A DNA stretch of 38,831 nt from a virus, in the IMG/VR virus record IMGVR_UViG_3300034682_000435, positions 1-38,831 of that record; one strand, written 5' to 3'. This document shows positions 1 through 38,831 of this stretch, in pieces (positions within the stretch are counted from its first letter, which is position 1; every line of letters starts with the position of its first letter). The translations under genes were made by a program, and so were the position numbers. The notes beneath the pieces were generated by a model, which searched no databases, was not told the origin of the DNA, and saw nothing but the letters and a program-made list of their open reading frames with translations.

Positions 1-1842
1 GAGCAAAACCCGCAGTCACAGCTGAAACTTCTTGTCCAACGCGGTAAGGAGCAAGGCTATCTGACCTATGCCGAGGTCAATGACCATCTGCCGGAAGATA
101 TCGTCGATTCAGATCAGATCGAAGACATCATCCAAATGATCAATGACATGGGCATTCAGGTGATGGAAGAAGCACCGGATGCCGATGATCTGTTGCTGGC
201 TGAAACCTCCAACAATACCGACGAAGATGCGGAAGAAGCTGCCGCACAGGTACTGTCCAGCGTTGAATCTGAAATCGGGCGTACCACTGACCCGGTCCGC
301 ATGTACATGCGTGAAATGGGTACCGTTGAACTGTTGACCCGCGAAGGCGAAATTGACATCGCAAAACGCATCGAAGACGGGATCAACCAGGTTCAGTGTT
401 CTGTTGCCGAATACCCTGAAGCGATCACCTATCTGCTGGAGCAGTACGATCGCGTTGAAGCGGAAGAAGCGCGCCTGTCTGACCTGATCACCGGGTTTGT
501 TGACCCGAACGCGGAAGAAGATCTGGCGCCTACCGCGACTCACGTTGGTTCCGAACTGTCTCAGGAAGAGATGGATGACGACGAAGACGAAGATGAGGAA
601 GAAGACGACGACAGCGCGGACGATGACAACAGCATCGACCCGGAACTGGCGCGTGAGAAGTTTGCCGAGCTGCGTACCCAGTACGAAGTCACGCGTGACA
701 CCATCAAAGCGAAAGGCCGCAGCCATGCCGCCGCGCAGGAAGAGATCCTGAAACTGTCTGAAGTATTCAAACAGTTCCGCCTGGTGCCAAAACAGTTCGA
801 CTACCTGGTAAACAGCATGCGCGTGATGATGGATCGCGTACGCACCCAGGAACGCATCATCATGAAGCTGTGCGTTGAGCAGTGCAAAATGCCGAAGAAG
901 AACTTCATCACCCTCTTCACCGGCAACGAAACCAGCGAAACCTGGTTCAACGCCGCTATCGCGATGAACAAGCCATGGTCTGAAAAACTGCACGACGTGA
1001 AGGACGATGTCTATCGTGGTCTGCAGAAGCTGCATCAGATTGAAGAAGAGACCGGCCTGACCATCGAGCAGGTCAAGGACATCAACCGTCGTATGTCTAT
1101 CGGTGAAGCGAAAGCCCGCCGTGCGAAGAAAGAGATGGTTGAGGCGAACTTGCGTCTGGTTATCTCTATCGCCAAGAAATACACCAACCGTGGCCTGCAG
1201 TTCCTGGATCTGATCCAGGAAGGCAACATCGGTCTGATGAAAGCGGTAGATAAGTTCGAATACCGTCGTGGTTACAAGTTCTCCACCTACGCTACCTGGT
1301 GGATCCGTCAGGCTATCACACGCTCTATCGCGGATCAGGCGCGCACCATCCGTATTCCGGTGCATATGATTGAGACCATCAACAAGCTCAACCGTATCTC
1401 CCGCCAGATGCTGCAGGAGATGGGCCGTGAGCCAACGCCGGAAGAGCTGGCTGAGCGCATGCTGATGCCGGAAGACAAGATCCGTAAAGTGCTGAAGATC
1501 GCCAAAGAGCCAATCTCCATGGAAACACCAATTGGTGATGATGAAGATTCGCATCTTGGTGATTTCATCGAGGACACCACCCTCGAGCTGCCGCTGGACT
1601 CTGCCACCACCGAGAGCCTGCGCGCTGCGACGCACGACGTTCTGGCCGGCCTGACCGCCCGTGAAGCAAAAGTGCTGCGTATGCGTTTCGGTATCGACAT
1701 GAACACCGACCACACGCTGGAAGAAGTGGGTAAACAGTTCGACGTGACCCGCGAACGTATCCGTCAGATCGAAGCGAAGGCGCTGCGTAAGCTGCGTCAT
1801 CCAAGCCGCTCTGAAGTGCTGCGTAGCTTCCTGGACGACTAA
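1..1842 (+). CDS. rpoD: RNA polymerase sigma-70 factor RpoD (first codon outside window)
   Basis: This is the primary sigma factor, which directs RNA polymerase to housekeeping promoters. The window begins at codon 2 (E-Q-N-P-Q...), so only the initiator codon is missing; frame 1 stays open to the stop at 1842. All sigma-70 regions are visible. They are region 1.1 at the N-terminus, region 1.2 ([16 protein letters not shown]), the acidic non-conserved insert (a run of D/E around residues 188-205), region 2 ([20 protein letters not shown] and [14 protein letters not shown]), region 3 and region 4 with its helix-turn-helix ([20 protein letters not shown]). It ends FLDD like E. coli RpoD and has essentially the full family length (about 613 aa). 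A strong terminator follows directly. Confidence 0.98.
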
Positions 1843-1857
1843 CTTGTCCTGACAGTG

Positions 1858-1889
1858 AAAAAGCTCCCAATCGGGAGCTTTTTTTTTGT
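1858..1889 (+). terminator. rho-independent terminator of rpoD
   Basis: A 7-bp GC-rich stem (AGCTCCC 1862-1868 paired with GGGAGCT 1873-1879, 4-nt loop) is followed by a run of nine T. It lies 20 bases past the rpoD stop. Confidence 0.93.
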
Positions 1890-2368
1890 TTATTACTTCT
1901 TCCTGTGGGCTGTGGGATCCCAGTAATTTATAAGCAAAAGCAATAACGTTGTTTCAGAGCGAATGCAGGCTTTCAGCGATGCTCTGATCCGGCTGTAAAT
2001 CGCTGAGGCGTTTTCTGCAGGCCGGGGCGAGGCGCATGGATGCGCCGAGAGGGCGGGCTTTACAGGGACGTTACCTCCGCCCGTCCCCGATAAGCCGGAA
2101 GGAATAAGCCGAGGGCACCGCGAAGCGGCGATTTACCGCCGGGAGCCCGGGTCGCCAGGGTGGTGGCGCCTGAGCCACCCTGGCACGTTCACAGGTCATG
2201 TCGTGACAGAGTAGCAAGGAACATAAAGTGAACGGAATGATCACCACAGCCGTATATTCCCCTCACCCTAACCCTCTCCCCGGAGGGGCGAGGGAACTGT
2301 TCCGTGCTGCTATAACGTTGTGGGGATCCCTTAGTCATGTGAGGTGAGGGCATCAGGCCGCAGAGTCC
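1890..2368. repeat. rpoD-mug spacer with GC-rich palindromic intergenic repeats
   Basis: No gene is visible in these about 480 bases. The stretch from about 2040 is rich in dyads. A perfect 10-bp inverted repeat GCCAGGGTGG (2154-2163) / CCACCCTGGC (2175-2184) has an 11-base loop. A second, 10-bp stem with one mismatch, CCCTCTCCCC (2272-2281) / GGGGCGAGGG (2285-2294), resembles the CCCTCACCC...GAGGG palindromes found many times between genes of enteric bacteria. The whole 2040-2300 block looks like an interspersed, possibly transcribed, structured repeat. That it is repeated elsewhere in the genome is inference from memory of similar spacers. Confidence 0.5.
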
Positions 2369-2875
2369 CTAAAGCCCTCGCACCATTAGCGCCTCATCCA
2401 GCTCCCGATACGCCTCCACCAGCTTATCCAGCGTTGCCCTGTTAAGCCCGCTTGGATTCGGCAGCACCCACACCTGCGTCGCGCCGATGGTAATGCTCTG
2501 CTTACCCCATTTAGCGCCGCGCTGACTGAACGCCTGCTCGTAGGCCTGCTTGCCGAGGATCGCCAGCGCTGCGGGCTGATAGTCCTCGATCTTTTTGACC
2601 AACTCCCGTCCGCCGCTGCGGAGCTCATGCAGGTTGACCTCGCTCGCCTGCACCGTCGGGCGCTCAACAAGCATAGTAATGCCGCAGCGCGTATCCAGCA
2701 GGTGCTGTTCCTCTTCGGGCCTGAGTAATCTATCGGTAAACCCGGCCTGGTGGATCACTTTCCAGAAGCGATTGCCCGGATGGGCGAAGTGAAAGCCGGT
2801 GTGCGCCGAGGACTTACCCGGGTTGATTCCGCAGAACACCACCCGCAGGCCAGGGGCCAGAATATCGTTGATCAT
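2369..2875 (-). CDS. mug: G/U (G/T) mismatch-specific DNA glycosylase Mug
   Basis: Removes uracil, ethenocytosine and, weakly, thymine opposite guanine, starting base-excision repair. The 168-aa length equals E. coli Mug. The active-site motif GINPG is at residues 16-20, with Asn18, which in the family positions the water nucleophile. The second motif, NPSGLN, lies near residues 139-144 and forms the minor-groove wedge. The start at 2875 has a good ribosome binding site (GGGAG, 5 bases upstream). Gene order rpoD-mug-ileX is as in E. coli, which supports the assignment and shows this is core chromosome. Confidence 0.96.
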
Positions 2876-2984
2876 TTTTACTCCCGATCAATCCATCGTA
2901 AGGGAAGTATAAAGGATTGATTATGCATTGTTTATAAAAACAGCAGGCAGGTGTGAATGGCTGGATTGCTGTAGAGAGTTACTT

Positions 2985-2990
2985 TATAAT
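2985..2990 (+). promoter_or_regulatory. probable -10 box of the ileX promoter
   Basis: A consensus TATAAT lies 10 bases before the tRNA 5' end, followed by a C/G-rich discriminator. No convincing -35 hexamer sits at 16-18 bp spacing (TTGCTG at 2966 is too close). Confidence 0.5.
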
Positions 2991-3000
2991 TCACCGCCAC

Positions 3001-3076
3001 GGCCCCTTAGCTCAGTGGTTAGAGCAGGCGACTCATAATCGCTTGGTCGCTGGTTCAAGTCCAGCAGGGGCCACCA
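3001..3076 (+). tRNA. ileX: tRNA-Ile2 (anticodon CAU, expected to be modified to lysidine)
   Basis: A complete 76-nt cloverleaf with encoded CCA. The acceptor arms GGCCCCT and AGGGGCC pair, the anticodon loop is CTCATAA, and the T loop is TTCAAGT. The sequence matches my memory of E. coli ileX, a CAU tRNA whose C34 is converted to lysidine by TilS so that it reads AUA. It lies in the conserved rpoD-mug-ileX order. Its 3' half is the prophage integration target and is duplicated at 32937-32987. Confidence 0.95.
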
Positions 3077-3080
3077 AATT
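3030..3080. other. attL of prophage 1 (51-bp direct repeat in ileX 3' half)
   Basis: Bases 3030-3080 (GACTCATAATCG ... CCACCAAATT) recur without mismatch at 32937-32987. The repeat starts in the anticodon stem and runs just past the CCA end, so the tRNA is kept whole after integration. The sequences diverge at both ends of the repeat. Confidence 0.93.
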
Positions 3081-3102
3081 TTAGCTTTAGAATCATATAA
3101 TT

Positions 3103-3129
3103 AAGCCACTCTAGCGAGTGGCTTTTTTG
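3103..3129 (+). terminator. rho-independent terminator after ileX
   Basis: Stem AGCCACTC (3104-3111) / GAGTGGCT (3116-3123) with a 4-base loop, followed by T6. A close relative with a different stem follows attR at 33011-33040. Confidence 0.9.
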
Positions 3130-3145
3130 TTTATGGTTTCATCGT

Positions 3146-3179
3146 TGGCAGCAAAATGGCAGCAGGAAATAAGCTGCCA
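3146..3179. promoter_or_regulatory. integrase arm-type binding repeats, left arm of prophage 1
   Basis: TGGCAGCA occurs at 3146-3153 and again at 3157-3164 (11-bp period), with an inverted GCTGCCA at 3173-3179. The same 19-mer TGGCAGCAAAATGGCAGCA is found next to the other end of the prophage at 32825-32843. P2-family integrases bind paired direct repeats on both arms of attP, so these are probable arm sites; function is inferred. Confidence 0.7.
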
Positions 3180-3184
3180 CCAAT

Positions 3185-3208
3185 AAAAAACCCGCCGAAG
3201 CGGGTTAG
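3185..3208 (-). terminator. terminator of the late tail operon / ogr
   Basis: On the minus strand a stem AACCCGC-TTCG-GCGGGTT is followed by T-rich sequence (AAAAAA on the plus strand). It lies just below the ogr stop. Confidence 0.88.
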
Positions 3209-3212
3209 TTTG

Positions 3213-3431
3213 TCAAAAATTCATGTGCCCCTGACCACCGTTTAAAGGGTGCGGAGGCACATGATCGACCTGTCCGGGTGTTACGATAAAGCGCACTACG
3301 GTTTCATGAGTAACAAAAGTGGTTCCACAGTTAATGTTTTGGCACTGGCAATAACGCTCTTTCGTATTATCTGATACACGAAAGCTACTGCGAGTATGTG
3401 CCGCGTGTCCGCATTTCGGACAATTCATCAT
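3213..3431 (-). CDS. ogr: Ogr/Delta-family zinc-finger activator of late transcription
   Basis: A 72-aa activator of P2-family late promoters, acting through the alpha subunit of RNA polymerase. The four metal ligands C4, C7, C30 and C35 form the CX2C-X22-CX4C pattern of the Ogr family. I chose the ATG at 3431, which has GGGGAG 8 bases upstream; the longer reading to 3467 adds 12 unlikely residues. It is the last gene before attL, the usual position of ogr. Candidate binding sites (TGT-N12-ACA) occur ahead of FI, V and O/P in this prophage. Confidence 0.93.
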   Translation of the reverse strand: MMNCPKCGHAAHTRSSFRVSDNTKERYCQCQNINCGTTFVTHETVVRFIVTPGQVDHVPPHPLNGGQGHMNF

Positions 3432-3500
3432 ATCCGTTTCTCCCCAAGTCATTACCCGCAATCCCACAATGATACACGAACATCCATTTTGTGAACATTA

Positions 3501-4601
3501 TCATTCCATTTCTAAATCATCTATCTTTACCTCAAGCTCCAGAGTCGTAGTGAAACCATTATCTGCACTGACACTATGCGTCAGCGTGGTAATGGTCCAT
3601 TCGGCATCATCAATGGGCTGTTTAAAGCCGCTCACCTTCACCGGCATTTCGGTATATAGATCAGCCCTTCCCTCTGCGAGCTGCAGGGAGAATGTTGCAA
3701 CCCCGCGCTGCAGGCGCTCCCACTGCATCTTTGCCGCTCGCTCTGCATTGCTGCGGTTTGCATAAGTTCTGTTGAGTACCAGCACGTTTTCATCCGTTCC
3801 AACGAGGTAATCCCCCTGTTTTGCTTCCGGCTCCTTTGCCGCAGTGGTTTTCTTTCGACGGCGCTTAACCTTTGCCGTCTCTTTTTTCTTTGGCTCACGG
3901 GTATGGAGCCAGCTGGCGATTACCCCCGTATAGGCATCGCGATCAGCCAGGGTAAAACGATGACCATCACCGGCCTGGCGGGTTATGGTGATAACCGGCA
4001 GCGGCTTACCGCTTGCCGTTCTGCCCTGCCCCTGACGGATAAACAAGAGATTGCCGTCCTTAACGGAGGCTATCGCCCCATACTGCCGCGCCAGCTTCAT
4101 CAAAAAGCTGGCGTCGCTTTCATTAGTCTGGTCAAGATGATCGACAGGCTTGTCCAACAGGTCCTTTCCCAGCGCCATCTTTAATTTATGCCTGCCCGCG
4201 ATTTCCTTCACGACTTCGCCCACCGTTGTCTGGTGCCAGGACTTTTCACGCCGCGTATTAAGGGATTCACGGAAATCTGCACTACGCGCGCGAATTGTGA
4301 GACGGTCAGGCGCGCCGCTATGCTCAATCTCATCGACAGTAAAGGCCCCTTTCGGAAAAAGCGGCTGACCTTTCCACCCCAGCGCAAACTGAATTATGGC
4401 CCCCCGACGCGGCAGAACGATTTGCCCGTCCGAGTCGTCCAGTTCCAGATCAAGCTGGTCCGCTTCAAAGCCCCGGTTATCCGTCAGCGTCAGACTCATC
4501 AGGCGCGCATCCAGCACGGTAGTCACATCTTTACCTTCAATGGTGATGCTGAAACCGGGGGTTTTGCTGTTCAGGTTCAGGAGATCAGAGCTGAAATTCA
4601 C
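3501..4601 (-). CDS. D: late control/tail protein gpD (tail hub)
   Basis: A 366-aa homologue of P2 gpD, the tail hub protein connecting tube and spike (VgrG/gp27-like fold). Recognisable features are the N-terminal domain (GFSITIEGKDVTTVLDARLM and LELDDSDG), a Lys/Arg-rich linker around residues 240-260, and the C-terminal segment DLYTEMPVKVSGFKQPID. It overlaps gpU by 4 bases (ATGA-type coupling) and is transcribed with F, E, T and U. Confidence 0.93.
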   Translation of the reverse strand: MNFSSDLLNLNSKTPGFSITIEGKDVTTVLDARLMSLTLTDNRGFEADQLDLELDDSDGQIVLPRRGAIIQFALGWKGQPLFPKGAFTVDEIEHSGAPDRLTIRARSADFRESLNTRREKSWHQTTVGEVVKEIAGRHKLKMALGKDLLDKPVDHLDQTNESDASFLMKLARQYGAIASVKDGNLLFIRQGQGRTASGKPLPVITITRQAGDGHRFTLADRDAYTGVIASWLHTREPKKKETAKVKRRRKKTTAAKEPEAKQGDYLVGTDENVLVLNRTYANRSNAERAAKMQWERLQRGVATFSLQLAEGRADLYTEMPVKVSGFKQPIDDAEWTITTLTHSVSADNGFTTTLELEVKIDDLEME

Positions 4602-5083
4602 TGCAGTAACCCCCCAACCGTATTTTTCATACTGCCTATCGCAGAGGTGGCGGAGTCCTGCAAATTACTGAGCTGATCGCTGAGGCTGCCAAACATATCA
4701 GACAGCGATTCATCCACCCTTTTCAGGCTCAGCGAAAATTCGATGCGCCGGGGCATACCGCTCTCAAAAAATTCTGTTTTTGTCTGGCTCAGACTCTCGA
4801 TCACAAACATGCCGTAAATCGTCCCGCTCCCCTCAATCAGAGGCCAGGCTTTCCCCAGCTCCGCCATCTGCTCCAGCGCCAGCAAAGACAGCCTGCCGCC
4901 GGTTATCTCCGGCAGCAGGACGCCGGACAGAGTAAGCGAATCGTTATCCGGCCCAAGAAACTGCGTTGACGGGCGCCGGTTAACCCGGCTGTTTGCTGCG
5001 TGCCGCCAGCTGCGCTGATACTGCAGCTCCTGATAGGGCGCGGTTCGCAGCATGAATACGTACAACCCCAGCACCATCATCAT
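4598..5083 (-). CDS. U: tail terminator/completion protein gpU
   Basis: A 161-aa protein very like P2 gpU (about 159 aa): N-terminus MMMVLGLYVFMLRTAPYQEL, then RRPSTQFLGPDNDSLTLSG and IEGSGTIYGMFVIESLSQTKTEF. It is needed for completing the contractile tail. The start shares its base with the gpT stop at 5083, consistent with translational coupling. Confidence 0.94.
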   Translation of the reverse strand: MMMVLGLYVFMLRTAPYQELQYQRSWRHAANSRVNRRPSTQFLGPDNDSLTLSGVLLPEITGGRLSLLALEQMAELGKAWPLIEGSGTIYGMFVIESLSQTKTEFFESGMPRRIEFSLSLKRVDESLSDMFGSLSDQLSNLQDSATSAIGSMKNTVGGLLQ

Positions 5084-8000
5084 TATTCGTAACCCCCTCG
5101 ATCACTGAAATTACTGCGTGTTTTTGCCCTGGCCCTGCGCTCACGCTCATCAAGCTGCCGGGCCACCTCGCGGGCGATATCCTGCGCGCTTTGCCCTGGC
5201 TGGGCGACAATATGAATTGGCGCGCTTATCTCGTACTTAATTACCTGCGGCTGTCTCTCTTCCTTCGGCGACGGCGCCGGTTGCGTCCTGACAGGCACAC
5301 TGTACGGATGAAGTGGTGCGGCTTCTGCCGGGGCAGCCGCCAGGCCCATTACCCCAGCGACCACGGAAGCGAACACCTTCTGGCGCATAGCCATCGGGTC
5401 AGCCCTGTTATCCGTGATTTCCGCAAGGGCCGGTGCTGGCATGACAGCTGCAGCGATATCAGCCAGCTCCGCAGCACGATCCCGACCGGGACGATTTACC
5501 GGGGCGTTAACAATCTCAGGCGGCAGCATCAACCTGCTTTCAGGCCGTTTCTCCGGGCTGGCTGTTACATCACGAACCGGGCTTACCGTTGCCGCCAGTT
5601 TCACCAGCTCAGTAGTACGATTGATTACCGGAAGATTTGCCGGACCGTTCACACTATCAGGCGGCAGAACTACCGCGCGTTCAGGATATTGTTTAGCGCT
5701 GGCCGGTTCCGTCCGGGAAGGATTGAGCGTTGCCGCCACCCTCGCCAGATCAGCAGTCCGTTTCCTGCCGGTGACATTGGCGGGCCCGTTTACGATCTCT
5801 GGGCCATTCTCACCCACGATGCCGAACTGGCCGCGCGGAATGGTACCGCCGCTATCGTACATGCCAGCAAAACCCATCGGCGGGAATCCGCCAGGCGGCA
5901 GCACCACTTTACCGTCTGTGTTTACCGTGGCTGGTTGCTGCCGCGTGACCTGCTCAGGAAGCTTCGCTTTGGCCGCTTCCTTGCTGACAATGCCAAGTTT
6001 TTCAAGCAGCCAGGACACGCCCGATTTAAGCGAATCCAGCGGGTGCATGACCATGTTCAGCCCTGCCGCCAGCGCCTCCCCAAACTGCCGCCCCATCGAC
6101 GCCGCGCTTTGCAGCTCTGCAGAGGTGGATTTAACCGGCGTCAGCAGATCAGTAAACCAGCCCCACAATGCCTGGACCTTGTCACCTATCCACTGAAAAA
6201 CAGGCTGCAGTGGCTCAAACGCCGCACTGATAGGCGCAGCTGCAGCTTTGAATCCTTCAACCACTCCGCCTAAAAATGCGCTTATCGGCTGCCAGTATTT
6301 CCAGACAACCAGCGCCACGCCAGCCAGCGCCGCCACAACCAGCCCTATAGGGCTAAGCAACACCCCAAGCACACTACCCACTCCCATCAGAGCTGTGCGC
6401 AAAAGCGCAAATGGTGACATGACCAACCACCTGATAACGCCTCCCGCCCCCCTAACAGAAGTAACTAGCGGTGCTAACGCAGCGCTTGCCAGCCCTCTGA
6501 TTTTCGTACCAAGCTGACGGATAGCTTCACCAGGATTACGAAATGAGGACACCAGGCTTTCGCCCGCCTGCTGGGCATGTTCTTTGACTTTATCCAGCAC
6601 CCCGTCTCGGAACGCATCCAGGATACCGTCACCGTCACCCTCATCTTCCCCACCGCCGCTGAGCGCCTCACGAATACGACTAATCCAGCTAACTGTCTCA
6701 CTCGCTTCATTTCCCGAAAACAGCCCAAACAGCTTTTTCAGTGCATCACCGGACTGGAATAAACCGGGTGTGAATGATTTGAATGCCTGGCTCAATCGGC
6801 CCAGCAGTGGACCGAACCGCCCCAGGCCAGTGATGGCTAGCGATTTCATCCCAAAACGCAATAATGCCAGCGGCCCCAGAACAGCAGCCATGGCAATAGC
6901 TAATGTCCCAAGCGCCAACGTCACTGAGGCGACCACAGCGGCAATCTTCATCAAAGTGCCCGCCAGCTGCGGGTTAGTCTCAACCCATCGACGCAGTGCC
7001 CCGGTCACGCTTTTGACGTAACCCATGATATCCATCAGCGGCTGGCGCAGCGTTTCACCCAGGCTACTGAAAGCGTTCTGCGCGCCCGTTTTAACAAGCA
7101 ACCACTGCGCGGAAAGTGAATCCTTATTGATATCGGATTCTTTCTGCATGGAGCCGTTAGCCTCAGTGCCTGAGGTGAGTTTCAGCTGGCGCTGCAGCTC
7201 CGGCAGGTTGTTTGCAAGCTTCGCCGCATCGTCGCCAAACTCCTTACCAAATATCATCGTCATGGCGGACAGGCGTTTATCCTGCGGCAGCTTGTTGACC
7301 TTCTCCAGCACGCGCTGAATGGTCCCCATTGCGTCCTTTGTCATCTGCTTTTCAATCTCTTCTGGATTGAGTTTCAGCAGATCCATACCTTCCATGAACC
7401 GCTTGCTCTGCATGGTCGCAATCGACAGTTCGCGCACCATCGCATTTGATGCGCTGGCGGCAATTTCAGGCGCGGCACCCAGAGACAGGAAGGTGGAACC
7501 CAGCGCGGCCGCCTTTCGGAAATCAAGCCGGTCGGCCACCCCCCCCATGCGCTGCAGCACATTGATGATATCGCCGCCCTTAGACATGGCGTTATCGTCC
7601 AGGTAGTTCAGGGCATCGCCCAGCTGTTCAATATTACGGGTCGGCACTTTATAGAGCTGCGCGATTTTCCCCAGCCCCTCCGCCAGCTCATCAGCGGGCA
7701 GCTCGAATGCCGTTGCGGCCTTTGCTGCAGTGGATGCAAAGGCCAGCAGGTCACGCTTCTGGTCTTCGTAAGAATCGTTCTGGTTTGTCACGCCCATGCG
7801 GGCGCCACCTTCAACCAGCGCGGCATAGTCGATGGCGCCATTCTCCATCGGCAGCTGTTCACTGGCGGCCTTGATGGCATCCTGCATGTCATAAAACTGT
7901 TTTGTGCGGTTGCCGTTGTCGTCCCGCAGCCCGTTAACCTGCTTTGCCACGCCTTTCATCGCATCTTCCATGCTGGCATAGCTTTTAACGGCAGCCATCA

Positions 8001-8616
8001 CCGGCGCGCCCATCGCCAGCCCGGCGGCAGTAGTCGTTGCTCCGGCGCCCGCAATACGATCCCGCACCTCAAGGCGCCGCGAATACTGATCGCGGACGGC
8101 GTTCATACGGGCCTGCTGCTCGCCCAGGCGTTTAAGGGATTTCTGCTGTCGGTCCAGCGCCTGCCGGGTTTCGTCGGCATTCTGCCGCAGCTCCCGCTGT
8201 GCACTGCTCAGCTTTTTGGTGTCCAGCCCGGCCTCATTGAGCGCAAGACGCTGACGCTGCACCGACTGACGCAGGCCGTTATATTTGCTCTGCAGCTCGT
8301 TAACGCGGTTTTTTGCCTGCTCAAGCAAACGAGCCTGCGCCGCCGTCGGGCGGTTAGTGGCCGAGAACTGCGTGGCAAGTTTCGCCGCTTCTTCGCGTGC
8401 GGCTTTAAGACTGTTGCCGGTGACGGCCAGCTGCGCGCTTGCCTTGCGGAAACCGTCAATGCGGCCCGCCTGGGCGTCAAGTTCTTTTAATCTTGCGCGG
8501 CTTTGCTGAATGGCGGTAGCCAGCTCTTTAGAGCTGGCCTGCGCTGATCTGAATGGGCGGGTGAGCTTATCAACCGCATTTAGAATTACCTGCAAACGCA
8601 GGTTAGTGTCACTCAT
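5083..8616 (-). CDS. T: tail tape-measure protein gpT
   Basis: A 1177-aa protein, the largest in the prophage, that sets tail length and is injected with the DNA. The N-terminal about 190 residues are coiled-coil-like (Gln/Arg/Ala-rich). A TP901-type tape-measure domain follows (about residues 200-520), with hydrophobic segments near residues 560-590 and 740-780 (LLSPIGLVVAALAGVALVVW). The C-terminal about 250 residues hold three imperfect repeats of about 47 aa (VNGPAN...R...L...AA...LPP). It starts at 8616, overlapping the end of E+E' at 8609. Confidence 0.93.
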   Translation of the reverse strand: MSDTNLRLQVILNAVDKLTRPFRSAQASSKELATAIQQSRARLKELDAQAGRIDGFRKASAQLAVTGNSLKAAREEAAKLATQFSATNRPTAAQARLLEQAKNRVNELQSKYNGLRQSVQRQRLALNEAGLDTKKLSSAQRELRQNADETRQALDRQQKSLKRLGEQQARMNAVRDQYSRRLEVRDRIAGAGATTTAAGLAMGAPVMAAVKSYASMEDAMKGVAKQVNGLRDDNGNRTKQFYDMQDAIKAASEQLPMENGAIDYAALVEGGARMGVTNQNDSYEDQKRDLLAFASTAAKAATAFELPADELAEGLGKIAQLYKVPTRNIEQLGDALNYLDDNAMSKGGDIINVLQRMGGVADRLDFRKAAALGSTFLSLGAAPEIAASASNAMVRELSIATMQSKRFMEGMDLLKLNPEEIEKQMTKDAMGTIQRVLEKVNKLPQDKRLSAMTMIFGKEFGDDAAKLANNLPELQRQLKLTSGTEANGSMQKESDINKDSLSAQWLLVKTGAQNAFSSLGETLRQPLMDIMGYVKSVTGALRRWVETNPQLAGTLMKIAAVVASVTLALGTLAIAMAAVLGPLALLRFGMKSLAITGLGRFGPLLGRLSQAFKSFTPGLFQSGDALKKLFGLFSGNEASETVSWISRIREALSGGGEDEGDGDGILDAFRDGVLDKVKEHAQQAGESLVSSFRNPGEAIRQLGTKIRGLASAALAPLVTSVRGAGGVIRWLVMSPFALLRTALMGVGSVLGVLLSPIGLVVAALAGVALVVWKYWQPISAFLGGVVEGFKAAAAPISAAFEPLQPVFQWIGDKVQALWGWFTDLLTPVKSTSAELQSAASMGRQFGEALAAGLNMVMHPLDSLKSGVSWLLEKLGIVSKEAAKAKLPEQVTRQQPATVNTDGKVVLPPGGFPPMGFAGMYDSGGTIPRGQFGIVGENGPEIVNGPANVTGRKRTADLARVAATLNPSRTEPASAKQYPERAVVLPPDSVNGPANLPVINRTTELVKLAATVSPVRDVTASPEKRPESRLMLPPEIVNAPVNRPGRDRAAELADIAAAVMPAPALAEITDNRADPMAMRQKVFASVVAGVMGLAAAPAEAAPLHPYSVPVRTQPAPSPKEERQPQVIKYEISAPIHIVAQPGQSAQDIAREVARQLDERERRARAKTRSNFSDRGGYE

Positions 8617-9045
8617 CGCTGGCCCCGCTTCTCTGAATCGCTTTATGCCGCCACTCCAGCACTTCGGTCAGCGGCATAACGTCAGTGACGGACGGCGGCC
8701 AGTGAAAAATGGTGGCGATATCAGCCACCAGGTCTTCTACCGTCAGGCTGTCGGCAAACCGGCAAGCACCGATTTCTTCAACAAAAAAGTGACCACCTCA
8801 ACCGACAGTGCGGTGAGATCGGCGGGGTCCATTTCAGCCATTTCCTGAGCGGTCAGCGCGGGCGTGGAGATGCGGGGAATAATCGTCATCATCGCGCCTA
8901 CGTCCATATCCATGATCGCCTGCAGACGGGTGCCACGCAGCGCGCCGGACTGCGGCTTGCGCAGCACAATTTCGGCAATTTCGGTTTTACCGCGTTTGAT
9001 CGGGGTGTCCAGCTGTACGGTTTTTTCAGTCTGTTGTTCGCTCAT
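8609..9045 (-). CDS. E': gpE+E' frameshift fusion tail chaperone
   Basis: Reading 88 codons of E to the slippery T-TTT-TTG at 8782-8788 and slipping -1 continues as VEEIGACRFADSLTVEDLVADI... for 57 codons to TGA at 8609-8611, giving about 145 aa. P2 makes an E+E' protein of about this size from the same T6G heptamer. The extension ends inside the start of gpT. It has no separate start codon of its own in good context. Confidence 0.87.
8743..9045 (-). CDS. E: tail protein gpE (tail chaperone, zero-frame product)
   Basis: A 100-aa product. I chose the ATG at 9045, which has AGGA 7 bases upstream; the ATG at 9051 is too close to that site. Like its P2 counterpart it ends soon after a slippery T6G (8782-8788), where about one in several ribosomes should shift to -1 to make E+E'. 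Tail chaperones of this type bind the tape-measure protein during tail assembly. Confidence 0.9.
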   Translation of the reverse strand: MSEQQTEKTVQLDTPIKRGKTEIAEIVLRKPQSGALRGTRLQAIMDMDVGAMMTIIPRISTPALTAQEMAEMDPADLTALSVEVVTFLLKKSVLAGLPTA

Positions 9046-9098
9046 TGTCATTTCCTGTTAATAAGGTACTGGCGCGGCTGCCCGCGCCTTTAAGTAGA

Positions 9099-9614
9099 TC
9101 AGAGGCCCAGGGCGTTGCGGTGCTCTTCCATCAGGTCCACGCCATCAACGATTTCAATCATGTTGATCACATCAACCTCATAGAGCACCTCGCCGTTAAT
9201 GGTCAGCTTCGCGTAGCTGTTGGTGCTGCTGACTTTTGTGGTGTTGCTCTCGCCGGTTTTCCATTCGCCGGAATCGACCTCTTTATGTCGCCCGCGCACA
9301 ACCAGCTCAACGGCCTGCACTTCTCCGGTATCGTCACGCTGAATGGAGCCGGTGAAACGCAGCTGGATGCCGTCAACGGTGGCTTTACCCATCTGCTTGA
9401 ATAACAGCAGTTCGGTGCCGCCGATAGAAAATTCCGTGTCCAGCGCGCCATCATCCAGCCCCAGATCAATATCCGCCGAACCGGGCATACCGCCGCCGCG
9501 ATACTTTTCAAACTTGCGGCCAAATTTAGGCAGGGTCAGGGACTCAACAATCCCCTGATAGTTATTCCCGTCGTTAAACAGGTTCAGGTGTTTTAACTTG
9601 CGTGGTAAAGCCAT
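9099..9614 (-). CDS. FII: major tail tube protein gpFII
   Basis: A 171-aa tail tube protein of the contractile tail (P2 FII family): MALPRKLKHLNLFNDGNNYQ, then VESLTLPKFGRKFEKYRGGGMPGSADIDLGLDDG. It directly follows the sheath gene, with 9 bases between the stop of FI and the start of FII. Confidence 0.95.
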   Translation of the reverse strand: MALPRKLKHLNLFNDGNNYQGIVESLTLPKFGRKFEKYRGGGMPGSADIDLGLDDGALDTEFSIGGTELLLFKQMGKATVDGIQLRFTGSIQRDDTGEVQAVELVVRGRHKEVDSGEWKTGESNTTKVSSTNSYAKLTINGEVLYEVDVINMIEIVDGVDLMEEHRNALGL

Positions 9615-9623
9615 TTTGTCCCC

Positions 9624-10796
9624 TTACGCGCTGACCTGGCTGGAGAAATCCAGCAGATACTGATCGGTGATGCGCTGGCGCAGCATCAGGTTTTCCAGAG
9701 GTGGTACCGGCGTATAGTCGTAATCGATAGTTAGCTTCCCGGCTTTCAGGGAATCCTTATCGTTTACGGACTCATCCAGCCAGCAGTCGGCGCCGATGAT
9801 GTAGCCCTGCGTTTTCAGGTTGCGCAGTTTGGCGCGAATACCTTCGATAATGTCGCGGGCCAGTGACGGGTTAAGCACGCCATCCACCGCCCACATATGC
9901 GCTTCGGCGATGGTGTCAGCCAGTACCTGCGCGGTACGGGTGTAGTTTTCAAAGGCAAACAGAGGATCGTCACTGAGGCAGCGGGAACCCCAGAAGCGAA
10001 AACCGTCTTTGCGGATCAGCGTGGTGACATCGTTCTGGTTCAGCAGCCCCGCATCGGTTGCCGGGTCCTGCAAATCCCAGAACACATCCGCAGAAATGCC
10101 GGTGACGCCGTTCACGCCTACGTTGGACAGGGATTTGTGCCAGCCGGTCTGTTCGTCAATTTTGGCACGCAAGCCAAGCGCACGGGCTGAGGCGTAAGCC
10201 GTTGCGTCAGCATTCAGCACGGTGTCAAAACTGATGAAATCAGGCCAGATCAGCATTCCCTCACGCTGGCTAAAATTAGCGCGGTAGGCAATGGCCTCCT
10301 CTACCGTTTTGCAGCCGTAGGCTGACAGATAGGCGAACCCGCGCAAACTCTGCGCCACGCTCAGCAGCTCAGTGGCAACCGCCTGCGTGTCATGCCCCGG
10401 CACGCCCAGAATGCGCGGCTTAACGCCGAGCTGAGACTGCGCAGATAACAGCGCTTTCATACCCGTTTTTTTACCGTCAGCTGTCACGCCGCCGATAATG
10501 TTGGAGGTTGTCTCCGCTTCGGTTTCACCCTGTGCCACGCGCACAACGACGGTCACGGGTTTAGCTTGATCGGCAATTGCATCCAGCGAGCGGGCCAGCG
10601 TGCCAGACTCGCCTGCTTTACCGCTGGCGGTCAGCACGTCGGTGAGCAGGACCGGTTTATTGAGGGGGAACACGGACGCATCTGCATCATCGCCGGTACA
10701 GACCATACCGACAATTGCCGTGCTTACTGTTGAAATTGAGCGGGTGCCATCGTTGACCTCAACGACGCGCACACCGTGGTGATAATCCTTAGCCAT
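9624..10796 (-). CDS. FI: major tail sheath protein gpFI
   Basis: A 390-aa contractile sheath protein. The start is ATG at 10796 ([19 protein letters not shown]), with GAGAGG 7 bases upstream; the longer frame to 10889 runs through the promoter. Sheath hallmarks are the N-terminal [13 protein letters not shown] strand, the central [11 protein letters not shown]...[14 protein letters not shown] segment and a C-terminal LDFSSQVSA. It is the first gene of the FI-FII-E-T-U-D-ogr operon. Confidence 0.95.
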
Positions 10797-10869
10797 AAGG
10801 CAGCCTCTCCGATTTACAGGGGGAGTGCCTATGTTCTGGTTGATATGCGCGCGGCGCACGCGCCTGGCT

Positions 10870-10889
10870 ATGTGTGGGGAATGATACAA
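10870..10889 (-). promoter_or_regulatory. Ogr-type activator site of the F operon promoter
   Basis: TGT (10871-10873), 12 bases, then ACA (10886-10888). P2-family late promoters carry TGT-N12-ACA dyads centred near -55. That would place the start of transcription near 10824, leaving a leader of about 28 bases before FI. The spacing rule is established; the TSS is inferred. Confidence 0.68.
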
Positions 10890-10928
10890 TGAAAGGGGTC
10901 AAAAAATCCCCGCAGGTGCGGGGCATAT

Positions 10929-11327
10929 TCATTTCTCAGGGCGGCTGGGCCAGTTCACATCAGATGCAGCAGATATATCTACCGCGTCCAGCGCATCAAG
11001 ATAATCAAGCCATTCATTAAATGACTGCTTATCTGCATCCGACAGGCGTCCAAGTGCCAGTTTCGAAGGCCACTGGTTGCTATCAATATAATTATTGGCA
11101 TCGCTGATTAATTCCTGCTTATGGATTTCAGCTTGCTGAACAAGCTCATCGTGAGTAGGTTCAGGTTCTGGTGGTGCGGTAAACTTTTCGCCGTCATAAG
11201 CCCAACCAATACCGGCTAAAAGACCCTCTAAATTGACCACGGTGTAATCGTCAAATATATCTCCATGCTCATCCCAGATAACGACGTTTTCAACGACACC
11301 ATTTTTGATTAACGCATAATTTTGCAT
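10929..11327 (-). CDS. G: tail fibre assembly chaperone (Tfa / gpG family)
   Basis: A 132-aa Caudovirales tail-fibre assembly protein. The N-terminal MQNYALIKNGVVENVVIWDE and the C-terminal FNEWLDYLDALDAVD...VNWPSRPEK are typical. It helps fold or trimerise the fibre encoded just upstream; the genes abut at 11327. In P2 the same slot is gene G. Confidence 0.9.
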   Translation of the reverse strand: MQNYALIKNGVVENVVIWDEHGDIFDDYTVVNLEGLLAGIGWAYDGEKFTAPPEPEPTHDELVQQAEIHKQELISDANNYIDSNQWPSKLALGRLSDADKQSFNEWLDYLDALDAVDISAASDVNWPSRPEK

Positions 11328-13063
11328 CAGGCATACTCCTCAATGATGACAATTCCGTTACTGCCATGTCCACCCGCCGTTGCTGATGTGCCTTGTGCGT
11401 ACACAGTAACAGACCCGGCACCACCGGCGCCAAAGCCCCAACCATAACCGCCCTGTTGATTTGCGGTATAAGCCGAGCCGCCTGTTCCCAAAATTGAAGA
11501 ACCGCCATGACCACCTTTAGCTGTTCCTGTGGATAAAGACATCTGTCCGCCCCCCCCCTCTCCCGGAATTGAAATTAAAACATCGGTTCCGGTGCATTCT
11601 TTTCCAGAGTTGCCCAAATCAGATACAAGGCTGTTGTTAGCTGGCCCTGATGCCCCCATACCGCCGCCATCACCGCCTGGTGCTGTGATGTAACTACCAA
11701 ATGAGGATGAACCTCCGGCTGTTCCTGAACTTCCGGCAGCCCCAACTCCAGCACCCCCGACGATAACCACGACAGATAAGACTGAGGTGACATCAATCAA
11801 TGTCGTTTCACCATAACTGCCACCTCCACCTCCGCGCCCGGCTGCCAGATAGCCTGAAACGGTAGAGGCGGCAGCGCCCCCACCTGCACCACCTGCGCCA
11901 ACGAGTCTGACCCTAATAAACTTCGTACCTGCTGTTGGTGTGTATGTTCCACTCGCGGTGAATTTCTTAATACTGACGAGTCGACCAACCATCCCTGAAG
12001 AATTCACTAAACCAAGGTATTCGATAATCCCCATAGCGGTCTTTCCAGACAAGGTTGTCAGCGTGCCATCAAGTGGCTGCTTGCCTGCCAGCGCATTTGT
12101 CACGGTGGTGGCAAAATTAGGATCGTTTCCTAACGCCGCCGCCAGCTCATTCAGGGTATCAAGCGCCGCAGGTGATGAGCCAACAAGCGCAGCCAGAGCT
12201 GATTTAACGAAAGCAGTGGTGGCAATTTGCGTATTGTTGACAGTCTGTGCAGCTGTGGGTGCCGTCGGTGTTCCGGTCAGGGCCGGGCTTGCCAGTGGGG
12301 CTTTGAGTGCAAGCGCGTTATTTATAGTGGTGCTGAAATTAGGATCGTTGTTGATAGCCGCAGCAATTTCTTTCAGCGTGTCCAGCGTAGCCGGGGCACC
12401 ATTCACCAGGGCGATAAGAGCCGCCTGCACAAACGCAGTTGTGGCTAGCTGAGTGGTATTGTTACCTGCAGCCGCAGTTGGGGCTTTTGGGGTGCCGGTA
12501 AACGTCGGGCTGGCTTTTGGCGCATACTGCGTATGCGGATCAGCTGCAGCAAGATGCGCCGCCATCAGCTCATCTACATACACCTTCAGTTCCAGCACTT
12601 TGTCATCCACATATTTTCGGGTAGCCAGCACTACGGACGGATCAATTTTCAGCGTAATGTTATCGGTGCTGCTGGTAATCAGTACCATGCGCACTGTCTG
12701 CGTGCGGCCGCTTCCCTCTGCCAGCTGCGGCTTGTAGCTCTCCGGGCAGTTCCCCACTGCGATCAGCGCGCCCGTTTCATCAAACAGCCCAACCTCACGA
12801 ATCCACCAACCGCCCTCCGTTTCAGGAATCACCTGCTCAGCAATAATCTGGCTGCTGTTCTGCGGATCGATGTAAAGCATGTTCAGGTCAGCGCGCCGCT
12901 TTTCGGAAACCAGCTTCGTCTGTTGTGCGCTGGGAGTTGGAAGCACGCCGCCGCCATCCCCCACCGCCATCTGGGTAATTTTCAGCGGCACACCGAGCGC
13001 GGCAGCGCTTGCCAGTTTCGCCGCGCCAATATCCGTCAGCAGGGTATAAAATTTTGCGCTCAT
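11327..13063 (-). CDS. H: tail fibre protein gpH with glycine-rich adhesin-like tip
   Basis: A 578-aa receptor-binding fibre. Residues 1-150 match the conserved P2-type collar domain (MSAKFYTLLTDIGAAKLASA; ALGVPLKITQMAVGDGGG). Two tandem repeats of about 69 aa follow (GTPKAPTAAAGNNTTQLATTAF and GTPTAPTAAQTVNNTQIATTAF, about residues 190-330). Residues about 385-575 are extremely Gly/Ala/Ser-rich and aliphatic-poor, ending GSNGIVIIEEYA. This resembles polyglycine-helix adhesin domains such as phage S16 gp38; the comparison is by composition only. The variable tip probably sets host range. Confidence 0.9.
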   Translation of the reverse strand: MSAKFYTLLTDIGAAKLASAAALGVPLKITQMAVGDGGGVLPTPSAQQTKLVSEKRRADLNMLYIDPQNSSQIIAEQVIPETEGGWWIREVGLFDETGALIAVGNCPESYKPQLAEGSGRTQTVRMVLITSSTDNITLKIDPSVVLATRKYVDDKVLELKVYVDELMAAHLAAADPHTQYAPKASPTFTGTPKAPTAAAGNNTTQLATTAFVQAALIALVNGAPATLDTLKEIAAAINNDPNFSTTINNALALKAPLASPALTGTPTAPTAAQTVNNTQIATTAFVKSALAALVGSSPAALDTLNELAAALGNDPNFATTVTNALAGKQPLDGTLTTLSGKTAMGIIEYLGLVNSSGMVGRLVSIKKFTASGTYTPTAGTKFIRVRLVGAGGAGGGAAASTVSGYLAAGRGGGGGSYGETTLIDVTSVLSVVVIVGGAGVGAAGSSGTAGGSSSFGSYITAPGGDGGGMGASGPANNSLVSDLGNSGKECTGTDVLISIPGEGGGGQMSLSTGTAKGGHGGSSILGTGGSAYTANQQGGYGWGFGAGGAGSVTVYAQGTSATAGGHGSNGIVIIEEYA

Positions 13064-13665
13064 GGGTTCACTCTCATTGTGTCGATAACATGGACGGCGC
13101 CGCCCTCGTAGGCAGTGCCACCGGAAATGATGGTTTCGTTGATATACGGGTAAATCGTGATTTCTTCGCCGGTGTAAGTGGCAGCTCCCACAAAATATGG
13201 TCCGCTCGTCTGCAGGTTTATGGACATGCCGATCAGATGCCGGCTGCAGGGTTTGGCGTCACCAATCAGGCGCTCCAGCTCCAGATAGGTTTCCTCTGTT
13301 ATGCCCTGGTCCTGCACCCCAATATCCAGGCGAAACGTGCCCGGCGCCTCGCCGGTCTGCCACCATTCAATGATGCGGATCAGAAAGCCGAACGGCTCCA
13401 CCACACGCCGCACCGCGCTGGTTGTGCCTTTGTGCTGATGGATATAGAACGCATCCTGCACCACACGGCGCTTCACGCTCTCCGCCCATCCTTCGTCCCA
13501 GCGATCAACCGAAAAGGCCCACGCCAGATACGGCAGAAACTTGACCGGGCATGTTGCCGGGTTCCATAAATCCCGCAGCGGCACCTGCAGATCGGAAATG
13601 CCGCTGCAGGTCTGCGCCAGGCGGCGCTCAAGCGGCGATGAACCAGGAGGAAGCAGACTATTCAT
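13060..13665 (-). CDS. I: baseplate wedge/tail protein gpI
   Basis: A 201-aa P2 gpI homologue: RDLWNPATCPVKFLPYLAWAFSVDRWDEGW is the family signature, and the C-terminus is a variable strand-rich region. It overlaps gpJ by 8 bases and gpH by 4 bases, within the V-W-J-I-H-G operon. Confidence 0.93.
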   Translation of the reverse strand: MNSLLPPGSSPLERRLAQTCSGISDLQVPLRDLWNPATCPVKFLPYLAWAFSVDRWDEGWAESVKRRVVQDAFYIHQHKGTTSAVRRVVEPFGFLIRIIEWWQTGEAPGTFRLDIGVQDQGITEETYLELERLIGDAKPCSRHLIGMSINLQTSGPYFVGAATYTGEEITIYPYINETIISGGTAYEGGAVHVIDTMRVNP

Positions 13666-14566
13666 CCGTTCCCCCGTTGGTTACGCTCCATTCCGTACAT
13701 GAAGCGGCTTGTGTCTTATCCAGCACCACATCAGTGAGCGGCGAGGCCAGCTCAACACGCTGCACACCTTCAACATGCAGCGCGGCATAAATAGCACTGC
13801 GGCGAATATCACGCCCCAGCCTCGTCTGGCTGGCGATATATTTCTGCAGGCTGGCTTTTGCCGCCACCATCACCGGCTCAGCTTCTGGCCCCGGGTAAAG
13901 AAAGATCGTCGCATCCACGCTGTACGGAATGATTTCAGCGCTGCGCACCGTCAGACGGTCAGCAACCGGCCGCACGTTCTCACTGTTAAGCGCCTGTTCA
14001 ACCACAGCCAGCAGATCCGCCGCAGCCGTTCCGTCGCCCTCACGGCTCAGCACGGTAAGCACCACCTCAGCCGGGGCCGGGCTGGTTGCGCTGGCGTCAG
14101 CCACTCGCCCGTCAGCGCTTTTAGCGTGAAACTCGTAAGCTCCCGTTGGGCCTGCAACTGACAGCCCTTCAAAAGCTGCAGGAACACGCTGACGCAGAGC
14201 CTCATCACTTTCCATCACGGCAGCAACCGGCGGTACCGCGTCGTTATCTGCAGGAATAACCGTCAGACGTTTTACGTTGCAGTTACCGGCCAGCTGATCG
14301 AGATCACTCCCCATGGAATAAGCCACCATGACCGCCTGCGCCGCCTCGTTAATGCGCTGACGCAGGAGGATTTCACGATACGCATTTTCCTGCAGGAGCT
14401 TGGTCACGGGTTCAGACTCCAGCTCAAGCGTGCGCCTTACCGCGTCCTGCTCGTCTGCCGGATAAAGGGCTACAAACGCGGCTTTCCGTTCGTTTAGCAG
14501 CGTTTCAAAATCCGGCACATCCACTATCTGCGGGGCTGGCAGCTGGGAAAGGTCAATGACTGCCAT
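13658..14566 (-). CDS. J: baseplate wedge protein gpJ
   Basis: 302 aa, the same length as P2 gpJ. I start at ATG 14566 (MAVIDLSQLPAPQIVDVPDFE), which has AGGAG 6 bases upstream; the frame is open further to 14650 but lies inside gpW. A family motif is YREILLRQRINEAAQAVMVAYS...DLDQLA. It overlaps W (14553) and I (13665). Confidence 0.94.
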   Translation of the reverse strand: MAVIDLSQLPAPQIVDVPDFETLLNERKAAFVALYPADEQDAVRRTLELESEPVTKLLQENAYREILLRQRINEAAQAVMVAYSMGSDLDQLAGNCNVKRLTVIPADNDAVPPVAAVMESDEALRQRVPAAFEGLSVAGPTGAYEFHAKSADGRVADASATSPAPAEVVLTVLSREGDGTAAADLLAVVEQALNSENVRPVADRLTVRSAEIIPYSVDATIFLYPGPEAEPVMVAAKASLQKYIASQTRLGRDIRRSAIYAALHVEGVQRVELASPLTDVVLDKTQAASCTEWSVTNGGTDE

Positions 14567-14912
14567 TGTCTGCTCCTGTTGATACCGAAAGTGAAACCGG
14601 CGCGCCGTTATCACGCTGCCCGGTAAGCTCAACCACCATCGAACCATCAAAACTGCTGTTTATGGTGATGGAATCCAGGGTAAGCCGTGGCTCCCAGCGA
14701 CTCAGAGCCACATAGACCGCAGACATAACCTGCAGGCGCAGCGCCGGGTTCTGCGGCTGGTCTATCAGTTCAGACAGAAGCGAGCCGTATTCCCTCCGGG
14801 CAATGCGACTCCCCTGCGGGGTCAGCAGAATATCCCGGACCGACTGGCGCAGGTGGTCCGTGTCGGTAATGGCCCTGCCGTTGCCCTGACTCATGCCGAT
14901 ATACAGCGTCAT
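14553..14912 (-). CDS. W: baseplate wedge protein gpW
   Basis: A 119-aa gp25-like wedge protein: SVRDILLTPQGSRIARREYGSLLSELIDQP is the characteristic core, and P2 gpW is about 115 aa. The start overlaps the V stop by 4 bases (14909-14912). Confidence 0.95.
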   Translation of the reverse strand: MTLYIGMSQGNGRAITDTDHLRQSVRDILLTPQGSRIARREYGSLLSELIDQPQNPALRLQVMSAVYVALSRWEPRLTLDSITINSSFDGSMVVELTGQRDNGAPVSLSVSTGADNGSH

Positions 14913-15487
14913 ACCGGACCTCCCGATGTATCACCGCCGGACTTAACGCCGGTATGACCGTGTTTATCGACTACGATCCCGTTAGAACTCATGGCGCCGC
15001 CGCCCTGGGTGACGCCACCATTGATCACCACTTCGCTGTTTATGCGCGTGTTGCTTGCTTCCACAACAAATTCCCCCGTTTTCAGGGTTATGTTATCTGC
15101 AGCCTCGATCACCATGGATTTGATGCCCCGCACATGCCAGCGGCCGGTCGCTGGTTCATATTCAAACCAGCCACCGTCCGGGTATTCCGTTACACATCCG
15201 TCCACTGAGTCCGACGGCGGCGCGAACTGGTTAGAATAGATCGCAGGTAAGGCAAAAGCGGTTTCCAGATTGCCGCCCATACTCAGCACCACCACCTGCT
15301 CATCCGGCGACGGGCACCACCATGTACGGGCACCACCTGCGCGCAGTGTCAGCCAGTTAATCCAGTTGGTTTCAAGCTCGCCCACTTTCACCCGGCACAG
15401 CCAGTTTTCCCGGTCCACTTCGGTTACGGTGCCGGTGCGGATCAGGTTGGTGATAAGGCGCATGATTTCGGTTAGTTGTGCGTTCAT
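14909..15487 (-). CDS. V: baseplate spike protein gpV
   Basis: A 192-aa membrane-piercing spike at the tail tip. The N-terminal OB-fold (VTEVDRENWLCRVKVGELETNWINWLTLRAGG...WWCPSPDEQVVVLS) is followed by a beta-helix region. The tip sequence KHGHTGVKSGGDTSGGP carries the H-x-H motif that binds iron in P2 gpV. No clear Shine-Dalgarno precedes ATG 15487. The Ogr site at 15533-15552 predicts a transcription start almost at this codon. Confidence 0.95.
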   Translation of the reverse strand: MNAQLTEIMRLITNLIRTGTVTEVDRENWLCRVKVGELETNWINWLTLRAGGARTWWCPSPDEQVVVLSMGGNLETAFALPAIYSNQFAPPSDSVDGCVTEYPDGGWFEYEPATGRWHVRGIKSMVIEAADNITLKTGEFVVEASNTRINSEVVINGGVTQGGGAMSSNGIVVDKHGHTGVKSGGDTSGGPV

Positions 15488-15532
15488 AACGAAAGGTTGC
15501 CATCAGAGGGAAAAGGGAGGCAGCGTTGGGTT

Positions 15533-15552
15533 TTGTGCCATCGGTGACACAA
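15533..15552 (-). promoter_or_regulatory. Ogr-type activator site of the V operon promoter
   Basis: A TTGT-N12-ACAA dyad (TGT 15534-15536, ACA 15549-15551), with further symmetry GTG...CAC inside. A centre at -55 predicts transcription from about 15488, directly at the gpV start. Confidence 0.72.
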
Positions 15553-15555
15553 ATT

Positions 15556-16002
15556 TCACTCCGACAGCCAGCGCAACAGGGTGTCACGGGTGATGGTTTC
15601 TACCTCATCATTCACGCCTAAAAGACGGCGTGCCGGGTACCGGGCCTCCGGGCCGTTGCGCCTGACTCGCTCACGCAGACCATAATGGTGAACACGGGCG
15701 ATGCGCTGGACTTTCCCATCAAACTGCACGCTGGCAGAGTCCGCAGTGGCTGCGGTTTTCAGGTATTTAGTGGTGCGCAATTTGGCGAACATCTGGCGCT
15801 TGATGCGCCCCTTTTTACTTCTGGTCGTCACCCGGCGCGCCTCAAAGGCGGTGCCGTCTGGATTGCGCTGCAGCCTGATGTTTTGCTGTTGCGACCGGCG
15901 CAGCTCCTGCGCCAGTTGTCGCATCATACGGTTGCGGACTGCCGGTTCCAGATTCGCCAGCAGGGCCGCCAGCCAGTCATCCACCATCTGCAGGTCATCC
16001 AC
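15556..16002 (-). CDS. S: tail completion protein gpS
   Basis: A 148-aa P2 gpS homologue: LAALLANLEPAVRNRMMRQLAQELRRSQQQNIRLQ and a conserved HYGLRERVRRNGPEARYPARRLLG segment. It acts at the head-proximal end of the tail. Overlaps gpR by 8 bases. Confidence 0.93.
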   Translation of the reverse strand: MDDLQMVDDWLAALLANLEPAVRNRMMRQLAQELRRSQQQNIRLQRNPDGTAFEARRVTTRSKKGRIKRQMFAKLRTTKYLKTAATADSASVQFDGKVQRIARVHHYGLRERVRRNGPEARYPARRLLGVNDEVETITRDTLLRWLSE

Positions 16003-16426
16003 GTTTTACCGTCCACATTTCGTCGGGTACATCGGGTTCCGGCACCGCTTCTACGCTCGATACGGTGCCGTCTGTGCTGACAATCACGCGCTCCGTGAGC
16101 TGCAGATTGAGACTGAGATCACACAGATCGTTGCTCAGGATATCGACGTCAAAGGTAAAAAGTTTTTCGCGCAGCTCCGGGTTGTTGATGGCGTCCGGTT
16201 GATTGGTCATTAACCAGAGCAGCACGGGCGCCATCACTAAATTCTGGTTGCCGCTAAAATCTTCAATCACCACGTTCAGGGTGTAGCGATATTCCCATGA
16301 CATTGAACGGGCGCCGGTTGCGACCAGCGAACCGTTATCAACAAAAAGGTGCAGCTTGTCCGGGTTGTCACGGACATACGCCACCGATTTATTCAGGGCG
16401 TTGCGTAAGGACTGCGGCTTGTTCAC
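15995..16426 (-). CDS. R: tail completion protein gpR
   Basis: A 143-aa P2 gpR homologue: MNKPQSLRNALNKSVAYVRDNPDKLHLFVDNG and YTLNVVIEDFSGN. The start lies inside the end of lysC (38-base overlap), showing tight packing of the lysis and tail-completion genes. Confidence 0.92.
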   Translation of the reverse strand: MNKPQSLRNALNKSVAYVRDNPDKLHLFVDNGSLVATGARSMSWEYRYTLNVVIEDFSGNQNLVMAPVLLWLMTNQPDAINNPELREKLFTFDVDILSNDLCDLSLNLQLTERVIVSTDGTVSSVEAVPEPDVPDEMWTVKRG

Positions 16427-16679
16427 TGTCTCGCTCCTGACACGCTATGATCGTGTCCACTTTGTCGGCACATACTGCCCAGGCGGCCTCAGTCTCATCC
16501 AGCACCTGGTTCAAATCCCCATTACTGCGCGGCGCTGACCTGTCCAGGCGGCACTGCGTCACTTTTGGACAACCACTCACGGTAAGCTGCACCTCCGGCG
16601 AGGGCCGGGCGGTCCCGCAGCCGGATAATGTCAGCAGGCAAAGGAGTGTCAGCCCAGCGGCGTAAATCCTCGTTTTCAC
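16389..16679 (-). CDS. lysC: outer-membrane spanin lipoprotein LysC (Rz1-like)
   Basis: A 96-aa outer-membrane spanin subunit. The signal peptide MKTRIYAAGLTLLCLLTLSGC has a lipobox LSGC with Cys21 as the lipidation site, and the mature part is Pro/Gln-rich. It is nested in a different frame in the 3' part of lysB, as with Rz/Rz1. Together the two proteins fuse inner and outer membranes in the last step of lysis. Confidence 0.9.
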   Translation of the reverse strand: MKTRIYAAGLTLLCLLTLSGCGTARPSPEVQLTVSGCPKVTQCRLDRSAPRSNGDLNQVLDETEAAWAVCADKVDTIIACQERDSEQAAVLTQRPE

Positions 16680-16950
16680 GTTTTAGCTCCTCGATCCGGC
16701 GCTGGCGGCTCCGCAACAGCGCGGAAGTCTCCTCCGCTGCAGCATAAAGTTGCATCTGCGCCCGGCTGTTGGTTTCAGTAAGAATGGACAGGCTGATGAG
16801 CTGGCTGTTTTTCTTCGCCAGCTCCTGCTTGTTATTTTTAAGCGCCTCAGCCTGCGTCCCGATGGTGTGACCCGCATTGTTAAGCCGCCATGACTGCCAG
16901 CCCAGCAGTGCCAGCACCAGAGCCAGGATCACCGCCAGCGCGCGCGTCAT
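16522..16950 (-). CDS. lysB: inner-membrane spanin LysB (Rz-like)
   Basis: A 142-aa type II inner-membrane spanin: one N-terminal transmembrane helix (residues 4-18, LAVILALVLALLGWQ), then a long charged coiled-coil-like region (TIGTQAEALKNNKQELAKKN...RIEELKRENEDLRRW). P2 LysB is about 141 aa. The stop falls inside lysC, and its start overlaps the endolysin stop. Confidence 0.92.
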   Translation of the reverse strand: MTRALAVILALVLALLGWQSWRLNNAGHTIGTQAEALKNNKQELAKKNSQLISLSILTETNSRAQMQLYAAAEETSALLRSRQRRIEELKRENEDLRRWADTPLPADIIRLRDRPALAGGAAYREWLSKSDAVPPGQVSAAQ

Positions 16951-17462
16951 GCCCCTGCCCCTTTAAGACACCAGGCAAGCTCACGGGCGCGCCGGTTTTC
17001 CAGCCCTTTACTCCTTTGACCATTTACATAAATCCAGCGGGGGAGCTGGTTGCACGCCTGCCACCATTGCTGGCGATTGATGTAAGAAACCATTGTTGAC
17101 CGGCAGATTGCCCCCGTTCCGACATTAAAGCCGATACTGATCAGGGCATCGTAAACATGCTGAGGTGGATTAACCTGCAGGCAGGCTTCAATCCTTTTTT
17201 CCGTCAGCAACACGTTATTAATCAGCCCCTGCGCGGCCTGTCGCTCCGTTATGGTGTTGCCCGGCACTACCCCGGACGTATTTCCGATCCCGTCAGTCCA
17301 GACCCCGGCGCTGCACTGGTATGGCTGCAGGCGGCACCCTTCGAAATCAGCAATCAGTTTCAGCCCCTCAACGGAGGTATGAAGCGACTGAAAGCCCGGC
17401 AGCGTGGCGGCAATCGCCAGCACCGCGCCGACCAGGCAACGCTTAACGATTGAAGGACTCAT
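16947..17462 (-). CDS. SAR endolysin (glycoside hydrolase 24 muramidase)
   Basis: A 171-aa lysozyme that cuts peptidoglycan glycan strands. The weakly hydrophobic Gly/Ala-rich N-terminal segment after K7-R8 (CLVGAVLAIAATLPGF) is a signal-arrest-release domain. The catalytic pattern E-x8-(D/C)-x5-T is E41, C50 and T56. Cysteines C9, C43 and C50 mirror C13, C44 and C51 of phage P1 Lyz, whose catalytic Cys is held in a disulfide until the SAR segment leaves the membrane. It pairs with the small holin just upstream. P2 itself uses a cytoplasmic endolysin K and holin Y here, so this lysis cassette is a 186/P21-like alternative. Confidence 0.92.
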   Translation of the reverse strand: MSPSIVKRCLVGAVLAIAATLPGFQSLHTSVEGLKLIADFEGCRLQPYQCSAGVWTDGIGNTSGVVPGNTITERQAAQGLINNVLLTEKRIEACLQVNPPQHVYDALISIGFNVGTGAICRSTMVSYINRQQWWQACNQLPRWIYVNGQRSKGLENRRARELAWCLKGAGA

Positions 17463-17658
17463 ATTCCCCCCTGGATATTCTGCCGTCCCGCAGCAGTTGG
17501 TAGGCTTTCCAGCGTAAATAACAGGTCACCGCTGCAGTAATAATCCCCAGCGCAAGACCGGTAATGGTCGATACATCTTTAAGAGACAAATCGCCGAGCC
17601 AAGCCAGAAGCAGGGCAACGCAGTAAGTGATAAAGGCGCTGATTCGTTCAAGCGTCAT
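17443..17658 (-). CDS. class II holin (two transmembrane segments)
   Basis: A 71-aa holin: TM1 about residues 8-24 (AFITYCVALLLAWLGDL) and TM2 about residues 32-48 (ITGLALGIITAAVTCYL), then a basic C-terminus. Size, topology and the overlap with a SAR endolysin suggest a P21-type pinholin that depolarises the membrane and so frees the endolysin; the pinholin subclass is inference. Confidence 0.85.
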   Translation of the reverse strand: MTLERISAFITYCVALLLAWLGDLSLKDVSTITGLALGIITAAVTCYLRWKAYQLLRDGRISRGEYESFNR

Positions 17659-17661
17659 AGT

Positions 17662-17865
17662 TCAGTCCCATAACTGGACAGTCTGCGCAGTGGTTGACGC
17701 CGTAATGTCCGGCAGCTCCACCTGCAGCCCGTGCGGTAAAAAGGGGCCATATTCAGCCAGCCCCGGATTCGCCTGCAGCACCTGTTCAGTGACTCCCTGC
17801 GTGCGCCCGTAATGGCGCCAGCAGAGTGCGTCCACCGTGTCATACTGATGCGCACGCACTTTCAT
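17662..17865 (-). CDS. X: tail protein gpX (LysM-like)
   Basis: A 67-aa protein, the same length as P2 gpX. I chose ATG 17865 (MKVRAHQYDTVDALCWRHYGRT); the frame is open to 17934 but that part lies in gpL. VLQANPGLAEYGPFLPHGLQVELP is the LysM-like gpX signature. The start shares a base with the gpL stop. Confidence 0.94.
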   Translation of the reverse strand: MKVRAHQYDTVDALCWRHYGRTQGVTEQVLQANPGLAEYGPFLPHGLQVELPDITASTTAQTVQLWD

Positions 17866-18332
17866 CAAATCAGCTCCACCGTCATATGCGGCATATCGCG
17901 CAGGCGGGACTCCGCCCAGCGCACATCGCGCCACAGCTCGCCTAAGGTTGTTTCGATATCTTCGGCTTTCTTGCTTCCGTCGCCGGTTGCGTCAAAATCG
18001 CGATAGCGCTCAACCAGGTTTGCTTTTGCCCAGCAAAACACCGCACGGCGATACAGCATGAGCCGCTGGCTTTCGCCGTCGATCACATCAGCAGGGACGT
18101 CGGCCAGGCTCGCATACCCCTGCGCCCGTTGTTTCTCGCGGAACTCATAAAGATCGGCGTTAACTTCAGCAATAGCTGTCAGCAACGCCAGACGCAGGCG
18201 CGGATCGGTGACACTCCCATCCATGCGCATATCACGACGGAACTCTGAAACCCTGACATCAGGCCAGAAACTGGTGTTTTTAATAACGTCCTGGGTACTT
18301 TCCCCGGCCTGTTCCGGCGAAACGAATTGCAT
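17865..18332 (-). CDS. L: head completion protein gpL
   Basis: A 155-aa protein closing the capsid after packaging. Motifs FWPDVRVSEFRRDMRMDGSVT, EFREKQRAQGY and LYRRAVFCWAKANLVERYRDFD match P2 gpL. GGGAG lies 10 bases ahead of the start. Confidence 0.94.
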   Translation of the reverse strand: MQFVSPEQAGESTQDVIKNTSFWPDVRVSEFRRDMRMDGSVTDPRLRLALLTAIAEVNADLYEFREKQRAQGYASLADVPADVIDGESQRLMLYRRAVFCWAKANLVERYRDFDATGDGSKKAEDIETTLGELWRDVRWAESRLRDMPHMTVELI

Positions 18333-18430
18333 ATTTCTGGCACTCCCAAATAGTTGGGCGGTGGACGGGGTTTTGACGCGGCATAAAGCCTGTCGCCACC
18401 CCGTGCCGCCCCGCGCGTTGGCACGATTCG

Positions 18431-19084
18431 TTAAGCCGACATTGCCTGTCGCAATCGGCTTTCAAGCTTGTTGATTTCGGTTTTGACGCCAGAACTGTTA
18501 TCCAGCTGCAGGGCACGCTTCAGATGGTTAAGTGCCGCCACTGCCTGATCGTTATCCCGCAGCGCGTAGCCCATCGCCTTATGAAGTCGGGCGCGGGACT
18601 GATCCGGCATATCCTGACCTTCAACGATATCGAGCACCTGGGTAAGAATGGCGGCACTGAATGATTCACCGGCAGAAAAAGCGCGCATTGCCGCGTCGGC
18701 AAACTCTTCCGCAACAGCGGTCCCACAGGTCCGGTTGAATCGCTGCGGCAGGACCCAGCCGTGTTTAATGGCATGACGGGCAATGTCCAGCGCGCCGGTA
18801 TAGTCTCCGGCATCAATGCGCCAGATCATGACGTACATCGCCACGTCGTCCTGGCCTGACGCGTCAGCATCCAGTAAACCGGCAATCCATGAGGCATAAG
18901 CGGGAAGAAACTCACGTTTGAGCTGAGCCTTGCGCTCATTTGACTGGACGGTTTTAAGGCGCCTGCGGTGTTCTGTCAGCTGTAACAGCATCTGGTTATA
19001 ACCCGTCATACTGGCATGACTGCCGCCCTGCCGGGCGGCATCCTGTGCCTGTACATACTGAGTGTGAGCACGGAACGGATTCAT
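18431..19084 (-). CDS. M: small terminase subunit gpM
   Basis: A 217-aa endonuclease subunit of the terminase that cuts cos. Motifs are MNPFRAHTQYVQAQDAA, the basic segment HRRRLKTVQSNERKAQLKREFLPAYASWIAGLL and DDVAMYVMIWRIDAGDYTGALDIARHAIKHG. GGAG lies 8 bases before the ATG. It acts with gpP on the cos region at about 24290. Confidence 0.94.
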   Translation of the reverse strand: MNPFRAHTQYVQAQDAARQGGSHASMTGYNQMLLQLTEHRRRLKTVQSNERKAQLKREFLPAYASWIAGLLDADASGQDDVAMYVMIWRIDAGDYTGALDIARHAIKHGWVLPQRFNRTCGTAVAEEFADAAMRAFSAGESFSAAILTQVLDIVEGQDMPDQSRARLHKAMGYALRDNDQAVAALNHLKRALQLDNSSGVKTEINKLESRLRQAMSA

Positions 19085-19087
19085 TTA

Positions 19088-20236
19088 TCACGCTCCGGCG
19101 CCAGTGCCGCCCGTATTCTGAGCATCAAGCGCGCCCTGCACTGCTGCAGCAACGATGGTCTGAATATTTTCAGCCGTCAGCGCCGCGCCCGGATTGCCGT
19201 CTGCCTGCGCTGGTAACATCTCGATGTTCTCAACCAGGCAAACGCCATCGTAATCTTCGACAACATACGCCTCGTTAACGGATTCGTAGTTCTCCACGCG
19301 GTCACGCTTCGGATTGTCGATAACTGAACGACGACGGGTACCGGCTTGCCAGTAAATAGACAGGTTATCCAGACGGGTGATCAGCATGGCGTTAGCCGGG
19401 AAGAACGGCGCGCGAACGGCCGGGAGGTTGCCGATACGCTTCTGGCTGATGATGAGATCGGCCGCCATCGCTTCGCTGTTTGGCTGGTCGCGGTTGACGA
19501 TCGGGAAATATTTATCCGCCAGCAACTGGCGCCCGACGATAACCACAAGCTCTGTATCTTCCTGATACCACGGCGCGATTTTCTCATTCACGGCGCCCAT
19601 AACCAGCGCGTCCAGATTCAGGAAATCGCCGCCTTTACCGACACGGATAGTCTGAGAAATCACCTCGCCCTCGGACACAATTTTGTCCAGAACCTGCACG
19701 GGTTTCTCCTGGCGGATTTTCTCCAGCCAGCCGATATTCACATCCTGCAGCAGCGGATAGGTCTTGCGGTCTGACGTTTTTTCACGCTTCACGCCGTTGA
19801 AGCCGATCATGATGCGGTCAAGCGCCTGGCGAATAATGATGGCGTCACGGATGCGCGTCTGGAAGTCCTGGAATTTAGCCCACAAATCCAGTTTTGCATA
19901 AGGCAGCGCCGTATCAGAGTTAGTCTGGGTACACTTGTACCCTTCACCGTCGATGTAGGTCGGATCAACGGGTTCACGGTCTTTCTGGGTGGTATCAGTA
20001 TTACCGGCGATACTGGCGCCAATCCCCAGCCCCAGACGTTCGCCGGACTGCTCATCAACCGGGATAATGTTGATTTTCTGCAGGAACGAGGAAGACTCCT
20101 GGATTTTCGTTTCCAGCGTCTGCGCAACGGATGGCTCTGCCGTATATTTTGAGGTGATACCGCTCACAGGCACGCCATTGAGTGTGGCGAGCTGCGTCAG
20201 ATAGCCGTTGAATTTAAAACGTGTCTCTTTTTTCAT
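19088..20236 (-). CDS. N: major capsid protein gpN
   Basis: A 382-aa P2 gpN homologue (HK97-like fold). The N-terminus MKKETRFKFNGYLTQLATLNGV is a scaffold-contacting arm that is cleaved in P2 by gpO. Conserved blocks include GEGYKCTQTNSDTALPYAKLD, RDAIIIRQALDRIMIGFNG and RVENYESVNEAYVVEDYDG. GGAG lies 10 bases upstream. Confidence 0.95.
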   Translation of the reverse strand: MKKETRFKFNGYLTQLATLNGVPVSGITSKYTAEPSVAQTLETKIQESSSFLQKINIIPVDEQSGERLGLGIGASIAGNTDTTQKDREPVDPTYIDGEGYKCTQTNSDTALPYAKLDLWAKFQDFQTRIRDAIIIRQALDRIMIGFNGVKREKTSDRKTYPLLQDVNIGWLEKIRQEKPVQVLDKIVSEGEVISQTIRVGKGGDFLNLDALVMGAVNEKIAPWYQEDTELVVIVGRQLLADKYFPIVNRDQPNSEAMAADLIISQKRIGNLPAVRAPFFPANAMLITRLDNLSIYWQAGTRRRSVIDNPKRDRVENYESVNEAYVVEDYDGVCLVENIEMLPAQADGNPGAALTAENIQTIVAAAVQGALDAQNTGGTGAGA

Positions 20237-20251
20237 TGTGCTTTTGCTCCG

Positions 20252-21079
20252 TCAGCAATCGGTGGTTTGTTCTGCGCCGTTATTGCCGGTCGCATTAGGG
20301 CGGCGTTCGCTGCGGCTGTCCTGAGTGGAAAGCTGCTCACGCAGGGTGGAGAGTGCGTTGGTTGTCTCATCAACAACCTTCTGCATATCGCTCAGCTTGC
20401 TGCTGAAATCGGTTTGATGGGTGCTGACCTGCTCCGCCAGCGTCTGATGCTCACGCGCGATGGTTTCAACAGCCTGATTCACATCAGCAAAGCGGGCGTT
20501 ATCATCGGCGCCTTTGCGGGACAGCAGCTCTTTCACGCGGGTAAACAGGCTGGTTTTTTCCGGCACGTCCTCAAACTCGATGAGCGTTTCAACAGCAGCG
20601 GTAAACAGGTTGTCTTTGTCCAGCTTGCGGCGCGCCAGGGGGTTATGTTCTGCGCTGGCGCTGAACTGCAGCATTTCAGTGCCGAGGCTTGCCGGATCGT
20701 CAGTAATCGCCAGGCCAACCAGATAAGCAGAGCCGGTATCGGCAAAGCTGGTGTTAACTTCCATTGAGGTGAAAAGCTTCTGCCAGTTGCTGGTCATCGT
20801 GACCAGATCGTCAGTCGGGGCAATCCAGCCATACAGCGCCATTTTCCCGGACAATGCCCCTTCGGTAATTTCTTCCGCTTCCAGCTTTTCCACCATGCCA
20901 AAACGACGGAAGGGCCCATCAGGAGTAAAGCCCTTGATGTGCTCCATATTGATCAGCGCGGTGTATACCTGCGGGTTATAGCTCGCTGCCATCTGGGTGA
21001 GCCATTCACGCTCAATAACGCGCCCGTCAGTAGTGGCCCCTTCGACCCCAATACGAAAACGCTTAGATTTTTTTGCCAT
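20252..21079 (-). CDS. O: capsid scaffold and maturation protease gpO
   Basis: 275 aa. The N-terminal half is the serine protease: D18 (TTDGR), H47 (NMEHIKG) and a Ser near position 105 (LFTSME) match the positions of the P2 gpO triad (D19, H48, S107, from memory). The C-terminal half is the alpha-helical scaffold (NQAVETIAREHQTLAEQV ... LSTLREQLST). First gene of the O-N-M-L-X-lysis-R-S operon; GGAG 8 bases before ATG. Confidence 0.93.
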   Translation of the reverse strand: MAKKSKRFRIGVEGATTDGRVIEREWLTQMAASYNPQVYTALINMEHIKGFTPDGPFRRFGMVEKLEAEEITEGALSGKMALYGWIAPTDDLVTMTSNWQKLFTSMEVNTSFADTGSAYLVGLAITDDPASLGTEMLQFSASAEHNPLARRKLDKDNLFTAAVETLIEFEDVPEKTSLFTRVKELLSRKGADDNARFADVNQAVETIAREHQTLAEQVSTHQTDFSSKLSDMQKVVDETTNALSTLREQLSTQDSRSERRPNATGNNGAEQTTDC

Positions 21080-21163
21080 CGGTCCGGCTCCGGTTAGTTA
21101 GTTCGTAACACGTTCAGAGCCTTATGTTTGCGGTGATGGGCGCGTGTAAACAACGCGTTGGGC

Positions 21164-21183
21164 TTGTGCGAACTCCCACACAA
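21164..21183. promoter_or_regulatory. Ogr-type activator site in the divergent O/P control region
   Basis: TTGT-N12-ACAA with inner symmetry (TTGTG...CACAA). For the minus strand a -55 centre gives a transcription start near 21118 and a 40-base leader for O. For the plus strand it would give a start at about 21229, exactly the likely gpP start codon. No second site is visible for P. Confidence 0.7.
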
Positions 21184-21228
21184 TGCGAAGCCGGGGAAAG
21201 TGCTGATTTGAGGCCGTATGTTTGTGCC

Positions 21229-22992
21229 ATGACAACACTGACCCCCGCAGACCTCGATCCCCGTCGTCAGGCAATGCTGATGTACTTTCAGGGATACCGC
21301 GTAGCCCGCATTGCTGAAATGCTGGGCGAGAAAGTTGCAACCGTTCACAGCTGGAAAAAACGCGATAAGTGGGGCGAATATGGCCCACTGGATCAGATGC
21401 AGCTCACCACCGCCGCACGTTACTGCCAGCTCGTCATGAAGGAGCAGAAGGAAGGAAAGGATTTTAAAGAAATTGACCTGCTGGCTCGTCAGTCCGAACG
21501 ACAGGCCAGGATCGGCAAATTTAACAATGGCGGAAATGAAGCAGACCTGAATCCGAACGTGGCGAACCGCAATAAAGGCCCGCGCAAGCCGCCGGAAAAA
21601 AACCTGTTTACCGACGAGCAGATCGAAAAGCTGGAAGAGATTTTCCGCGCCGGTATGTTCGAGTACCAGCGCCACTGGTGGGATGCTGGCATCAAGCACC
21701 GTATTCGCAACCTCTTAAAGTCACGCCAGATCGGTGCAACCTACTATTTCGCCCGTGAAGCGTTGATAGACGCGCTCACCACTGGGCGAAATCAAATCTT
21801 TCTGTCAGCGAGTAAAGCTCAGGCGCACGTTTTTAAACAGTACATCATCGACTTCGCAAAAGAGGTGGACGTTGAACTGAAAGGCGATCCGATGGTGCTG
21901 CCTAACGGCGCCTGTCTTTACTTCCTCGGTACAAATGCCCGTACCGCGCAGAGCTATCACGGCAATCTGTATCTTGATGAGTATTTCTGGATACCGAAAT
22001 TCCAGGAGCTGCGCAAAGTGGCCTCCGGTATGGCGCTGCACAAAAAATGGCGCCAGACCTATTTTTCTACACCTTCCAGCCTGACGCACAGCGCCTACCC
22101 GTTCTGGTCTGGCGCCCTGTTCAATAAAGGGCGCCCGAAAGCCGACAGGGTAGAATTTGACCTTTCTCACAGTAGCCTGGCGCACGGCGTTTTATGCCCG
22201 GACGGCCAGTACCGCCAGATAGTTACCATTGAAGATGCCGTTAACGGCGGTTGTAACCTTTTCGACCTGGACCAGCTGCGCCTGGAGTACAGCCCGGACG
22301 AATACAACAACCTGCTGATGTGTCAGTTTGTTGACGACCTGGCGTCCGTGTTCCCGCTGGCGCTGCTGCAGTCCTGTATGGTTGACAGCTGGGATGTGTG
22401 GGACGATTTCGAACCGCTTTTACTGCGTCCGTTTGCATACCACCCTGTCTGGATCGGCTATGACCCGGCAAAAGGAACGCAGAACGGTGACAGCGCCGGT
22501 TGCGTGGTCATCGCGCCTCCCGTCGTCCCCGGCGGTAAATTCCGTATCCTAGAGCGTCACCAGTGGCGCGGGATGGACTTTCGCGCCCAGGCCTCAGCGA
22601 TTGAGGAAATCACCAGACGCTACAACGTGACCTACATCGGCATTGACTCGACCGGCGTTGGCGATGGCGTTTACAAAACGGTTAAGCAGTTCTTCCCTGC
22701 CGCGCGTGAGTTTGTCTACAACCCGACCGTTAAAAATGCCCTCGTGCTGAAAGCCTACGACATCATCAGCGGGCGCCGTCTGGAATTTGACGCGGGGATG
22801 CTGGATATCGCGCAGTCCTTTATGTCCATTCGCCGTTCAACCACCGCCAGCGGCAACCGGCCAACCTACGAAGCAGCCCGCACAGAGGAAGCCAGCCACG
22901 CGGATTTAGCCTGGGCAACCATGCACGCACTTTATAACGAACCACTGGCAGGAGCTTCCGCCAGTACCAGCAACATCGTGGAGATTTTTTAA
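21229..22992 (+). CDS. P: large terminase subunit gpP (ATPase/packaging motor)
   Basis: 587 aa from ATG 21229 (MTTLTPADLDPRRQAML); the P2 protein is about 590 aa. The frame is open upstream to 21124 but those residues look like leader. It has an N-terminal HTH-like segment (GYRVARIAEMLGEKVATVHSWKKRDKW), a Walker A-like SRQIGAT near residue 165, Walker B LYLDEYFW (D250, E251) and the RNase H-like nuclease segments GYDPAKG and GIDSTGVGDGV. Shine-Dalgarno support is weak. Confidence 0.93.
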   Translation: MTTLTPADLDPRRQAMLMYFQGYRVARIAEMLGEKVATVHSWKKRDKWGEYGPLDQMQLTTAARYCQLVMKEQKEGKDFKEIDLLARQSERQARIGKFNNGGNEADLNPNVANRNKGPRKPPEKNLFTDEQIEKLEEIFRAGMFEYQRHWWDAGIKHRIRNLLKSRQIGATYYFAREALIDALTTGRNQIFLSASKAQAHVFKQYIIDFAKEVDVELKGDPMVLPNGACLYFLGTNARTAQSYHGNLYLDEYFWIPKFQELRKVASGMALHKKWRQTYFSTPSSLTHSAYPFWSGALFNKGRPKADRVEFDLSHSSLAHGVLCPDGQYRQIVTIEDAVNGGCNLFDLDQLRLEYSPDEYNNLLMCQFVDDLASVFPLALLQSCMVDSWDVWDDFEPLLLRPFAYHPVWIGYDPAKGTQNGDSAGCVVIAPPVVPGGKFRILERHQWRGMDFRAQASAIEEITRRYNVTYIGIDSTGVGDGVYKTVKQFFPAAREFVYNPTVKNALVLKAYDIISGRRLEFDAGMLDIAQSFMSIRRSTTASGNRPTYEAARTEEASHADLAWATMHALYNEPLAGASASTSNIVEIF

Positions 22993-24041
22993 TGGCTAAC
23001 CGCAAAAACCGCAGCAAGGCACCGCGCGGCCAGACCGCCACCGATACGGCCAACATGGTCAGTAATGCACATGCGGAGGCGTTTACGTTTGGCGATCCGA
23101 TCCCCGTGATGGACCGCCGGGAGTTATTTGATTACTTGGAGTGCGTGCAGGTAGACCGCTGGTACGAACCACCGATCAGCATGGATGGCCTGGCGCGAAC
23201 TTACCGCGCCGCCGTGCATCACTCCAGCGCAATTCAGGTAAAACGCAATATTCTTACCAGCACCTTCATCCCTCACCGCTGGCTGTCTAAACAAGCCTTT
23301 TCCCGGTTCGCCCAGGACTTTCTGGTATTCGGTAATGCCTACCTTGAAAAACGCATGAACCGGTTAGGGCAGATCATGGAACTGCGCGCCTCGCTTGCCA
23401 AATATACCCGTCGTGGCATTGACCCGGACACCTACTGGTTTGCACAGTATGGCTACAACTCACAGCCCTATCAGTTCGATGAGGGAAGCGTGTTTCACCT
23501 GATGGAACCCGACGTTAACCAGGAGCTTTACGGGATGCCGGAATACCTCTCCGCCATTCCCTCCGCCCTGCTGAATGAATCGGCCACGCTGTTTCGCCGT
23601 AAGTATTACCTAAACGGTAGCCATGCTGGTTTTATCATGTACATGAGCGACCCCGCCGCCGATCAGAAAGACGTGGACAACATACGAGAAGCGCTGAAAA
23701 AATCGAAAGGGCCAGGCAACTTCCGCAACCTGTTTATGTACAGCCCGAACGGCAAGAAAGACGGCATTCAGATCATCCCGCTGTCAGAAGTCGCAGCGAA
23801 AGATGAGTTTCTTAACATCAAGAATGTGAGCCGTGATGACATGCTGGCAGCTCACCGCGTGCCGCCGCAGCTGATGGGGATTATTCCAACGAATACCGGT
23901 GGGTTTGGCGATGTGGAAAAAGCGGCGCGCGTTTTCGTTCGCAACGAACTTACCCCCCTGCAGGGCCGTATCACAGAAGTTAACGAGTGGCTGGGTGATG
24001 AGGTGATACGCTTTGACCCCTACCTGACCGATGAAGACTGA
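22992..24041 (+). CDS. Q: portal protein gpQ
   Basis: A 349-aa head portal (P2 gpQ is about 344 aa). Conserved segments are DLFDYLECVQ-like (ELFDYLECVQVDRWYEPPIS), FLVFGNAYLEKR, VFHLMEPDVNQELYGMPEYLSA and VPPQLMGIIPTNTGGFGDVEKA. The start overlaps the gpP stop by one base; a strong terminator follows. Confidence 0.95.
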   Translation: MANRKNRSKAPRGQTATDTANMVSNAHAEAFTFGDPIPVMDRRELFDYLECVQVDRWYEPPISMDGLARTYRAAVHHSSAIQVKRNILTSTFIPHRWLSKQAFSRFAQDFLVFGNAYLEKRMNRLGQIMELRASLAKYTRRGIDPDTYWFAQYGYNSQPYQFDEGSVFHLMEPDVNQELYGMPEYLSAIPSALLNESATLFRRKYYLNGSHAGFIMYMSDPAADQKDVDNIREALKKSKGPGNFRNLFMYSPNGKKDGIQIIPLSEVAAKDEFLNIKNVSRDDMLAAHRVPPQLMGIIPTNTGGFGDVEKAARVFVRNELTPLQGRITEVNEWLGDEVIRFDPYLTDED

Positions 24042-24067
24042 CGCTCAGCCGACCAACCTTTAATATT

Positions 24068-24094
24068 AACCGCCCTTCTCCGGGCGGTTTTTTA
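24068..24094 (+). terminator. rho-independent terminator after Q
   Basis: Stem ACCGCCC (24069-24075) / GGGCGGT (24082-24088) with a 6-base loop, followed by T-rich sequence. Confidence 0.92.
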
Positions 24095-24287
24095 TTCCCT
24101 TACGCCCTGCCCCACCATCAGAGCGCCTCAGCGCCTCGCTGAGCGCTCCTACGCTTTCGCCACCTGGCAGCTCACGACGAAACACAGCGCCTCACCACGA
24201 CGCAGGCGCGCACGACCAGCCCCAAAAAATGACCATGCCCGCCAGACATTGAGGCCCCAAAACCGCGATTAACCCCAAAACCGCGCG

Positions 24288-24306
24288 CTCGTAGCCCCGC
24301 CACGCC
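24288..24306. other. probable cos cleavage site (P2/186 type)
   Basis: The minus strand here begins GGCGTGGCGGGG. From memory the 19-nt P2 and 186 cohesive ends begin GGCGAGGCGGGG and GGCGTGGCGGGG, so the first 12 bases equal 186. Two CCCCAAAACCGCG repeats lie immediately to the left and may be terminase (gpM/gpP) binding sites. Exact nick positions are inferred. Confidence 0.72.
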
Positions 24307-24350
24307 TGCCCGCTTTGTGTAGTGGTTTTCATGCACCTGCATGACATAAG

Positions 24351-24379
24351 CAAAAGCCCGCCAGTTCTGGCGGGCCTGA
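24351..24379 (-). terminator. terminator-like hairpin below the SOS operon
   Basis: A perfect 9-bp inverted repeat GCCCGCCAG (24356-24364) / CTGGCGGGC (24367-24375); on the minus strand it is followed by TTTTG. It probably ends transcription of the DinI-like operon. Confidence 0.65.
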
Positions 24380-24400
24380 GCAAAAACGATCCTCAAACGA

Positions 24401-24428
24401 TCATGCGATTTCATGCGATTTCATGCGG
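24401..24428. repeat. 10-bp tandem repeat
   Basis: TCATGCGATT occurs twice in exact tandem (24401-24420), then TCATGCGG begins a third copy. The period equals one helical turn. It lies beside cos; its role is unknown. Confidence 0.7.
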
Positions 24429-24519
24429 CATAGACATGCACAACAACACTAACGCCTCGCGTGGCTCGTTGTTCAACCTTGCGGACGGTAAAAACCAGTT
24501 TTATCGTCCGCAACGTTCG

Positions 24520-24753
24520 CTAATGTAACCAGCTGTCGTCCTCCCAGACCTGCTGCATTATTTCCATCACTCGCTTTTTATCTTCATCCAGTTTTAATCC
24601 GCTCAGCTCAACGCCGTTGGCACTGCCCTTACGGATACGAATTGCTGTTTTGGGATACAGAGGGCGCAAATTACGGTAAAGCTCGGATTCAAGGGCGTCC
24701 AGTGTAGCCTGGCTAATCTTCTGCTCTTTATCGATCATTATTTCAATGCGCAT
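24520..24753 (-). CDS. DinI-like SOS-inducible protein
   Basis: A 77-aa DinI-family protein (MRIEIMIDKEQKISQATLDALESEL...LYPKTAIRIRKGSANGVELSGLKLDEDKKRVMEIMQQVWEDDSW). DinI binds RecA filaments. In phage 186 the SOS-induced antirepressor Tum has a DinI-like C-terminus and sits at this place, so this operon may couple DNA damage to induction; that role is inference. AGGGGA lies 6 bases before ATG. It is second in a two-gene operon behind tandem LexA boxes. Confidence 0.88.
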   Translation of the reverse strand: MRIEIMIDKEQKISQATLDALESELYRNLRPLYPKTAIRIRKGSANGVELSGLKLDEDKKRVMEIMQQVWEDDSWLH

Positions 24754-24764
24754 ACAGATTCCCC

Positions 24765-24953
24765 TTAACTGGTTACGTCCATCGACCGGCAGTATTCATG
24801 GCTGCGGATTTTCGCCATCAGCTCGTCGGTCAGTTCGGACACCCACTGGATAGCCAGCCGCTTTTCTTCGTCGCTGCACTCACTAGCCGCTACAAGCTTG
24901 ATAAAAAAATCAATGCGCTGGAGCTTCAATGACTCCAAAAGATAATCCTGCAT
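24765..24953 (-). CDS. small protein of the SOS operon, unknown function
   Basis: A 62-aa acidic helical protein (MQDYLLESLKLQRIDFFIKLVAASECSDEEKRL...). I prefer ATG 24953 because AGGAGG lies 4 bases upstream; the frame continues to 25061 but crosses the LexA boxes. First gene of the LexA-controlled operon, 11 bases before the DinI-like gene. No motif recognised. It could be part of the induction switch, as Tum is in 186, but it does not look like Tum. Confidence 0.72.
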   Translation of the reverse strand: MQDYLLESLKLQRIDFFIKLVAASECSDEEKRLAIQWVSELTDELMAKIRSHEYCRSMDVTS

Positions 24954-24985
24954 TTTCCCTCCTATCACTACCTCGGATACACAAC

Positions 24986-25020
24986 AACTGTATATATATC
25001 CACTGTTTATAATTACAGTA
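24986..25020 (-). promoter_or_regulatory. two overlapping LexA (SOS) boxes
   Basis: Box 2 (25001-25020, CACTGTTTATAATTACAGTA) has the full CTG-N10-CAG core and the flanking TA. Box 1 (24986-25005) reads CTGTATATATATCCAC, one base off the core. They share five bases and lie 33-67 bases ahead of the first gene, as expected for tight SOS repression. -10-like AT-rich sequence overlaps both. Confidence 0.87.
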
Positions 25021-25114
25021 TAGTAGGAATTTGCGAATGTAAACCGTTTTTTATCTGTCAATTAGATCGCTCTGATGCGGATCAATAAGAGCAAGAATTG
25101 TTAAAGCTGCGGCA

Positions 25115-27508
25115 TCAGTACCACTGACGCCATTTGTCATCTTCCTGCAGACGGTGGTTGCGGTAAAAAATACGCAGCCCGGCACCTGACGGAATACTGC
25201 CGCCGCGCAGAAGCAGGTCAATCTCTGACTCGCTACCACCGAACCCTCTGGAACTCAGTTCTGCCTCAAGCTGCAGGCGCTGCTGATCCGAAATAGTCTG
25301 TTTATATGCTTTTTTCCGCTTCGGTTTTACCAGCCTTAGCCTGGCTGTCAGCTCCCGCCGTTCCTTCTGGCCCATGTTGTGGAGATATTCCTGCAGCTCC
25401 TTCTCATTCATGGTTTTAATATCGGGTAAATCACCCCCTGATTTGTTCAGATTTTCAACAGGGGGACAGTTATTGCCACGAGTCCAAGGGGCGCAAGCGC
25501 CCTGGTCGGCTTCCGCCTCCTGAACGTCAACGGCCTTGCGAACCTTTTTCCACTTCACCGCGTGCGTGCAAATCTTGCCCTCTGCAATCGGGGACCAGAT
25601 ACCATAGATACGGATACCGTGATCGCCGTAGGCGCTCGGTTCGTCGTTAAGCTCATAAGCTGTGCGGACAAGGTGATGTTTGCGGGGAACCAGCACACCG
25701 CCCTGCTTCATGATGTAGGTGGCAAAGCAGCCCGCATCAGCTGCCGCCAGCACCGCATCCAGACGCGGGTTATCCAGTACTGGTGCGCCCGCTTTGCGTT
25801 CACCCTGCACTCTCGCCGCCTGACCAGCCAGCAAGCGCAGCTCTCGGTATGCCTGACGCCCCGGAATACCAAAGAAACGGAACTGCTGGACACGATGCAG
25901 TGACGCCCAGGCGCTGACATGCTCGGCGCTGTCACGCAGTGATCTGCCGGTTTCTTTGCTGATTTCTTTAGCCAGCCCCCGCCCGTCAATGTTCTTGCTG
26001 ATGTATTTGGCAATGTAGCTGGTCGGCGTGCCCTTGCGCGGGTTGATTAGCTCGGACTTGAAGCGCGGCCCCGTATTGGTGCCCAGCTCCTCGCGGTCTT
26101 CACGGATGGCAAACTTGCGCAGCATCGCAGTGATGGAACGGCGGTCTTTTTTGCGCATGAAGCACAGAAGATGCCAGTGCACGGTGCCGTCATGGTGCGG
26201 CTCTGCCACGCGGACGCCATACCAGCGCAGCCCGGCCTTGTGCATGGCCTTGCGGAAAGCGGCGAATGTATCAACCAGATAGTCACTGCTCTGCCTGACA
26301 GTGGCACTGGTCCACTTCGGATTAGGTCTGCCGTTGTTAAGGGTTGCGTGGAAGCGTGACGGGCAGGTGATGGTATAAAACACCGCACAGTCTCCGCGCA
26401 TTTCCGCGATCAGCTCCAGCCCCTTAACACAGGCCATCATTTCATTACGGCGGTGTGCCGGGTTGCTGTTGCTGGCGTTCACCACGTCTTCCATGTCCAG
26501 CGTATCGCCGTCTTCATTGATCAGCTCATGCGAGCGGAAGAACTCCAGCGATTTGCGGCGCTGCTCGCGTTTGTGGATCACGGCTTCATAGCTGACATAC
26601 GGGGACGCTTTTTTGTTGACCAGGCAGACAGCGCGCAGCTGTTCTTCCCGCCATTCACACCGCATCCGCCACAGCTTGCGATACCACCAGTCCGCGCAAA
26701 GCATACGGGCAAGCGAGCCCGGAATAAGCTCGTATGGGACCGGCTTACGGCGGTGCTTTTTACGGCGCAGCTGCTCGAAAGCAGGCGGGATAATATCAAG
26801 GCGCATGGCCTCAGCGGCCACCCTTTCCCATGACCGGCGGATCTCTTCCGGCGTAACGTTTTCATCCGTAAACAGCTCACCGCAGGCAGCATCCAGACAC
26901 ATGCTCATGTGTGCCGCCACCAGGGTAGATAACCGCTTGACCTGCTCCTGGAACATTTCCGGCAGGACCAGCAGGCCCTCCAGCCCGTCGTGGCTTGCCA
27001 TAAAACGGAACGAGGCAGAAACCTGGCTGGTACGCACGCGCTCCAGGCGTTCAAGGCACGCCCTGATAGTTTCACGCAGATAGCGGGAATATGCCTTCGG
27101 CTTGCCCAGGCCCTCGAAATATTTAATCCGTTCAAGCAGCGGCTTACTGATATGCGCCGGTTGGGCGCTCACGTCAGCAACGATGACCAGATCGGGGTTG
27201 AATTTCTGCTGCTCGCGGGCCATTTTGGCGCGGCTTATCAGCTGATCCTGCTCCATTTCTCGCTGAACAGGATCACGGGATTCATTGTAGAAATAGCGTT
27301 CCCAGACCTCATTACTCAGGGCCTCGCGGCGCAGCTGCTCCTGCTCGTTATCCGCAACATAGAGAGTAATCAGGTTTGAAAGCGCAGAAACCGGCGCTTC
27401 TTCCGCCGGGTCCATGTAGGGGTTAATCGCCTTTTTAGGTACATTCCAGGCAAAAGCAGCGGCAGAATCTTCTGCACCGCCGTGCTTTTCAACTTCGTGA
27501 TGACTCAC
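25115..27508 (-). CDS. A: replication initiation endonuclease gpA (HUH, rolling circle)
   Basis: A 797-aa initiator that nicks the origin and stays linked to the 5' end. The HUH motif is H444-W-H446 (HWHLLCFM). The two catalytic tyrosines are Y498 and Y502 in [12 protein letters not shown], equal in spacing to Y450/Y454 of P2 gpA. The C-terminal part is basic ([14 protein letters not shown]). It overlaps dam by 4 bases (ATGA). In P2 the origin lies inside A; no nick site could be picked here by eye. Confidence 0.95.
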
Positions 27509-28356
27509 GCGCGCACCTCATGCACGACCGAGTAATCAGGGCCGCCAGCTGGATCAAAGCCAGCCCATACTTTCGGTTTGAGTACAGCAATCAGTTCGTC
27601 TGCGGTTTTCCCTTCGCCTGCAGCAATACCAATGCTGCGTTTTACGTTAATACGGTTATGAGTGAAATTGCGATACAGGGAACGAGTCAGGAAAGTGTCG
27701 CTGTTCGAAACGATGACCGGATGGCCTTCTGATGCACGGCGCTCAAGAATAGAGGCCAGATGATACTGATCGTCCTCAGTAAAACCGGCAGTGTGATAGC
27801 CACTGAAAGTACCGTCATAAGGCGGATCGCAATAAATAACATCCCCAGGCACTAATAATGCCAAAGTTTCGTCATAGCTGGCGCAAATGAACGTGGCGCG
27901 GGTAGCTTTTTCAGCAAAAGCGCGTATTTCATTTTCAGGAAAATACGGTTTTTTATAATTACCGTAAGGGACGTTAAACTCACCCTTTTTGTTATAACGG
28001 CAAAGACCACGGTAACAGTGGCGATTTAAGAATAAAAACAGCGGCGCGCGCCATTCAGGGTCTTTATCATGATTGAATGAATCCCGGCTATCATAATAAC
28101 CATCTTCACTATTGAATATTTTAAACAGATGTTTGGCACGCTCAATAAAATCTGATGCGTTTGTTGCTATCTCCCGATATAGATTTATTAAATCAGGGTT
28201 AATATCCGCGACAAGATAATGAGGATAGTCTGTCGCCATCATTACAGCGCATGAACCCGCGAAAGGTTCAACCAGTCGCGGGCCAGCAGGAAGGTGCTTA
28301 ATCAGTTCCGGCATGATGGCGGTTTTATTTCCCGCCCATTTCAGGATAGTGCTCAT
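27505..28356 (-). CDS. dam: DNA adenine (GATC) methylase, Dam family
   Basis: A 283-aa class alpha N6-adenine methyltransferase. The N-terminal KWAGNK (6-11), SAM-binding VEPFAGS (29-35), [12 protein letters not shown] (111-122) and catalytic DPPY (177-180) are in the Dam order. 186-type phages often carry a dam in this early operon, where it may protect from host restriction or tune replication. Overlaps its neighbours by 4 bases on both sides. Confidence 0.94.
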
Positions 28357-28580
28357 ACAACACCTCCGTTGTAGTGTTTGCCTTTAAGCTCTGAAATTTC
28401 CTGACAGGTGACGCAGCACTGCACGCCCGGAATGGCGCGGCGGCGAGCTGGCGGGATCGGCGCATCGCAATCAATGCAGAGAACACGGGAAACGCCCGGC
28501 GTTTTATTTCGGGCGGTGTGGATGTGGCGCTGGCGTTCTTCTTCAACGCGCTGCTGTACAAGGTCCATTGAATCAGCCAT
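28353..28580 (-). CDS. TraR/DksA-type zinc-finger protein
   Basis: 75 aa. Four Cys ligands C35-X2-C38 and C56-X2-C59 lie in CIDCDAPIPPARRRAIPGVQCCVTCQE, the TraR/DksA signature. Such proteins bind the secondary channel of RNA polymerase and can shift host transcription during phage growth. Overlaps dam and the upstream DUF2732 gene. Confidence 0.92.
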   Translation of the reverse strand: MADSMDLVQQRVEEERQRHIHTARNKTPGVSRVLCIDCDAPIPPARRRAIPGVQCCVTCQEISELKGKHYNGGVV

Positions 28581-28813
28581 CAGTGAATCTCCTGCGCTTC
28601 GTTCTGAATCTTCACCGCTTCCTGACGTAGCAGCTCAGCCGCTTCCGTGTGGTTAAGCTGACGTGACACGATACGAGCAGCTAAAGAATCCAGACGTGCA
28701 GCCATCACATCTGCGCGTCCCCGGCGTTCTTCTTTGCGTGCCTCAGTCAGCAACAGGTTGAGTCCAGCATCATCTGGTCCGGTTTTAGTGGTACGGGTTT
28801 CGATATTTCGCAT
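28580..28813 (-). CDS. DUF2732 family phage protein
   Basis: 77 aa, helical and charged (GLNLLLTEARKEERRGRADVMAARLDSLAARI...). Matches the small P2-like early protein family DUF2732, function unknown. It shares one base with the next gene, so the operon is tightly coupled. Confidence 0.82.
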   Translation of the reverse strand: MRNIETRTTKTGPDDAGLNLLLTEARKEERRGRADVMAARLDSLAARIVSRQLNHTEAAELLRQEAVKIQNEAQEIH

Positions 28814-28880
28814 AGTTGTTTCTCCTGAATTTGGGCAATAAGAAGCCCGGCGGGTTTACGCCATTAATTTCTGTTGTGGA

Positions 28881-29222
28881 TTAATTCGGCATGGTTAGCC
28901 GTTTGGGAAATAAGCTCACCACTGCACGAAAATGATTCATTGCTTTCACCAGTTCCCGCTTTTCGTCAGTAGTCAGATCACTAATATTGACGCCGTGACG
29001 TTCTGCCGGAATTTTTGCCATATAAAAAATGGCTGCCAGTGCCCGCTCATTCTGTTTATTATTTACGTCGCGTGGATCGCGCATATCTTTAATAAACCTT
29101 TCAAGCTCCGGCTCAAGATTCAGACCAAACACTTTAGCCCTCAATTCCGCAATATGGTTCAGTCCGTCCAGGCGTTCACCGGGGCTTAATGGAACAGTCG
29201 CCGTAGCGCCTTCAATAGCCAT
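28881..29222 (-). CDS. DUF5347 family phage early protein
   Basis: 113 aa (LSPGERLDGLNHIAELRAKVFG...ELERFIKDMRD...NERALAAIFYMAKIPAERH). A family found in 186/P2-like early operons, of unknown function. AGGGGAAATC precedes ATG 29222. It overlaps the end of fil by 37 bases. Confidence 0.82.
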   Translation of the reverse strand: MAIEGATATVPLSPGERLDGLNHIAELRAKVFGLNLEPELERFIKDMRDPRDVNNKQNERALAAIFYMAKIPAERHGVNISDLTTDEKRELVKAMNHFRAVVSLFPKRLTMPN

Positions 29223-29392
29223 GATTTCCCCTGTTTGGTTGTGGACAGGTCAGCCAGCAGTTCATCCTGAGAGCGGCACGGGTGCCAGCGTTTGCCATCC
29301 TTCCCCATGATCCAGCCGTGACCGTAATGCATTGCCGGGCTTTGCTTTATGAGAAGTGACGCGAAAGATGGTTCTTTAGTCAGCATAACCAC
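29186..29392 (-). CDS. fil: phage filamentation protein Fil family
   Basis: 68 aa with the Fil core PAMHYGHGWIMGKDGKRWHPCRSQDELLADL. In phage 186 Fil stops host cell division early in lytic growth. The start lies one base before the cII stop, as in 186 (cII-fil). Confidence 0.88.
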   Translation of the reverse strand: MVMLTKEPSFASLLIKQSPAMHYGHGWIMGKDGKRWHPCRSQDELLADLSTTKQGKSWLLKALRRLFH

Positions 29393-29393
29393 C

Positions 29394-29903
29394 TCAGATC
29401 AGACCGAACGAAGCGCCGAGGCCCGTCACGGTATCCACCGCGCTTGCCATCGCCGGGTTGGCCTGTAAACGCGCCTGCATCGAAACGGCAGCCAGTGCCA
29501 TCAGACGAGTAACAGAGTTAATGCTGCTGATAACATCGCGGCGGCCTGCGGTGGTTTTCACATCACCCGATACGGCACCGGCAGCAACACGTCCGATTTC
29601 AGCAGTAGCGCTCATGACGTAATGCGGCAGCTTCTCTTTTGCCACTTCGTTCATCGGCACGCATGGCAGGCAGTGAATCTGGGCCAGAAAACCGTCAACC
29701 AGCGTGGAGTCCTCAGTAAGATCGGTAAGCAGCCAGATTTCCGACGGCGTGAGCTGATGCGGTTGCTCCGGGTTCAGTTTGTTACGCAGCGTCTGGACGT
29801 TCATCCCCGCACGTTCTGCAAGCTTCGCCATGTTGTGACGCAGCGCAAAAGCCCGGCAGGCTTCGTCAAAATGCGGATGTTTGGAAACACGATAATCAAA
29901 CAT
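29394..29903 (-). CDS. cII: CII-type lysogeny regulator (186 family)
   Basis: 169 aa. The N-terminus MFDYRVSKHPHFDEACRAFALRHNMAKLAERAGMNVQTLRNKLNPEQPHQLTP... has a helix-turn-helix near residues 22-45, and a tetramerising C-terminal half follows. In 186 CII activates cI from pE to establish lysogeny. A homologue, broken by a stop codon, is present at 36129-36632. Confidence 0.91.
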   Translation of the reverse strand: MFDYRVSKHPHFDEACRAFALRHNMAKLAERAGMNVQTLRNKLNPEQPHQLTPSEIWLLTDLTEDSTLVDGFLAQIHCLPCVPMNEVAKEKLPHYVMSATAEIGRVAAGAVSGDVKTTAGRRDVISSINSVTRLMALAAVSMQARLQANPAMASAVDTVTGLGASFGLI

Positions 29904-29937
29904 GATGTAAATCCTTTTCTATCCCAAAATGGAACTA

Positions 29938-30174
29938 TCAGGCTTGCATTGCGACTTCGCAGCCTTGGGCCGCTTCCATCGTCAACGCGAACATGTTGAT
30001 TTCGATAAGGCTGTTAACTCCGGCTTTTTTCCTGATAGGCAGGCGGTTTTCCCGGATCATTTGACGGGCATAGCTTGGCTTATAACCAGTACGGCGACAG
30101 AACTCATCCAGTGTGATGAATGGCTCAGATACCACAAGGTTGATGCTGGGGCGCATTGAAAAATTGCTTTTCAT
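29938..30174 (-). CDS. cox: Cox/Apl-type excisionase and lytic repressor
   Basis: 78 aa with a MerR/excisionase-like winged helix (FITLDEFCRRTGYKPSYARQMIRENRLPIRKKAG). In P2 Cox and in 186 Apl block the lysogenic promoter and direct excision. First gene of the early operon. The start at 30174 has GAGGAA 9 bases upstream. Direct 10-bp repeats at 30211-30240 and similar ones near attR are its likely targets. Confidence 0.9.
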   Translation of the reverse strand: MKSNFSMRPSINLVVSEPFITLDEFCRRTGYKPSYARQMIRENRLPIRKKAGVNSLIEINMFALTMEAAQGCEVAMQA

Positions 30175-30180
30175 GATGCA

Positions 30181-30240
30181 CTATTCCTCAGTTTGTGTTT
30201 AAAAACTTCACTATTCGGAACTATTCGCAATCATTCCGAA
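30181..30240. promoter_or_regulatory. 10-bp phased operator repeats in the lytic/lysogenic switch
   Basis: Three contiguous decamers CTATTCGGAA (30211), CTATTCGCAA (30221) and TCATTCCGAA (30231) share ATTC on the same face of the helix. A fourth, CTATTCCTCA, lies at 30181 in the same 10-bp register. 186 Apl binds direct repeats spaced 10-11 bp in the pR-pL region, so these are probable Cox/Apl operators. TTCGGAA...TTCCGAA also forms a dyad that CI might use. Confidence 0.68.
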
Positions 30241-30253
30241 CACCACAAAACCG

Positions 30254-30282
30254 ATGATAGGATCGCATTTTAAATATGTCAA
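30254..30282 (-). promoter_or_regulatory. early lytic promoter pR
   Basis: On the minus strand a perfect -35 TTGACA (30277-30282), a 17-bp spacer and -10 TATCAT (30254-30259). It points into cox, starts near 30247, and overlaps the cI start codon on the other strand. The phased repeats lie just downstream in its leader. Confidence 0.85.
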
Positions 30283-30890
30283 ACACAAAAGAGACCCTTT
30301 CCGCGATCTCAAAATACAACTTTCCATCTCAAAGTGGTGGAAAGGAAGCGATAACACGTATCCTCCAGGCCTATGGATTCAGTACCAGACAGGCTTTGTG
30401 CGATCACCTTGGGGTATCCCAGAGCACTATGGCAAACCGTTGGATGCGCGATACTTTTCCACATGATTGGCTCATTGCCTGCCATCTTGATACAGGTGCA
30501 TCTATGCTTTGGTTAACTACAGGACAAGGCTTGCCCACAACAAAAGCAGATAGCGACAGTGGATTGCCTTTGCAATTAAAAGAAATCTCAAACGGGATTT
30601 TTTCATCCTCTGACCAAGTTCGCTACGACTCTCGCCTTTTACCTCAAGACACAACTGCCCCATTCATTGTGAAGTTTGAAAATTCGTTCTATCTAGTGGA
30701 CGAGTTCAGGGGAGAGATCAACGATGGAATCTGGTTGATTGAAATAGATGGCTTTATGAGTATCAGACAGGTTTACCGTCTTCCAGGCGGACGTTTACGC
30801 GTAGAAAATGGCCCCGCATCCTTTGAGTGCACACCATCGGATATTGAAGCCAATGGCAGAGTGATCAGCAAAATAACGTTTACTGAATAA
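30276..30890 (+). CDS. cI: CI-type phage repressor (186 family)
   Basis: 204 aa. The helix-turn-helix is near residues 38-62 (RQALCDHLGVSQSTMANRWMRDTFP), followed by the family motif WLIACHLDTGASMLWLTTGQG and a strand-rich oligomerisation domain (IWLIEIDGFMSIRQVYRLPGGRLRV). It should hold pR off and maintain the lysogen. There is no strong Shine-Dalgarno (AGGA is 12 bases away). Start of the cI-BRCT gene-int operon. Confidence 0.92.
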   Translation: MSNTKETLSAISKYNFPSQSGGKEAITRILQAYGFSTRQALCDHLGVSQSTMANRWMRDTFPHDWLIACHLDTGASMLWLTTGQGLPTTKADSDSGLPLQLKEISNGIFSSSDQVRYDSRLLPQDTTAPFIVKFENSFYLVDEFRGEINDGIWLIEIDGFMSIRQVYRLPGGRLRVENGPASFECTPSDIEANGRVISKITFTE

Positions 30891-30901
30891 GGAATATTGG
30901 T

Positions 30902-31801
30902 ATGACTCAATTTAGCGCTTTCAACTATACACACAATAGAGATAAAGCCATCGCTAACTTAATCAACCTAATTGAAGGGATGACCTGTGACGGGAAACTA
31001 AGTGAAAAAGAAATGATTTTCCTTGATACGTGGCTGATGGAATCAGACGTTCTTTCCCAAAATTATTTCGTAAACTGCATCAGAAATAAAATAAGTGAAA
31101 TCCTTTCGGATGGTGTAGTTGAAAAAGCTGAATTAGACGAATTGAAAGACCTGCTCCATGAAATGCAACGCGGATTGATGGATACTCCTAACATAGACCT
31201 TTACTCAGCTGACTCTGACAAGCATTTGCTAGAGGGTCTATGTAAGGGGCTTGCTTCCGACTATCATTTGAGCGATGAAGAAATCAGCTATTTAAACTGG
31301 TTCTTATCTACAAATGCAGCTTTAAAAAGCAACTATCCCGGCAAACATCTTTACGAACTGGTTCAATCAATCCTGAGTGATGGGGTGATCACAGACGAAG
31401 AACGCACCAAATTATTACAAGAAATTACTGCTTTCACTGGCTCAAATATTTCTGAGGGTATTGTGGATGGATATTCCACAACATCACCTGTTGACCTAAT
31501 TGATGAGTTTAACCCTACAGATAGTAAAGTCTGTCTCACTGGTAAGTTTCTATGTGGCTCCCGTAGACAATGTGAAAGTGACCTTTTAAAGCTTGGCTGC
31601 CAAATTGTTGATCGTGTTACTCAAGATTTGGACTATCTAATTATTGGTGCCCTCAGCTCTAAGGATTGGAAATTTCAAAGCTTCGGAAGAAAGATAGAAC
31701 AGGCTATTGATTATCGTGACAATAAAGGAGTTCCGCTCAAAATCCTCAGTGAAGAACACTGGCAAACCTTAATGCGTGATAATAATTCTATATCTCAATA
31801 G
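30902..31801 (+). CDS. TerB-like repeat plus C-terminal BRCT domain protein, accessory cargo
   Basis: 299 aa. Residues 13-180 are all-helical, with four acidic turns of the form [C/S]-D-[G/Y]-x-[L/V/I]-x-x-x-E. Their Asp residues are D30, D70, D120 and D160, so two 40-residue repeats stand 90 apart, resembling TerB-like helical domains. Residues 208-292 are a BRCT domain like that of NAD-dependent DNA ligase (VCLTGKFLCGSRRQCESDLL, DLDYLIIG, SEEHWQTLM), with no ligase domains. The gene is AT-rich against its neighbours and lies 11 bases after cI and 9 before int. I infer lysogenic conversion or defence cargo; a DNA-repair or nuclease partner role is possible. AGGA is 9 bases upstream of ATG. 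Confidence 0.8.
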   Translation: MTQFSAFNYTHNRDKAIANLINLIEGMTCDGKLSEKEMIFLDTWLMESDVLSQNYFVNCIRNKISEILSDGVVEKAELDELKDLLHEMQRGLMDTPNIDLYSADSDKHLLEGLCKGLASDYHLSDEEISYLNWFLSTNAALKSNYPGKHLYELVQSILSDGVITDEERTKLLQEITAFTGSNISEGIVDGYSTTSPVDLIDEFNPTDSKVCLTGKFLCGSRRQCESDLLKLGCQIVDRVTQDLDYLIIGALSSKDWKFQSFGRKIEQAIDYRDNKGVPLKILSEEHWQTLMRDNNSISQ

Positions 31802-31810
31802 GCCTGCAGA

Positions 31811-32824
31811 ATGGCAGTAAGCAAATTAAGCAATGGAAAGTGGCAGGCTCAGGTCTTCCCCAACGGTAGGGATGGGCGGCGTATTCGTCGCCAATTCGCC
31901 ACCAAAGGGGAAGCCATGGCCTTTGAACGCCACATTAAGGATCAAGCACAGGATAAGCCTTGGTTAGGAGAGAAAGCAGATAAGCGACGGGTTACAGACC
32001 TTGTTGAAACTTGGTTCAATGCTCATGGAGTTACACTCTCTGATGGCCTCAAGCGTAAGGGGGCGATGGAGTTTGCCTGCTTCGCCATGGGCAACCCTCT
32101 TGCAACTGAATTTAACGCCAAGCTTTTTGCAACCTACCGTGAGCAACGTTTAAGCGGGAAAATTACACGTTCTGATCGGGTAAAAGCAGTGACACCCCGC
32201 ACCGTTAATCTTGAGCTGGCGTATTTCCGCGCCATGTTCAACGAACTGAAAAGGCTGGATGACTGGAGTGCGCCCAATCCGCTCGAAAACGTCCGGGAAT
32301 TTAAAATTGATGAGGCAGAGCTGGCCTGGCTCACAGTCGAAGAAGTCAAGCAACTGCTGGCAGAGTGTGAGAAAAGTAAAGCGGTAGATTTAGTAACCAT
32401 CGTCAAAATATGCCTTGCAACCGGCGCACGATGGGGCGAGGCGGAGTCACTAACAGGCAAGCAAATAAGCCCCGGCAAAATCACTTATATCAAAACCAAG
32501 GGCAAGAAAAACCGCGCCGTTCCAATAAGTGATGAGCTTTACGAAATACTCCCAAAAGTAAGAACATCAAAACCAGTCTTTACGGGGTGCTATTCTGCGT
32601 TTCGTGGGGCAATTAAGCGAGCGGGGATTGAGCTACCTGACGGGCAGCTGTCACACGTTCTACGGCACACATTTGCAAGCCACTTTATGATGCGCGGGGG
32701 TAACATTCTTGTACTGCAGCGTATCCTTGGACATACTGATATTAAGGTGACGATGCGCTATGCTCATTTCGCCCCAGACCATCTGACAGAAGCAGTGGAG
32801 TACAACCCCTTAAATCTGATTTGA
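31811..32824 (+). CDS. int: tyrosine integrase of prophage 1
   Basis: 337 aa, P2-type site-specific recombinase. The arm-binding N-terminus is MAVSKLSNGKWQAQVFPNGRDGRRIRRQF. Catalytic residues are R207 (GARWGEA), K232 region, H282-x-x-R285 (HVLRH), H308 (LGHTD) and nucleophile Y317 (MRYAHF). It sits beside attR and should recombine the 51-bp core in ileX. Intact, so the prophage may excise. Confidence 0.96.
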   Translation: MAVSKLSNGKWQAQVFPNGRDGRRIRRQFATKGEAMAFERHIKDQAQDKPWLGEKADKRRVTDLVETWFNAHGVTLSDGLKRKGAMEFACFAMGNPLATEFNAKLFATYREQRLSGKITRSDRVKAVTPRTVNLELAYFRAMFNELKRLDDWSAPNPLENVREFKIDEAELAWLTVEEVKQLLAECEKSKAVDLVTIVKICLATGARWGEAESLTGKQISPGKITYIKTKGKKNRAVPISDELYEILPKVRTSKPVFTGCYSAFRGAIKRAGIELPDGQLSHVLRHTFASHFMMRGGNILVLQRILGHTDIKVTMRYAHFAPDHLTEAVEYNPLNLI

Positions 32825-32843
32825 TGGCAGCAAAATGGCAGCA
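32825..32843. promoter_or_regulatory. integrase arm-type repeats, right arm of prophage 1
   Basis: TGGCAGCAAAATGGCAGCA, the exact 19-mer also present at 3146-3164. It begins inside the last bases of int's stop region and lies about 95 bp from attR. Confidence 0.7.
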
Positions 32844-32846
32844 AAC

Positions 32847-32883
32847 CTATTCACTATGCTTTCATATTCCCCACTATTCGACG
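32847..32883. promoter_or_regulatory. Cox/Apl-like repeats near attR
   Basis: CTATTCACTA (32847), ATATTCCCCA (32864) and CTATTCGACG (32874) resemble the decamers at 30211-30240; the last two are 10 bp apart. Placement between int arm sites and the core fits excisionase sites in P2/186. Confidence 0.55.
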
Positions 32884-32936
32884 GCGCAAGACGTTGAAAT
32901 TAAAGTAACTTATTGTTTTATAAGCTTTAAGTTTGG

Positions 32937-32987
32937 GACTCATAATCGCTTGGTCGCTGGTTCAAGTCCAGCAGGGGCCACCAAATT
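32937..32987. other. attR of prophage 1 / probable attL of prophage 2
   Basis: Exact 51-bp copy of 3030-3080 (ileX 3' half with CCA). The 5' half of the tRNA is absent here. Phage-type sequence continues on the right side, which suggests a tandem second prophage using the same site. Confidence 0.92.
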
Positions 32988-33010
32988 AAAGCAATAAATA
33001 CATGCACTTA

Positions 33011-33040
33011 GGCCACTCTCGAGAGTGGCCTTTTTGTTTT
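33011..33040 (+). terminator. rho-independent terminator after attR
   Basis: A perfect 10-bp inverted repeat GGCCACTCTC/GAGAGTGGCC (33011-33030), then T5. It occupies the same place relative to the tRNA core as the ileX terminator at 3103. Confidence 0.9.
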
Positions 33041-33050
33041 CGCCAGCACA

Positions 33051-33070
33051 AGTGTCGCAAAAGTGTCGCA
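33051..33070. promoter_or_regulatory. integrase arm-type repeats of prophage 2 (left arm)
   Basis: AGTGTCGCA at 33051-33059 and 33062-33070: two direct copies with the same 11-bp period as the TGGCAGCA pair of prophage 1, but a different sequence. Position relative to the core is equivalent. A matching pair should lie beyond the window, next to the second integrase. Confidence 0.6.
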
Positions 33071-33131
33071 AGAAGGTTTAGACCTGCCAAATTGCTCTGA
33101 GTTAGACATGACGTTCAGAAGTAGTTTTGGA

Positions 33132-33160
33132 ACAAAAAAGACTCAACTGCAAAAGTTGCT
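33132..33160 (-). terminator. possible terminator of the RT module
   Basis: On the minus strand a weak stem CAACT...AGTTG (33144-33158) is followed 4 bases later by T6. It is 16 bases below the RT stop. Confidence 0.45.
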
Positions 33161-33175
33161 ACGATGGCCCCTGAT

Positions 33176-33937
33176 TCACCTGAACAATTTTGCTTGGGCT
33201 GTGTTTATGCTACCAACGTATGATGCAATGCCTTTACGTTCATGGGGATTTTTGCTGGAAATAAATGCCTGTAAAAATTCAACGATTCTTTTTGACGTTA
33301 CACGTAGTGAGTTTTGGCTAAGCTCGAGGTTAAAAACGTTAACCATCAAGGAAGGAGGCTGGGTTTTGTTTTCATTGACGGTATAGCCGGATCTTCTTAT
33401 AGCTTCAAGAATAATATCAAAAGCATTCTCCAACTGACCAAGATCATCACTTGAAAGCAAAATGTCATCCATGAAAATGCTCACCGATACATGGCCTGAT
33501 TTGCTGACAGTATTGATGGTACTCCCACAAAATGATTGGTGAAAACATAAGCTGGCTAATATTGGTGACTGCGGATAACCGTATGGGATTACATGCTTTA
33601 ACCCATTACCATTGAGGTTTTTCACAGTCGATAGCCGGGCAATTTCTCTCGCCTTTACATATGGAATTAACCGCCCAAGCTCCCTTGTAACGCGGCTTTG
33701 GCTCGTAGCTCCAAAAAAATTGGATATATCAATCAGGCTAAAATATTTCTTTTTAATATGATAGTTAGCCGCAGCAACATGCCCACCTTCTCTGAGATGA
33801 AACATATAAAGCGGTGACTTCCATTTGTGTTTGATATAGGTGTGTATTTTTTGTCCTAAGTGATGTGTTTCGGCATCAGGAATGTAAACCCAACGATTTT
33901 CCTTAACCTCAAATTTATGTAGCCATGTTGGTTTCAT
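33176..33937 (-). CDS. small reverse transcriptase, probable defence-type RT
   Basis: A 253-aa RNA-templated DNA polymerase with fingers and palm only and no fused C-terminal enzyme. Visible motifs are FHLREGGHVAAANYHIKKKYF (RT2-like), motif A SLIDISNFFGATS with D70, motif B IPYGYPQSPILASLCF (118-133), motif C SIFMDDILLSSDD with catalytic D157-D158, and motif D GYTVNENKTQ (K191). Motif C is FMDD rather than the usual YxDD. I see no retron VTG motif. It resembles the UG/DRT and Abi groups, many of which block phages; the exact group cannot be assigned. The start has no Shine-Dalgarno and lies 23 bases inside the preceding small ORF, so translation is probably coupled. AT-rich. Confidence 0.88.
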   Translation of the reverse strand: MKPTWLHKFEVKENRWVYIPDAETHHLGQKIHTYIKHKWKSPLYMFHLREGGHVAAANYHIKKKYFSLIDISNFFGATSQSRVTRELGRLIPYVKAREIARLSTVKNLNGNGLKHVIPYGYPQSPILASLCFHQSFCGSTINTVSKSGHVSVSIFMDDILLSSDDLGQLENAFDIILEAIRRSGYTVNENKTQPPSLMVNVFNLELSQNSLRVTSKRIVEFLQAFISSKNPHERKGIASYVGSINTAQAKLFR

Positions 33938-34079
33938 TTGTACACGTCAAGTAGTTAGGGACTATGTTAAAGAGGCTCAGCACCTTTTCAACTAAAGTCC
34001 ACGACTCGTTGATAAAGGCCAAAACTACCGTGGTAGTTCCGAGCACTTTAACTAAGCCGATTTTATGTTGTTTAGTCAT
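33915..34079 (-). CDS. 54-aa hydrophobic small protein overlapping the RT start
   Basis: ATG at 34079, stop TAA at 33915-33917. The sequence starts MTKQHKIGLVKVLG, then TTTVVLAFINESWTLVEKVL, and ends TNMAT. Residues about 7-24 form a likely membrane helix and 30-45 a second amphipathic or hydrophobic helix. A GAGAG ribosome site lies about 9 bases upstream. It overlaps the RT start, so the two are probably co-translated. It could be a membrane-acting effector, or the coding appearance may be chance within a longer non-coding RNA. Confidence 0.55.
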   Translation of the reverse strand: MTKQHKIGLVKVLGTTTVVLAFINESWTLVEKVLSLFNIVPNYLTCTNETNMAT

Positions 34080-34322
34080 AAATCGTTCTCTCTATACAAT
34101 CCTGACGATTCTTAGCGCAAGCGCATAGCCCAAACTAAAAACGCGACGCCCCCTTAAGAAGCGTTAAGAAACCTTCAGCAACCCTCCGCGACGAGCGGCA
34201 GCTTAAAGCAGCTTGCAGCGTCGAGCGGCGACCATCGGCAAGTCGAATAACGACGAGTACAGAGAGGCCGGATATCCCGGCTAACGTCAGGAAAAGATAG
34301 ATTACACGGAGCATCAGATGCT
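34080..34322 (-). ncRNA. candidate structured non-coding RNA upstream of the RT
   Basis: A GC-rich island without an ORF between AT-rich flanks, directly upstream of the RT operon and on the same strand as read. Hairpins: AGCAT-CAG-ATGCT (34310-34322), GCCGG-GATAT-CCGGC (about 34267-34281) and GCGC-TT-GCGC (about 34115-34125). Repeated words occur, such as CGACGAGCGGC and CGTCGAGCGGC (34189-34230) and two TTAAGAA (34154-34170). Retrons and several DRT systems keep a template RNA in this place. The ends and the promoter are not determined. Confidence 0.5.
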
Positions 34323-34936
34323 TGAAACCACTTTAAGCTAATAGCAACTAAAAATCACGGAGATGTCTACTTTTCGATTTTTACAGTACCTCATCTTGGC
34401 TTTTTTGCTTGAAAACCACGCCAGCCCTGCCTTCACGTTTCCTGACTCTCCGACTATTTTTGTGTATTTTGTTCTTCCGGACTCACATGAAACACAAAAT
34501 ATCTTTGTTTATCTGTTAGTTATATTTTTCATTAGATCCTCCGCAGATCCTTTTCACTGAAAAAAACTGAAATTCTTTTCACGCTTTTCAGTTTGTACCT
34601 GACTGCAACGTCCTAGCAGTGGCGAGGGCTAACGGGGTCGTTTGTAAAAAATCCCGACTGAAAAAACTTTGCGATCCGAAAACCGCAGGCGGGTGCGGTG
34701 TAGTGCGATTTTTGTCTGCGGAAGATTTTTTTTGCCGCGCTGTGACGCGCCAGCGCCCCGCTGTGCGCACGATCTGTTTTAAGGGTGGCTCTGAGTGTCT
34801 GAAAAGGCTGAACGCGCCATAGCGCCGCTTGTTGCGCGTGGCGATATCCCTTTAAGGGGATAAGAAGAAAGATATCCCCTTCAGGGGGTAGGAGGCATAA
34901 AAAAACCCGCTTTCGCGGGTTATGTTCTGGACTGAT
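34323..34936. other. stretch without recognised gene between RT module and prophage remnant
   Basis: No convincing gene. A 65-codon plus-strand frame at 34363-34560 is hydrophobic but has no usable ribosome site. The right part (34560-34900) is GC-richer, with T-runs. Two look-alike hairpins, GATATCCC-TTTAA-GGGGATA (about 34841-34862) and ATATCCCC-TTCA-GGGGG (about 34871-34888), stand 30 bp apart, and a terminator follows. Confidence 0.5.
34895..34921 (-). terminator. terminator of the spike-remnant transcript
   Basis: Stem AACCCGC (34904-34910) / GCGGGTT (34915-34921), 4-base loop; on the minus strand followed by T6. It is 16 bases below the stop at 34937. Confidence 0.9.
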
Positions 34937-35772
34937 TTACTTGCCAATCACCGGGGAGTATTTGCCGCTCAGCGTGTCCGCTTTCGCTCCGGCGTTCCGG
35001 ATTGCTCCCGCATTGGTCGGCGTGCCCGTATTGCTGTGCGTGTGGCTTGCCGTTTGCTCTGCCAGTTCTTTCACCACGTCGAGCGTGTCGAGCATCAGCT
35101 GTGCCACGTTGATAGTGCCAGAGCCAATCCACACAACCGGGGCAATAATCTGCTGTTGTACTGCCGCCACGCTTTTACGTATCTGGCCAATTTTCTCGAT
35201 CAGGTCTTTACCCGTTGTGACTGTCTGGCTCCTGGCTATGTCTGTTTCATCATTGCCGCCGATACTCGCCACGCGGTTTTTTACTGCCTGGCTATAATCA
35301 CCCGTGCATACCTGCTGAATGGCTCCGGTCAGTAGTGTGGACGTGCCCAGCACGGTAATTTTATCCGTAGCCTTACCGTGGTTTCGCGGCTGACCAGCTC
35401 CCGCTGTTCCGAAGCGGCCTTAACAACCCGCGCCATTGAGGTTTCACTGATCGTCTGGTCTGTCGGCCTCACCCAGTCACCCGCCAGGGTGACGCGCTGA
35501 GACACTTCCGCACGCTGCTGCTGCAGCTGCTCGCCAGGCTGGATATCCGGTAAGTTGGTTCCCTCCGGTACGGTCTGCCGCACAAAGGGTTTACCCGGCC
35601 TTCCGCCAGTAAAAGCAATTTCAACCAGCGTCCCTTCAGGTGGAAACTGGTACATCCCGGAATCGTTACCCGCCATAGGAACCGGCAGAGGCATAGCTGA
35701 GTAAGCAGGCGTGTCTTTATCCGGGTTCCAGACTGCCACGCCGCCAGTCAGCGGTAGACCAGCCCAAGACAA
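34937..35772 (-). pseudogene. baseplate spike-like protein, truncated at 5' end and frameshifted
   Basis: The upstream part (35772 to about 35375) has an OB-fold-like stretch FPPEGTLVEIAFTGGRPGKPFVRQTVPEG as in gp5/gpV spikes. The downstream part (to 34937) contains ASHTHSNTG, an H-x-H tip motif like that of gpV. The two lie in different frames. Adding one base near GTAAGG (35371-35376) restores V-K-A-T-D-K-I-T-V-L-G across the join, so a 1-base deletion broke the gene. The 5' end is missing: it begins at a deletion junction near 35760. Family assignment is from these motifs. Confidence 0.75.
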
Positions 35773-35812
35773 ACACCAGCGAAACCAATACCAGCCACAG
35801 GCCGTTTGTCAT
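35717..35812 (-). pseudogene. start of a spanin-like gene cut at a deletion junction
   Basis: 31 codons beginning MTNGLWLVLVSLVFVLGW, a membrane anchor like that of Rz-type spanins. The frame then runs out of frame into the spike gene and stops at 35717. Its ATG overlaps the stop of the M15 peptidase (TGATG), the usual endolysin-Rz coupling. From about 35760 the DNA belongs to the spike gene. Confidence 0.6.
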
Positions 35813-36132
35813 CAGCGCATCCCGTTATGTTCCAGGCTGAAGTGATTACCAGCCGGACGGGATTTGAAACGCCCGCCCCACGTTCCGCCCAGCGATTCCC
35901 AGTATTCACCCAGCGGCAGATAATCAGCCGTGTCCGTTTTGTACTGGCCATTCACGTACAGGTTAAAATCCACGGCCAGACGCTGTGTGTGCAGACTGTT
36001 GGTGATACCGCTGCCTTTTTTAGCGTTCAGCGCCGCCTGTTCCGGCGTACGGTACGCCTCGCCAAAAGTCAGGCGATAGCCATGCTCTTCAGCCCAGTGG
36101 ATCAGAATGGCCACCATCACGGTAACCCTCAC
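35812..36132 (-). pseudogene. M15-type peptidoglycan peptidase (endolysin), N-terminus missing
   Basis: 106 codons. GYRLTFGEAYRTPEQA, GSGITNSLHTQRLAVDFNLYVNG and RPAGNHFSLEHNG hold the M15/VanY-like metal and catalytic residues (H in SLHTQR, D in AVDF, H in NHFSLEH). The frame begins VTVMVA at a GTG within the end of cII, so about 8-10 N-terminal residues are missing. The catalytic core is otherwise complete; a short active form from GTG 36132 cannot be ruled out. Confidence 0.72.
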
Positions 36133-36632
36133 ATCATGCTACTGGCGCTGTTAGTCACGATATCGACGGCAGCAGCAAGAACCGGCGCAGACTGGAGGCG
36201 GCTTTCAACGGTGTAAGCCAGAACGGAAAGGGAACGGATGGCATCACGGGCACGATCAAGAATTTGTGTGCAGCGTGCGGCGGTCATGTGCTCAGTTGAA
36301 ACGGCTTCCCCAGCGATTGCCCTCACATTGGCGGCGGCACTTAACGCGCAAAACTGCATGTTGGCTTCAATGGCGTTATTGACAGGAACGGACGGGAGGC
36401 TGTTAATCTGCCCCAGCATTCTATCCAATAGCCGCGAATCTTCGGTGTAATCGGTGATAGCCAAAAGCTCATCGCAGGTCAGGCGGTGCGGTTGAACCGG
36501 ATTTAACTTATTGCGGAGGATCTGCGGACGCATACCAACGGCAGCAGCTACATCTTCCAGATTGTGCGCTAGCGCAAACGCTCAGCAAGCAGCATCAAAA
36601 TGAGCATGTTTAGAAGTCTGATAATCAAACAT
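36129..36632 (-). pseudogene. CII-type regulator with a nonsense codon at position 17
   Basis: Starting at ATG 36632 the frame reads MFDYQTSKHAHFDAAC, then TGA (36582-36584), then AFALAHNLEDVAAAVGMRPQILRNKL... The homologue at 29394-29903 has ...EACRAFALRHN here, so an Arg codon (CGA to TGA) was lost. A restart at the internal ATG 36533 would lack the first helix. The C-terminus abuts the truncated endolysin, marking a large deletion. Confidence 0.85.
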
Positions 36633-36662
36633 TGTTAGCTCCTCCCTAATCCGTAGGATGAA

Positions 36663-36884
36663 TTACGCGTTAAGCGAAACATCGCATTCGCTTAACGCCA
36701 TTACGGTTAAGGTGACCATGTTCACTTCAACCAGCCCTTTTTTCTGTGCACCTTTAGGCTTGATAGGGAGTTTTCCGTAGGAAATCAAATTCTCAGCAGT
36801 ACTTCGCGACATGCCAGTACGGCGGCAATATGCATCAAGTGGAATGTATGGATCGGGGATCACGATTGTAATGTTGGGACGCAT
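36663..36884 (-). CDS. Cox/Apl-type protein of prophage 2
   Basis: 73 aa from ATG 36884 (MRPNITIVIPDPYIPLDAYCRRTGMSRSTAENLISYGKLP), with AGGAG upstream; the longer frame to 36986 crosses the control region. It shares the winged-helix DAYCRRTG...LPI core with the protein at 29938 but differs elsewhere, so its operator is probably different. Confidence 0.85.
   Translation of the reverse strand: MRPNITIVIPDPYIPLDAYCRRTGMSRSTAENLISYGKLPIKPKGAQKKGLVEVNMVTLTVMALSECDVSLNA
36667..36698. promoter_or_regulatory. 12-bp perfect inverted repeat within the end of cox
   Basis: GCGTTAAGCGAA (36667-36678) and TTCGCTTAACGC (36687-36698), 8-base spacer. There is no T-run, so it is not a classic terminator. 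The half-site TTAAGCGA also occurs in the switch dyad at 36971-36983, about 300 bp away. Possible distal CI operator. Confidence 0.5.
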
Positions 36885-36903
36885 AATGCAAACTCCTCTT
36901 GCT

Positions 36904-37012
36904 GTGGATACGCCAATATCCACTGTTATTAACCTATACTCGTAAAAAGCTACAACAAGGAGAGTCCAGATCGCATTAAGCGACAAATAAATCGATTTAT
37001 CGCATTTTGCGA
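36904..37012. promoter_or_regulatory. lysis-lysogeny switch region of prophage 2
   Basis: Between cox and cI are two dyads of one type, TCGC-ATTAA-GCGA (36971-36983) and TCGC-ATTTT-GCGA (37000-37012), 29 bp apart or close to three helical turns. There is also GTGGATA...TATCCAC (36904-36923). The two TCGC dyads are probable CI operators. The repeats differ from those of prophage 1. Promoters could not be assigned with confidence. Confidence 0.6.
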
Positions 37013-37027
37013 AAACCTGACTAAATT

Positions 37028-37609
37028 ATGGGCAAATTCTCTTACGGACAAATCAGCCACAGCAATGAAGTACTCGACAGAGTGATTAATGCTTATGGCT
37101 TTACGTCTAAGCTGATGCTTGCCGATCACTTTGGAATGGCATCGAGTAGCCTGGCTGGACGCTACAAACGAGGCGGCTTTCCCGCTGACATGGTAGTTAG
37201 GTGTGTAGCTGAAACTGGCGCATCGTTAGAATGGCTTGCTACTGGTCAAGACAGGAAATTTGACGACGAAGAACTCGACATTATAAAAATGCCTCGTCGA
37301 AAAATCGTTGATGGCCTTCTTTACGATGCTGGCAGGTACATGTTGGATAAGGTCTCATTCCTCCCGGGAGTCCCTTTACCTAAGTCCCCAATCTGCGTCC
37401 AGGAAGGTAATAGCCAATTTATCGTGGATACCTTATTTACTGAGGTTTATGACGATCAGTGGTTGGTTGAAATTGAAGGTAAAATAAGCATTTGCACACT
37501 TACCCGCATCCCAATTAAGAAAGTCAGAGTAAGTGGCGTCGGCATGGCCTTTGATTGTGCAATAGAAGATATAAAAATTCTTTGTAGGGTTGTATTAACA
37601 ATAAGATAA
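37028..37609 (+). CDS. CI-type repressor of prophage 2
   Basis: 193 aa. The helix-turn-helix is near residues 27-50 (KLMLADHFGMASSSLAGRYKRGGFP), then VVRCVAETGASLEWLATGQ and a C-terminal domain DDQWLVEIEGKISICTLTRIPI. Same family as the repressor at 30276 but clearly diverged. Intact, so the remnant may still confer immunity. No strong Shine-Dalgarno. Confidence 0.9.
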   Translation: MGKFSYGQISHSNEVLDRVINAYGFTSKLMLADHFGMASSSLAGRYKRGGFPADMVVRCVAETGASLEWLATGQDRKFDDEELDIIKMPRRKIVDGLLYDAGRYMLDKVSFLPGVPLPKSPICVQEGNSQFIVDTLFTEVYDDQWLVEIEGKISICTLTRIPIKKVRVSGVGMAFDCAIEDIKILCRVVLTIR

Positions 37610-37625
37610 GCATAAGGATTTGAAG

Positions 37626-38192
37626 ATGATTGACTACAAAACAGCATCAAAAGACCAACTCAAAGCGGAGATGAAACGCTTAGCTGGCGTTGTATCTGAC
37701 ACGCCCTTTGGTACAAAAAAAGAATTCTTTCACCTCCCTGAAATTTTGAACTCGGGCGAACGTCCGGTGGCCATTGCCAGTGGCATGATGGACGGCAACA
37801 CCTGGCTCATCACACTGACAAATAAACGCGTAATTTTCCTTGATAAGGGCATGATTTTTGGTGTTAAGCAGGTTGACATCAACCTCAACAACATTGTGAG
37901 CGTAGGCGGCAAGACGGGGCTTATGTTTGGTGAAATTATGATTTCTACTAGCGGCCAAAACTACACAATCAAAAATGTCATGAAAGGCTCAGTTATACCC
38001 TTCACAAATTTAGTGAACGAAACAAAAAACTCTCTGAATGCTCCTGCCTCGCAACAACAAGAACCGACCAAAGACACTCAATCATTCGATGATCAAATGG
38101 CGAAAATTGAACGTCTTGCAAAAATGAAAGAAGAAGGGATTCTTACAGAAGAAGAATTCCAGCAGCAGAAAAAATTCATTTTGAATGGTTAA
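37626..38192 (+). CDS. PH-like plus SHOCT domain protein, accessory cargo
   Basis: 188 aa from ATG 37626 (MIDYKTASKDQLKAEMKRL), with AAGGA 7 bases upstream; a TTG two codons earlier is less likely. Residues about 35-130 look like a bacterial PH (YokE-like) domain (ERPVAIASGMMDGNTWLITLTNKRVIFLDKGMIFGVKQVDINLNNI). Residues about 155-187 are a SHOCT motif (IERLAKMKEEGILTEEEFQQQKKFIL). Function unknown. It lies between cI and int, where prophage 1 has the BRCT gene. Confidence 0.85.
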   Translation: MIDYKTASKDQLKAEMKRLAGVVSDTPFGTKKEFFHLPEILNSGERPVAIASGMMDGNTWLITLTNKRVIFLDKGMIFGVKQVDINLNNIVSVGGKTGLMFGEIMISTSGQNYTIKNVMKGSVIPFTNLVNETKNSLNAPASQQQEPTKDTQSFDDQMAKIERLAKMKEEGILTEEEFQQQKKFILNG

Positions 38193-38195
38193 TTT

Positions 38196-38831
38196 ATGTC
38201 TGTAAGAAAGTTAGCTTACGGCCAACGGGTTGCTGATTTTTACACTGTAGACAGAACTGATGGTAAAGACGGCAAGCGGGTTCGTAGGAAGTTTGTCACT
38301 AAAGGCGAAGCGCTGGCGTTTGAAAATTACACACTGCAAAAATTTGAGGACACGCCCTGGTTAGGCCAGGGCAAAGACAAACGTCGTCTTTCGGATATAG
38401 TCCATCTATGGTTTGAGCGCCATGGAATAACTTTGCGTGACGGCGAGAAACGTAAAAGCAACATGCTCTGGGCAGATCTGTGCATAGGGTCGCCCCCGGC
38501 TACTGAATTCTTAGCCCAGCTTTTCACCGCGTACCGGGCAAAAAGGCTCGATGGCCATTTTGCCCGTACTAAGCGCGTTACTCAGGTTTCGCCTCGCACC
38601 ATGAACTTAGAGCACGCGTATTTCCTCGCTGTGTTCAATGAATTGAAACGACTTGGCGAATGGGAAGCGCCAAACCCGCTAGATAACATTCGACAGTTCA
38701 GAACAGAAGAAAGTGAGATGGTCTTTCTTACTGGAGAGCAGATTGACAGTCTCTTAGAAGAAAGCCACCACAGCTCTGCTAAAGATTTGGAGATGATTGT
38801 CAGAATTTGCCTGGCTACTAGTGCTCGCTGA
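38196..38831 (+). pseudogene. tyrosine integrase of prophage 2, stops before the catalytic domain
   Basis: 211 codons aligned end to end with residues 1-207 of the integrase at 31811 (DGKRVRRKFVTKGEALAFE, PRTMNLEHAYFLAVFNELKRL). It ends ICLATSAR-TGA where the other has ICLATGARWGEAESL, so a TGG-to-TGA change at the Trp just after the first catalytic Arg is the simplest reading. The stop is the last codon of the window. The H-x-x-R, H and Tyr boxes are absent from what can be seen. Confidence 0.8.

Follow-up and report, generated by a model that had tools for sequence, protein, structure and literature searches.

The viral DNA analysed here (the window, 38,831 nucleotides in full) carried a gene for a 299-aa protein, termed the repeat-BRCT gene below, that was located between the repressor and the integrase of a P2-like prophage. 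We found that this gene is exchangeable cargo of lysogeny modules, since one family recurred beside repressors that are unrelated to one another, in Enterobacterales, Vibrio, Pseudomonas and Firmicute phages. The protein combined acidic helical repeats with a BRCT domain. Our preferred, although tentative, reading is that of a repressor-coupled accessory protein that may bind 5'-phosphate ends or nicks in DNA, act via its repeats and most likely exclude other phages.

Position in the prophage and among phage relatives

The prophage was bounded by a pair of direct att-type repeats. The following features were located at its borders and around the repeat-BRCT gene:

3030-3132, no strand: left att-type repeat, overlapping tRNA-Met (3001-3076) and 86% identical to 32937-33039
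29394-29903, minus strand: CII-like regulator, assigned from the similarity of this stretch to CII of Fels-2 and SEN8
29938-30174, minus strand: Cox/Apl-like regulator, divergent from CI, assigned from its position and a weak HTH_17 match (0.015); present in the same place in most relatives
30276-30890, plus strand: CI-type prophage repressor (Pfam Phage_CI_repr 3.2e-27, Phage_CI_C 2.8e-22), ending 11 bp before the repeat-BRCT gene
30902-31801, plus strand: repeat-BRCT protein gene, an open reading frame of 299 aa with no catalytic ligase domain
31811-32824, plus strand: tyrosine integrase (Pfam Phage_integrase 4.5e-25), starting 9 bp after the repeat-BRCT gene
32937-33039, no strand: right att-type repeat, forming a direct 103-nt pair with the left one

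CI, the repeat-BRCT gene and the integrase were located on one strand, and the gaps of 11 bp and 9 bp represented operon-type spacing. This order, inside an att-bounded P2-like prophage, agreed with the sequence-only reading of the gene as prophage cargo in a repressor-int operon. We infer from it that the gene is probably transcribed together with CI in the lysogen; promoter and terminator scans gave results at chance level. The replication and CII part of the prophage resembled Fels-2, SEN8 and Klebsiella P2-like phages, and the best matches left the segment from CI through the gene to the integrase uncovered. The GC content of the gene was 38.8%, versus 45.0% for CI, 49.6% for the integrase and 56.2% for the phage core. 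Among five records of relatives, CI and the integrase were adjacent in Fels-2, SEN8, ST15-OXA48phi14.1 and SopEPhi, and the slot of KP12 held another gene. Since Fels-2 and three other near relatives had an empty slot, the gene was considered dispensable cargo.

In the 40 loci first fetched, a P2-type CI was directly upstream in 37 and an integrase directly downstream in 34. The integrase was replaced by two other genes in L033 and by an HNH endonuclease gene in L035 and L036 (L107 and L108 were the same contigs as these two). The Vibrio phages K139 and kappa had the gene order cI-orf2-glo-int, and their PL was annotated as 'transcription of lysogenic operon'. K139 Orf2 and kappa Kp3 (Longwoodvirus) were homologous to our protein (96% of the query, 32.4% identity) and likewise followed cI in the lysogenic operon; however, their sequence had diverged and glo intervened before int. 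Glo, the neighbour of K139 Orf2, is a phage-exclusion protein (PMC8537503; PMC3952083). In the D3-like Pseudomonas phages Marin and phi1, the gene was immediately 3' of the repressor, in PG1 it was one gene after an S24 repressor, and in lambdoid prophages it was placed tail to tail with cI. On contigs that we read as belonging to Firmicute-type phages, it followed an S24 repressor and preceded recombinases.

Altogether, 243 loci formed 89 clusters at 80% identity, and both neighbours were present in 87 of them. A repressor-like gene was directly adjacent in 47 of the 87 clusters (54%), compared with 6.9% of the 654 genes of these loci that served as controls, and was within two genes in 60 (69%) versus 19.3% of the controls; the loci were centred on the repeat-BRCT gene and the repressor models were seeded with genes adjoining it, which favours those genes. 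In the remaining 27 clusters, none of the genes up to two positions away was labelled as a repressor, and unlabelled HTH genes were seen by eye in some of them. On a tree of 86 rows (a short search without bootstrap, with two long rows), copies in the P2-type slot fell on separated branches; this context needed 4 changes, at least three of which were forced by starred branches.

At full length, the protein matched the family PHROG 3989 (E 1.4e-95), to which that library assigns function unknown. The dN/dS of the whole gene was 0.03-0.09 in the five unsaturated of 11 comparisons (the six saturated ones were dropped), indicating strong purifying selection. A blastn search of complete E. coli genomes with the gene returned zero matches. 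In the literature on the repeat-BRCT protein and on BRCT domains in lysogeny or defence, the titles and passages covered, which did not include the 1999 study of the K139 control region, gave no function for it.

Helical repeats and the BRCT domain

Three domains were delimited within the protein:

30938-31180, plus strand: helical repeat 1, residues 13-93, with acidic turns at D30 and D70 (AlphaFold2 helices and repeat alignment)
31208-31441, plus strand: helical repeat 2, residues 103-180, with acidic turns at D120 and D160 (AlphaFold2 helices and alignment)
31511-31786, plus strand: BRCT domain, residues 204-295, with pocket residues T213, G214, R221 and K264

The sequence-only reading had described four acidic turns at positions 30, 70, 120 and 160, an internal duplication of a 40-residue unit pair and a ligase-type BRCT domain without any ligase. 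All of this held. Each of the four Asp residues opened a D-x6-E turn between two helices (with E37, E77, E127 and E167), and the turns were mostly kept across the family. Among 86 aligned rows, D120 was Asp in 78 and Asn in 8, and D160 was Asp in 82; in the first repeat, D30 was Asp in all 38 rows having it and D70 in 37 of 39. Residues 20-88 and 110-178 could be aligned without gaps over 69 columns at 29% identity, with an hhalign score of 113.7 (P 2e-22) versus a top score of 23.8 in 30 column shuffles. The repeat unit was about 90 residues long and consisted of two helix pairs about 40 residues apart. AlphaFold2, which served as the structure prediction proposed with that reading, showed the repeats as two sets of four helices (13-28, 35-47, 55-68 and 75-93; 103-117, 125-136, 147-158 and 165-179) followed by the BRCT domain, with a mean pLDDT of 83.7 for the whole protein and 89.8 when the N-terminal part was modelled by itself. 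Short members of at most 260 aa made up half of the family (44 of 89 clusters), and the short ones that were aligned had a single repeat corresponding to repeat 2. The N-terminal model had no significant match among solved structures (the lowest Foldseek E was 0.71, and the highest VIA Z, 7.5, was to a repeat protein), and TerB structures were not among the rows.

The description of the repeats as TerB-like stood only in part. They shared with TerB (PF05099) the DG-x-h-x3-E turns, an all-helical domain and a weak profile similarity, the profile-profile score being 36.8 compared to at most 16.1 in 40 shuffles. Moreover, a TerB model made from 30 genome sequences matched 11 of 86 representatives at E <0.01. 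However, the curated Pfam TerB model did not detect the 299-aa protein itself, and it weakly matched 2 of 17 family members. The repeat half would be related to TerB only distantly, as far as profile comparison can tell.

Residues 202-293 had the fold of the LigA (DnlJ) BRCT domain (VIA Z 10.8, rmsd 2.0, 77 aligned). Sequence profiles matched the BRCT domains of Rad4, RFC1, LigA and a phage ligase subunit, and Pfam BRCT was found in 15 of 17 family members (best 2.4e-8). Although some records annotate relatives as NAD-dependent DNA ligase, the adenylation and OB domains of that enzyme were absent; matches in Pfam, NCBIfam and PHROG were only in the BRCT region, and a DNA ligase function was ruled out. 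Residues T213, G214, R221, G249, W256, G262 and K264 were invariant in all 86 aligned rows, and the pocket motif was present in 242 of 243 proteins; the one protein without it was a fragment located at the end of a contig. We take the T-G, R and K positions to be the BRCT phosphate pocket. RFC1 aligned at the T, the G and the R (Arg eight residues on), and the lysine was outside the aligned region of that match. The fold and the T-G/R pocket positions were common to our protein, the C-terminal BRCT domain of LigA and that of RFC1, but the repeat-BRCT protein had neither ligase nor clamp-loader domains and possessed an extra conserved GRKIE segment after W256. The isolated RFC1 BRCT domain favours 5'-phosphate DNA ends, which it binds in a deep groove with a Kd of about 10 nM (PMC9293009), and LigA without its BRCT domain loses DNA affinity (PMC10504179). 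BRCT domains are tied to breaks and damage and also read phosphoproteins (PMC10386641), so the pocket alone cannot decide between DNA and protein.

Distribution in genomes and neighbouring genes

The family was present in 11 of 295 genomes of the family group drawn round G001 and in 11 of 398 genomes phylum-wide. In a tally over the group round G001, a repressor was within two genes in 9 of the first 11 carriers. Among the 11 phylum-wide carriers, only G001 had the gene beside a repressor; the other ten had none within two genes, and one had an integrase within two genes. A repressor was within two genes in 14 of the 35 loci that came from genomes (with some genomes represented twice), so the link to repressors is overstated by the viral sample. 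Outside Enterobacterales, most genome-derived copies were solitary and had no adjoining repressor; solitary chromosomal copies were found, for example, in Aeromonas (L051, L052) and at L272 and L277. Whole genomes contradicted the assumption of an exclusively phage-borne gene. A housekeeping gene was ruled out as well by the patchy distribution, and homologues were not confined to housekeeping contexts, many of them being located beside prophage repressors. Close to one solitary chromosomal copy, there was a gene for a TIR-domain protein (1.4e-13; L279:2891-3562, minus strand).

A survey of neighbours for nucleases and defence genes, another check put forward with the sequence-only reading, found both, each kind being rare. 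With Pfam and PADLOC, we scanned 82 of 107 same-strand neighbours, chosen by eye, and used as controls 82 out of 170 genes picked at random in these loci. The neighbours included one each of Abi_alpha/PDC-S47, AbiTii, an HNH endonuclease, RelA_SpoT and DUF3800, an SNase-type nuclease in 3 of 82, and several PDC candidates; the control genes yielded three matches to DNA methyltransferases and single matches to DndB and REase_II. Because each kind of neighbour was rare, these matches hinted at a slot rich in defence genes, not at a fixed system.

Several neighbours can be noted individually. The Abi_alpha (PDC-S47) gene (L141:4887-5717) was inserted between the repeat-BRCT gene and the integrase. 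In one cassette, a second BRCT protein adjoined the repeat-BRCT gene; this protein of 392 aa (L121:2706-3884) matched BRCT and, weakly, WYL. BRCT and TerB domains have each been found fused to WYL domains in defence-linked proteins (PMC4012209). An unannotated family of 128-150 aa was the direct neighbour of the repeat-BRCT gene in one genome and in 5 of the 89 clusters (L188:3559-3945, L221:3579-3998, L229:4617-5003, L270:2137-2589, also L174 and L196); four tested members had no Pfam match, and the family was too infrequent to be a fixed partner. Finally, in a further immunity type of the P2-like kind, a small HTH regulator and the repeat-BRCT gene were separated by a 207-aa family (L045:7339-7962, with relatives in L119-L132) that ended in what appeared by eye to be a membrane-type helix.

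Proposed role and alternative readings

Lambda rex is an accessory gene linked to a phage repressor. Other accessory genes of repressor operons, such as 434 hex and the 933W kinase, are made in lysogens and usually exclude other phages (PMC3564112), and phage-exclusion systems are known to come from genes made together with the prophage repressor. The repeat-BRCT gene shared with these three its place in a repressor operon, as judged here from gene order and spacing, but the proteins were apparently unrelated. The sequence-only reading was partly supported overall, with the sensing of infecting DNA as its hypothetical part. Our proposal is that the gene is a mobile accessory gene, or moron, inserted between the repressor and the integrase of the P2-like prophage, and that its product would be made together with the repressor in the lysogen. 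The Thr-Gly/Arg/Lys pocket of the BRCT domain would grip the 5' phosphate presented by a DNA end, nick or gap, and the four-turn helical repeats may be the output part that binds a partner or blocks access. The protein would thereby hold or mark incompletely sealed DNA, either the cohesive ends of an entering phage before they are sealed by LigA or nicks formed in replication, and a rival phage would be excluded or delayed. Coupling to the repressor would switch the protein off at induction, a stage at which the phage has to nick and seal DNA of its own. With a likely ligand that can be named, a 'BRCT domain-containing protein' of unassigned role would become a testable reader of DNA ends or nicks, and K139 Orf2 would gain a hypothesis.

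Several observations counted against parts of this proposal. A dN/dS of 0.03-0.09 would be unusual for an arms-race protein, which speaks against exclusion. The pocket would fit phosphoprotein binding equally well. The phylum-wide sample, where one of 11 carriers had the gene beside a repressor, counts against a purely prophage role. A more far-reaching form of the proposal, which we hold to be unlikely, is a widespread repressor-coupled sentinel: its BRCT domain would read the 5'-phosphate ends or nicks of foreign phage genomes (unsealed cos ends, for example), and its acidic helical repeats would block sealing or mark the DNA for attack. If true, this would represent a DNA-end sensor for bacterial immunity that is made safe for the phage by its repressor-coupled switch-off.

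The alternative that survived best, with a probability that was still low, was an accessory of general DNA repair or host benefit, i.e., an end- or nick-binding adaptor aiding ligation, gap repair or replication restart from either a prophage or a chromosomal location. An intact pocket in a LigA-type BRCT domain would suit such an adaptor, as LigA's own BRCT domain contributes to DNA binding (PMC10504179), and so would the strong purifying selection and the solitary chromosomal copies (L051 and L052 of Aeromonas; L272, L277). However, a patchy presence (11 of 295 and 11 of 398 genomes) and recurrent siting next to the repressors of prophages, in several phage types that are unrelated, were unexpected for a repair gene, and Abi-type genes also occupied the slot.

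The same operon position in 434 suggested another possibility. There, hex is on the PRM-cI transcript, reduces RecA-stimulated cleavage of the repressor and also excludes P22 (PMC3564112). A prophage-stability factor of this kind, co-made with the repressor, might read DNA damage via its BRCT domain, in line with the link of such domains to breaks and damage (PMC10386641), and tune the repressor or the decision to induce, guarding the lysogen against needless induction. This was rather doubtful, since the gene accompanied unrelated repressors (CI of the Phage_CI_C type, cleavable repressors of the S24 type and a small HTH protein), and a clamp specific to one repressor is unlikely to travel so freely. 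Moreover, the solitary copies had no repressor alongside.

Two further readings were less likely than either the Hex-like guard or the repair adaptor. All 17 family members scanned matched the C-terminal part of the PADLOC candidate PDC-S48; in the 299-aa protein, residues 147-257 corresponded to positions 271-387 of 411, and the full-length profile was unmatched. The last repeat helices and the BRCT domain were common to both, but PDC-S48 had a further 270 positions in front, probably of exonuclease type, and the repeat-BRCT protein had none. The front of this profile matched proteins in 298 of 299 genomes, presumably DnaQ-type exonucleases, and the same BRCT domain was present in PRK06195, named DNA polymerase III subunit epsilon. 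The protein might imitate a host defence protein of the exonuclease-BRCT type, or act as its decoy, as a targeting half without the nuclease that blocks such a system. We considered this very unlikely: counter-defence is needed on entry, yet the gene belonged to a lysogenic operon; fusions were absent from the 11 phylum-wide genome matches (open frames of at most 346 aa); and PDC-S48 is only a candidate. The least probable reading was a helper of integration or excision that binds nicked recombination intermediates, suggested by the position directly before int here and in 34 of 40 close loci, because the gene was absent from Fels-2, SEN8, SopEPhi and ST15-OXA48phi14.1, and its relatives were found by cI without an adjacent integrase (lambdoid and Pseudomonas phages) or near serine recombinases.

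The window also contained genes outside the first prophage. Directly after it, a second P2-type immunity module (36129-38831) encoded CII, Cox, CI (37028-37609) and an integrase that was cut by the window end. The slot between CI and int of this module was occupied by a gene for a bPH_3-SHOCT protein (37620-38192), and a bPH-SHOCT gene was located directly after the repeat-BRCT gene in L039. Just outside the right att repeat, there was a reverse transcriptase of 253 aa (33176-33937, minus strand; RVT_1 6.8e-16, PADLOC RT_VI 3.4e-22), which matched the retron St85 model below its cut-off. The reverse transcriptase and the second immunity module also occurred together in L007.

What the first reader, a model, noticed from the sequence alone, without database searches (positions are those of the whole stretch)
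34080..34322. Candidate template RNA for the RT
The island differs in composition from both flanks and has no coding frame. It holds three clean hairpins (34310-34322, about 34267-34281, about 34115-34125) and repeated words (CGACGAGCGGC / CGTCGAGCGGC; TTAAGAA twice). This is the position of the ncRNA in DRT2-like and retron loci.
Basis: partly seen in the sequence, partly recalled or inferred. Interest (0 to 1): 0.68.

Follow-up and report, generated by a model that had tools for sequence, protein, structure and literature searches.

The report
Retron with membrane microprotein, repeat template
The stretch is the RNA template of a retron, a bacterial gene unit that copies its own RNA into DNA, from a so far untyped branch of retrons in which the usual partner gene appears to be a tiny one-helix membrane protein and the RNA template is often built of 9-10-letter repeats.

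Summary
The island is real and is the template RNA of the neighbouring reverse transcriptase (RT), on the minus strand at 34100-34292. Homologous loci show a retron ncRNA: inverted repeats a1/a2, a TTAG box after a1 (presumed branch G), two msr hairpins and a 3' hairpin. The a1/a2 arms change sequence between lineages but stay complementary (91% paired; best of 20,000 permutations 86%). The RT forms a 100/100 clade that joins sampled known retrons to the exclusion of other RTs, yet fits no PADLOC retron type (best 77 bits; sampled true members 240-530). Three features look new. (1) A conserved 39-80 aa single-helix membrane protein lies between ncRNA and RT in every distinct locus screened (33915-34079 here). 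(2) The putative msd is a degenerate tandem array of 9-10 nt (window: lag-10 identity 0.56, z 6.4), with copy number varying between near relatives. (3) An msr stretch pairs with the ribosome-binding site of the small protein, crossing a1/a2 (a pseudoknot). Most likely it is a tripartite defence or toxin-antitoxin retron in which RT, ncRNA and cDNA hold a membrane toxin in check. The retron assignment is strong; toxin function and repeat role are inference. The DRT2-like reading is not supported. No msDNA or phenotype has been measured.

The parts
34100..34292 (-). retron ncRNA (msr-msd) from a1 to a2, 193 nt
   Evidence: a1/a2, hairpins and 3' end conserved in homologous loci
34285..34292 (-). 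inverted repeat a1, TCCTGACG
   Evidence: complementary to a2; cross-lineage covariation
34280..34284 (-). TTAGC box after a1; G at 34281 is the presumed 2'-OH branch guanosine
   Evidence: (T/A)TAG(G/C) adjacent to a1 in 24 of 29 distinct loci tested; branching itself not shown
34267..34281 (-). msr hairpin 1, GCCGG-loop-CCGGC
   Evidence: RNAalifold consensus; changes keep the pairing, e.g. L080
34256..34265 (-). msr linker X, CTCTCTGTAC, pairs with X' over the ribosome-binding site of the small ORF
   Evidence: compensatory changes, permutation test
34242..34254 (-). msr hairpin 2, GTCG-loop-CGAC
   Evidence: U-A/C-G double changes
34142..34240 (-). putative msd core: degenerate tandem array, period 10 (boundaries approximate)
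   Evidence: lag-10 autocorrelation 0.56, z 6.4; unit listing
34115..34124 (-). 3' hairpin core GCGCTTGCGC inside the near-invariant TTAGTTTGGGCTATGCGCTTGCGCTAAGA
   Evidence: invariant in Enterobacterales loci
34100..34107 (-). inverted repeat a2, CGTCAGGA
34087..34096 (-). X', GTATAGAGAG, ribosome-binding region of the small ORF
33915..34079 (-). 54-aa single-TM protein, proposed effector
   Evidence: homologous ORF found before the RT in every distinct locus screened; dN about 0.06 against dS about 0.34
33176..33937 (-). 253-aa reverse transcriptase of the retron clade, catalytic D70 and FMDD intact

Best explanation
This is a complete retron of an untyped lineage: ncRNA, then a single-helix membrane microprotein, then the RT, carried as a cargo gene of a P2-like prophage. 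The RT binds the msr hairpins and, primed from the 2'-OH of the TTAG guanosine held next to the a1/a2 stem, copies the repeat-rich msd into single-stranded DNA. The RT-ncRNA-cDNA complex keeps the membrane protein silent. The repeats may give many binding sites for it, and the msr linker also covers its ribosome-binding site. When a phage disturbs the RNA or cDNA, the membrane protein is made or released, damages the inner membrane and aborts infection. Shown here: anatomy, covariation, coding conservation, clade, and fold similarity to retron RTs. Inferred: branched priming, the cDNA product, toxicity, defence, and the role of the repeats and of the pseudoknot.
For: Retron anatomy and a1/a2 covariation across Gamma- and Alphaproteobacteria; consensus fold and pair counts. 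RT clade 100/100 joining sampled retrons; AF2 model pLDDT 94.7, with its 13 best PDB matches all retron RTs. Membrane microprotein before the RT in every distinct locus screened, under purifying selection; a2 ends 17-26 nt before its ATG in the 24 loci with the full motif. X/X' pairing: summed helix score 139.9 against a permuted mean of 108.6 and maximum of 134.4. Sits in P2-like prophages, known carriers of defence cargo (PMC9122126). Retron mechanism and a1/a2: PMC8989520, PMC12405507.
Against: No transcript, msDNA, toxicity or defence data. Three alphaproteobacteria-like loci (L012, L063, L065) read ATAAC instead of the TTAG/ATAG box, and L101 reads AAAGG. L012, L063 and L106 show no clear a1/a2 by the same rule. 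The msd does not fold into the single long DNA hairpin usual for retrons. The X/X' helix is not seen in the alphaproteobacterial loci. The RT is short (about 250 aa) and on a long branch (1.5 changes per site).
Confidence: 0.8

Rival explanations
1. A DRT-type system (DRT2-, DRT9- or DRT10-like): the RT makes concatenated or tandem-repeat cDNA from the ncRNA by protein priming or template jumping, and the cDNA itself or its coding content acts.
For: The template has 9-10-nt tandem repeats and a membrane partner, as in DRT10 with its 9-nt repeats and SLATT protein (PMC12632851).
Against: The RT groups with retrons; a1/a2 plus TTAG box is retron anatomy; the repeats are already many units long in the RNA; no enrichment of endless frames.
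Confidence: 0.1
2. A type VI retron in the sense of Mestre 2020.
For: RT_VI is the best PADLOC model (3e-22). Type VI is described as an RT with a DNA-binding protein and a small auxiliary protein (PMC8541194).
Against: 77 bits, against 240-320 for type VI members and 190-230 for retrons of other types on the same model; no DNA-binding partner conserved next to it in the loci looked at.
Confidence: 0.04
3. The conserved RNA is a regulatory leader of the small ORF/RT mRNA, such as a type I antitoxin-like element, and is not itself copied.
For: X/X' pairs over the ribosome-binding site; a2 lies a fixed short distance from the ATG.
Against: Does not explain the retron-type a1/a2 with TTAG box, the RT's clade, or the variable repeat array between conserved ends.
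Confidence: 0.06

Closest known systems
Retron-Eco1/Ec86 (type II-A)
   Same: a1/a2, TTAGC box with branch G (box recalled from memory), two msr hairpins, ncRNA upstream; best PDB match of the RT by sequence and fold
   Different: Partner is a nucleoside deoxyribosyltransferase-like effector, msd is a hairpin, RT is longer; no tandem repeats or TM microprotein
Retron type VI (Mestre 2020, read only through PMC8541194)
   Same: Best PADLOC RT model; small auxiliary gene; also found in P2-like phages
   Different: Score far below members of the type; no conserved DNA-binding gene; outside the type VI branch in the tree
Retron-Ec48 (type IV)
   Same: Membrane-protein effector (own knowledge)
   Different: Two-TM effector, other RT clade; type IV representative L055 lies elsewhere in the tree
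DRT10 (UG17) with SLATT
   Same: Repeat-rich cDNA of 9-nt period plus a membrane partner (PMC12632851)
   Different: DRT10 iterates a single short template and is protein-primed; here many repeat units are encoded in a retron-type ncRNA

Membership tests
Retron | RT of the retron clade with intact catalytic motif | tested here: met
   Tree 100/99 joins the family to 20 retron RTs and excludes 20 other RTs; top Foldseek hits retron RTs; D70 and FMDD kept
Retron | ncRNA flanked by inverted repeats a1/a2 | tested here: met
   Window 8 bp; 24 of 29 loci with the box, cross-lineage covariation
Retron | conserved guanosine next to a1 that primes through its 2'-OH | tested here: inconclusive
   TTAG/ATAG box in 24 of 29 loci; ATAAC in L012, L063, L065 and AAAGG in L101; chemistry not testable
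Retron | msr stem-loops not reverse transcribed | tested here: inconclusive
   Two conserved hairpins with compensatory changes; that they stay RNA was not testable
Retron | msd folding into one long DNA hairpin (as in Eco2, PMC12405507) | tested here: not met
   Predicted msd DNA does not give one long hairpin; repeat array instead. A common feature, not a defining one
Retron | msDNA (branched RNA-DNA) produced | not testable with these tools
   needs expression and sequencing
Retron type VI | RT in the type VI clade | tested here: not met
   77 bits against 240-320 for members; outside that branch
Retron type VI | associated DNA-binding protein gene | tested here: not met
   Neighbours differ between the loci seen: phage late genes, plasmid genes
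DRT2 | template whose concatemer has an endless reading frame | tested here: not met
   No enrichment over shuffles; template boundaries were assumed
DRT10 | UG17 RT with SLATT protein | tested here: not met
   No UG17 match among the 25 best PADLOC families shown; small protein has no Pfam, PHROG or PADLOC match

The most novel reading that the evidence does not exclude
A new retron type in which the cDNA is a multivalent ligand: each 9-10-nt repeat binds one single-helix membrane microprotein, so repeat number sets how much toxin is held, while the same ncRNA gates the toxin's translation through a pseudoknot over its ribosome-binding site.
Probability: 0.25. Interest if true: 0.88.

Novelty: new variant of a known kind. 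Interest (0 to 1): 0.74.

Why it matters
It adds a distinct clade next to the classified retrons, with an overlooked effector candidate too small to be annotated in the records seen, a tandem-repeat template, and an RNA element over the effector's ribosome-binding site. It makes the question of how msDNA restrains an effector testable in a very small system, and parallels the DRT10-SLATT pairing of repetitive cDNA with a membrane protein. It may also offer a natural retron scaffold that tolerates very different msd sequences.

Tried and rejected
Rfam: no match at the locus, only the tRNA. Reading frame 34135-34314: rejected, frame not conserved. DRT2 endless frame: rejected. Type VI membership: rejected. 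Hairpin 34310-34322: outside the RNA and not conserved. TRF on the window region: no array at its threshold, because the repeats are degenerate. Promoter scan: no sigma-70-like site just upstream of a1. E. coli genomes: no near match over the locus. Pfam, PHROGs and PADLOC on the small protein: none above chance. Mestre 2020 and the 2024 retron census are not in the held library, so absence from those papers is not proven; paper searches found no retron with a repeat msd or a single-helix microprotein.

Full report
Observation. The island is GC-richer (0.54-0.57) than its flanks (about 0.31-0.44). It lies upstream of an RT gene on the minus strand (33176-33937). Two of the three named hairpins belong to a conserved RNA: 34267-34281 and 34115-34124. 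The third, 34310-34322, does not; it is absent in L004, whose RT is 91% identical. The only long frame inside, 34135-34314 minus, is broken by frame changes in relatives.

Relatives. Scans of viral, phage, plasmid and genome collections gave relatives of the RT from 100% down to about 30% identity: Citrobacter, Pantoea, Klebsiella P2-like phages, rhizobial and Roseomonas plasmids and others. The family is rare: 3 of 392 genomes in a sample of the family of the Citrobacter genome and 6 of 398 in a sample of its phylum.

Anatomy of the RNA. In Enterobacterales loci the stretch starts with CCTGACG-TTAGC and ends with TAAGA..CGTCAGG; 20-21 nt later the small ORF starts. A search for a helix next to a TAG(G/C) box, ending 8-35 nt before the small ORF, found one of 7 or more pairs in 24 of 29 distinct loci, with a2 ending 17-26 nt before the ATG. 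Single-locus P against dinucleotide shuffles is 0 to 0.03 in these (window 0.013). The arms differ between lineages, for instance CACTCGACG/CGTCGAGTG, CCCCAGC/GCTGGGG, TCCGGCG/CGCCGGA, GATTTCAGC/GCTGAAGTC. Over 18 lineages 91% of positions pair, against a mean of 75% and a maximum of 86% in 20,000 permutations, with A-U/G-C and U-A/C-G double changes at pairs 4, 5, 6, 7 and 8. These a2 sites were picked by the search, so the permutation test partly reflects that choice; the shuffles run the same search and are the control for it. RNAalifold independently recovers a1/a2, hairpins 1 and 2 and the 3' hairpin. Pair counts exceed all 500 shuffles in covariation score. Exceptions: L101 has a 12-bp a1/a2 but AAAGG instead of TTAGG; L065 has a 16-bp one with ATAAC; L012, L063 and L106 show no clear pair; L059 is borderline.

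The msd. Between hairpin 2 and the 3' hairpin the sequence is variable and mostly a degenerate direct tandem array: period 10 in the window (GGTCGCCGCT CGACGCTGCA AGCTGCTTTA AGCTGCCGCT CGTCGCGGAG GGTTGCTGAA GGTTTCTTAA CGCTTCTTAA) and in L080/L081, period 9 in L085 (TGGGACTCC) and L102, mixed elsewhere. Lag-10 identity in the window is 0.56 (z 6.4); 23 loci combined give z 10.5 at lag 10. Near relatives differ in ncRNA length by whole units: L035/L085 18 nt, L086/L103 20, L081/L084 10, L017/L027 9; L102/L104 differ by 11 and do not fit. The alphaproteobacterial RNAs are shorter and show no such array. Predicted msd DNA does not form one long hairpin.

The small protein. Every distinct locus screened has a short ORF just before the RT, usually overlapping its start, with a hydrophobic helix and in most cases an NY-like motif near the end of the helix. 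In the window it is MTKQHKIGLVKVLGTTTVVLAFINESWTLVEKVLSLFNIVPNYLTCTNETNMAT. Pairwise dN is about 0.06 where dS is about 0.34. It matches no Pfam, PHROG or PADLOC family.

Second helix. The msr linker CTCTCTGTAC (34256-34265) can pair with GTATAGAGAG (34087-34096), which covers the ribosome-binding region of the small ORF and crosses a1/a2. Counterparts: L018 CTCTCCGTAC/GTATGGAGAG, L017 TCCGTAGAA/TTCTACGGA, L035 CCTCTGTAC/GTACAGAGG, L105 CCTTTCTC/GAGAAAGG. Summed helix score is 139.9, against a permuted mean of 108.6 and a maximum of 134.4 in 20,000. U-A/C-G and C-G/G-C double changes are counted on A6, an alignment from which the msd was cut out. The helix is not seen in the alphaproteobacterial loci.

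The RT. A 68-row tree makes the family one clade (100/100) that joins 20 retron RTs (100/99) apart from 20 other RTs, on a long stem; one long RT (L140) falls among the retrons. PADLOC scores 77 bits at best (RT_VI), while ten sampled retron RTs score about 240-530 on their own best model. The AlphaFold model (pLDDT 94.7) finds retron RTs as its 13 best PDB matches, Ec86 first. Catalytic aspartates are invariant across 22 relatives.

Setting. The window holds a P2-like prophage in tRNA-Met (tRNA at 3001-3076, integrase 31811-32824) and, beyond an att-like tRNA fragment near 32945-32983, the retron and then remnants of a second P2-like prophage with its own integrase. In Klebsiella P2-like phages the retron sits near the genome end. 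P2-like phages are known carriers of defence hotspots, placed next to cos in that paper (PMC9122126); the site here is beside att.

Mechanism. Retron priming from a guanosine beside a1/a2 is established for known retrons (PMC8989520), and retron complexes hold toxic effectors until a phage trigger (PMC12548924). By analogy RT-ncRNA-cDNA should hold the membrane protein. DRT10 pairs 9-nt repeat cDNA with a membrane SLATT protein, and its authors propose multivalent binding (PMC12632851); the repeats here suggest the same idea in a retron, but nothing here tests it. Steps shown: anatomy, covariation, coding conservation, clade. Steps inferred: branching, cDNA, toxicity, trigger, role of repeats and pseudoknot.

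Noticed in passing
window 32945-38831: Remnant of a second P2-like prophage in tandem with the first: the retron lies between the att-like tRNA-Met fragment and truncated late genes, with a second integrase at 38196.
   Followed up: partly
L035 (reverse strand, 1480-2253 in reverse-complement coordinates): A relative of the retron sits directly beside the intact tRNA-Met without an intervening prophage, its msd a GGGACTCC array.
   Followed up: partly
L102 and L104: ncRNA lengths differ by 11 nt, not a whole number of 9-nt units, unlike the other close pairs.
   Followed up: no
L012, L063, L065, L101: The presumed branch-G box reads ATAAC or AAAGG, so the priming nucleotide may differ there.
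   Followed up: partly
window 37620-38192: 190-aa protein between a phage repressor-like gene and the integrase of the second prophage, with a C-terminal stretch (IERLAKMKEEGILTEEEFQQQKKFIL) that resembles a short oligomerisation domain (from memory); may be further cargo.
   Followed up: no
window 30902-31801: 299-aa protein with a C-terminal BRCT-like stretch (from memory) beside the integrase of the first prophage; possible cargo gene.
   Followed up: no
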